A DNA stretch of 44,247 bases from Glutinoglossum americanum (taxonomy: Eukaryota > Ascomycota > Geoglossomycetes > Geoglossales > Geoglossaceae). This document shows positions 1-44,247 of this stretch, one piece after another. The number at the start of each line of letters is the position of its first letter. Positions within the stretch are counted from its first letter, which is position 1. The notes beneath the pieces are model-generated. The model worked only from the letters and a program-made list of their open reading frames with translations, made no database searches and had not been told where the DNA came from. The translations under genes and the position numbers were made by a program. The stretch spans positions 351 through 44,597 of the forward strand of contig JAGHQL010000204.1 in assembly GCA_020080175.1 (NCBI GenBank). Direction: 5' to 3'.

Positions 1-8
1 AAAAAAAG

Positions 9-46
<38 letters not shown>

Positions 47-724
47 AAGGGAGGAGGGGGGGGGGGGGGGGTTTGGGATAACTCTTTACTCCTTCGCGTG
101 TTCATCTATGAAGCGTTTCTCTACGTGGTAAATGGATGTGATATCTATCCCCTTTTGTCACTCGCCTTGCCCCCATCTAGCTCCCTACACTTGACTTCTT
201 ATTCATTTCTTCTTTTTTTTTTTTTCACCGTGCACGGAGACGCAGCTTGGGCTCGACTCACGGCTGAGGATCCAGCTAAGTCATTTAGTATTAAGTTTCC
301 ATGTCGTCAATCCGTTAATGCATATTCCTCCTAGCGATAATGATTCCAAGCTCGAAAACCTGCCATAACATCCACAAGAAAGCCACCTAAACTAATCACA
401 TAACCACCACCCACGACGAAGAATAACACTCTTTTATTCTTGAAAAGGGAAAAAAAAGAAAAAGAAAAAAGGAATGGAAGCATCCTCGTAGAAATCTCCA
501 TTAAAATAAAGCATTTTGTCAGGGGACCAAGCTCGAGATCAATAGCAAACGAGAGACGGCCCCCCTGAGAACATATGCGAGGACTAATTCGAATGTCCTT
601 TCGAGAGAATCACATCCACCATGTCAAAACGCACCTCCAGTTCGAAGGAACAGGAAATTCACCTCGTGCTTCATCATCACTTGAATTCGACCTGCTTCTT
701 TTGAAGAGTCGTTCAAGATGGAGC
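1..724. other. Window-edge non-coding sequence
   Basis: The first 44 bases are almost pure A, followed by a G-run ending near 71, so the window seems to begin at a homopolymer tract. The rest up to the stop codon of the DUF1774 gene has A-rich and T-rich patches. I see no gene: the short open frames have no recognisable protein features. It should contain the 3' UTR of the minus-strand gene that ends at 725. Confidence 0.6.
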
Positions 725-1822
725 TTAGCGGTCATCCAACAAAGGTTGCCTCTCTCTGTCCTCTTCGACGACGCGAGACTCTCCACGCTCAACCCCGAAT
801 TTGAATCCGAAGATACCCGGGACAGCAACTGCGAGGGTGAGGATAAATAGAGCAGCCATGATGGCAAACGCAAAGATCCATTGGAGCGCGATGGCTTTGG
901 TGAGGAACTGGTTGACTCCGAGAGCTATGCCAAACGTATTAGCAGGCTCGTATATTGTCTATATCGGTTATTCTCACGTACCTGCAGTGAGATAACTAAG
1001 CTCAAACCCCATCATGTAGTCTTTGTAGGCCACCAAGAAGAAACCTCCGAATACCAAGATACCCCAAATCACTACGTTAGCAAGGATCCTCGCTGGTAAG
1101 TCGTGTGCATGGACCATCACAGCACCATTCCAGAAGATAGCCATATAAGTCCATGCCAGAGGAGCTGTTGTCACCGGAATATGGATGTGGCGGGTGCATG
1201 TCGGGTTGCGGAAATACAAAGAAGTGAGATTGAAGAAGTTGATGACCAGAAGCAATTCAGCAAGCCAGAAGTGCGACCTGACCCAGAGCATAATATGCCC
1301 GAACGTGAGGAGGTTAAAAAGTATGAAGTGACTCCCCACATTTGCAGCGGATGTGACTAATTCAGTGGTGCTGGAGAAGAGCTGCCAGATGTAGCCGACT
1401 TGCAAGATCCAGAGAACAATCCTTTGGTAGAGTTTAGAAAGGTATCACGGAGTTGTCAAAAGAATAACTATACGTACCAGTAGATGGAGACGAACACGGT
1501 GTCCAGCGTGAATGGACTAGGGTGAGCCTTGCTCTGTCCAAAGATAGTTCTTCGTTTGAATTTACCCTCCGTAGGCTTGTGGGTGCAGTAATAGAGACCG
1601 GTAACAACCACGAGCAGCCATGTGATTATGGTCCAGGCCTTATACGCAATGAGGCTGCTCCTCCCGTGGGATTCACGCTTGCTAAAGGGATTGACTAGGG
1701 AAATCTGGTGAGTGGTCTCTCTGACATGACAATAGGCCAAACCGGTGCAAGCAGTTCATAGACAGAAGACATAGTGAGAGTTATCGATTGAAAGGCATCT
1801 TACCTCGGTGAAATCTGTCCAT
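725..1822 (-). CDS. DUF1774 family multi-pass membrane protein
   Basis: Four exons on the minus strand: 1822-1804, 1694-1478, 1421-982 and 924-725, giving 291 residues. The short first exon supplies MDRFHR and splices in frame to VNPFSKRES, a start typical of this fungal family. All three introns (109, 56 and 57 nt) are GT-AG; the last has a GCTAAT branch site. The protein has several hydrophobic segments of membrane length. The stretch HDLPARILANVVIWGILVFG followed by YKDYMMGFELSYL resembles the conserved core of DUF1774 proteins, and the tail ends in a charged stretch and DDR. The biochemical function of the family is not known to me. The ATG at 1822 is preferred because the alternative start inside intron 1 lacks the expected N-terminus. 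Confidence 0.85.
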
Positions 1823-2680
1823 TGTGTTGAAAAGTTTGGGTTAAACTTGCACTGGATGGAGTTTAGGTCCAAGTGTCGTCAGGTAAATGGGTGTGCTTGC
1901 ACGTTGGACGAGACCTTTCGAAAGCAGCTGAAGGTCAGTCAGGATGAGGATGTTCAAAGAAGGCTACGGGTAGATTTGGTTCCACGAAATTTGACTATGC
2001 CCTACCGTTTAGAAGTGTCTTGAATTGTCTTGCAACGGCTGGACCTGAAGGGTTGGAAGGGTAGTGAAAAGGTTTTTGGGGGGATTGGAGGTGGGGCGAC
2101 TAGAGACGGGAGAAACTTGGTATGTTGCGTGTGCGAGGTATGGGAAAGCGAAGACGTGACGTAAATCAGGCGACGCGCCTCCCTTGCTTGATTCCCCGCA
2201 GAGACAAGCAAAAGCAACCGGGAACAATCTCGTGCAGTCCGGGAAAGGGAAAGGGCATCGGACACCAGTGGACTGATCAACCGCCATAACTGCATGGCGT
2301 TGCGGGGCTTGACGAGGGTTGGAGAGGCTAGGACTGGGAAGGGAAGGGTCTGGGTAAGGCTAAGAGAAGGCAGCCATTGGGCGTAGACTTGGCCATACAC
2401 CGCGGGGAACACACGGGGAAATTGATTGGACGATGATCCTCTGCTGTTGGTTCGGTCGGGTCACCAGACGAATAGAAGTCATATGAGCTTCGCGGGATGT
2501 GCAAGGCGCTCAAAGCAACTCAAAGCAGCTCAAGCCCTAGACACACCGGACCCACCTCTGACTTGTCAATGGTGGCGGGTATTTGCGTACTACTGTTGCT
2601 CCTTGAGTAACGCATTGCTCGCATCGCGGCTATAGCTCCACTTGTTGTACTCCGTGGCGTTGCTGGGGGTTGCACTCTCG

Positions 2681-2703
2681 GCTCACTGGTGAAACCAGTG
2701 AGC
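2681..2703. repeat. Perfect 10-bp inverted repeat
   Basis: GCTCACTGGT and ACCAGTGAGC flank the three bases GAA. The palindrome lies about 100 bp upstream of the aminopeptidase TATA box, so it could be a binding site for a dimeric regulator; that role is inference. Confidence 0.6.
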
Positions 2704-2737
2704 TAGCTCCTCGACAGCAAACCACTCCGTGGCTATA

Positions 2738-2788
2738 GCACAGCACACAGCACACAGCACACAGCACACAGCACATAGCACACAGCAC
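2738..2788. repeat. Heptanucleotide satellite (CACACAG)n
   Basis: About seven units of a 7-bp motif close to CACACAG, one of them changed to CACATAG. The tract ends about 12 bp before the TATA box of the aminopeptidase gene, so its length may differ between strains and affect promoter spacing. Confidence 0.85.
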
Positions 2789-2800
2789 CTACTTAACTAT

Positions 2801-2807
2801 TATATAA
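2801..2807 (+). promoter_or_regulatory. TATA box of the aminopeptidase gene
   Basis: TATATAA lies 31 bp upstream of the preferred ATG at 2838. Transcription starting about 30 bp downstream would fall after the upstream in-frame ATG at 2820, which favours the start at 2838. Confidence 0.55.
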
Positions 2808-2837
2808 GCACATACACCGATGTCGTGCCTGCGCATC

Positions 2838-4131
2838 ATGAAGATCGTCTCGCTGTTGGCCTTGACTGCCGCGGCTGTTTCGGCACTGCCTCGCCCAAAC
2901 GATAACCATCAAGCACCGCTCGATAGTGGGGATGTGGGAAGCTACCTCCTCGAGCTCTCTCCGGGAGAGAGAGTATGGGCTACGGAGGAAATGAAATGGG
3001 CTCTGCGGAGGGTATGATTCGCCATTTCCTCACTAATAGAGGGCTCACTGATGGGAGCTGGTATCGATCTCGATAGGAAGGCATAAACTTCATGGATGTC
3101 ACCGACACCCCTGACCTGGGTAGCTCTAACGCCAAAGCCATACGATCTAAGAAGACGGTTAAATTTCCCGAGAAACCTACACATTACGATGAATTGGCAC
3201 CGTTAATGACGAACCTATCCAAATCCAACATGCGTAAGAACCTGGAACGTTTCACATCTTTCCATACACGATACTACCTATCGGAATACGGGGTTCAATC
3301 TGCAGAGTGGCTTTTTTCCCGAGTCGATGAGACGATTGCCGAGTCAGGCGCAGACAAGTACGGCGCTCGTGTTGAGAAGTTTTCTCATTACTGGGCTCAA
3401 CCGAGCTTGATTGCAACGGTTCCGGGGAAGAGCAACAAGACAGTCATCATCGGTGCACATCAGGACAGCATCAACCTCTTCTTCCCTCCATTGCTTGCTG
3501 CCCCCGGCGCGGATGACGATGGCAGTGGGACCGTGACGATTCTCGAGGCACTGCGTGTGTTGCTCAAATCAGAGGACATCATCAGAGGTAAAGGCGAGAA
3601 CACGATTGAATTTCATTGGTATTCCGCAGAAGAAGGTGGGCTCTTGGGCAGCCAAGCGATCTTCTCGGCGTATGAAAAGGCAGGGAAGGACGTAAAAGCT
3701 ATGCTACAACAGGATATGACCGGGTTCGTGCAGAAAACTCTCAATGCAGGAGAGCCCGAGAGCGTGGGAGTCATTACGGACTTTGTAGACCCGCACCTGA
3801 CAGAGTTTATCAAGGAGGTGGTGACTGAGGTGAGAGAGTAGATTCTTTCTTAGCACATACTAAAATTGCATTCCAGAGCTAACCACTCCGCCAGTATTGC
3901 GATATCCCTTACGTTCTCACGAAATGCGGGTATGCTTGCTCCGACCACGCTTCTGCGTCCAAGGCTGGCTATCCCTCAGCCTTCGTCATAGAGTCGGATT
4001 TTAAGTATTCGGACGATAAAATCCACACCACAGAGGACAAGATAGAATATCTCAGTTTCGACCATATGTTGCAGCACGCGAAGCTCACGCTCGGGCTTGT
4101 TTACGAGCTGGCATTTGCTAAGTTTGATTGA
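2838..4131 (+). CDS. LAP1: Secreted leucine aminopeptidase 1 (peptidase M28)
   Basis: Three exons: 2838-3011, 3077-3829 and 3895-4131, giving 387 residues, the usual size for fungal LAP1. The N-terminus [16 protein letters not shown] is a classic signal peptide, followed by a propeptide. The zinc-site residues of the M28 family are all visible: H186 and D188 (AHQD), the ADDDGSG run around D204-D206, the E243/E244 pair (AEEGGLLG), D271 (QQDMTG) and H327 (SDHA). Two cysteines near CGYACSDH fit the family's disulphide. The enzyme removes N-terminal residues, preferably leucine, from extracellular peptides. An in-frame ATG at 2820 adds six residues, but it lies too close to the TATA box at 2801. 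Both introns are 65 nt and GT-AG. No damage is seen. Confidence 0.95.
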
Positions 4132-4480
4132 TAGGGTGGTTTTCACCCTACTCATTTTCTGTTCTAGATGGGAACCGCTGTCATTCTTATCAATATGTAG
4201 GATATCTGGGGATAAGGGATAGAACGTCCCCTAGCAAATGAAACTTGAACTGCGTCGTGGTGTTTTGGCTTTAAAGTTCCTATCCGCACTCAAAGCTCCA
4301 TCCGTCTGTGTAACATACAGGGTCGTCCCTTCCGAAACCGGAAATCCACCCACAGAGATGATACCGAAACCAGAAAGCGTCAACGGTAGCTCCCTTGGAG
4401 AGCACAGGTTAACAGCAATTACGTCTGATGGATTCATCTGTCAATTCTACTCCTCACTGGTGGGGTTCCCCGACCCTGCA

Positions 4481-7078
4481 ATGGAGGCGCATTCCAAACC
4501 ACAGACCACCCCCTCGCGTCGGGAGAGGTCACACTCACTCTTCAGCTCCATACTAGCAAGGAGGAAGTCGGCCCGGTCGGACGATCTGGAGCCGATTGAA
4601 GTCGCGCCTGGGGTTATGTCCACGGATGCAACGGCTATTGTGTTCGAGCTTGATACCCGTAGGAAAAAGTCCGTGAGTCCAAGGAAGCAGAAGGATAACG
4701 AAGTTAAGGAGAAAAAAGCTTCGAGGCTGCCGGTCTGGGCAGCGTATCGAGCGGCGCATGAAGATGATGGGACAGACGATTTTAGTAAACACCCGGCCAG
4801 AGTCGCGACTACTAGTTATTTTGAGAAGAGAGATAGACGGCACGATGAGGCCAAGATGAACCACCTAAGAGCAGAGCAGCAGGCGGATAGAGGGAGAAGA
4901 ACAAGGATGAGAGATAGTGCGGATTATCTGACTGTGAGATTCGCAAATCCTGCTACAGGACTTGTGAGTCCAAGTGTGATGAGCGATGGCAACACGACAC
5001 CCAGCGAGGCAAGTCAGGTGGTTGAAGGGCAGAGGAATGGGAGACATATCGAGGACCTTAAGCGACAACAGGGCGATATTATCAGGAGGAACAGTTCTCA
5101 ATGGAATGTTGCACAGACACCGATATTGTCACCCATTCCTCAGTCATCTGGAACAATATCTCCAACCAGAAGAGGCGCGTCTAATCCTTCGGTGGATCCT
5201 GGGGATAGGTTCGTACTGCATATGCCGTCCGCGCATGAGCCCTGCCCATTCGAACACCCAGGTAAAACCTCCGAACAGATATTGGCCTACCAAAAAGGAG
5301 TTGAAGCAGCAAGGAGACGAACCGTTGGTGGCCTGGTCGACCCCTCGACGCCCCCGAGTCCGAGAGCAAACAGCCCCAGCGAGGAGCGTAGGATATCACC
5401 GCAACTAGGTAGAAGTCCAACAATGATCCGAAGAAAGCCCGTGGGTTCCGCCGCGAGCAGGAGGTCGGAATCTGAAGATACCGTGATAATAAACGGCGCA
5501 AGACGCGCCGCGTCCATACCTGTTGCACCCAACAGAGCCCCGAGTAATCCGGCTATTAAAGTGACAAACCCGGAACGCACAACGCGAAACCTCTCAAGCA
5601 TCTCAAATAAAACCTTAAGCCAACATCGCCCTCAGAACCAGCAGCCTTTTTTAGGCGAACTGGCGGACGGCGGATCCACCCAGGTCACCGGAATTCCATA
5701 TCATTCGATTCAGCGCCTGGGAGCGGAAAACCACCTACACCGCCGCCAAAGCCGCCAGGATATCGATCAATCTCAACCCCCCCACCCACCGTACCCTTCG
5801 CTCGGCCATTTGCCCGAAGTGAGTATTTCCCCCCCGGATTTGGTGAGTATACCGACTTCCCAAAGGCCTCGGGGAAAAAAGACTCTAGTTCCCCAGAATC
5901 TTCAGGATGTGTTCACCACCACCACACCCACCACCATCACCACCACTACTGGGTCGCTCCTTCGAACGGAAGTCACACAAAGACACGGCGTGACCCTTCC
6001 TCCGAACCTCTCCCACAGGGAGTGCTCCTTGGGGAGCAGTGCGACACCAGAAAACTGTGGTCACCAAGTGCACACAAGAGATTCATTATTGGTACCCCGA
6101 GCAGAGAACATAGATGGGCTCATCCAGCACGACAACTTCCCACATCCACGGTGTCTCGTTCCAGGCCTACAAGCGCAGGTCCTCTATCAGAACATACGCA
6201 CATCCACATCTACGTCCCCTCGAATGAGCCCGCATCCGACGACGGAAAAGACGCAGCACCTAACCCGCCAAAGCGGCCGGTCTCAGCAGATCGAATCCCT
6301 AGGAAACTCAGCAAGAGATCCAACGCCGGTAGGAGCCTCCGTCATGAACGGCGGGCTTTACGGCATGAACATGGACGGCGGTCGCGAAGCCAGGAGTGAT
6401 GTTCTTGATGATTTGAGGGGCCAGAGTGGCGAGAGGTTGGTAAAAGCGGCTGTTCTGGGCCGTTGCGCGGCTAGTATAGAGACTCAGAGCACTAGTCATG
6501 GCAATAGGTTAGCATCAACCGTTTTGAGTGAGGATCAGCTGACTGAGTGGAGGGGGGTTGGAAGATGGCCACAGCTGGTTAGTGAGGAAGCTGAAGCTAA
6601 GGAGAGAGAGAGCATGAAGGGCGGCGTTTCAACGAAGGATGATGTGGCACGGAAGAAGTCGCCACGAGGCGAAGTTAAGGGGAAGAAACGACGGAACAGC
6701 GTCTCCGAATCACCGGGTGACCAAACTAACAAACCAGGCCCTCGGTCCGAACGCAACTTGCCCGACTGGTGGCCCATCCCCACCGTCCCCCCAGCAGCCC
6801 GCACAATCCTAACAGCCCTCCTCACGATGTTAACCCACATCCGCACCGTCTGCACGCCCTGGTCTCCCACGAACCAGCTCCTGACGAGCCCAGAGGCGAA
6901 GATGAGGGACTATTTGCAGGTTGGGAAGGCATGGGCGTTGGCGGGGTGTTATGTGGGGATTTTGGTGTATGTGGGTCTGGTGGGGTGGGGGATAGTTGGG
7001 CTGATGGGGGAGGTGGGGAGGTGTTTGGCTTTGAAAGGGATGACTGGGAAGGGGGGTAAGGTTAAGATTGAGGGTTGA
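4481..7078 (+). CDS. Large disordered protein with C-terminal membrane segment
   Basis: One frame is open from 4238 to 7078 (946 codons). I prefer the ATG at 4481 (865 residues) because the residues before it look like translated leader, but the start is unproven. The protein is rich in Ser, Pro, Arg and Thr, with many SP-type sites, and looks mostly disordered. An ordered patch, LHMPSAHEPCPFEHPGKTSE, lies near the middle. The C-terminus has a WWPIP patch, a helical region and one strong hydrophobic segment (about residues 819-843) before a basic tail, suggesting a tail-anchored or single-pass protein. I do not recognise the family. From 5611 to 6396 another forward frame is also open and looks at least as protein-like; candidate introns 5544-5635 and 6329-6389 would join it to the flanking frame. 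The central part of the protein is therefore uncertain. Confidence 0.7.
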   Translation: MEAHSKPQTTPSRRERSHSLFSSILARRKSARSDDLEPIEVAPGVMSTDATAIVFELDTRRKKSVSPRKQKDNEVKEKKASRLPVWAAYRAAHEDDGTDDFSKHPARVATTSYFEKRDRRHDEAKMNHLRAEQQADRGRRTRMRDSADYLTVRFANPATGLVSPSVMSDGNTTPSEASQVVEGQRNGRHIEDLKRQQGDIIRRNSSQWNVAQTPILSPIPQSSGTISPTRRGASNPSVDPGDRFVLHMPSAHEPCPFEHPGKTSEQILAYQKGVEAARRRTVGGLVDPSTPPSPRANSPSEERRISPQLGRSPTMIRRKPVGSAASRRSESEDTVIINGARRAASIPVAPNRAPSNPAIKVTNPERTTRNLSSISNKTLSQHRPQNQQPFLGELADGGSTQVTGIPYHSIQRLGAENHLHRRQSRQDIDQSQPPHPPYPSLGHLPEVSISPPDLVSIPTSQRPRGKKTLVPQNLQDVFTTTTPTTITTTTGSLLRTEVTQRHGVTLPPNLSHRECSLGSSATPENCGHQVHTRDSLLVPRAENIDGLIQHDNFPHPRCLVPGLQAQVLYQNIRTSTSTSPRMSPHPTTEKTQHLTRQSGRSQQIESLGNSARDPTPVGASVMNGGLYGMNMDGGREARSDVLDDLRGQSGERLVKAAVLGRCAASIETQSTSHGNRLASTVLSEDQLTEWRGVGRWPQLVSEEAEAKERESMKGGVSTKDDVARKKSPRGEVKGKKRRNSVSESPGDQTNKPGPRSERNLPDWWPIPTVPPAARTILTALLTMLTHIRTVCTPWSPTNQLLTSPEAKMRDYLQVGKAWALAGCYVGILVYVGLVGWGIVGLMGEVGRCLALKGMTGKGGKVKIEG

Positions 7079-7479
7079 AAAAGGGTTCTCGGGAGGGGGG
7101 TTTTTTTTTTCTGGGAGTTGGAGTTGGGGTGGTTTTAATTGTAATGTTTCGATGGGGGAAGGGGGGATGGCTTTTGGCTCACATCGTTTGGTTTTTTTTT
7201 TTGCGGTTATGAGTGAGGTGTAATGAGGTATCCTTTACTGGATTGGCCGTCGCCGTTCCGGGTGGGCCGAGGGAGGAGTTTTAGGTAGTGGAACGATGGG
7301 TTTTATAAAGGACGTGACAGCGGGATGCGGGAAAATTGTCTATAAAAGAGAATGCAAGCAACGTAACGCGACAATTGCTTTTCTTGGTGATGACGGAAAA
7401 ACGCCATGGTATGTCTAAATAAAGGAAGCCGCCAAAGCCATTCTACCTGCTTTTTTTTTGGGTTTTTAATTTTCATCTT
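7079..7479. other. Convergent intergenic region
   Basis: About 400 bp between the disordered-protein gene and the 3' end of SEH1. It is rich in G- and T-runs and should hold both 3' UTRs. AATAAA-like words occur, for example AAATAAA near 7420. No gene is seen. Confidence 0.6.
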
Positions 7480-9438
7480 TCATTCCTCATCCTCATCGTC
7501 GAATAGGGAACTGTTCTAGTCAGATGTGCCATTTCTACTAACGTAAAGAGCATACTCACGCATCGGTCTCGGAAGCCACCTCTGCAGTCGGTATGAATAC
7601 ATCATAGTGGGAGCGCCTCCACATGCGGATTTTGCCGTCATCGCCGCCGGAGGCGAGGACGGTACCTGTCCTGGTTGTTTAGTTTGGCGGAGCTGGAGAG
7701 GGGGGAAGCGTACCGTTCAGACTCCATTTTACTCTCCATACTTCGCGGTGGTTATCTTCTAGCTCGGCGACGCTCTCGATGACAGCCTTGACATGGCCGA
7801 GTTCCAGACCGCCAGAGCCATCGCGGTGAGAGCTTGAGCCATTGACGCGCGTACCGGCAAGACCAGCGCCTATGCCAGAGGGGGTATTCCGGGCGCCATA
7901 TGTACGGGGTTGTGTAGGATTTGTTGGGGAGACTGGGGAGCGGAGCGCTAGCTCGCGGTATGACGGCGCTGAGGCAGAGGGGGATGGAGAGCCGAGTTTG
8001 AAGATGCGGATGTAGCCGTCTTTTGCGGCTGTGGCGATGTAGTCTACTGCGCGGGAGGTGCGCGGGGCCCATGCTACATCCCGGATTAGGCCGTGGTGGC
8101 CGGGGAGGTCAGCGGCGAGGTAGAAGCGTCTGTCGCTGCCGGTTCGCCAGACGGTGCAGGTGTCCATGGATGCAATGACGAGGGAGAGGGCGTCTTTTTC
8201 CACGCCAGCACGGATGGAGGTGTAGCAAGGTCGTTCGCTAGGGTCGAATTGAACCTTGAAGCTCGTTTCCTCCTCCCTAGCTGGCGTTGCAGAGATCTGT
8301 ATCTGGTCAACCAGGACCCAGCTTCCTAAGGATTCCGGTTCCGCAGCTTCAAAGACTTGAAGTTGTCCATCACGAGACACGAGGGCGACGAAGAGAGTAG
8401 AGATGTCGTGGGAGATGAAGGAGAGAGAGACGTAGGGGACGCGGGAGTTTGACATTGTGGTATAGATGCAGCGGAAGCGGCGGCCGGAGTTTGTAGCTTC
8501 TTGTTCATCTTCGAGCCAGATTTTGAATTTGCCGTCTTCGCCGACGGTGCCGATACCATGGCCTAGGAAGGGTGATATCCATTTTGCCTAATGAGTAGCA
8601 TAGGAGAGAGAGGTTGAGAGTTAGTGGGTTGGTTTGCTAAGTGCTGAGAACGGGGATGGGGAGGCTCGGCGCAAGGCTAGACATGAGGGGACAAAGATAA
8701 GAGACTGAAAGGAAAGAGATTAGACGAATTTAATGGGGCTACGAGCGCAAGGAGTAAACGGTATGCGAATGAAAGCAGCTAGAACTTGACGGCTGCCCTA
8801 AAGGCGGGAGCTGCGAGAGTTATAAGAGCTGCGAACCGCACTAAAAAGATAGATGCAGACGGCGCTTGGGAGGTTTCCTGTACTATAGGGGAGCCTAGAA
8901 GCAGACTTTGATTTAACTACCTCAGCGGTGGTGACTTTTGAACTGAACAGGCAGGCAAAAGAAGAGGAGTTTGAAAGCCCGGTGCGAGAGACACAATGGA
9001 GCAAAGCGCAAGATGAAAAGACGAAATACCCCCTCCTCCGCTGCATGCTAGGCATACTGAATGAACGGGATAGTGATGTGAATAGGGAGCTAGGGAAAAG
9101 CGGCTAGTACAGCCGACGCCTTACGCAATTGACTTCCGCATCATGCGCTCTCCACGTATCGCACAACCTCCATTTTCCAGTGTCTTTCTCCTTGTTGTAG
9201 ACCTTAATCCTCTGATCTGAGCTCGCAGTCACTAGCCGCGTTCCATACAGGTCTAAGCAAACCCGGGAATTAGCACACACTAAAACCCAGAGTTATAAGT
9301 AACATTGCAATGAGAATGAAACAACTCACTAAAGTCAACCTCGCGTACTAGATCTTCGTGCCCATGGTTAAAAAGTTGGTAGTGGGCTTGTTGGCTAGTA
9401 CTGGGCAGCGGAGCTAAGGTCCTCATGGGCTCCCCCAT
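7480..9438 (-). CDS. SEH1: Nucleoporin SEH1 (WD40 repeat)
   Basis: Five exons on the minus strand: 9438-9330, 9252-9125, 8587-7714, 7665-7560 and 7510-7480, giving 415 residues. Family signatures include NHGHEDLVREVDF, YGTRLVTASSDQRIKVYNK, WISPFLGHGIGTVGEDGKFK and VLASGGDDGKIRMW, all blades of a WD40 propeller. Seh1 belongs to the Y-shaped Nup84/Nup107 complex of the nuclear pore and to the SEA/GATOR complex that signals amino-acid status to TORC1. The last exon adds an acidic tail (LFDDEDEE); without that splice the protein would stop two codons into the intron. Intron 2 (8588-9124, 537 nt) is far longer than the others. A Ser/Pro- and Gly-rich loop is inserted between blades, as is common in filamentous fungi. 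The start could also be the in-frame ATG at 9426. Confidence 0.94.
8588..9124 (-). other. Long intron 2 of SEH1
   Basis: A 537-nt intron with GTAAGG donor and ATTAG acceptor. It contains an 85-codon minus-strand open frame (8798-9055) with no recognisable features. I found no clear snoRNA C/D boxes by eye. It is five to ten times longer than most introns in the window. Confidence 0.75.
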
Positions 9439-10035
9439 CCTCTGTCGTCATATGAACAATCCAGCGTAAGTAGTGTTAGCTCGGCCCTGTTCAGTGGTAA
9501 TGGCCGAGGAGGATAGCCCCCCGCTCAAAAAATACGGTGGGAAGTAGTTGTAGCGTGAAGATCCGAGACGATTAAAACAGTGCTCACAGGCCTCCCTCTT
9601 GTCTATAGTCGAGCCACAAGGCCAGGAGGACGAAGTCTGAAAAGTTGTATAGATGTAGCGCTTCAAAGAGGGCCAAGCGGCATCTCATCATGATAACGGA
9701 AAAACATTCGACCGGATTTGCCGGATGATTGTTAAACCGATGCCGATAAATGGTCCGTGCATTGGCAATGAAGAGGAAAAGAGTTTTTCCGTGTCCTTTG
9801 GGGCGATATTTGTCTGCCACCAAGTGAACAGTTGTGAACGGTTGTGAACGACGTCATCTCTGAGATCACCTGAGAAACGACCGAGGACCACAAAGATACC
9901 TGGGGCGGGCGCTCCTAAAACCTAAATACCAAGAGAATAGCCGCCGTGGGGCCATCACAATCCCTAGGAGCCATTCCCCACGTCCACGGAGATGCCAGAT
10001 CGACAAAAACCACACCATCAACTACAACGATAACA
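9439..10035. other. Divergent promoter region of SEH1 and ALG7
   Basis: About 600 bp between divergent start codons. An out-of-frame upstream ATG at 9451 on the minus strand opens a 19-codon frame, stop included, overlapping the SEH1 start. On the plus strand, the open frame containing ALG7 extends upstream to 9946 but has no ATG before 10036. Minus-strand open frames at 9448-9891 show no protein features. No TATA box is obvious. Confidence 0.55.
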
Positions 10036-11600
10036 ATGATCGGCACGGACCTCACAACCTCCGAGACGCTCTGGCTCCTGACCCTCTCAGCCGCCTGCAT
10101 CGGCATCCTCGCGAATACCTTCCAGGGAGATGGCGAGCCTCTCATCGCGTCCCTAGCACTCAGTGGACTAGGATTCGCATTCAGCTTCTGCTTAATACGA
10201 TGGCTTGGGAATGCGTTTATGCGGGTGGGGCTTAAGGGGCGGGATATGGCGAAGCTGAAAAAGGTCGAGATGTGAGTTTCCCCCACCTATTGCTTTGCGC
10301 TTGCAGGAAGGCAATTAAGGAGACATGGCTGATTATGGATGGGGAACCTCCATTCGTATAGACCGGAGATGATGGGTGCAATCTGCGCGGTTGTATATCT
10401 ACTCGTGATAATCATATTCATTCCGTTTCCGTTCTACAAGGATATCGTGGCTGCGACGTCCGGAGGGGGGAATAGGGATGTGGTTATGGAACTTAAGCAG
10501 GTGGAGACGGGGAGGTTCCTTCATCGGTTTCCGCATAGTAAGGTACGCTACGAAAAGGGGAAAACGCCTTCTATATAAATATTTCCTTTACTAACCGCAA
10601 ATGCTCAAACCTAAAGCTATCATCCTACCTATCTGCAATCCTCTCCCTCCAAGCAATGGTCATCCTCGGGCTGGCCGACGACCTCTTTGATGTTCGCTGG
10701 CGACATAAAGTCCTCCTTCCCGCCTTCGCCGCGATCCCCATGCTCATCGTCTACTTTGTCGATTTTGGCGTCACTAAAGTCGTCGTGCCCGTTCCGCTCC
10801 AATCGTACCTGGGAGAGCTCGTCGATCTCGGGTGGCTCTACTACGCTTATATGGCGGCGGTGGCGATCTTTTGTCCAAATAGTATCAATATCTTGGCCGG
10901 GATTAATGGGATTGAGGTCGCGCAGTCTATACTCATTGCCTTCCTCCTGCTATTAAATGACTCCCTATATCTCTCTCCTTTCACACCGTACCCCCACCCG
11001 GCAACAGATTCGCATCTCTTCTCTATATACCTCCTACTCCCCTTCATCGGCGTTTCCTTCGCTCTCCTCCGCCACAACTGGTACCCGGCTAAAGTCTTCG
11101 TCGGAGACACGTACTGCTATTTCGCGGGAATGGTCTTTGCCGTCGTCGGTATCCTAGGGCATTTCAGCAAAACACTCCTCCTCCTCTTCATCCCACAACT
11201 CGCAAACGCCGCATACTCTGTCCCGCAGCTCTTCCACCTTATCCCGTGTCCGCGTCACCGACTCCCGAGATTCAATCCCCGCACCGGTCTCCTCGAACCT
11301 AGCGCTACCTACTTTGATGAAAAACCCCCAGCAAAGCCAATTGCGCTGGTATTGCGATTTCTTCACCGCCTTCATCTACTAAGATTAACATTCAACGACG
11401 CCGGCGAGATCATCGAGACGACAAACCTTACTCTCCTGAACCTATGGCTGGTATGGTGGGGCCCAATGCACGAGGATAAACTCGCAATGGGCATACTAGC
11501 CCTACAGACCGTGTGTGGTTTCATAGGCCTAATAGTTCGCCATCGATTAGCGCTGTGGGTGTTTAGGGAGGATAATCTAGCTGTACGAATACCCATTTAA
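10036..11600 (+). CDS. ALG7: UDP-GlcNAc:dolichyl-phosphate GlcNAc-1-P transferase
   Basis: Three exons: 10036-10271, 10362-10542 and 10617-11600, giving 466 residues. The enzyme transfers GlcNAc-1-phosphate from UDP-GlcNAc to dolichyl phosphate on the ER membrane, the first committed step of N-glycan assembly and the target of tunicamycin. Family signatures: IPEMMGAICAVVYL at the exon 1-2 junction, IFIPFPFYKDIVA, the Asp-Asp pair in LGLADDLFDVRWRHK, FCPNSINILAGINGIEVAQS, and WYPAKVFVGDTYCYFAGM. About ten hydrophobic segments are visible. The introns are 90 and 74 nt; the second has a perfect CTAAC branch site. The ATG at 10036 is the first in frame. The gene is divergent from SEH1 and looks intact. 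Confidence 0.96.
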
Positions 11601-11882
11601 ACGTCCAGTTCGTAAGACCTTTCTTTTTTTTTCTTTGCACATTATCTATACACCAATTACCTAGCTTTAGAATTTAGACGTCAAGACCGTTGCTTCGCAA
11701 GATGGGGAAAGCCAACATCTAATATGCTTGCGTGCGTCATGGGTCCGTGGTACTCCATCCCTCAACGACTGCAAGGAGAAGACACCCCTACTCGTACCGC
11801 AAAGAGAACGGAGATCTGCAGATATGCAGACAAAAGGGAACAGGGATTTCGAGAACTAAAAAAAAAAAAAGTCGATATTAAT

Positions 11883-12035
11883 TAAGCAGGGCTCGAACTT
11901 AAAAGGTTCGGCAGACGCAACTGGTCTACCTACTCCTTCTGTCTACATCCCAATTGGGTATGGTTTTATTTACTCTGCCCCGTGTGCTCAACCACTAGGC
12001 CACGGGGCATTGAGAAAGTGAGTCCGCAAATAAAC
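11883..12035 (-). repeat. tRNA-like repeat, copy 1 (candidate Pol III RNA)
   Basis: Read on the minus strand, the element begins near 12035, has an A-box-like TGGCCTAGTGG (12002-11992), a B-box-like GTTCGAGCC (11898-11890), and a run of 13 T at 11870-11858 that could terminate Pol III. The A-box sits in the loop of an 8-bp hairpin, GCCCCGTG (12008-12001) with CACGGGGC (11984-11977). A second hairpin pairs GGTAGAC (11930-11924) with GTCTGCC (11916-11910), including a G-U pair possible only in the minus-strand RNA. The ends do not form an acceptor stem, so it is not a normal tRNA gene; a tRNA-related SINE or structured RNA fits better. Confidence 0.6.
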
Positions 12036-12204
12036 TTTTATAGCCATTTACCAACCAGCGGCACCAACTCCCCCCCCAAACATGACGGACTATGACACCG
12101 TAAATACAGTCAAGGGGAAAAAATGATGATGACGATTAAAGGCTCCCACACCGTGACACCCGCCCACAAACAGCCACACAAAAAAAAGGGGCAAAAAAAT
12201 GATA

Positions 12205-12358
12205 GCAACCAGACTCGAACCCAAAAAGGTTCAGCGGACCATTTTTTGGTCCGCCTACTCCTCGCCTACATCCCGATTGGGTATGGTTTTATTTACTCTG
12301 CCTCGTGTGCTCAACCGCTAGGCCACGAGGCATTGAGAAACCGGGTGCCCAAATAAAC
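12205..12358 (-). repeat. tRNA-like repeat, copy 2 (candidate Pol III RNA)
   Basis: Same orientation as copy 1 and 323 bp away. It carries A-box-like TGGCCTAGCGG (12325-12315), B-box-like GTTCGAGTC (12220-12212) and a T7 run at 12199-12193. The A-box hairpin is GCCTCGTG (12331-12324) with CACGAGGC (12307-12300); relative to copy 1 a C-G pair has become U-A on both sides. The second hairpin, GCGGACC (12254-12248) with GGTCCGC (12240-12234), is stronger than in copy 1, with one pair changed on both sides. A nearly unchanged core covers AGAGTAAATAAAACCATACC. Both copies share a CAAATAAAC word at the outer edge (plus strand). Confidence 0.6.
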
Positions 12359-12884
12359 ATATATGGGGGGAGGAGGGGGTCTTCCGGCGCCCACGCCGCA
12401 CACAAAGACGTAACGCGTTGGGAAATTCGAAATGTTATATGGTCACTTTGTGCTGAGTAATTGAGTGGAATCCACTGATTCGATACAAAAATAAAAAAAA
12501 TGGAGGGCGAGAGGCTGGAACCAAGTTTTCTAAAGTCACCCTCTGATTAAACAGGGTCGTCATGCAATCGAAAGCTCCGTGGAACTATTGCGATTCTATG
12601 GTTCTTTGTCCCTTTTTTTCCGGGAGGTTCATTTCTATTTCGTCTCTCTCCTAACGGCCCCCGTATTACGCAAAGAATAAAAAAGGGGGGGCCCTCCGGA
12701 GGATAAACTAAAACAAATCTACTTTGGCAAGGAGAAACATCGCCATGTGCGTAACCTCCAGAAAGCCCAGTGGGGCAAGTCCACAACGTGGATAATAGCG
12801 CCCTGTTTCCCTACGAACTAATATGCAAAAACCCACACTAGAAGAACAAGGCGAATATACCCGCGCCACCACTCCAGTGACGCC

Positions 12885-14687
12885 TCACGCATGGATGGCC
12901 TGCTGCACATGCGGATAAACCGTCACCATCCTCTGATATAAGTCCGGGAAATCCGTAATTAACACCTGAGGATCCCACGCGGCAGCGACGAAGAACGTCG
13001 CAGTACCGCTCTTCAGAGGCACCATAAAGATGTTGCAGATCTGCATGCCAATCAGGAAACTAAATGCCATGACGACGGGGGTGAAGGAACCGTTAAAGTT
13101 GTATTTCGGGGATGTGAACTGCAGGTAGAGGTAGGCGAGGAAGGCGCAGAGGTAGCCGATGGCAAGGGAGCCCATTGTAAGTACCGGGTCGATGAGGCAG
13201 TCGTTGACGAGGGCGTCGATGCCACGGTCTTTCATCATGCTTTGAGGCCGGTTAGGTTTCCATAGTGAGGAAAATGAGATGCATCGGTAGGAATTACGGG
13301 CTACTTACGTCCATGTGTCCTTTGCAGCAGCAAAGTATGCCTTTCCATAGAGTGCAATGTATGAAAAGGCGTAATGGTTGATGAATTGCACGGCCCATTC
13401 AAGGAACGAGATCAAGCACCCTGCAACGCACAGTAGAGCCGATCCAACGATGTTGCCTGACGCGCTCTCCTGCCGCTGCGCAATGCTAACTCCGTGTCTG
13501 AGCAGCTGAATGAGACTGACGATCAGACTACCGAAGCTGATGCTGCCAAAACTGTACGTCAAGGCGCGTCTCAAGGCACCTCGTGTAGCACCCTTAGGGA
13601 AGCCGCCGGGCTTTTGACTGCAAAAGTACCACGAGCCGTAGACCCCGGCGATGGTCGTATGGATGGTGTTTTTGAGCCACTCGGAAATCCAGTAGGCGGC
13701 GAAAGTGACAAACGCAATTAACCCAATGACTTTGGCTGAAGAGCAGCCAACACCGTTTACCCCGCAAGCAGGATTGTTGCCTGGCTCATACTTGATGTAG
13801 ATGGCGACCAGAGTGACCGAGAACCAGGCTGCAAAGGCCACACCTATGAGGCCTCCGATAAAGGAAACCATAAAGACATGCCCATGCTTTTTGGCTACGT
13901 CGATGGTGGTCTGAAGCATCAAGACGCTAAAGGGAATCCGGGGGATCCAGCTTATGAAGCAGAAGATATAGAAAACAGCAAATATCGCAAAGGCAATTGC
14001 GGCAGGGTAGTAGTGCTTGATAAAATAGTAGACTGCCGTTCCCAGTCCAAGTACGATCTGCATGATCCCGGTAATCCAGATGAATTGTTTAGTGAAGGCT
14101 CGTGCTCCCCAAAGGTAGGCGTAGCTCAGGATGAAAGCTACCACGAGGACGAAGGCAAATAGAACGACTGTGTTAGTTGACAGGCCAAAGTCATTATTGC
14201 CGTCGTAAATCCCTTCGCCGTTGAAAGATTTCGTCGTTGCATATCCTTGGATGGAAAGACCAGAGACTGCTACGAAACCAAGGAATGTCGCGATGAGCTG
14301 TGCAGAAATTCAGTTAGTCGCAGTAGCCGTGGGGCACTCTGGAGTACGCCGTGATAGCATTGGGATTTGAAGATGATGTGCAATTGGGGGGCAAATATAA
14401 CTGGCTGGCGAGAGTTTAGAGCCATTGACCAGCGTTGGCGAAGCCTAGCTAGACGTGTGCATTCAGTAGGTGTGTCTCACCAATATTCCAGCCCAAAGGT
14501 CATTCCATTTTGGTTTCGCAACCTTGAACGTTTGCTCAAATGTCTGCTTGTTTTCTGGCGTATACTGTTGTTGCTGGCTGTAATCTGGTGGCTGTTGAGG
14601 ATGGGGTCGCTGAGAATATTGCTGCTGTTGATCTCCGGTATAATAGTCATTGGACAGGCCACCAGGGGCCTGTTGGTTATATGCCAT
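12885..14687 (-). CDS. PNS1: Choline-transporter-like protein PNS1 (SLC44)
   Basis: Three exons on the minus strand: 14687-14481, 14297-13309 and 13239-12885, giving 516 residues, close to the usual fungal length. The N-terminus is hydrophilic and Gln/Pro/Tyr-rich, followed by KPKWNDLWAGIL, which opens the first membrane segment. About ten hydrophobic segments follow, with a Cys-containing extracellular loop (NNPACGVNGVGC) and the conserved SLC44 end: FAAAKDTWTMMKDRGIDALV, NDCLIDPVL and PLKSGTATFFVAAAWDP. The family is related to choline transporters; yeast Pns1 is a plasma-membrane protein of unclear substrate. Intron 1 is 183 nt and intron 2 is 69 nt with a CTAAC branch site. The gene is divergent from VPS36. 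Confidence 0.95.
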
Positions 14688-15337
14688 CTCCGTGAATAAT
14701 GCCTCTTCGTCGGATTGGTCGATAAGGTGTAGCTCAATGGTTGAGGTAACTGTATATGCGCCGAGGGCCAGCAGAACAACTAGCGTCATCACCATATTGG
14801 ATCCATCGATCGACGGCGCTAACTACCCAATTGGAAAACGGGCCTCAAGTAGCTGGCCCAAAGAATTTGTTTATAGGCTTCCAACCTTCCCTCAAAATCT
14901 CCAGGTCCAGCAGCCACTGGGAGAGTGTAGTGCGCATTCTAAACACGTCAGAGAGTTGAGGTTTGTTCTTTCCATGTTGGCCGACGTCATGCCTCAGTGA
15001 TGTGCATTTTCCCAGATCCTAGAGTTTATATCTAGCCCCAGCATCGTCTCCGCGAAGACCAATACTCACCTAGGTATCTTGAAATGCCGTCCTACTTAGA
15101 AGGCTACCTAGTGATGCTGAGTCTTCCAACATCAGACTATATATAATTTATTCAATTGGATTGTTGGAGTAATTCAGCGACTCGCATTGGGGTTTAGACG
15201 AGCATGCACGCCTCGTCTCTATAGCCAATCACGTTTCAATCAGTAGACTCCACACGTCGTCAACTTTGAATTTGTCCGATAACGATAAAAAACGGTCCAC
15301 CGACTGGAGGAAGTACAGTTACAAACCTATGGGATAA
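14688..15337. other. Divergent promoter region of PNS1 and VPS36
   Basis: 650 bp between two start codons on opposite strands. It contains a TATATATAA-like AT patch near 15139 and a CCAAT box at 15225-15229. Open frames here are short and without protein features. Confidence 0.5.
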
Positions 15338-17408
15338 ATGTCCTTGCAGCGCATCGACCTCACCACCGCCCTTCGGCCCTCCCTTCTGCCTGACGAAACT
15401 TTATTATTTGTACAGGATGCTGTGGGGCTATACGAAGGGTATGTTTTTTCGTCTCTTCTGCGGGCCGCTGTCTCCTCCTAACTTAGTGCATGTACTCGGT
15501 GTCCATGGAGAGGAACCTAGAGCTGACTCTCATGTACCCTTAACAGGAAATATAAGATACCAAATTGTCAAAACGGACATGCGTACCTAACATCTCATCG
15601 TGCGTGTTACGTCGATAACGAGGAGCCGAGAAAGAATTCTGTGGCAGTCGCACTGAGGGATGTTGACCGCTATGAATTTTACGCATGTCCCCTATTAAAG
15701 CCTACCTTGACTATTGGGGTTTAGCTAACTTTGTATACTCCAGGCTGGCTTCCTAAAGTCGTCTCCTAAAGTAACATTACACTTCAAGCCATCAAGACGC
15801 TCGTCTGTCTTGCTTAGTATACCATCCAGGAGCGGGACCTCATCACCTCTACCACGCACCAGCACCCCTGTGTCTCCTCTACCTCCACCTCCAGCTTCTC
15901 AGCCTGCAAGCGCTGCGACCTGGATATGTCCCATATGCTCTTTCTCAAACCCTGTCCCCTCGAATTTTGACCCCGCGTTTGCGAACGCGAATACGCCATT
16001 GCCACCATGCCTAGCGTGTGGCATTAAACCACCATTGGCGCATGTACTGAAAGCGGCTATATCAAATGCAGCCGGACGATCGGCCTCCATCGCGACATCG
16101 CAACCAGCGCAGCCAAAGTCAACGCCGCTAGAACCTTATGCCCAATCCGACACTGACCGAAACGGTAATATTGATGGAGGATCCGTAAGCGACCCAGCTC
16201 TCTACTTCTCAGCAGAGGCCACCTTCCATTGCCCCCGCTGTACATTCGCTAACCACCCGTCGTTGCTCTCTTGCGAGATGTGTGGGGCGTCTCTTGTCTC
16301 TTCGAGTGTCCCTGCTCATTTACTGGCTGCGGCTGAGCTGCACCGCTCAGAATCTCCAGGGCCATCATTAAATACACTAGGCGTTAACGGAAACGACACT
16401 GCTGAGAGTGTCAAGTTCTCTTTTCGGGCGGGAGGCGAAAAGGCCTTCTATGAAAGGCTGAAGGGGGCAATGGTCCAGCGGAAATGGCTTCTTCAGAATG
16501 CTCCCCCTATCCCCAAGCCGAATAGGCTCACCCCGAGTGACGTTATTGCCAGCGAAGGTGCCAGCAGTGAAGAGTCACAGGGGACTCCAGAGCGCAAAAA
16601 GGTCATTGGCATCGCAGGATTAGAGCGACGTGGAGTGGATATGAGGAAGAATAATGAATTGGTCATTGGCAATGCCTTCGAGGACCTAGAAGCTCTCATG
16701 GGCTCAGCCAAGGAGATAGTCGCCCTTGCAGAATCATTTGCCAGTAAACTCAACACCACAACAGGAGGCGCTGGCGGCGTTGAAGCGAATACCTTGCTTT
16801 CCGAGTCCGCCACCGCCCTTGGCCTCGTGACCACAAAAGACATGCTCGCCGGTACAGGTAGCGCCTCAGAATCCCTATACCTCTCCGAGCTAGCTCGTAA
16901 CCTTGCTGAATTTCTCACCGATGACGCCCAGGGCGTACTGAAGAGAGAGGGGGGAATCATGAGCCTGGTCGACCTGTGGGCCGTGTTCAACCGTGCACGT
17001 GGGGGCGTCGAGCTAGTTAGCCCCATGGATTTCGAGAAGGCGGCTGGGCTATGGGAGAAGTTGAAACTCCCAGTGAGACTTCGACGGTTCAGAAGCGGTT
17101 TGCTCGTCGTGCAGGGCCGGGAGCGGACAGACGAAAAGACAATTGCGAGTCTTTTAGATTGGCTAAAGGGCCTTCATTCGGCCCCCGGTGGCTATGTGGA
17201 GAACCTCGATTCGCACTGGGAAATGGAACTGTACGGTAGGGGAGTCACGGCGCAAGAGACGGCGGAGAATTTTGGATGGAGCGTTGGGGTAGCGAGCGAG
17301 GAGCTGGAGATGGCGGAGGAGAGGGGTGCATTATGCCGAGATGAAGGCGTTGAGGGAGTCAGGTTTTGGGAGAACTGGATTGTGAATCAGGACGAGTGGG
17401 TTCGATAA
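15338..17408 (+). CDS. VPS36: ESCRT-II subunit VPS36
   Basis: Three exons: 15338-15438, 15547-15682 and 15744-17408, giving 633 residues. Vps36 binds ubiquitin and phosphoinositides on endosomes and helps sort cargo into multivesicular bodies. Domains: the first half of a GLUE domain (from LLPDETLLFV to KVTLHFKPS), two NZF zinc fingers inserted in it as in yeast (C141/C144/C168/C171 and C242/C245/C256/C259), the rest of GLUE (VKFSFRAGGEKAFYERL), then the EAP30 winged-helix part (EIVALAESFASKL to the end). The first finger has a wide gap between its cysteine pairs. Intron 2 (15683-15743) starts with GC rather than GT; with GCATGT as donor, a GCTAACT branch site and CAG acceptor, it gives the expected FYAGFLKSS join. 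Confidence 0.95.
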
Positions 17409-17680
17409 GATCCAGCGCAGAGCCGTTGGCGACCGCCCACCATTACATCCTTTGGGACATGAGGGAGTCATCTTGCAAGGTTCCGGAGAAGCACTTGGAG
17501 TTTTGGGTGTATATCTAGCTATGCTCTGTAGAACACCTGAAATAAGCGTCGATGAAATTCGTCATTTCATTGACCACCTAGGGTCCCTTATATAGTGCGC
17601 CGTGTAAATGCCCAGAACCCATCTAATTTACAAAGAAAGTGCATGGATCTCTATAGCTTCATTCTTTCCAATGCCCTCTC

Positions 17681-18752
17681 TCATCCCTCCTCCAGCCTCC
17701 CCATCAGATTCTTCCTAATCCTCGTATTCACCACCCCGCCGACCCCAAATGCCGGCAAAACTCTCACAACCCTCGCCGCACAGCTAATCCCCCAGTCCTT
17801 AGCTACCTTTCTCGCCCTCTCCCTCCACGCCACCCTCCCAGCGCGATTATACAAATCCAGCCCCCACAGGTGGAACGGCGTGCTCACAACCTGCATCGCA
17901 GCCGGACACGCAAACTGCGCTACATCCGCCCTTCTCATGTGCTTCTCACTCATAGGCAATACGGGTGCTAGTATGGCAGGGAGGTTAAACGACGCGAAGA
18001 TAGTCATGGAGTCTCGAGCGGCGAAGAGGGCGTACGTGGGTAAGGGCACGGCGCGCGCGGGGATGGTGGCGAAGAGGCGGGCAAAGGTGCGGTCTTTGAA
18101 CAGGCAGAGCGCCATGTTCGTCCCCGACGTCAAGAAGAATTTCGAGGGCCCAGCAGTCACCGTCTGCGGCGGCTGGGAGTGGACCGTCGAGGAGAAGGTG
18201 TCGAGGGTATTAGCCGCGAGGTAGGTACTGGAGTAGAGCATCTAGCGATCCACGATACATCAGCCCGGCCCAAAAACTCAAAACTCAAAACCAGATGATC
18301 GGACAATCGCAGAAGGGGGGGGGGGGGAGAGAAGGAAAAGAAAAAAAAGCCACATACGAAAACCAACCCGAACGGCTTCGACAGGAAAAACCTCCGCGGC
18401 TGCAACACCAACCTCCACAGCGAAGCCCGCACGCTATCCCCCAGCTTCGCCGCCCCGGACGCATTCTCCATGATCCCCCTAGAAAGCTCCAATCGCAAAA
18501 TCAACCAATTGTCCCCCTACCCCGCCTACAAGGGGAAAAAAAAAGGAGAGAAAGAAAAACCCACCGGTCGATCATCGTGATGACGGGCGCCACCAGCCCT
18601 CCCGCGCACCCCGCGGACAGCGCATCGTATCCCAACCGCCGCGACAGGAACGCCGTGTTCCACCGCCCACCACCATCACCACCACCATCACCACCACCAC
18701 CACCCTCCCGCCTCACCGCCGCCGTCGTCGTCGTCGTCGTCGTGGCAGCCAT
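17681..18752 (-). CDS. Conserved fungal membrane-type protein, function unknown
   Basis: Three exons on the minus strand: 18752-18565, 18478-18358 and 18241-17681, giving 289 residues. The joins restore a continuous domain: GYDALSAGCAGGLVAPVITM, then RGIMENASGAAKLGDSVRAS, then FLSKPFGLVFMLYSSTYLAA, with PLPTYALFAARDSMTIFASF later. I recall similar unnamed proteins across Pezizomycotina and suspect an organelle membrane location, but cannot name a family. Several moderately hydrophobic segments are present. The first ~25 residues are low complexity (Thr run, then Gly/Asp repeats) encoded by trinucleotide repeats, so the true start may be further in. Intron 2 (18242-18357) contains a long homopolymer tract. 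The plus-strand open frame across the same region is a shadow. Confidence 0.75.
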
Positions 18753-19697
18753 TTTCGCCCGTGCGTGCGAGAATCCCGGTCTCGGAACGGAGTGCGCGAA
18801 CAAGGCCCCGAAAGCAAAACCCCCACAAAAAAGAGAGGAAAAAGAAGCTGGTTTAGCGGAATCTATCCATTCTCGGCGGGGGAAGAGAGGAATTGGGGGT
18901 TTTTTTTTTCCGTGCGGAGCGGGATTATGATTACTTGATTAAACACTCGCGTTCCTGGTGGGAAGGAGAGGGAGAGGGAGAGGGAGGAGATGGGAGAAAA
19001 AAAAAAAAAAGGCTGGGGAACTTGTTGTTGATATATATATATATTTTTTCTTTCTTTCTTTCCTTTTTCCCCACCCTCATCGCTGCCGAAAACCGGTTTG
19101 TAGCTTTCCCGTTTTTTTCTTTTCTGTGTCGGCCGGGTGAGTTTATCCCCCGCAAAAAAAAAAGCCACAGGGGCAAACAGCCAACTCCATGGAGTATGAA
19201 ATATGTTGTTCCGCAGTTCGATGATCGCGAGATCGGATGAAAGGCGGTCGAATTTGAAATTTTCACTGGGGGACGAGAAGGGAAAGCTTCAACCGACGAA
19301 GTAAAACGGCCCAAGATTGAGGAAATCAAGTGTGGCTCCAATTCTCTTTTTTTTTTTTGGTTTTTCCTTCCCCGGGACTATGAAGCTAGAGTTACACGGC
19401 GGTTGGTCGGTTCTCTCATAAAAAGAGTGAGGAAAAATAAATATAAAAAGCCTAGCAAAGGAGAATCGTGGAATGTCAAAAACAAACAGATTGATAAGGC
19501 GGGTGCGACATCCCCTCTAACTAGCCAAACTCATCCACATTCACTAGAGACAAGGAAAATAACCGCATCTCTCTTCTAGATCTCCGAATGCCCCGACAAC
19601 CTACTTGGATTGGCAGCGTGATGCTATCGTCATCATCGCCTCACATTACCGTTCCTCCAAAACTCCAAGACACAGCCACGAAGCTCAAGGCACGGTC
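18753..19697. other. Low-complexity intergenic region
   Basis: About 950 bp between the 3' end of the acyl-CoA synthetase gene and the 5' end of the preceding minus-strand gene. It holds a GGGAGA-type repeat near 18963-18995, A- and T-runs, and a TATATATATATA tract near 19031. Open frames here come from simple sequence. It should contain the promoter of the gene starting at 18752. Confidence 0.6.
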
Positions 19698-22134
19698 TTA
19701 GCTATTTCTCGCGTAAGCCTGATCGACCTCCTTCTTGTATTTCTGCAAGATGCCCCTCCGGTTGAGCTTCTGTGCAGAAGTAGTCAAGCCCTATCGATAG
19801 AGAGAGGGATATCATTAGCGCTGCCTTGCCAAAGGCCTAGGGGCGTGAAGGCCTTACATTATGCGGAGTCCACTCCTCATCTGCCATCACAACGCCATCG
19901 ATAATTTCAATACCCTGAAGGCCACCCCTCCTGCCAGCACCCTGTAACTCTTTAAGGACGATGCTCTGCAGCTTCTCGTTATGGACGAGATCCTCCAGGT
20001 GATTGCCCTCGACGCCATTATCAGCGGCAATCTTCTTGAGTGCGGGTTCTGCCGGGACGATGATGGCAATGGGCTTCGCCTTGTCCTGAGCCGCGTAGAC
20101 ACAAATATTTGCGACTACGGTCGCGGCACGATAGATAGATTCGAGCTAAGTCGTGTGAGAAAGGCCATGGCCCACACCTATCTGGGAAGTCTGCCTACCT
20201 TTTCAAGGGCGATATATTCTCCGTTCAGTGTCTTCACCAAGTTCTTCTTGCGATCGATAATGCGTATATGGCCGTTCTTGTCAAATTCGCCTATGTCCCC
20301 GGTCTTGAACCATCCGTCTGGAGACAAGGATTCTTTGGTCTCCTCGTCATTTTGGTAGTAACCGCTCATCACGCTGTCGCCGCGAATCCAGATTTCACCC
20401 TGCGGAGGGTCACTGCTCGCGTAATATCCAGCGTCGGGAAAGTCTACAAGCTTGACCTCAATAGAGCCCGGCATCGCCCCAATAGCGTTGTGAGTCCATT
20501 CGGCAGGGTCCGTGAGCGCACCCATACTGTTTAGCGTCAGTGGATAGGAAAGGCATACAGTGAGATATCCAGTCATAGCTACACTTACGCAGTAGTCTCA
20601 GTTAACCCGTAACCACCAATCATAGGCGTAATGGCCATGGAGATAAAGTGTTGTGTGTCCTTTGCGATTGGACCGCCGCCGTTCATGCAGATCCGAAGCC
20701 GACCACCCGTAGCTTCCTTGATCTTTTTGAACACAATGGCGTCCAGAATTGAAACGCCCGGAAGACCAGTCGACATGAGGAAGCTCTTGGTGGATAGAGC
20801 ACCCCAGAAGATGTTCCTCATCATGGGGCTATTTTGGTTGACTTTGCTGATGATACCCTTCTTTACGGTTTCCCAAACCGCAGGAACACCAACTAAAATG
20901 GTAGGTCGGAACTCACGGATATCTCCCTTGCAGTTTCTGACAGAGTTGTCAGATAAAGTCTTAGGGTTTCCGTAACCCATGACGCCTCCCCAATAGAGAC
21001 AAGCATTCTCAAAGACAAATTCTAAAATATGTGCCAATGGTAGATATGTGAGGAGGGCATCCCCGGGTCCAAGATACGAGCCGACAATCACATTTACACC
21101 AGCCACTACAGAGAGATATCAGTACGAATCAAGAAAACAACAGGTGTCTGAACCTACCGGCTGCAACCACGTTCTTGTGCATCAACGGAACTCCTTTTGG
21201 CGTACCAGTAGACCCAGAGGTATACATTATGCAACACAAATCCTCGGGAGCCGGGGGGCAAGGCTCGATAGGATTATCTTCGCCTAGCTTTCTCAGTTCC
21301 TCAAAGCTGAGAATGGTAAGATACTCATGTTCCTTCTTCAGTTTGTCGATGTGTTCTTGCTTGACGTCCCCAATACTGTTATAGATGACGTGTTTAATTT
21401 CTTTCGCCTCTTTGAGTGGGTTGGTGAGAAGCGGGAGTAGGTGGGGATCTAGGAAGATGGCTTTGGCGTAGGTTTGGACGAGAGAGTGCTTTAGGCCTTC
21501 CTCACCAAGGGTGTCATAGGCTGTTACTATGGGCATAGACTGGGATGCAGCACCTAGATATATATTAGTGAGAGTTCTAGAAGCGCAGGTGTGTAATATA
21601 GTAGCCTTACCATGTGCCGTGGCAAGCCAGTGTGCGCTGTCGAATCCAACATCAGCTTAAAGACAATGGTCGGCTGTGATTTAATGCGCCCTACCTCGTA
21701 CCGGCAAATATATGCACCCTATCCCCCGTGGTCATCTCTAGTTTTCTGAAACCAGCTCCAATCTGTAGTGCCAGTCTCTCGTACTCAATGAAGCTCAAAT
21801 AGCTATATCCGCTCAACTCAAAGTATGTCCACTTCTTGTCAACCTCCTGCTCAACCCCATCTACCATCTTCTTCACCTTTTTTATTTCATCATGCGTCCG
21901 GATCAAGGAGCGGGTTCCAAGCGCTTTAGCATTTCCAAATTTCTCCGATCCGCGTTTGAGGATGTCGAAGACGGTCGCCACACCTTCCTCCGGCACACTT
22001 ACAAGCTTGTCCCTAGCCGCGGGATTACGGCGGGGAATAGTCTCGCCTTCGACCGGCTCATACCCAGGAGCTTCGACGCTAAAGGGGCCTTTCTTGCTGA
22101 TGCGAGGATACAGAACCTCGTGTTTTGGTGACAT
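19698..22134 (-). CDS. FAA1: Long-chain fatty acid-CoA ligase (FAA1/FAA4 type)
   Basis: Seven exons on the minus strand: 22134-21695, 21636-21611, 21553-21158, 21105-20589, 20526-20199, 20145-19858 and 19790-19698, giving 695 residues, the family's usual length. It activates long-chain fatty acids with ATP and CoA for lipid synthesis and beta-oxidation. Signatures of the adenylate-forming superfamily: the P-loop-like YTSGSTGTPKGV, YLPLAHILEF, GYGLTETTA, and the hinge region GDIGEFDKNGHIRIIDRKKN. The C-terminus has GLTTSAQKLNRRGILQKYKK. Exon 2 is only 26 nt but is required: it provides the HWLATAH stretch and restores the frame. All introns are GT-AG, 47-74 nt. FAA1 and FAA4 cannot be told apart by eye. 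Confidence 0.95.
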
Positions 22135-22649
22135 TGTGAGGCGAAAGCTGCGGGTTTAAGCGGCACAAGGTTCTAATGTCAGAGCAGAAACAAATCTCAA
22201 TGAATACAGAAAGACACACTGAGGGGTCTTCTTAACAGAATGGAGTGATGAGTATGTCTATTGTCGGGGGCAAGGTGCGGAGATGTTAGATGTTGGTCAT
22301 GAGCTTTGTTGCCTCAGACGTGATTATACACGCCAAAGCTTTAACTGGTAACTAGCGAACGAATCACTTCATTAGGAAGTTGCCAAGCTGCCAAGGAATC
22401 AACCAACATCAGGTCGCTTGATTCAGCTCTCCTGTAGCTCGTACCTCTTCTCAATGACTCAAGGATTTCCGGAGCCCCGGAGAAGGCCCTCCCGCCAATC
22501 CTTACTACCGCCTTGTAAAGCGGGATGGCTATGTGCATAGAAGATACGTATGTTTGCTGTCAGAGCATGCGTGGCGGCCTGGGCGAACTTCAACACTCTA
22601 GAAACATAGAACCAACGCAGATATCAGCCTTAGTTAAGCCTTGAACCCA
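22135..22649. other. Divergent promoter region of the acyl-CoA synthetase and RKM5 genes
   Basis: About 515 bp between divergent start codons. A 65-codon minus-strand open frame at 22341-22538 has no recognisable features and lies upstream of the synthetase start. No clear TATA box is seen. Confidence 0.5.
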
Positions 22650-23729
22650 ATGCAAGACTTCTTCCGGATCTTTGGTGAGGCGGTGATCGACCCTGAAGAA
22701 GGTATATATGCATTTATATGAGGGCAATAATAATTCTCAGAATTAACCTCCACTCAAATCAGAATCCTTTCTTGCCTTCTCGCAACCAATCCCCTCTCAA
22801 TCTCTTGGCTTTGTCAACTCTGGGTGTTCGACCCTTGAAATTGCCGTAGCTGGTCGGAGTTTAACTATCCACCAATCCCCTACGATACTTTCTTCGAATC
22901 GCGAAGGTGGAACCACAGGCGCAGGTAAGGTGCGAGCTGCAATAAAATCATCTTGCAAAAATTTAAGTTACCCTAGGGCGCACGGCTCTAACATCAAAGA
23001 GTAGTCTTATGGAGGATTACCCCCATCATCGCTAATTGGATATCATCCTCGCAAAATGCGTTCTTCCAACATGCAATCCTCAAACCTGACTCTGTGGTTC
23101 TTGAGCTCGGGTGTGGAGTCTCGGGTGTCCTTGCCCTGGCGCTCGCCCCCAAAATTGGGAAATATTTTGCCACCGATCAAGAATACGTGTTGAGGCTGCT
23201 CAATCGCAATATTGAAGAAAACACACCAGAGAGAGCTGACACCTCTAATGATGGTGATGGCAAGAGGTCGGCTGGCAACAAGCGGAGCAGGAAATATGCC
23301 ACCGCCTCATCATCGTCCCTCCAGCATCACCCTACGATAGGAAAAATCGAAACCATGACACTGGACTGGGAACTAACGTCCGTTTCTACCCTCCCCACCC
23401 TTCTCCACGACACATCAACGAAAGCAGACCACCTCCCAGGCCTAGATGCAATCGTTGCCTGCGACTGCATCTACAACGAGTCTCTAATTCCACCTTTCGT
23501 GCAGACATGCGCCGATCTTTGTGCCCTGCGGGAATACCCAAGTTTCAATCAAATGAACCCCACTATCTGTATTATTGCGCAGCAGCTGCGCTCGCCAGAT
23601 GTCTTTGAAGCTTGGTTAAGCGCATTTTGCGAGAAATTCAGGGTATGGAGGGTGCCGGACGAGATACTAAGTGAGGATCTTAGAGGAGGAAACGGCTTGA
23701 TGGTTCACATTGGTGTCTTGAAAGACTGA
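22650..23729 (+). CDS. RKM5: RKM5-like protein lysine methyltransferase
   Basis: Three exons: 22650-22701, 22763-22924 and 23005-23729, giving 312 residues. The joined N-terminus reads SFLAFSQPIPSQSLGFVN, then LTIHQSPTILSSNREGGTTG and VLWRITPIIANWISS, the family's lead-in to the methyltransferase fold. The SAM-binding motif is VLELGCGVSG; an acidic post-I motif (FATDQEYV) and DAIVACDCIYNE follow. Yeast Rkm5 monomethylates ribosomal protein L1. A basic, Ser-rich insert (about residues 140-165) interrupts the fold, as is common in fungal members. Introns are 61 and 80 nt. The start at 22650 is the only ATG that splices in frame to exon 2. A related protein-lysine methyltransferase of the same superfamily is the main alternative. 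Confidence 0.88.
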
Positions 23730-24529
23730 GCATAGGAGGGTCTTTTCATTCTGATGCACAGTTTACATCGAGATAATCGTCCTTATTCATAAGTAAGGAG
23801 TGTAATTCAGACTCACTGTAATATAGTATGCACGGCCTTCAACAGACTATGAAACTTGTTTTTAACTTCGCCGGGCAAGAGGAACACAAAAAGGCTTTAT
23901 AGTAAAAACCCTCTTCCTGTGCATTCCCCATTTCTCCACTTATGATTCTAATAGGCAGCACAATTCCCAGCAGCTGGTTAAGTTAGGCTAGAAGGCAAAC
24001 TATATGTACTCTAATCTAGCAATCTGGAGGACAAAGCCACTGCACAACCTGGAAGGTGGTGAATCGGGAACCCCCCCAAGAGAGATAAAAGGAATCTCGA
24101 ACGGTCTTTCTTCTATCCCTTCTCTTTTCTCAGACTAAAAGAAGACCGAACGGAACGAAAGACATTAGATCTATACGAACCACCAAAACCGCCACTTACC
24201 ACACCACCTAGCCTACTCCGTCTATGTATTCTAAGCTAAGAAGCATGGAGCTTTGACCGCAGGGATACCTTTCTTGAAAAAGTCCCTGTGTTATCGACAT
24301 CACTAATAAGAACGTTTTTAAGCGAGGGAGCTTGGACCTCTTTGCTATTCGCTCAGGCACACCAACATATTCTAACCTTTCAGGATATACATCAACTATC
24401 ACTCATTAAAAGCTTTCGATTATCCTTAACCCCAATCATAAATTTAACATCTCTGCTATGTAAGATCCATAAATTGTTTCACTCTCCTCGGTCTTGCTGA
24501 CCCTCAATTGACGATTTATATAGACTAAA
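23730..24529. other. Intergenic region
   Basis: 800 bp between RKM5 and the DUF6697-type gene, both on the plus strand. It is moderately AT-rich. A pyrimidine-rich patch near 24105-24130 could belong to the downstream promoter or leader. Short open frames show no protein features. Confidence 0.55.
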
Positions 24530-26402
24530 ATGCCACAAGTTAAGATTCAAAAACGTTCAGCATCGCCAGCTCCAACCCCTTCAAAACGTACTAAAAAAGA
24601 AGGGGATTCACGTTACATTCCCATGACTCGGGTCAGCCCAATCGTTATTGAGTATGGCTCAGATGGTGAAATAACAGACTCTGACGACTCGCCCCTATCG
24701 TCACTGGAGAAAGAGGTGGCTGAATTTGATAAGCTGATTAAGGAAACAAACCGACTCCATAAGATCCAGCATGGCAAACGAGAAGCGGCTGAGGATGCAC
24801 TGGCTCTTAAACACGCGCAAGAAGAACAGGCTGAGAAAGTTGAGACGAAGCGTTTGAATAGCCTCCGAGCGAAAGCGGTCTCACGACTCAATAGTCATCT
24901 GCGTAGCTCAATTGTGGGGTCGAGGATGCTGCCATCGCGAGTGGTTGCGTCTGTAGCTGTACCAATCAAGCGAGAGCAGAATCGCGAAGACAGCTCAGGG
25001 GTTTCCCTTGTATCCCCTCCAGCGTCTTCGGTGCCGACTTCCAGCAACACGAGATCGACCTCGCTGGTTTCTCCATCTAACGAGTTGAGCGTAAACTCGT
25101 CTCTAGCAAACAACCAAAGAATAGACTTACGCTCGTCAAGGCGGGTTAAGAAGGAAGAGATGGAAGCCGAAGCTGAGGGCTACGCTTTCGTGCACAACCA
25201 GGACTCGGAGGATGACGACTATGTAGATGTGGATGCTCGCGGAGTAGGCACCCTGATGGACCCTGCGCATTCTATTTGGAGGATGGCGGGCTCGGGTAGG
25301 CGCAATTTAGGGGAGATTAAAGAACCTGAGACATCGGAAGACAGCGATAGTGAGGTGGTGAACGATGGTCATAGAAGCGGGACGACCAATGTCGGTCGTG
25401 TTGGGCGAAAACGACGGCTCACAAAGGGACAGCTTGCTACCGTTCCCCGGATCGAGATGCCTAATTATATTCTATCTCTAAATAACGACTATCACACGAA
25501 GTTGCCTCTGCCAGAAACATCGGTTAGTTGGGCCTCTATAACGGGATGACAAATATTCACCGTATGCAGGTCAAATTCTCGAGAAAATTTCTCACAATGT
25601 TTCTCGGTGGCAATCTACAGGAGACATATGTGAAAATAAGTCAAAAACGGTTGGAACAAGAGCAAGTGTACCCAATATCGCGTTATTATTGCTTCTGTCC
25701 CTCGTATAACCCCCAGGTTCCACCGAGTGCTGGGAGACATGGCGCTGGTCTATCAGTTGGTGGTCCGGATTTAAGCCCTGATGATGGTATGGACGGGTTG
25801 CAGGAGTGCGTGAGCTATTTCATTAAGAGGAGGGAAACCGAGTGGGAGTGAGCGGCCATTCCTAACCTCCCGTGATATGTTTTTGCTAACTTACCTCTCA
25901 GATATTGTGGCGAGTACGTGCAAGGCAGACGCTATGAGAAGCTGCGGCCAGACGAGATAGAGACCCACGTCCGGGAGGAAACCAAACAACACTGGGCAGA
26001 AAAGATTACCATCAAGGGATGGGGTGTCAGGCTCTTAGTTTCCTACGGAGCTGCTAGAGATGAGAATCACGCTAAAACCTTTACTGTGCAGCAGGTTAAA
26101 AAACTGTTTGATAAGGTTGGCCTACGATTTCGATTGTTCTGAGATTGTGAATGTTATACTGACAGGGCCGCTTATAGCCTGACGATGCACCAGGCGCAAA
26201 GCTGCGGTTCTACTGGCAGTATATGGAATGCTGCGACTATAACTTGGATTTCTATGAGGCGTTATCGAGGAAGGGTCTGGAGATTGGCTGGACAACCCGC
26301 TCGGATCTTACGAAAGAGAACAATTTTGGACTCAATGCAGCCATGCCCACCGCAGTTTTGGAGGATTGGAGCCGGGAATTGGCTAGCGAGTCTGAGGAAT
26401 AG
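24530..26402 (+). CDS. DUF6697-type fungal protein with disordered N-terminus
   Basis: Four exons: 24530-25522, 25570-25847, 25902-26115 and 26178-26402, giving 569 residues. The first ~320 residues are charged and disordered: basic clusters (KRTKKE, GRKRRLTKG), acidic clusters (DSEDDDYVDVD) and a coiled-coil-like stretch around residues 60-115. The C-terminal ~240 residues are ordered: KFSRKFLTMFLGGNLQETY, a YCGEY strand, IKGWGVRLLVSYG, and MECCDYNLDFYEALSRKGLE. This pattern resembles the fungal DUF6697 domain; the match is from memory. Basic patches suggest nuclear location and perhaps nucleic-acid or chromatin contact, which is inference. The last exon uses the acceptor at 26177; an earlier CAG acceptor would be out of frame. 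Confidence 0.8.
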
Positions 26403-26992
26403 GAGCGAAGTCGCATCTACCTCTTACGAACCCGCTATGGCATGTTTCTGCATCCCACATAGAGCGTCTACATACCCCATTGTCGTTTTCGAGCTCTTTA
26501 CTTGGGCGCGTGCAAATCCGGCGAGAATTTCTAATAGGGGTTTGATTTTGCACACGGACATGTTACTACCGATCGGAGTGATATGGCTACAATCAACGGG
26601 GAGCATCCTGCCTTGGACCACTGCAAGGATTTGGCTAACGCCAGAATTTTTGACTGACGGAAATGAGAAGCGACTCCCTTATCAACAGCAATGTCCTCTC
26701 ATTTCTTAGAACTCAGGGGTCTACGCTCTTTCGTTAATGAAGGCTTAGGGAGGAATTAGGAAATAGATAATGTTATTTCCTCTAGTAATGACCGAAAATA
26801 GCGTCCTCATGACTTTTCGACCTGTCGCTGTCGGCGTTTAAAACGCGCCGATGCCTCGGCAAGTAAACCAACACGAACTGTAAATCTTCGATTTCTAAAC
26901 TCCCTAAAGCACTGCCTCAGGTCCATATAAATAAGCTCGTATTCTCGCATTCACCTCCAGCTCGCGGTGGTATTTTTTCCCCCGGACTCTAA
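26403..26992. other. Intergenic region
   Basis: 590 bp between two plus-strand genes. The plus-strand open frame that runs past the DUF6697-type stop is in a different frame from that gene. Nothing else is recognised. Confidence 0.55.
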
Positions 26993-28149
26993 ATGATCCG
27001 CGGTACCATGACTCTTGGTCAATTGCAGGAGGTCGCGATGCACGCTCTATCGAGGGCCCTGAGACTTTTTTCTACGCTGGGCCGGAGCTGGCGTACCGTA
27101 GGTATTCTGTTCGTGCTTGCAAACCTCAAGAACCTGCCTTTGGTCTGGCACGTAAGTCCTCTCTTTCCCGTTCGCGTTCAAGGGTCTAACACGTACTACG
27201 CGCACAGCTCCGTTTCTTCAATGGGCTCTTCACGCATTTCTACCTGCACCCCAGCCGATTGACGCCCAAGACGGGCCCACGCGCAATTTTCCAACCCATC
27301 ATCACAACCTCACGCTCGCCGCTACTAGAATGCGACTACAACGTGCATAAGTCCAACAGCACGTACTTCAGCGACCTAGACGTTAGCCGCACTCACTTGA
27401 TCGCAGCGTTGATGAAGGGCGGGCTAGATAGCTATCGAGAGCGGATGAAGAAAGAGAAAGGTGGTGGGAAGTTTTTGATCGCGCTGGGTGCTGTGAGCTG
27501 TGTTTTTAGAAGGGAGATTGCTCCCTATGAAGAGTATGAGATTTGGAGTCGGGTGTTGTCCTGGGATCGGAAGTGGATGTATATTGTCAGTCATTTTGTG
27601 AGAAAGGGGGCGGTAAGGCCAAAGGGATATACTCTGCAGCCGGGGAGGGATCCCAAGGAAGGGAGAGCATGGTGGTTTTGGAGGAGGGAAGGGGTTGTAA
27701 AGGAGCCGGCGGAGGGGAGTAGGGATTCGAGCGGCACTAGCTCACCTTCCCTGACAACGGAACAACAACAACACCTACCACACGGGGCAATTTTCGCCTC
27801 CGCTATCTCAAAATATGTCTTCAAACAAGGCCGCCTCACTACGCCTCCAGAGCTCGTTCTCGAGCGCTCCGGGATTCTCCCTCCCCGCCCAACATCCTCC
27901 CAATCACCCCCATCGTCGCTCCTAGGCGAATCTACCGTCGACCTCGCAGCCGCCAATGACCTCCTCAGCAAGGATGAGGCTATCATCGATGCGTCGCTGA
28001 CCCTGGAGGATGAGGATGGGGAATGGGATTGGGCTAGGGTGGAGAAAGAGAGGGAAAAGGGAATGCTTGTTGCGGAGAAGTTGGTAGCATTGGATTTGTT
28101 GCATTCGACTTTCACGGGAGAAGAGGAGATGGCACTTGGGGCGTTTTAA
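26993..28149 (+). CDS. THEM6/hotdog-type thioesterase-like protein
   Basis: Two exons: 26993-27151 and 27208-28149, giving 366 residues. After an N-terminal hydrophobic segment (VGILFVLANLKNLPLVWHLR) comes a region resembling THEM6-like proteins of the 4HBT superfamily: FQPIITTSRSPLLECDYNVH, KSNSTYFSDLDVSRTHLIAA, and IAPYEEYEIWSRVLSWDRKW. Fungal relatives are often labelled capsule polysaccharide biosynthesis protein, a name I regard as unproven here. The C-terminal third has a Ser/Pro-rich insert and an acidic stretch (LEDEDGEWDWARVEKE). The substrate is unknown. The intron is 56 nt with a GTAAGT donor. Confidence 0.85.
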
Positions 28150-28807
28150 GGGCGGAGCTTCCTAGGCGTTTTCTTGGTCTGAATCTCTCTGGTTCCTTGG
28201 GAGGCTAACTGGGTTAATAGACATTGCGGAGTGGGTATACCTATGAGATGGCTCCTGCTGGTATGTCTAGTTCACTGCGCCTGGTGGCCCTTTGCGTTAT
28301 AATTTTTCCCATCCCTTTCCTCTTTTCATTTTTAGCTTTCTTTTCTAGATATTAGACTCTGCCTACGCAGACAACACATGATAGACATAACTCTATTTGG
28401 TTGAATGCTCTCTCCTAGGCTCTTTCAATTGGAATATATAATCAATAGTACATGTATATGTGTGCATATATACATATATATAAATTCTCCCGATGAATTG
28501 CCATTTCCAGTTAGACTTGCCTCTTTGGGGTTGGCGCCTCGTTGTCTCAGAGTTCTACTTGGACTGCATCATTGGACCCTGAATGATGTGGACTTGCCCC
28601 CTTTCTCGAAGTAAGGTATCATCTAATGGGCACTGGAATGTGGTGCTCTCGCCATCCTCTAAGGCATCACGCACCCCAACCCCTTGGCGATATGCCTTAT
28701 GCTCCTCTACTGAGCAATACGATAGGCAACCATGAAGCTACATCCTTCAGTGTGGGTGTAAACCCCTTGCCATGATGGAGACTGGCAGGGAGGGTTGAGC
28801 CAAGGGG
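28150..28807. other. Intergenic region with AT microsatellite
   Basis: About 660 bp after the THEM6-like gene. It contains an alternating TATA/CATA tract at roughly 28452-28483 similar to one near 32250. No gene is seen. Confidence 0.5.
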
Positions 28808-29142
28808 ACTACAACGTCCCGCTCCTACCTGCCGTCGACGGGGTTGAGGCCTCGGTCTAGCATTGCCAAAGACTTATCGACGCCGCCGCCAGCATCTCCG
28901 ACGATCTCCATAGCGGCACTGTCACCAGCAGACGTACATGCTACCTCCCGACCGTCGTGCCTGGGCGGTCTGGCGGCCCCTTGCTCGGCCCTACAGGAGT
29001 GGAGGAGCTCCTGCTCGCGGCGGGACATAGTTTTGGGGGGATTCAGAATGCACCTGCTATTGGGATGCTGATCAGTGAAATTGTTTTCGATGGTGGGGCT
29101 ACGAGCGCGGATATCTCGTTGGAGCCGAGGGGGATAATCTAA
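28808..29142 (+). pseudogene. Decayed 3' end of a TDA3-like FAD oxidoreductase gene
   Basis: The frame ending at 29142 reads NVPLLPAVDGVEA, an in-frame stop at 28858, then RLIDAAASISDDL, TVTSRRTCYLPTV, then LLGPTGVEELLLAAGHSFGG and IQNAPAIGMLISEIVFDGG. This matches in order the C-terminus of fungal FAD-dependent oxidoreductases of the DAO superfamily (Tda3-like), where the GPTG and AAGH segments form part of the FAD-binding end. No upstream part of the enzyme (N-terminal GxGxxG, middle domain) is visible in the preceding 600 bp. It therefore looks like a truncated host gene copy. An unusual intron hiding the stop is possible but no good splice pair was seen. Confidence 0.65.
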
Positions 29143-30119
29143 TGCCGTACCATGCTAATGAGCCACAGAGCCTCAGACAAGGTTTCGTTTGCAGTCGGGG
29201 CATAATGCCGTTGTAGCAGGACTCCTCGTGTCGAGCTCAATAGGTCTAGTTGGGTAGTTTGGAAGGTCCTCCCGCACAAATATAAAAGACCTTAATCACT
29301 TCCAGGTATCTACGCGGTTCTTATCTTCATACCCAACTATGTGTAGGCAGTCTTTTGGTTGGAGGTTCCAATCTGTCTTCATTGAAGCGACGCATCCTAA
29401 GCCAATGACACCGGCCATTGGCTTAAAACACGACGGCGAGTAATTTTAAGGGCTCTGAAGCAAGCGGTCAGTAAGAATCTAGCAAAAGGAATATATTATA
29501 CCATTCTAAACCATATACTGAAATACTTGATGTCCGCAGATGGAGGATGACTCTGGTGGGCTTGATGTATTTATAAACTGCACCTTACTGATGCAGGGGG
29601 ACTGCTAAGCAAATTAAAGCCACTGTAAGGGTCTAGCCTCCTATATCAATCCTGCTCGCACCTCTCCTCCGCATTGCTCTTTCGCGATCGTGATATCCAT
29701 CCTTGACTCTCTTTTCCCATCGTGGAGTTCCAGGACTCGACTGCCTGGGCCGGCCCTGGAAAGGAACCCCCCTAAAAAAAAAAATTGTGAGGAGGTTATT
29801 CAAGCTAGTTAGTTAGTTTTATACACTACTGTTTTGCGGTGGAAATTCGTGATCTTGAGGCACGATAGTAAGAACCTAAGGTGGGTGTGATTTTTATATG
29901 ACAGGGGGGGGGTCATAAGGTTAAATTGGAAAGAAAAGGCCTCAGCAGTTGTAAGACTGACCTGCCAAGTATGAATGAATATAGTCGCGTATGGAATTGT
30001 CTTGCGGGAAAGGGTACAACAAAATTGGAAGAAACAATTGAAGATCGTTATAATGTCTGCTTTTTTCGCCCTCCCAATACCTTCCGAATAGTGAGGGAGT
30101 ATTAATACCTAGCTACTCT
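29143..30119. other. Gene-free stretch
   Basis: About 980 bp without a supported gene. It has a 10-bp inverted repeat at 29398-29425, a run of A near 29775 and a run of G near 29905. It should contain the 3' UTR of the minus-strand gene ending at 30120. Confidence 0.5.
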
Positions 30120-31044
30120 TCACCTCTGGACGAAAGGTACCCACACAACCCTATAAGGACTACTTGTATAAGAACCGAAAGGTATCCACACAATCTTATA
30201 AGAATTATTTATATAAGAAACATAGATAAATGCCCAAACCAAGAGGATAACCACAACTAAAGCTACCATTCCACCAACAACCGGTAGAGTCACGGAACCC
30301 TTGAATTGCGGCTCGGAGGTCGCGATTGGTGCTGCAGTTGGTGCTGCAGTATACGTATTAGCCCTTGCAATAAAAAAAAAAAAAATTTTTTTTGGAATAA
30401 TATTGGGAAAAAACAAATAGTTCACTTGGTACACCAGTCTTGACGACCTCTGTGGAATTCTGCAGCACGGCTGTCGCGAACCATGCGGCTTTGAGCTGGT
30501 TCAAGTCCATGTCTTTACAGAGTGGCAGCGCTTTGTCCACTGGTTGGTAGTTGCTGGGGTAGGCATAGTCAGATATGGGTGCACTCTCATACTGGTAATT
30601 AGTTTGCCCTGTCCGATCAGCCCACAAGCACAAAGCCCCCTTCACCAACGGGGTCCCTGGCTGCGAGAGCGCGAAGCAGAGGCAGACTTCGTAGCCATTT
30701 CCGACGCGTCCGTCATTCAAGCGGACACCAGTCAAGTCATATATTCCGGACGTATTGACCGTGTTGTTTCCAAAGGCGTCCATGGCTGCGGTGCATTTGT
30801 TGCCTATGTTCAGGGATTGCGTGTACTGGGAGGTAGTCCCGAGGTTTCCGCAGAGCGGCTCATATCGAACTGCTTGATAGCTGAGGCCGGGGTAGCCTTT
30901 TACGTCTGTTGCTGGGCCATCTCTTATCAGCTGCACGCTATCGAGTGCTAATGCTTGACGAGTCGGCAGACCAAGCAGGAGGAGGATAAGACGCCAGCAG
31001 ATAGCCCAGTGTTGGGGTCGATAATGATGCGTTTTTGAGTTCAT
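30120..31044 (-). CDS. Small secreted or membrane-anchored protein, family unknown
   Basis: Two exons on the minus strand: 31044-30435 and 30343-30120, giving 277 residues. A signal peptide (RLILLLLGLPTRQALA) is followed by an extracellular domain with about six cysteines (including LCGNLG, NKCTAAMDAF, YEVCLCFAL, LPLCKDMD) and several NxS/T sites. A Thr/Ala/Pro linker leads to one membrane segment (LPVVGGMVALVVVILLVWAF) and a short tail made of two copies of a 15-residue unit. The intron (30344-30434) has a long A/T homopolymer, a GCTAAT branch site and a CAG acceptor; splicing joins KT to APTAAP. The in-frame ATG at 31092 is an alternative start. I do not recognise the family. Confidence 0.65.
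30131..30220. repeat. 45-bp tandem duplication, two copies
   Basis: Units 30131-30175 and 30176-30220. They differ mainly by C/T and G/A changes and stay in frame with the minus-strand gene, giving SYINNSYKIVWIPFG and SYTSSPYRVVWVPFV in its tail. Confidence 0.8.
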
Positions 31045-32558
31045 TGTAAGCTGAAAGATCTTGATATTCTGAAAAGAAAGAAAAATACTCATATACGGGG
31101 ATAAGTTGCTGAGGAGCTCCCGACAACTCGAGCAGCCAGCCTGACTATAAACGCCATTATTGACTCCTTAATCTCATGTAGAACAGTAAAATAGCTGATG
31201 TAGGCACTCTCTCCAAAAAAAAAAAAAAGGGAGTGGGCCCGATAAAGAAAGTAAGGCTGCGATCAAATTACTAGGTACTTTGGCATTGTCCAATCATGAA
31301 TTAGCCAACGTTATTCCGTATGTAGCGATCTGTCTGGTACTTTTGCAACATCCAATGATAATACCAAATTCCTTTCTGTCAGCGCCCTATTCAACATGCT
31401 CAGCTTTGGCGTCCCGACATTCTAACCCTATCACGCCTTATGTCTAGGCAGTACATCCGCTCGAAATAGCATCCTCAGTAGTCTACTCAGCAAAATGACT
31501 GTTCTCACATTATGGGATTCTGTCCGATACCACCAACCTGTTGTGCTAGTGACAGCCATCTCGGTCTTTGTAGCAAAAGTGGTATTGCGAGCCCTACGAG
31601 CTTGCAGGTTTGGGGAAATTCTCCTAGGAGTAATTTCTACCTAGAATCTTTTCCTCTGTAGTTTAATAAGTGGTGAGTACGCATGTGGCGGGTGGGAATG
31701 TTTTATCTTGTGTGTATGCGTAGAACTAGTAATTCATATTCACTATGAACTCATCGGTAGACCGTGATCAGATACCTCAGGTTGTAGTGGGGAAAAATGA
31801 GCGAGACCCCATGAACTTTTTTCGCTGCATACAAAGCTCGGTGAATCGAGTATCAGGCACTTCGAGAATTAAATAAAACATGTTGGCTGATTCCATATTC
31901 TGAGCTTTTTGACCTGTGCTATGAAGCCCTTGGAATTTGCATATGGATACAATACACTATAGAACTCTTGTCTATGATTATTATTTAAGCTCCAATGTGT
32001 GAGTCAGAGTATTTCTCTTGGTTATTATACCTCTCTTATCTGACCAAGCGAAAGGGTTGCACAACGCTAGGTAGCTAATAGAGCAATGTCCTCTAGTAAC
32101 AGCTAAGCGGGCTTGGAGGGTATAGATTCACTGTACCTTCAGGAGTGGTCATCTTCGCGAGTATTCAAGCACATTAATTTGTGGGACTTATTCTGATAGA
32201 ATGGGTTTGATCGCCGTGGTTTCTATGACAAGCCTCAATGAGAGGGTTGTATATATGTGCATATATACATATATACATATATATAACTAAGGCTCGGGCT
32301 GACTTATCGACACTAGCCAGCAACTGATCGACTAATTTGTAATAATTTAAGGCTAGAAGTTTACTATCCTCTCCCCATCCATCGACTTCCGAAAGATCCG
32401 GACGTTATGCTTGGGCTTCGGTCAAGCCAAATTGGGCATTAATTTGCACGTGACCTGGCGTCTCAGGATTTCAGTGATACACGACTTGCACCGCGAACGA
32501 ATGTGATAATCCCACTTCTATATACTTAGGGATCTGATAGCTCTTTTGAGGTATCAGA
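31045..32558. other. Gene-poor region upstream of HRQ1
   Basis: About 1.5 kb between divergent genes. It contains a run of A near 31215, a 49-codon open frame at 31495-31644 with one hydrophobic segment, and an alternating TATA/CATA tract at about 32247-32286. No confident gene. Confidence 0.5.
32247..32286. repeat. Alternating AT/CA microsatellite
   Basis: TATATG, CATATA and TACATA units, largely self-complementary and similar to the tract near 28452-28483. Confidence 0.7.
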
Positions 32559-35500
32559 ATGCCCAGGTTAAAGGCCACGTCAGTGTCGGATCGTGTTGCC
32601 AAGAAGAGGAAGAGAAGGCAGCCCGAGGACTCTGAAGACGTGCTATCCTCTGCCGCAAGTAGCGGTTCTCCTCCTCCAACAACGACAATCCCAACGAAGA
32701 CCAATGATGGTGGGAAGAAGCCCCGAAGAGTTGGTAAAACGGGCAAAGTAGTACCTTCTCTTAGTAGAAGCTCTTCTTCCGGTAGCCTCGTCACGTCTGA
32801 CATACCATGGCCGGAACATTTCACCGTTCTGGGGCAGACCCATAAAGCGTTGAACCTGGTTTTCACGTTTTGCTGTACCAGAAAGCATCTGGCCACTACA
32901 TTCTCCACTATCAAGACTGCCGTCGAGGCGCATATAAAGCGGGAGCTCAAGATCGAAGATATTGCCCAAATCAAAGCACTCATGCCGAGGTCGGTGAATT
33001 TTGTGTATGTGGACGAGGAGATGCTACAAGTACACGTGCTAGGAGATATTGAAAGCGCGAGGGCTAAGAGAAAAAAGGAGGATGTTTTTGCTGGCCCAGA
33101 AGCGGAGGGGGCTGCAGAATGTCGGGAAGAACTGTTATTTGAATTCGTAGACGGTGATCTGAAGAGACAAGTGCGGCACACAAAGACCGGCGAACCAACG
33201 AACCCAGCTAGGAGGCTTAGAGACGAGGATCTAAAGATGCCTGTGTTTTCTCAAAAGCAGATGACGAATTTAATCAATAGAAGGAACGCAAAGTTTATGT
33301 CAGCCGTCAATGCTTTCCTGAATCAATGTGCGACTAGCGGAGAGGATCCGGTGTTAGCCATCCAGAAGGAATCAGAAACCTTTATACCAATCAAAACAAG
33401 CTCGGTGGATGGAACCTCGGCATCACACCAACAGGTTCCGAGGGTACCAGCTCAGATCCCAACGGAACGGAGGTTGATATCTGAAATCATTGCCGAGATA
33501 AAGGCAATGGACTGGTACACCGGGCAAATAGTACACGATGGACATCGCGTCTTCGATCCACAGCCACCAATATACGGGAACCTGAACTTTCAGCTCTCCC
33601 AATCGATGGTTAATGCATTGTACAACACTCGCGGTATAACGCAGTTCTATTCACACCAAGCTGAAGCCATCAATAACCTCTACGAAGGCCAACATGTGAT
33701 CGTTTCCACATCTACCAGCTCCGGCAAGTCGCTTATCTACCAAATTCCAGTTCTCCACGAGTTAGAGAAGGACAGGAATACACGAGCAATGTACATTTTC
33801 CCTACTAAAGCCTTGGCACAGGATCAGAAAAGGAGCTTGAAGGAGATGTTAAAATTTATGGAGGGCTTGAAAGATCTTATCGTTGAAACTTTTGATGGGG
33901 ATACTGCCATGGCAGACCGAAATCTTATCAGGGATGAGGGCAGGATTATCTTCACAAACCCGGACATGTTGCACATTACGATCCTACCGCAAGAGGACAG
34001 CTGGAGAGCGTTCCTTAAGAATTTGAGATTCGTTGTCGTTGATGAACTTCACGTCTACAATGGCCTTTTTGGCTCGCACGTGGCGTTTATTATGAGAAGG
34101 TTACGGAGGATATGCGCTGCAGTTGGCAACCGCTATGTCAAATTCATATCCTGCTCGGCTACAGTTGCGAATCCGGAGAACCACATGAAGACAATCTTTG
34201 GCATCGACGGAGTCCGCCTTACGGATTTTGATGGCTCCCCCTCAGGCCGCAAGGAATTCCTTTGCTGGAACACCCCCTTTAAGGATCCTCAGGACCCGTC
34301 GTCGGGCCGCGGTAGTACCATTGTAGAAACAGCAAGATTATTTGTCCAGCTCATTCTACGTGGAGTACGGGCGATTGCTTTTTGCCGCGTCCGCAAACAA
34401 TGTGAGCTCTTGATAGGCGCTGTCAGGGCTGAACTGACCTCGCTTGAGAGATCGGAGGTTATGGCACGAGTGATGGCATATAGGGGTGGCTACACGCCCC
34501 AAGATCGACGGAAAATTGAAAAGGAGATGTTTGAGGGGAAGCTAATGGGTATCGTGGCCACCAACGCTCTAGAACTGGGTGTCGACATAGGATCACTGGA
34601 TGCAGTGATTACAATGGGTTTTCCATACACTATCGCTAATTTAAGGCAACAGAGTGGCAGGGCCGGCCGAAGGAACAAGGATTCGTTATCCGTTCTGGTT
34701 GGAGACGGATTTCCGACTGATCAATATTACATGGATAATCCGGATGAGCTTTTCACGAAACCTAATTGCGAACTCCAGGTGGATCTAGAGAACGTGCTTG
34801 TGTTAGAAGGCCACGTTCAATGTGCAGCGTACGAAATGCCTATACGGCCAGACGAGGACAAAATCTACTTTGGCGAGAACCTCCCTGAGATCGCGGAGGA
34901 GAGGATGGTCAGTGACTCATTGGGCTTTTACCACTGCAATGAGCGGTTTAGGCCTTACCCCTCCAAGTTCGTCCCGATTCGAGATACGGAAGACGGGAAT
35001 TTCGCCGTCGTGGACATCTCGAACGGCCGAAATGCTGTCATTGAAGAGGTCGAACCATCGAGGGCATATTTCACCGTCTACGAAGGTGGTATTTTCCTAC
35101 ACCAAGGCCTCACATACCTCGTCAAGGAGTTCTCTCTAGAGCGCAAGCTCGCAAAGGTCGAACTCGTCAAAGTTGATTGGACGACCCAGCAACGAGACTT
35201 CACGGACATCGACCCTGTCGAAACTGAAGCTATTCGTAGTATTCCCGGTTCCCAATCCCGCGCCTTCTTCGGTTCTATAATTATCCGCGCCACCGTCTTC
35301 GGCTTCTTCAAACTCGACAAAGCGGGCCGAATCCTCGATGCCGTCGAAGTCGACAACCCACCCGTCGAAATCCCCTCCAAGGGCCTCTGGCTCGACGTCC
35401 CCAAGCTAGCCCTTGACATTCTGAAATCCCGTCGCTTGAACGTCGCAGGTGCAATCCACGCAGCCGAACACGCTGTCCTGTCATTGATGCCGAATTTCGT

Positions 35501-35933
35501 CGTCAGTCTACCGGGAGACGTCCGCACGGAATGTAAAGCTCCGACCAAGGAATTCGCAAAACGAGAAACTAACCGTAAACGCCCCGCTAGACTAACGTTC
35601 TACGACGCGAAAGGCGGCGCGGGCGGGAGCGGAATCAGCACGAAAGCCTTCGAGTTCATCGACCTGCTCCTCAAACAGGCCTGCGAGCGTGTAGAAGCCT
35701 GTTGTTGTCCGGAGGGCTGCGTGGAGTGCGTCTGCAGCGAGCGATGCAAGGAGGCGAATGTGGTCATGTCGAAGGCGGGGTCGGCAGTTATTCTGAGGAC
35801 GTTGCTGGGGTGGGAGGTCGACGTTGAGAGGTTGCCGTGGGGAGAAGAGGAGACGGTGAAAGCGGGGATCGAGACGGTTGTTTTGGCCGAGGAGGTGAGG
35901 CCAAAGGGGAGGAGGGAGGTTGCCGTCCGTTAA
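32559..35933 (+). CDS. HRQ1: HRQ1-type 3'-5' DNA helicase (RecQ4 relative)
   Basis: One uninterrupted exon of 1124 residues, the only large intronless enzyme gene here. Order: basic disordered N-terminus with a Ser run; an N-terminal domain (FTVLGQTHKALNLVFTFCCT); two RecA-like domains with Walker A STSTSSGKSLIYQIP (K390), motif II DELH (495-498), SATVANP motif III, and motif VI QQSGRAGRR (from Q697); and a C-terminal DUF1998-type domain with a cysteine cluster (about 1042-1064, ACCCPEGCVECVC). This order matches Hrq1/MrfA helicases. Yeast Hrq1 acts in repair of DNA crosslinks and at telomeres. No breaks or missing motifs are seen. The ATG at 32559 gives a full N-terminus. Confidence 0.96.
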   Translation: MPRLKATSVSDRVAKKRKRRQPEDSEDVLSSAASSGSPPPTTTIPTKTNDGGKKPRRVGKTGKVVPSLSRSSSSGSLVTSDIPWPEHFTVLGQTHKALNLVFTFCCTRKHLATTFSTIKTAVEAHIKRELKIEDIAQIKALMPRSVNFVYVDEEMLQVHVLGDIESARAKRKKEDVFAGPEAEGAAECREELLFEFVDGDLKRQVRHTKTGEPTNPARRLRDEDLKMPVFSQKQMTNLINRRNAKFMSAVNAFLNQCATSGEDPVLAIQKESETFIPIKTSSVDGTSASHQQVPRVPAQIPTERRLISEIIAEIKAMDWYTGQIVHDGHRVFDPQPPIYGNLNFQLSQSMVNALYNTRGITQFYSHQAEAINNLYEGQHVIVSTSTSSGKSLIYQIPVLHELEKDRNTRAMYIFPTKALAQDQKRSLKEMLKFMEGLKDLIVETFDGDTAMADRNLIRDEGRIIFTNPDMLHITILPQEDSWRAFLKNLRFVVVDELHVYNGLFGSHVAFIMRRLRRICAAVGNRYVKFISCSATVANPENHMKTIFGIDGVRLTDFDGSPSGRKEFLCWNTPFKDPQDPSSGRGSTIVETARLFVQLILRGVRAIAFCRVRKQCELLIGAVRAELTSLERSEVMARVMAYRGGYTPQDRRKIEKEMFEGKLMGIVATNALELGVDIGSLDAVITMGFPYTIANLRQQSGRAGRRNKDSLSVLVGDGFPTDQYYMDNPDELFTKPNCELQVDLENVLVLEGHVQCAAYEMPIRPDEDKIYFGENLPEIAEERMVSDSLGFYHCNERFRPYPSKFVPIRDTEDGNFAVVDISNGRNAVIEEVEPSRAYFTVYEGGIFLHQGLTYLVKEFSLERKLAKVELVKVDWTTQQRDFTDIDPVETEAIRSIPGSQSRAFFGSIIIRATVFGFFKLDKAGRILDAVEVDNPPVEIPSKGLWLDVPKLALDILKSRRLNVAGAIHAAEHAVLSLMPNFVVSLPGDVRTECKAPTKEFAKRETNRKRPARLTFYDAKGGAGGSGISTKAFEFIDLLLKQACERVEACCCPEGCVECVCSERCKEANVVMSKAGSAVILRTLLGWEVDVERLPWGEEETVKAGIETVVLAEEVRPKGRREVAVR

Positions 35934-36496
35934 GGGGAAATGAGATAAATAAGGGTTTAGAGTGGGTCTTGGCGCTGGTGGTGCTATTGTTCTACGACTA
36001 CATCGTTCAAGGGGCGCTATCGTTCCAAGACCTTAATTTAACATCCGTCCGATATGGGCGGAAAATAATTCTTACATACTCCCTCCCCCCGAATAACTGC
36101 CTCACCCAACCAGGTTCATCCCATCCCATCCAATCCGCTAGACGCACCAAATCACCCAAACATATGCAAAAGAGCGTGTATTATATGCTGTCCTCGTAAA
36201 CCGCGTCCGTCATAAAGCATGAGAATGAAAAAGAGAGCATTAAAGAGGCAAGGGAACAAAAAACCCCCCCGTGTGTATATCCATGACCCCATCCATCATG
36301 ACCGCGTTGTTTTTCGTCGAATGGAAATAAGTACAACGGAAGAGAAGAAAAAAAAAAATCGCAACGGGGATTATAAAAAATTATCCCGGATAATCAACAC
36401 CGCGCCTTTTCCTCCCCAAGGTGAAAAACAAACCTAACCTAACGTGTCAAGACATAGCATAGATACAAAAACCCCCGATCCCAAAACCGCAACTCA
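35934..36496. other. Convergent intergenic region
   Basis: About 560 bp between the 3' ends of HRQ1 and the Kelch-type gene, AT-rich with A-runs. It should hold both 3' UTRs. No gene is seen. Confidence 0.55.
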
Positions 36497-39161
36497 TCAG
36501 AACCTCTCCTCAAACGAGGCCGTCCGCCTCCTCGACGTATCTTGCTGGTACGCCCTCGCCGGGTGAGCCACCCCACCCGAACCGCTCCCTTGCGCCATAA
36601 GCGGATCGCCCCTCTCTTCCGGCGAAACCGGCGACGTCGGACCGCCTTCGTGCTCGGGGGTAACCACCAGACTCGGGATGGCGGCTTGAGAATAACGATC
36701 TGGCTCGGTGGATGCGGAGACGTCGGATACGTCGCGGGAATGGGGGGGCCGGGTGGAGGCGACTGAACCGACTGCGCGCCTGGAGATGGGAGATGTGGTG
36801 CCCGGCCGTGGGCCGTGCGTTTGGGGTACTTGAGTCATTTGGGGGGCCTCGCCCATTTCATGGATGGGAGCTGTGTGTTGGGGTTAGTGGAATTAATGGA
36901 TGGGTATATCAGATTTAGGATGGGAGGAATTGGTTTAGTGGAATCGATGGGAGCGACCTACCAGCTAGTTCAAAAAGTTCCCTACCACCAAGTTCCCCAG
37001 TAAATGCCTCGGCTATAGTAACTGGCGGTTCCTCAGGTTGAGCTGGAACAAGAAGGCTGCCGACAAGAGGGCTGCCGGGAGTAGGGACACTAGGGTCTTC
37101 GGATGTGACGGTAGGAGTCTTGGGAGCTGGTGTTGATGAGTTCAACCAAGGCCAGACATTCCCGGAGATCGAATGCGAATTATAGCTCCCGCTGCGTTGA
37201 TTACGTTTGTTTCTGTAATGAAGCATGAAGCATGTCGCAATTGCACTGATGGCTACTAGACCCAGAACAACACCAAGGAGGGGAGCAACCCATGATGGGA
37301 TGCCACCTTTGGCCGGAGGGCCTGGTATCGGAACGCTCGGTCGTGTGGAGTTGGTCGGTGCAGCCTTGTATGGGTAGTATGTAGTGATGCTTCCAGAGTA
37401 CTTAGCACCGAAAAGCGACGGGAGAGCATTGTCACCCCAAGTGGTAGGGCTGGTTGTAGTTGCACCGCCATCCGCGCTATGGACGGTCAGTTGATCCAAC
37501 TACTGAGAGCAACAGGGGGACACTCACTTCCCACCAATATTCTTCACAACAGCATCGGGAACCTTGTATTCAGACCACACATTTGGGTCGTAACCATCCT
37601 GCCACGTCAGATTGTTGAGATTGAAGATCTGGATCATGCCTCCATCCAGACAGCTGGTGGGGTCACCGACTTCCGCAGGGCTGTTACCGCCAACCACAAA
37701 CATTTGATCCGGATATGGCTTTGAACATTTATGCTTCGCACGAGCATGTTGTGTTGTTCCCGAGAACACCTTCGTCCAGATGAAGGATGGGACCGACAGG
37801 ACATAAACATCATCGGAATAGTTAGGGTCTTTCTGACCATCGTAGCCACCATATATGTAAACCGAGTGGGAGGACCCATCTTTCGCAGATGCTACGACGG
37901 AACAGAATTGAGTAAGGGCCCCCGGTATATCCCCTGTTGTGTCTTGTGTGTACCTTGGAACACACGAGTCAGTATTGCTTAAATCCAAGGGTTTACCGCG
38001 ACTTTGCACCACATACCATTTCCGATTGTTTATGTCATAGATTGCAATCTGCTTCATAAATCCGGGACTCACATTTCCCTAAAGGGCATGTCAGCCTAAA
38101 TTTCGGTCTGGATCAGCCAAATCATTTCATCACTCACACTTTCAAAAAGCTGCTGTGATGTTGGGAAATGCAAATCCTCCGGATATATCACACCGCCAAT
38201 TGCTAGAAGCACGCCCTGTGTTGTCACTGGTACCCAGGCGAGCTCTGCATTGGCTCGACCACGTACACCGTCCGGGAGGGTCGAGTTGGCCCATTTCTCG
38301 CTCCTCATCGTCGACATATCGACCGATATCAGAGTATCCGCAGAAATATTGGCCGCTTTAAGGGACGTGGCGTAATTCACGCCCCGATAAATTTCACCCC
38401 AGTTGGTCGCCCTCATTCCGCCAAAGTAAAATCCTAGGTTCTCCGAAGGAACGCTCACACCCGCACCCTGAGTGATGTACCTTGTCATATTGGTCGGGAG
38501 GTTCAAGCTGTTCCAATCCTCCACCCAATCTGGCCTCTGTGCTAGAAAGTGCTGATATTTCTCATAGCCCAAGACCTTGTTGTAGTCTGGCTGAGTGTTA
38601 CTGTCTGTAAGCGCCAAAAGACCCCCGTAAAGAAGTAACTCGTAGTCATTGGCAAACATAGTCCCGTCGTAATAGTTAGGGCCTAAATTATTTGGGGGTA
38701 GTTTCATCGTGTGAAATATATCGCTAACATTCTGTGATGTTTTGAATGCTTCGTTGAAGCTGATATAATACAAGTATGGGCGAGCAGCTAAAGAGGTCAG
38801 TAACATGGAAATGAACAATCGAGTACATGCGCATTAACCTTGATCTAAATCGGTACTGTACGTGCCATCCGCCATGCCTGCAAGAAACGAGAGAAGTCCT
38901 CCATCGATGTACATAGTATCACGGATGACGCCGCCTGCGGAGCATGAGTGACTGTCGCTATATAACGATATCACGAACAAGAGGACGCCTTAACATACTG
39001 CGGGGCTCTTTCCACCAACACATCGTTTCGTTTACCTGTTGTGGAGCCCATCTTCGCTCGAAGCTGCTCGAGGGATTTGGAAGAGACCGCACAGCTATTG
39101 AGACGTATACGACAATCAACGCGACGACCCGCGACACCGACCAAAACGTGTTCGGGGCCAT
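36497..39161 (-). CDS. Kelch-type cell-surface protein with one membrane segment
   Basis: Six exons on the minus strand: 39161-38999, 38934-38839, 38787-38138, 38078-37528, 37476-36962 and 36870-36497, giving 782 residues. A signal peptide (VVALIVVYVSIAVRSLP) is followed by a beta-propeller-like region with Kelch-style strands: DTMYIDGGLLSFL, YELLLYGGLLAL, LGFYFGGMRA, VLLAIGGVIY, VYIYGGYDG and MFVVGGNS. Then come a Thr/Pro stalk, a membrane segment (WVAPLLGVVLGLVAISAIAT) followed by basic RNKRNQR, and a ~185-residue cytoplasmic tail rich in Pro, Ser and Thr. Similar proteins are common in Pezizomycotina and are thought to act at the cell surface; the ligand is unknown. For intron 1 the GTATGT donor at 38998 is used because a nearer GTAAAC donor breaks the frame. 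Confidence 0.88.
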
Positions 39162-39965
39162 CTTCCGTCAGAGAAAATCTGCGGATGCGAAACTGGGAGA
39201 GTCGGACGGATCACTCGATGTGGTTGTTGTCTCACGGCTGGTGGGGTGATTAGGATGTGCGCCGACCTTCCCCATCAGAGAATTAAGCCAGTAAGGATGG
39301 CCCATGGAACAAACCAATCGCCGGGCGCCAATGGACTTGTCTTCCACGCCGCAGATATCCGGGTGGTGGGCTAGTCGTTGCCAGAAATACCCTCCATCAG
39401 AAGAGAAACATCAGCCTCAGAAACCCCCCCGCTTGCTCTTCGCTGTCACCCACCCGCATACACCAGGGCCTTTGTCACTCGAGACTCGAGCGCCACCAAT
39501 TTTTCTTTTCTTTCTCTTCTTTCTTTTTCGCTTTCAACAAAACCAGGACCGCCGGGAATTCTCCGTGTGATCTCCGAACCTTTTTGTGTCGGAGTGGAAG
39601 TCTATCGCTCCGAGACAGGTATGCACGTAGCAGGTACAAGCAGCACTCAGGCACACCGCACAGCATCCAGGCATGTCGTACGATGCAGACGAGGTTTTCA
39701 CGCCAGCCCATCCGTCCGATCATTCCCTAAGGTACTACATCGTAAGTCCGTACTTTATTTACGTACAGCAATCCATATCGACCCGTATTTCATATTGCCC
39801 TCGAGTAAGGACGAGGCTCATCGCTGCCATGTTAGTGCAAGGAATATAGTCAGAGTAGTTATAGCAGAGTACCGCAGCAGAGCAGTTATGGGTGCGGATT
39901 CCATGTAGTGTGGCGAAGCGGCGGGAAGCGAGACCCACCTCTTCTCTCTTCTTTACTGGGGAGCT

Positions 39966-40020
39966 GGAGAACAGAACACGCAGAACAGGCAAGCCAAGAG
40001 AGATAGCGCATCCGCCAAGC
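39966..40020. repeat. 55-bp direct repeat, copy 1
   Basis: Pairs with 40130-40184 without gaps; I count five differences in 55 positions. The best-conserved core is GGCAAGCCAAGAGAGATAG. Confidence 0.85.
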
Positions 40021-40129
40021 ACGCTACTTCACCACCACTACTATACCATAGTAGCAGGTACTCTACATACACTGCGAGTAGAGCCAAGAACTACAGGACA
40101 CCCGGCTACCTGCTCTGCTCTACAATGCC

Positions 40130-40184
40130 GGAGAACAGAGCAGGCAGAAAAGGCAAGCCAAGAGAGATAGGGCATACGCCAAGC
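40130..40184. repeat. 55-bp direct repeat, copy 2
   Basis: Second copy, 164 bp from the first and in the same orientation. The spacer contains a short CTCTAC/GTAGAG hairpin. Confidence 0.85.
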
Positions 40185-41086
40185 GCCCGAGGAGGATACT
40201 GGCTGGGGCGAACAGCAAGGCTCCCACGACAGAGGTAACGTGAATTGCTGAATTGCCGCGTGTGATTGGGCAAAGCTCTCCAGGCTCTGGTCCAGCTGGT
40301 TCGCGTTCTCGATCCACGCGCCAAGGTCCAAGGTACCGCGGACTCTACTGACCCACGAACACCCCGCCCTCGGGCGACCAATCTTCTTCCGTCCCGGGCA
40401 CAGATTTTGACAGCCTGTCTTGCCCGCAGCATGCAGATAAGCAGATGCAACTACTTTGTACTCTGCAGCGCATAGTGGCGTCTTTGCTTGCTGAATCCGG
40501 TCGGATCCATTCAGGCTTCCCGCACCCGCTACGCCTATTCCGTGCTCCTGAGCTTGCACATGAGAGACTGGGGGGCTGGTCGCGGCTTTGGGCTCGATTG
40601 TTCCAGCCAATTCGGCCAATCCAGCCCAATTCGCGGTGAGCCGAATGCCTGCTTGTTTTTGCATCTCCATTCCGTCATCGGCTCGGTTCTATTGGTCTGC
40701 GTCAGCACAGCAGGCTTCCCCAACCTCCCCGCAGCTTGTTTATCTGTGCTGCATTGAATGGTTATGGATCCTACTTGCCGGGTCCATTTGAACCACCATG
40801 ATCCCCACTTCCACTTCCCATCCATCGTCCCCCTCCGTCGTTACACAGGCTTCGGGAAAGTGACAGGCAGCGTACATCAAAAACCAAAGAGGTTTTCGGC
40901 CTTCTGCACTCGCTCGGGAGCTTGGTGTCGAGTCTATAGCTTCGAGGGAGTTCCATTCTTTGTTTTGCGATACCGAACCTGACCTTCGTTGTGCCGCCGT
41001 AATACGATCCAAATACCTGGTTTTGGTATCATTTCAGTCGTTCTGGCAGTCTTGGCTGTGAGTACCTATAGGAATTGGCCGCAAAA

Positions 41087-43530
41087 ATGCGCACTTTATA
41101 CGTGGGAGCTTTGGTAGCTTCACTAGCTCTCCTCGTTGGCGTTGGAGATGCGACTGTTGAAAACACAACTGCAGCAACCGAAACAGCTGATGGCCATGGG
41201 GATTGCCATGGGGAGACGGTCATAGAGTAAGGCACGAGAGTCAGAGGAATCACTATGCACAGCTAACCCTTCAAAGAACCCATACCGTCACCGTGGCTCC
41301 TACCTGTCCTGCAAAAGAGTATCCATCGACTGTGTAGTATGTACCACCTATACTTATTTGTTGTGTCGTTGGCGCATTACTAGACTACTAAGGTTGAGCA
41401 GCATCACAAAGCCTATCACTCTCTACTCAACGATCATCAACGACATCTACTCCACAATTATCCACGATATCTACAAAACAATTACTAGCTACATAACCAT
41501 AACAGATATTGTCCCTACAACGTTTATAAAGCCTTCCACGTAAGACTTCCCCTTTCCTATTAATGTAATAGGCGTCCAATGTTTATCCATGCTGCTCCCG
41601 ACCCATCTATCCCCGGATCTCTGTTTTTGGCTGGTCACAAGCTCCCTCCGGCAGAAATCCATTTCCCAAAAAGCAGAGGCTTTGGAAAATGTACTCCCTT
41701 AGAGCTGGAGCCAGCTACACAGCCGGATTGGGCCTAATTCCCTTAGAGCGAGCAATTCTTATATTCGATGAACTGAAGGCTGACGCTCACTATTTTACCT
41801 TGCTCCAGTGTGGAGGTAGAGGTCACAGACTTCATAACGAAAACAATAACCCAGGTGTCCTCATGTGAGTATAATAGAGGTGCAAACCGATTACACAACT
41901 ATCAGAGCTAATAGGATTTTTAGTCCCTGTGGTTGTGACAAAGACTGCTGAGGGATCAACTCGAGTTACCACAATCTTGTATGTCCTTCTCCTCTGTTCT
42001 GAACCTGCTCTCTAACTGTACTCTAGCTCGACGGTTACCGGCATCGTCACCCAAACCGTCCCGGCCACTATCACTGTGCCTAGGACAGTGATCTCCCTTT
42101 CGACTGTCGTATTACCCGCATCTACGGTGACATCCGTAATAACCACTACAAGTGTTATCCCTGCTTCAACCACCACGCTTCCTGGCCGTACAGTAGCCAC
42201 GGTAATTCCTGCCAGTACCATTACGATCACTATAACGGCTACCACCACCCTCCCGGGTTCAACTATTTTACGCACAGTGCAACTCCCAGGTTCTACTGTG
42301 GTTGTGACACAGACGATAGCTGGTCCCTCTACGACCGCATCCGCCCCGCTTCCACCTAGCGTTTGTCCAAGCTTGACCCCAAGCGACAGTCACTTTGTTC
42401 CGCCAGCGCCCCCTCCAAAGGATTATACGTGGGGCTGCCCCCCGGGATCTCTTTGTGTCCCTAAGGGTCGCTGCCATATCTATGAGGCTCCCCCGGACGC
42501 TGGCTACGTCTGCTCACCCGATGAGTGTCAACCAATTCCACCTCTTGCACCCCCCCAGTTCTGGGGCGAACCAGTTACCTCCGACGAAGTCGCCAAATAC
42601 GTCCTTCAGGGTAACTACTTCAATTTAAATCCGAGAGATTTCGGCCTTGATTTTGATATCTTCGTCGACAATGTTACGACAACCACCCCCATTCAGCCAA
42701 CACCGCCACCGCCACCACCACCACCACCGCCGCCGCCGCCACCTCCACCACACTCAGCACCACCACCTCCACCTCCACCTCCACCACACTCAGCACCGCC
42801 ACCACCTCCACCTCCACCTCCACCGCACTCAGCACCACCTCCATATTCAGCACCGCCACCACCACCACCACCGCCGCCGCCGCCAACTTCTCACGAGTCG
42901 GTCTTGTTCACAAAGACCATCTATAGTGCTCACACCAACTACCCTCGTTCGCTGCAGGAGAGAGATACGCCTACGGCTCCACCTGCATGTTATGACGATT
43001 GCAGTGAGTAAACAACTCTTAACCCTTGATTTAGAGAGCGTTCTCTAATGACCCCAGATGCGGTTATGCTCGAAGTCCAGAGGCTCGGAAAGACGTCTCA
43101 ATTGTGCGAAGATGGTAGCTCCTTCAGGGAGACCCTTAGCCTTTGCCAGATGTGCATAACGGAACATGGCGACCAGAAAGGAGTCTCTTTTGGGTCGAGA
43201 GCACAGCCACAGTACCAGCAGTTTTTGGACTATTGCAGCGGTATTGGTGTCGCGGTACCGGTAACGGTCCCCGCGGCAACAATCAACACTGGTAACCCGA
43301 CGGTGGCAACAGCCCGGCCACCAGCGCCGACCGCACCGACCTCATCGCCTGCAGGGCCCGCTTCACCCTCCGTTACCGGTTCTGCAACCGCTCGCGGTTC
43401 TGCCAGCTCCACGAACTCCGCCAGCAGCCCGATCTCGACCTTCACGGGCTCTGGACACTCACTGGCTGCCCCCAACGCCGCCGTACTGCTGCTTGCAAGC
43501 TCGTGGTTCTTTGTTTTCCTCCACGCCTAA
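41087..43530 (+). CDS. Proline-rich GPI-type cell-wall glycoprotein
   Basis: Seven exons: 41087-41226, 41277-41336, 41399-41539, 41809-41864, 41924-41978, 42027-43003 and 43058-43530, giving 633 residues. A signal peptide (LYVGALVASLALLVGVG) comes first. Next is a long Thr/Val/Ile region with repeated LPGST and IPAST units, likely heavily O-glycosylated. A Cys-containing module, YTWGCPPGSLCVPKGRCHIY to YFNLNPRDFGLDFDIF, resembles a conserved block of wall proteins in many Pezizomycotina. After it lies a poly-proline region broken by HSA and YSA, a second Cys module (CEDGSSFRETLSLCQMC), a Ser/Thr/Pro stalk, and a hydrophobic end (NAAVLLLASSWFFVFLHA) typical of a GPI signal. The small 5' exons of 55-60 nt and the GAG acceptor of intron 2 are the least certain parts. 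Confidence 0.8.
42700..42890 (+). repeat. Poly-proline coding repeat (CCA/CCG/CCT)n
   Basis: A run of proline codons in blocks of about 9-15, separated by CACTCAGCA (His-Ser-Ala) three times and a TATTCAGCA (Tyr-Ser-Ala) variant. It lies inside the wall-protein gene. Confidence 0.85.
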
Positions 43531-44247
43531 TTTTGAGTTCTAATACCCACAAATAGTATTCTGCCAATGCACCCTCACTAGAGGGTGTTCGACTTGGGTC
43601 ATATTTTTCTTTTTGCTTAACAGCGACATTTAGACGGGTGGAGTTTGATGGCATGGGAGAATGTCCCTCATTTGGTTCTTGGGCATTAAACCTCACCGTG
43701 ACGATCCTTACGAAAGCGCTCTACAAGCATGACTCTCCCTAATGTTTATGTTTTTGATGATTAGATGGGATGGTAATAAACTTATTTTGGGACATGTTCG
43801 GTCTCCCACCTCTCCTTTGGGAGGAGTCTCGGATGGCGTTGGTAGGCGGGAGGGAAGAGCGGGGAACAGGAAGTTCAACTATGCTGGACTTCTATAGTTT
43901 TTTTAGCGACAGCTTTTACAGTTGTTCCCTATTCTCGCCCTCCCTTGGTTCTATCTAGTTGTCTCGGGCTTGGTCCTTAAAACTTAATGTAATGAATGGT
44001 ATGGTATGGATAATATGGTAGGCGGATATTTTTTTTTTTTTTTTCCCCTGCTAGCAGGGAACGGGTAAATGAGACGAAAAGGGATAAAAAGAGCAAGGAT
44101 GGCCAAGAGGAATACCTATCTACTTCTGATGTCCTTCCTTTATCTATTCTTTTTTTTTCCCTTCTGGCTGGCTGGCTGGGGGGGGGGGGGGGGGGTGGGG
44201 GGGGTGACGTATGGGGGGGGGTTTGGAATGTTAGGGGAAGTGGAGGG
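43531..44247. other. Window-edge non-coding sequence
   Basis: About 720 bp after the wall-protein gene. It has a T-run near 44030, a TGGTA-type repeat near 43998, GGCT repeats and long G-runs from 44178 to the end. No gene and no telomeric TTAGGG repeat is seen. Confidence 0.6.

What the first reader, a model, noticed from the sequence alone, without database searches (positions are those of the whole stretch)
11883..12358. Two tRNA-like elements with compensated hairpins: a candidate Pol III RNA family
Seen: two ~153-nt copies in the same orientation, 323 bp apart. On the minus strand each has an A-box-like motif (TGGCCTAGYGG), a B-box-like motif (GTTCGAGYC) and a T-run 12-20 nt beyond. In the 8-bp hairpin around the A-box a C-G pair in copy 1 is U-A in copy 2. 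In the second hairpin an A-U pair becomes G-C and a U-G pair becomes C-G. Some pairs work only in the minus-strand RNA. Known: A and B boxes drive Pol III, and paired changes imply selection on RNA structure. Inference: a tRNA-derived SINE or small structured RNA. No acceptor stem forms, so it is not an ordinary tRNA.
Basis: partly seen in the sequence, partly recalled or inferred. Interest (0 to 1): 0.75.

Follow-up and report, generated by a model that had tools for sequence, protein, structure and literature searches.

The report
Dispersed small structured RNA gene family
The two matching stretches are two members of a family of at least 27 scattered copies (21 of them full-length or nearly so) in this probably fungal genome, which look like genes for a small folded RNA made by RNA polymerase III rather than copies of a jumping element; what the RNA does is not known.

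Summary
In detail: two minus-strand copies with A box, B box, T-run and paired changes. They belong to a dispersed family in the same 25.8-Mb genome: at least 27 loci, 21 full-length, 6 broken. Just upstream of the RNA, all 21 carry a TATA-like element (consensus CCCTTATAAGTTTATTT; weak in C268 and C112a). At up to 2 mismatches the element occurs 9 times in the genome, 9 of 9 in the family. In 14 type I copies (75% mean identity) 95.1% of pair cells pair, and two-sided changes exceed all 300 tree-based simulations. A second subtype (6 copies, one group in the tree) keeps TATA element, B box and body but has no A box in hairpin 1. No relevant Rfam match, no consistent A-tail, at most weak signs of target-site duplications. 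Best reading: a new Pol III gene family with a TATA + A/B-box promoter, spread by DNA duplication with decay. A SINE is disfavoured because retroposition of a Pol III transcript would lose the upstream element. Transcription, function and range are untested. Closest analogues: dictyostelid Class I RNAs, rodent 4.5S RNAs.

The parts
11873..12014 (-). Copy 1 (W1), RNA part, type I
   Evidence: CM R1 149.6 bits; this copy was in the model's training set
12027..12043 (-). Upstream TATA element of copy 1 (TATAAAAGTTTATTTGC)
11992..12002 (-). A box of copy 1 (TGGCCTAGTGG), in hairpin 1
   Evidence: 11/11 to TRGYNNARNGG
11977..12008 (-). Hairpin 1 of copy 1 (8 bp)
11946..11962 (-). Hairpin 2 of copy 1: CAU-(A)-CCC AAUU GGG AUG, bulged A; in the most conserved stretch of the family
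   Evidence: no two-sided changes in this helix
11910..11930 (-). Hairpin 3 of copy 1
11895..11909 (-). Hairpin 4 of copy 1 (GAAC..GUUC); its 3' strand overlaps the B box
   Evidence: no two-sided changes in this helix
11889..11899 (-). B box of copy 1 (AGTTCGAGCCC)
   Evidence: 9/11 to GGTTCGANTCC
11858..11870 (-). T-run of copy 1 (13 T), terminator-like
12195..12337 (-). Copy 2 (W2), RNA part, type I
   Evidence: CM R1 149.1 bits; in the training set
12350..12367 (-). Upstream TATA element of copy 2 (CCCATATATGTTTATTTG)
12315..12325 (-). A box of copy 2 (TGGCCTAGCGG)
   Evidence: 11/11
12211..12221 (-). B box of copy 2 (GGTTCGAGTCT)
   Evidence: 10/11
12180..12199 (-). Two T-runs of copy 2 (7 T, then 8 T, five bases between them), terminator-like

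Best explanation
The two copies are paralogous genes of a multicopy family that encodes a small (about 140 nt) structured non-coding RNA transcribed by RNA polymerase III. Inferred steps: TBP/TFIIIB is placed by the TATA element about 25-30 nt upstream; TFIIIC binds the A and B boxes in type I, and the B box alone, or with a different A site, in type II; transcription starts near CTCAATGCC and stops in the T-run. Shown by sequence: the RNA strand keeps four hairpins; hairpins 1 and 3 show paired changes, hairpins 2 and 4 hardly vary, and hairpin 2 is a nearly invariant bulged-A hairpin (CCAUACCC-RAUY-GGGAUGUA). Inferred: that invariant module is the contact site for a protein, or another RNA, in an RNP, with the other arms as scaffold and the 3' U-tract available to La-type proteins. 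At least some copies spread as DNA duplications that carried promoter and flank, followed by decay of some copies (birth and death).
For: Dispersed copies: 17 matches by DNA search, 19 sites by core motif with 0 in the reversed control, 14 sites by 5' motif with 0 in the control; 21 full-length and 6 broken loci in all. Upstream element in 21 of 21 full-length copies, weak in C268 and C112a; at up to 2 mismatches 9 genome sites, 9 of 9 family, one of them (C13) a member first found by the promoter pattern. Covariation on 14 copies: 95.1% of cells paired against 27-47% when slid; two-sided covariation 128 against 28 +/- 14, 0 of 300 tree-based simulations reach it. 27 G-U against 10 A-C cells favours the minus-strand RNA. 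Where flanks are homologous they are more diverged than the RNA (gaps left out): C24-C52 62.1% in flank against 120/139 = 86% in RNA; C27-C276 73.6% against 135/151 = 89%. BLAST between the neighbourhoods of the copies (15 loci of 9.9 kb and 12 kb of window) shows nothing else of 60 nt or more at E 1e-6 than the family units, their extensions and a degenerate extra copy near C112a. None of the 17 copies overlaps a stop-to-stop frame of 200 aa or more. The genome's one U6 match also has a TATA-like CCCTCATAAATGATTT upstream and a B-box-like GTTCGAATC in an apparent intron (by eye).
Against: No expression data. No eukaryotic relatives could be searched, so conservation across species is unknown. 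Hairpins 2 and 4 show no two-sided changes. Only a few single pairs reach significance alone (106-124 clearly; 14-40 and 105-125 weakly). Gene conversion could inflate core identity. Broken copies also keep many pairs when fitted to the model, 17 of 20 with letters in each of two, so structure and promoter do not separate cleanly. The A-B distance is long for a type 2 promoter. Near the inferred start, copies share slightly longer words with their own 3' flank than with other copies' flanks: 4 of 20 own against 25 of 380 cross at 8 nt or more (Fisher p 0.048, permutation of means p 0.10). The transcript's start and end are inferred.
Confidence: 0.78

Rival explanations
1. A tRNA-derived SINE: Pol III transcripts copied back into the genome by a LINE reverse transcriptase.
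For: A and B boxes, dispersed copies, A-box arm like a class II tRNA D-arm (GTGGCCGAGTGGTT, also in the tRNA of L065); the genome has 22 RVT_1 matches, not typed as LINE or LTR; two of 21 copies (C268, C2) have A-runs of 12 and 8 right after the T-run; around the inferred start, 4 of 20 copies against 25 of 380 cross pairs share words of 8 nt or more with the 3' flank (Fisher p 0.048, permutation p 0.10), several of them being family motifs.
Against: The conserved TATA-like element sits upstream of the inferred start in 21 of 21 full-length copies and would be lost on retroposition; further upstream, own flanks share no longer direct repeats than mismatched ones (6.5 vs 6.65 nt); 19 of 21 copies have no A-run of 6 or more near the end; paired changes exceed the tree null; some flanks were duplicated together with the copies; A-B gap 92-104 nt.
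Confidence: 0.12
2. A non-autonomous DNA-type mobile element, or a larger duplicated repeat, that happens to contain a Pol III-like unit.
For: In 6 of 16 copies tested, part of the next 380 nt downstream is recognisably shared; C27 and C276 share about 370 nt upstream; four of the loci hold two copies in the same orientation, 323 to 487 nt apart, one of the two degenerate in three of them.
Against: No common outer border seen; no inverted repeats of 30 nt or more at the copies (shorter ones were not sought); no excess of direct repeats in the upstream window; flanks are far more diverged than the RNA; the conserved part coincides with promoter-to-terminator.
Confidence: 0.07
3. Pseudogenes or relics of a known Pol III RNA (tRNA, 7SL, RNase P/MRP, U6, 5S, vault, Y) too diverged to recognise.
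For: A and B boxes; six broken copies.
Against: No Rfam match in the window and none relevant in 7 loci at E up to 5; ARAGORN 0 in the window; copies keep structure and promoter. The vault-protein search found nothing, but its controls were silent, so it says nothing.
Confidence: 0.03

Closest known systems
Dictyostelid Class I RNAs (PMC7919456; abstract start and passages seen)
   Same: Multicopy lineage-specific structured small RNA genes, recognised by a covariance model plus a conserved upstream element (DUSE); T-run terminator suggests Pol III; variable sequence with one nearly invariant ~11-nt motif
   Different: Other organism and sequence; upstream element ~60 nt from the start rather than ~25-30; the passages seen mention no A and B boxes; here four hairpins and ~140 nt
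Rodent 4.5SI and 4.5SH RNAs (PMC10137851; abstract and introduction read)
   Same: Small Pol III RNAs with A box, B box and a TATA-like box at -31/-24; multicopy; narrow taxonomic range; tRNA-like origin of 4.5SI
   Different: 94-98 nt, box spacing 30-40 nt in that promoter type, tied to B1/B2 SINEs; here the DNA searches (lower bounds) show no high-copy relative
AfuSINE2/3 SINEs of Aspergillus fumigatus (PMC5063351; abstract and section list seen)
   Same: Low-copy fungal elements with Pol III promoter features, AfuSINE2 140-493 bp
   Different: AfuSINE2 has 4-14 bp target-site duplications; here no clear ones, and a conserved upstream TATA element
U6 snRNA gene with intronic B box (this genome; S. 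pombe example recalled)
   Same: TATA-like upstream element plus B box without an A box at the usual place, as in type II copies
   Different: Single match, unrelated RNA

Membership tests
tRNA-derived SINE | A and B boxes in a tRNA-related head | tested here: met
   type I: A box 10-11/11 in 14 of 15 copies, B box 7-11/11; spacing atypical; not met for the A box in type II
tRNA-derived SINE | Target-site duplications | tested here: inconclusive
   upstream window: own 6.5 vs cross 6.65 nt, 3 of 20 own vs 68 of 380 cross at 8 nt or more; start-site window: 5.95 vs 5.48 nt, 4 of 20 vs 25 of 380, permutation p 0.10, 0.16 with T-runs trimmed; no clear duplications
tRNA-derived SINE | Copies begin at the transcription start, no conserved upstream promoter | tested here: not met
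   TATA-like element upstream in 21 of 21 full-length copies, weak in 2; the start site itself is inferred
tRNA-derived SINE | A-rich or LINE-derived tail | tested here: inconclusive
   A-runs of 6 or more after the RNA in 2 of 21 copies; no LINE 3' end was compared
tRNA | Cloverleaf with acceptor stem | tested here: not met
   ARAGORN 0 in the window; a 7-bp end pairing is possible in 2 of 23 copies looked at
Pol III type 2 gene with TATA element | TATA at about -30, A box ~11 nt from start, B box, T-run | tested here: met
   for type I; but the B box lies 92-104 nt after the A box instead of 30-40 (range from PMC10137851)
Pol III type 2 gene with TATA element | Transcription by Pol III | not testable with these tools
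   no RNA or ChIP data
Known Rfam family | Score above a gathering cut-off | tested here: not met
   window 0; 7 loci at E up to 5, four matches, none relevant or above gathering
Dictyostelid Class I RNA | Stem plus 11-nt motif, DUSE ~60 nt upstream | not tested
   compared from passages of the paper only

The most novel reading that the evidence does not exclude
A previously undescribed RNP RNA family of this (fungal) lineage, with one invariant protein-binding hairpin, that has switched promoter type within one genome: type I uses TATA + A box + B box, type II uses TATA + B box only, like the U6 gene of the same genome. The family would then be a natural experiment in how Pol III promoters evolve and a window on an unknown RNP.
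Probability: 0.3. Interest if true: 0.75.

Novelty: new variant of a known kind. Interest (0 to 1): 0.55.

Why it matters
Lineage-specific Pol III RNAs are known in few groups and several have no known function. A family of about 20 full-length copies with a nearly private promoter element, strong structure and two promoter subtypes is easy to test by small-RNA sequencing, and the covariance model would let it be traced through related genomes. It also warns that tRNA-like boxes in a repeat do not make it a SINE.

Tried and rejected
Known RNA families: Rfam at gathering score on the window and at E up to 5 on 7 loci; nothing relevant. Ordinary tRNA: rejected. Vault hypothesis: PF01505 gave 0, but the control genomes were silent too, so it says nothing. 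Acceptor-like closing stem: perfect 7 bp in C1 and C280 only (each 1 of 300 shuffles), next best C278 (21 of 300); not adopted (23 copies). An alternative AAGG-CCUU pairing around hairpin 3 appears in several single-sequence folds but does not vary, so it can be neither supported nor dismissed. The long pairwise alignments over-extend into flanks under that scoring, and its W1-W2 row aligned a sequence with itself; I kept only RNA-part identities of other pairs and took flank identities from BLAST. An A-box-like TAGTTTAGATG at +45 in type II scores 9-10/11 in three copies, no better than the best hits in broken copies; not adopted. Exact scans for the core motif: 0 in genome contigs (bacteria and archaea) and 0 in viral contigs, where a fungal RNA is not expected; phages no match. 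Downstream-flank DNA search with C280 found only itself; a DNA search with C142 found itself and C223. Two PDB sequence searches did not settle the organism. Papers: searches; nothing in the listings described this family, and PMC5640933 (one passage) did not either. On re-check I added the start-site window of the repeat test, the A-runs of C268 and C2, and the weak promoters of C268 and C112a, and for these lowered the main confidence from 0.80 to 0.78 and raised the SINE from 0.10 to 0.12.

Full report
WHAT WAS GIVEN. Both copies are there, on the minus strand: RNA parts 11873-12014 (W1) and 12195-12337 (W2), spacing 323, 79% identical. Boxes, T-runs and the named paired changes are confirmed. 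The host genome is G000, 25,765,983 bases in 317 contigs, window on contig C118. Window genes are eukaryotic (Vps36 with NZF-N, choline-transporter-like, HRQ1-type helicase); 'fungal' is my inference and the species is unknown.

THE FAMILY. A DNA search with W1 gave 17 matches including both window copies. A search with C276 added C113. The core motif AAACCATACCCAATYGGGATGTA at up to 3 mismatches gave 19 sites, control 0, adding C15, C142 and C256. The 5' motif gave 14 sites, control 0, adding C205 and confirming a second C132 copy. The covariance model R1, built from 17 copies, also finds degenerate copies 363 nt upstream of the C112 copy, 487 nt downstream of the C201 copy and, weakly, 361 nt downstream of the C132 copy. 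The promoter pattern added C13 and C296. Total 27 loci, a lower bound because the searches score only the best candidates: 15 full-length type I (W1, W2, C24, C268, C52, C112a, C132, C278, C1, C201, C4, C112b, C280, C2, and the diverged C15), 6 type II (C223, C276, C27, C113, C142, C13; C13 has lost part of hairpin 2), 6 broken (C296, C205, C256, C112a-up, C201-down, C132-down). R1 scores of the 17 training copies are high by construction; the others score C113 59.9, C142 59.1, C15 55.0, C296 33.3, C112a-up 32.5, C201-down 30.0, C13 29.2, C256 26.2 and C132-down 12.6 bits; C205 was picked by pattern, and its 29.0 bits come mainly from hairpin 1. The 12.6 bits of C132-down are no evidence alone, since an unrelated stretch of the tRNA locus L068 scores 14.0; that copy rests on its 5' motif (2 mismatches) and its place. 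Two further R1 matches (17.4 and 13.8 bits) lie on the opposite strand of members and are not counted.

PROMOTER. In 20 full-length copies the ungapped column view upstream shows C at -29 (16 of 20), T at -19 (16), T at -16 (19), T at -15 (17) and T at -2 (18), counted from the first base of the RNA part. Printed copy by copy, all 21 have a TATA-like stretch followed by a T-rich one at this place; it is weak in C268 and C112a, lacks the leading CCC in some (for example C24 and W1), and is shifted by a few bases in C112b and C15. The pattern CCCTTATAAGTTTATTTG at up to 2 mismatches occurs 9 times in the genome, 9 of 9 in the family. At up to 3 mismatches it occurs 35 times against 20 for the reversed pattern; 11 of 35 are family, 8 others were fetched and give no R1 match, 16 were not looked at. 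So the element is nearly private to the family at high similarity, and not distinctive at lower similarity. Of 27 tRNA matches off the probable mitochondrial contig, 17 were looked at by eye; none carries the element, though some have TTTAA-like stretches. The single U6 match has CCCTCATAAATGATTT upstream and GTTCGAATC inside an intron-like insertion. Box A lies about 11 nt after the inferred start, as in type 2 promoters (introduction of PMC10137851), but box B lies 92-104 nt beyond box A in the 14 type I copies with a clear A box, against 30-40 there.

STRUCTURE. RNAalifold on the 14-copy MAFFT alignment A1 (not fitted to structure) gives hairpins 1-4. I dropped its three inner hairpin-1 pairs for counting: 25 pairs, 350 cells, 95.1% paired; slid controls 27.0-46.9%; 6 pairs with two-sided change. 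Of 500 shuffles, none reaches the paired percentage, the number of two-sided cells or the covariation score; 13 reach the number of pairs with two-sided change and 68 the number of pair types. With a FastTree tree and 300 simulations that keep each column's number of changes, two-sided covariation is 128 against 28 +/- 14 (0 of 300), summed G 62.7 against 13.4 +/- 6.0 (0 of 300), paired fraction 0.951 against mean 0.859 and maximum 0.94. The signal is in hairpins 1 and 3; hairpins 2 and 4 hardly vary, so covariation neither supports nor opposes them. G-U cells 27, A-C cells 10: the minus-strand RNA pairs better, though these cells are not independent, and by pairs the contrast is only 9 against 8 of 25. 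In the model-fitted alignment A3, copies outside the training set keep: C113 21 of 21 pairs with letters, C142 21 of 22, C15 19 of 23, C13 15 of 17; but two broken copies keep 17 of 20 each, so this measure does not separate intact from broken copies (the script's H4 column there lumps hairpins 3 and 4).

TWO SUBTYPES. Type II keeps the hairpin-1 stem but its loop has no A box (by eye); the best A-like words elsewhere in its first part score 8-10/11, B boxes 8-10/11, C13 not scored. Type II forms one group in an IQ-TREE tree of 22 rows (99/99, midpoint root for drawing only); part of that signal is the replaced loop itself. Whether type II lost the A box or type I gained it is open.

HOW COPIES SPREAD. 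BLAST between neighbourhoods shows only the family units and their extensions. Leave-one-out profiles recognise part of the 380 nt downstream in 6 of 16 copies (C24, C52, C278, C201, C4, C2), with no control as high among 173; 10 of 16 are not recognised, and W2, C15, C113, C142 and C13 were not tested. Upstream flanks are recognised in C276, C27, C132 and C280, with C223 marginal, of 16 (189 controls). So at least some copies arose by DNA duplication that carried flanks. Where flanks are homologous their identity is far lower than that of the RNA (62.1% vs 86% for C24-C52; 63.3% vs 83% for C2-C4; 73.6% vs 89% for C27-C276, gaps left out), which fits selection on the RNA, though gene conversion could contribute. 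Target-site duplications: in the window -180 to -26 own flanks share no more than mismatched ones (6.5 vs 6.65 nt; 3 of 20 vs 68 of 380 at 8 nt or more). In the window around the inferred start there is a slight excess (5.95 vs 5.48 nt; 4 of 20 vs 25 of 380; Fisher p 0.048; permutation of means over 21 copies p 0.10, 0.16 with T-runs trimmed); the four words (in C132, C280, C2, C27) include pieces of the family's own promoter and start motifs, so I read it as weak. A-runs of 6 or more follow the T-run in C268 and C2 only, of 21. None of the 17 copies overlaps a stop-to-stop frame of 200 aa or more; some overlap shorter ones, and the broken C132-down copy overlaps one of 404 aa.

WHAT IT WORKS LIKE. 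Shown: family, promoter-like element, boxes, terminator-like runs, conserved fold. Inferred: Pol III transcription, start and end points, an RNP with the invariant bulged-A hairpin as contact site. The nearest analogues in print that I saw are dictyostelid Class I RNAs (passages) and rodent 4.5S RNAs (abstract and introduction). A resemblance of the A-box arm to the D-arm of the tRNA in L065 (leucine-type by recall) is noted by eye and may only reflect the A-box consensus. The family was not found in the paper listings; many journals are not held.

VERDICT. Real, more than chance, and best read as a gene family for a small structured Pol III RNA, not a SINE. Function and taxonomic range remain open.

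Noticed in passing
L039 1501-1680 (G000:C280:33219-33398): The single U6 match appears to carry an intron of about 70 nt (GTAAGT...TGTAG) that contains a B-box-like GTTCGAATC, as recalled for S. pombe U6.
   Followed up: partly
L037 and L038, upstream of the type II copies: C27 and C276 share about 370 nt of upstream sequence at 73.6% identity, nature unknown.
   Followed up: no
L074 (G000:C205): A family member with upstream element and hairpin 1 that runs into an A-run and then apparently unrelated sequence: a 3'-broken copy.
   Followed up: partly
window 39963-40020 and 40127-40184: A 58-nt direct repeat, 90% identical, 164 nt apart.
   Followed up: no
window 30131-30219: A two-copy 45-nt tandem repeat.
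   Followed up: no
G000:C161: A 29.9-kb contig with 15 of the 42 tRNA matches, probably the mitochondrial genome.
   Followed up: no
L024, L026, L029, L031, L032, L035, downstream of the copies: Six of 16 copies tested share a decayed downstream flank; an alignment suggests a TCTCGTTGCAGTCGTTGAAGG-like stretch in several copies; whether it has a role is unknown.
   Followed up: partly
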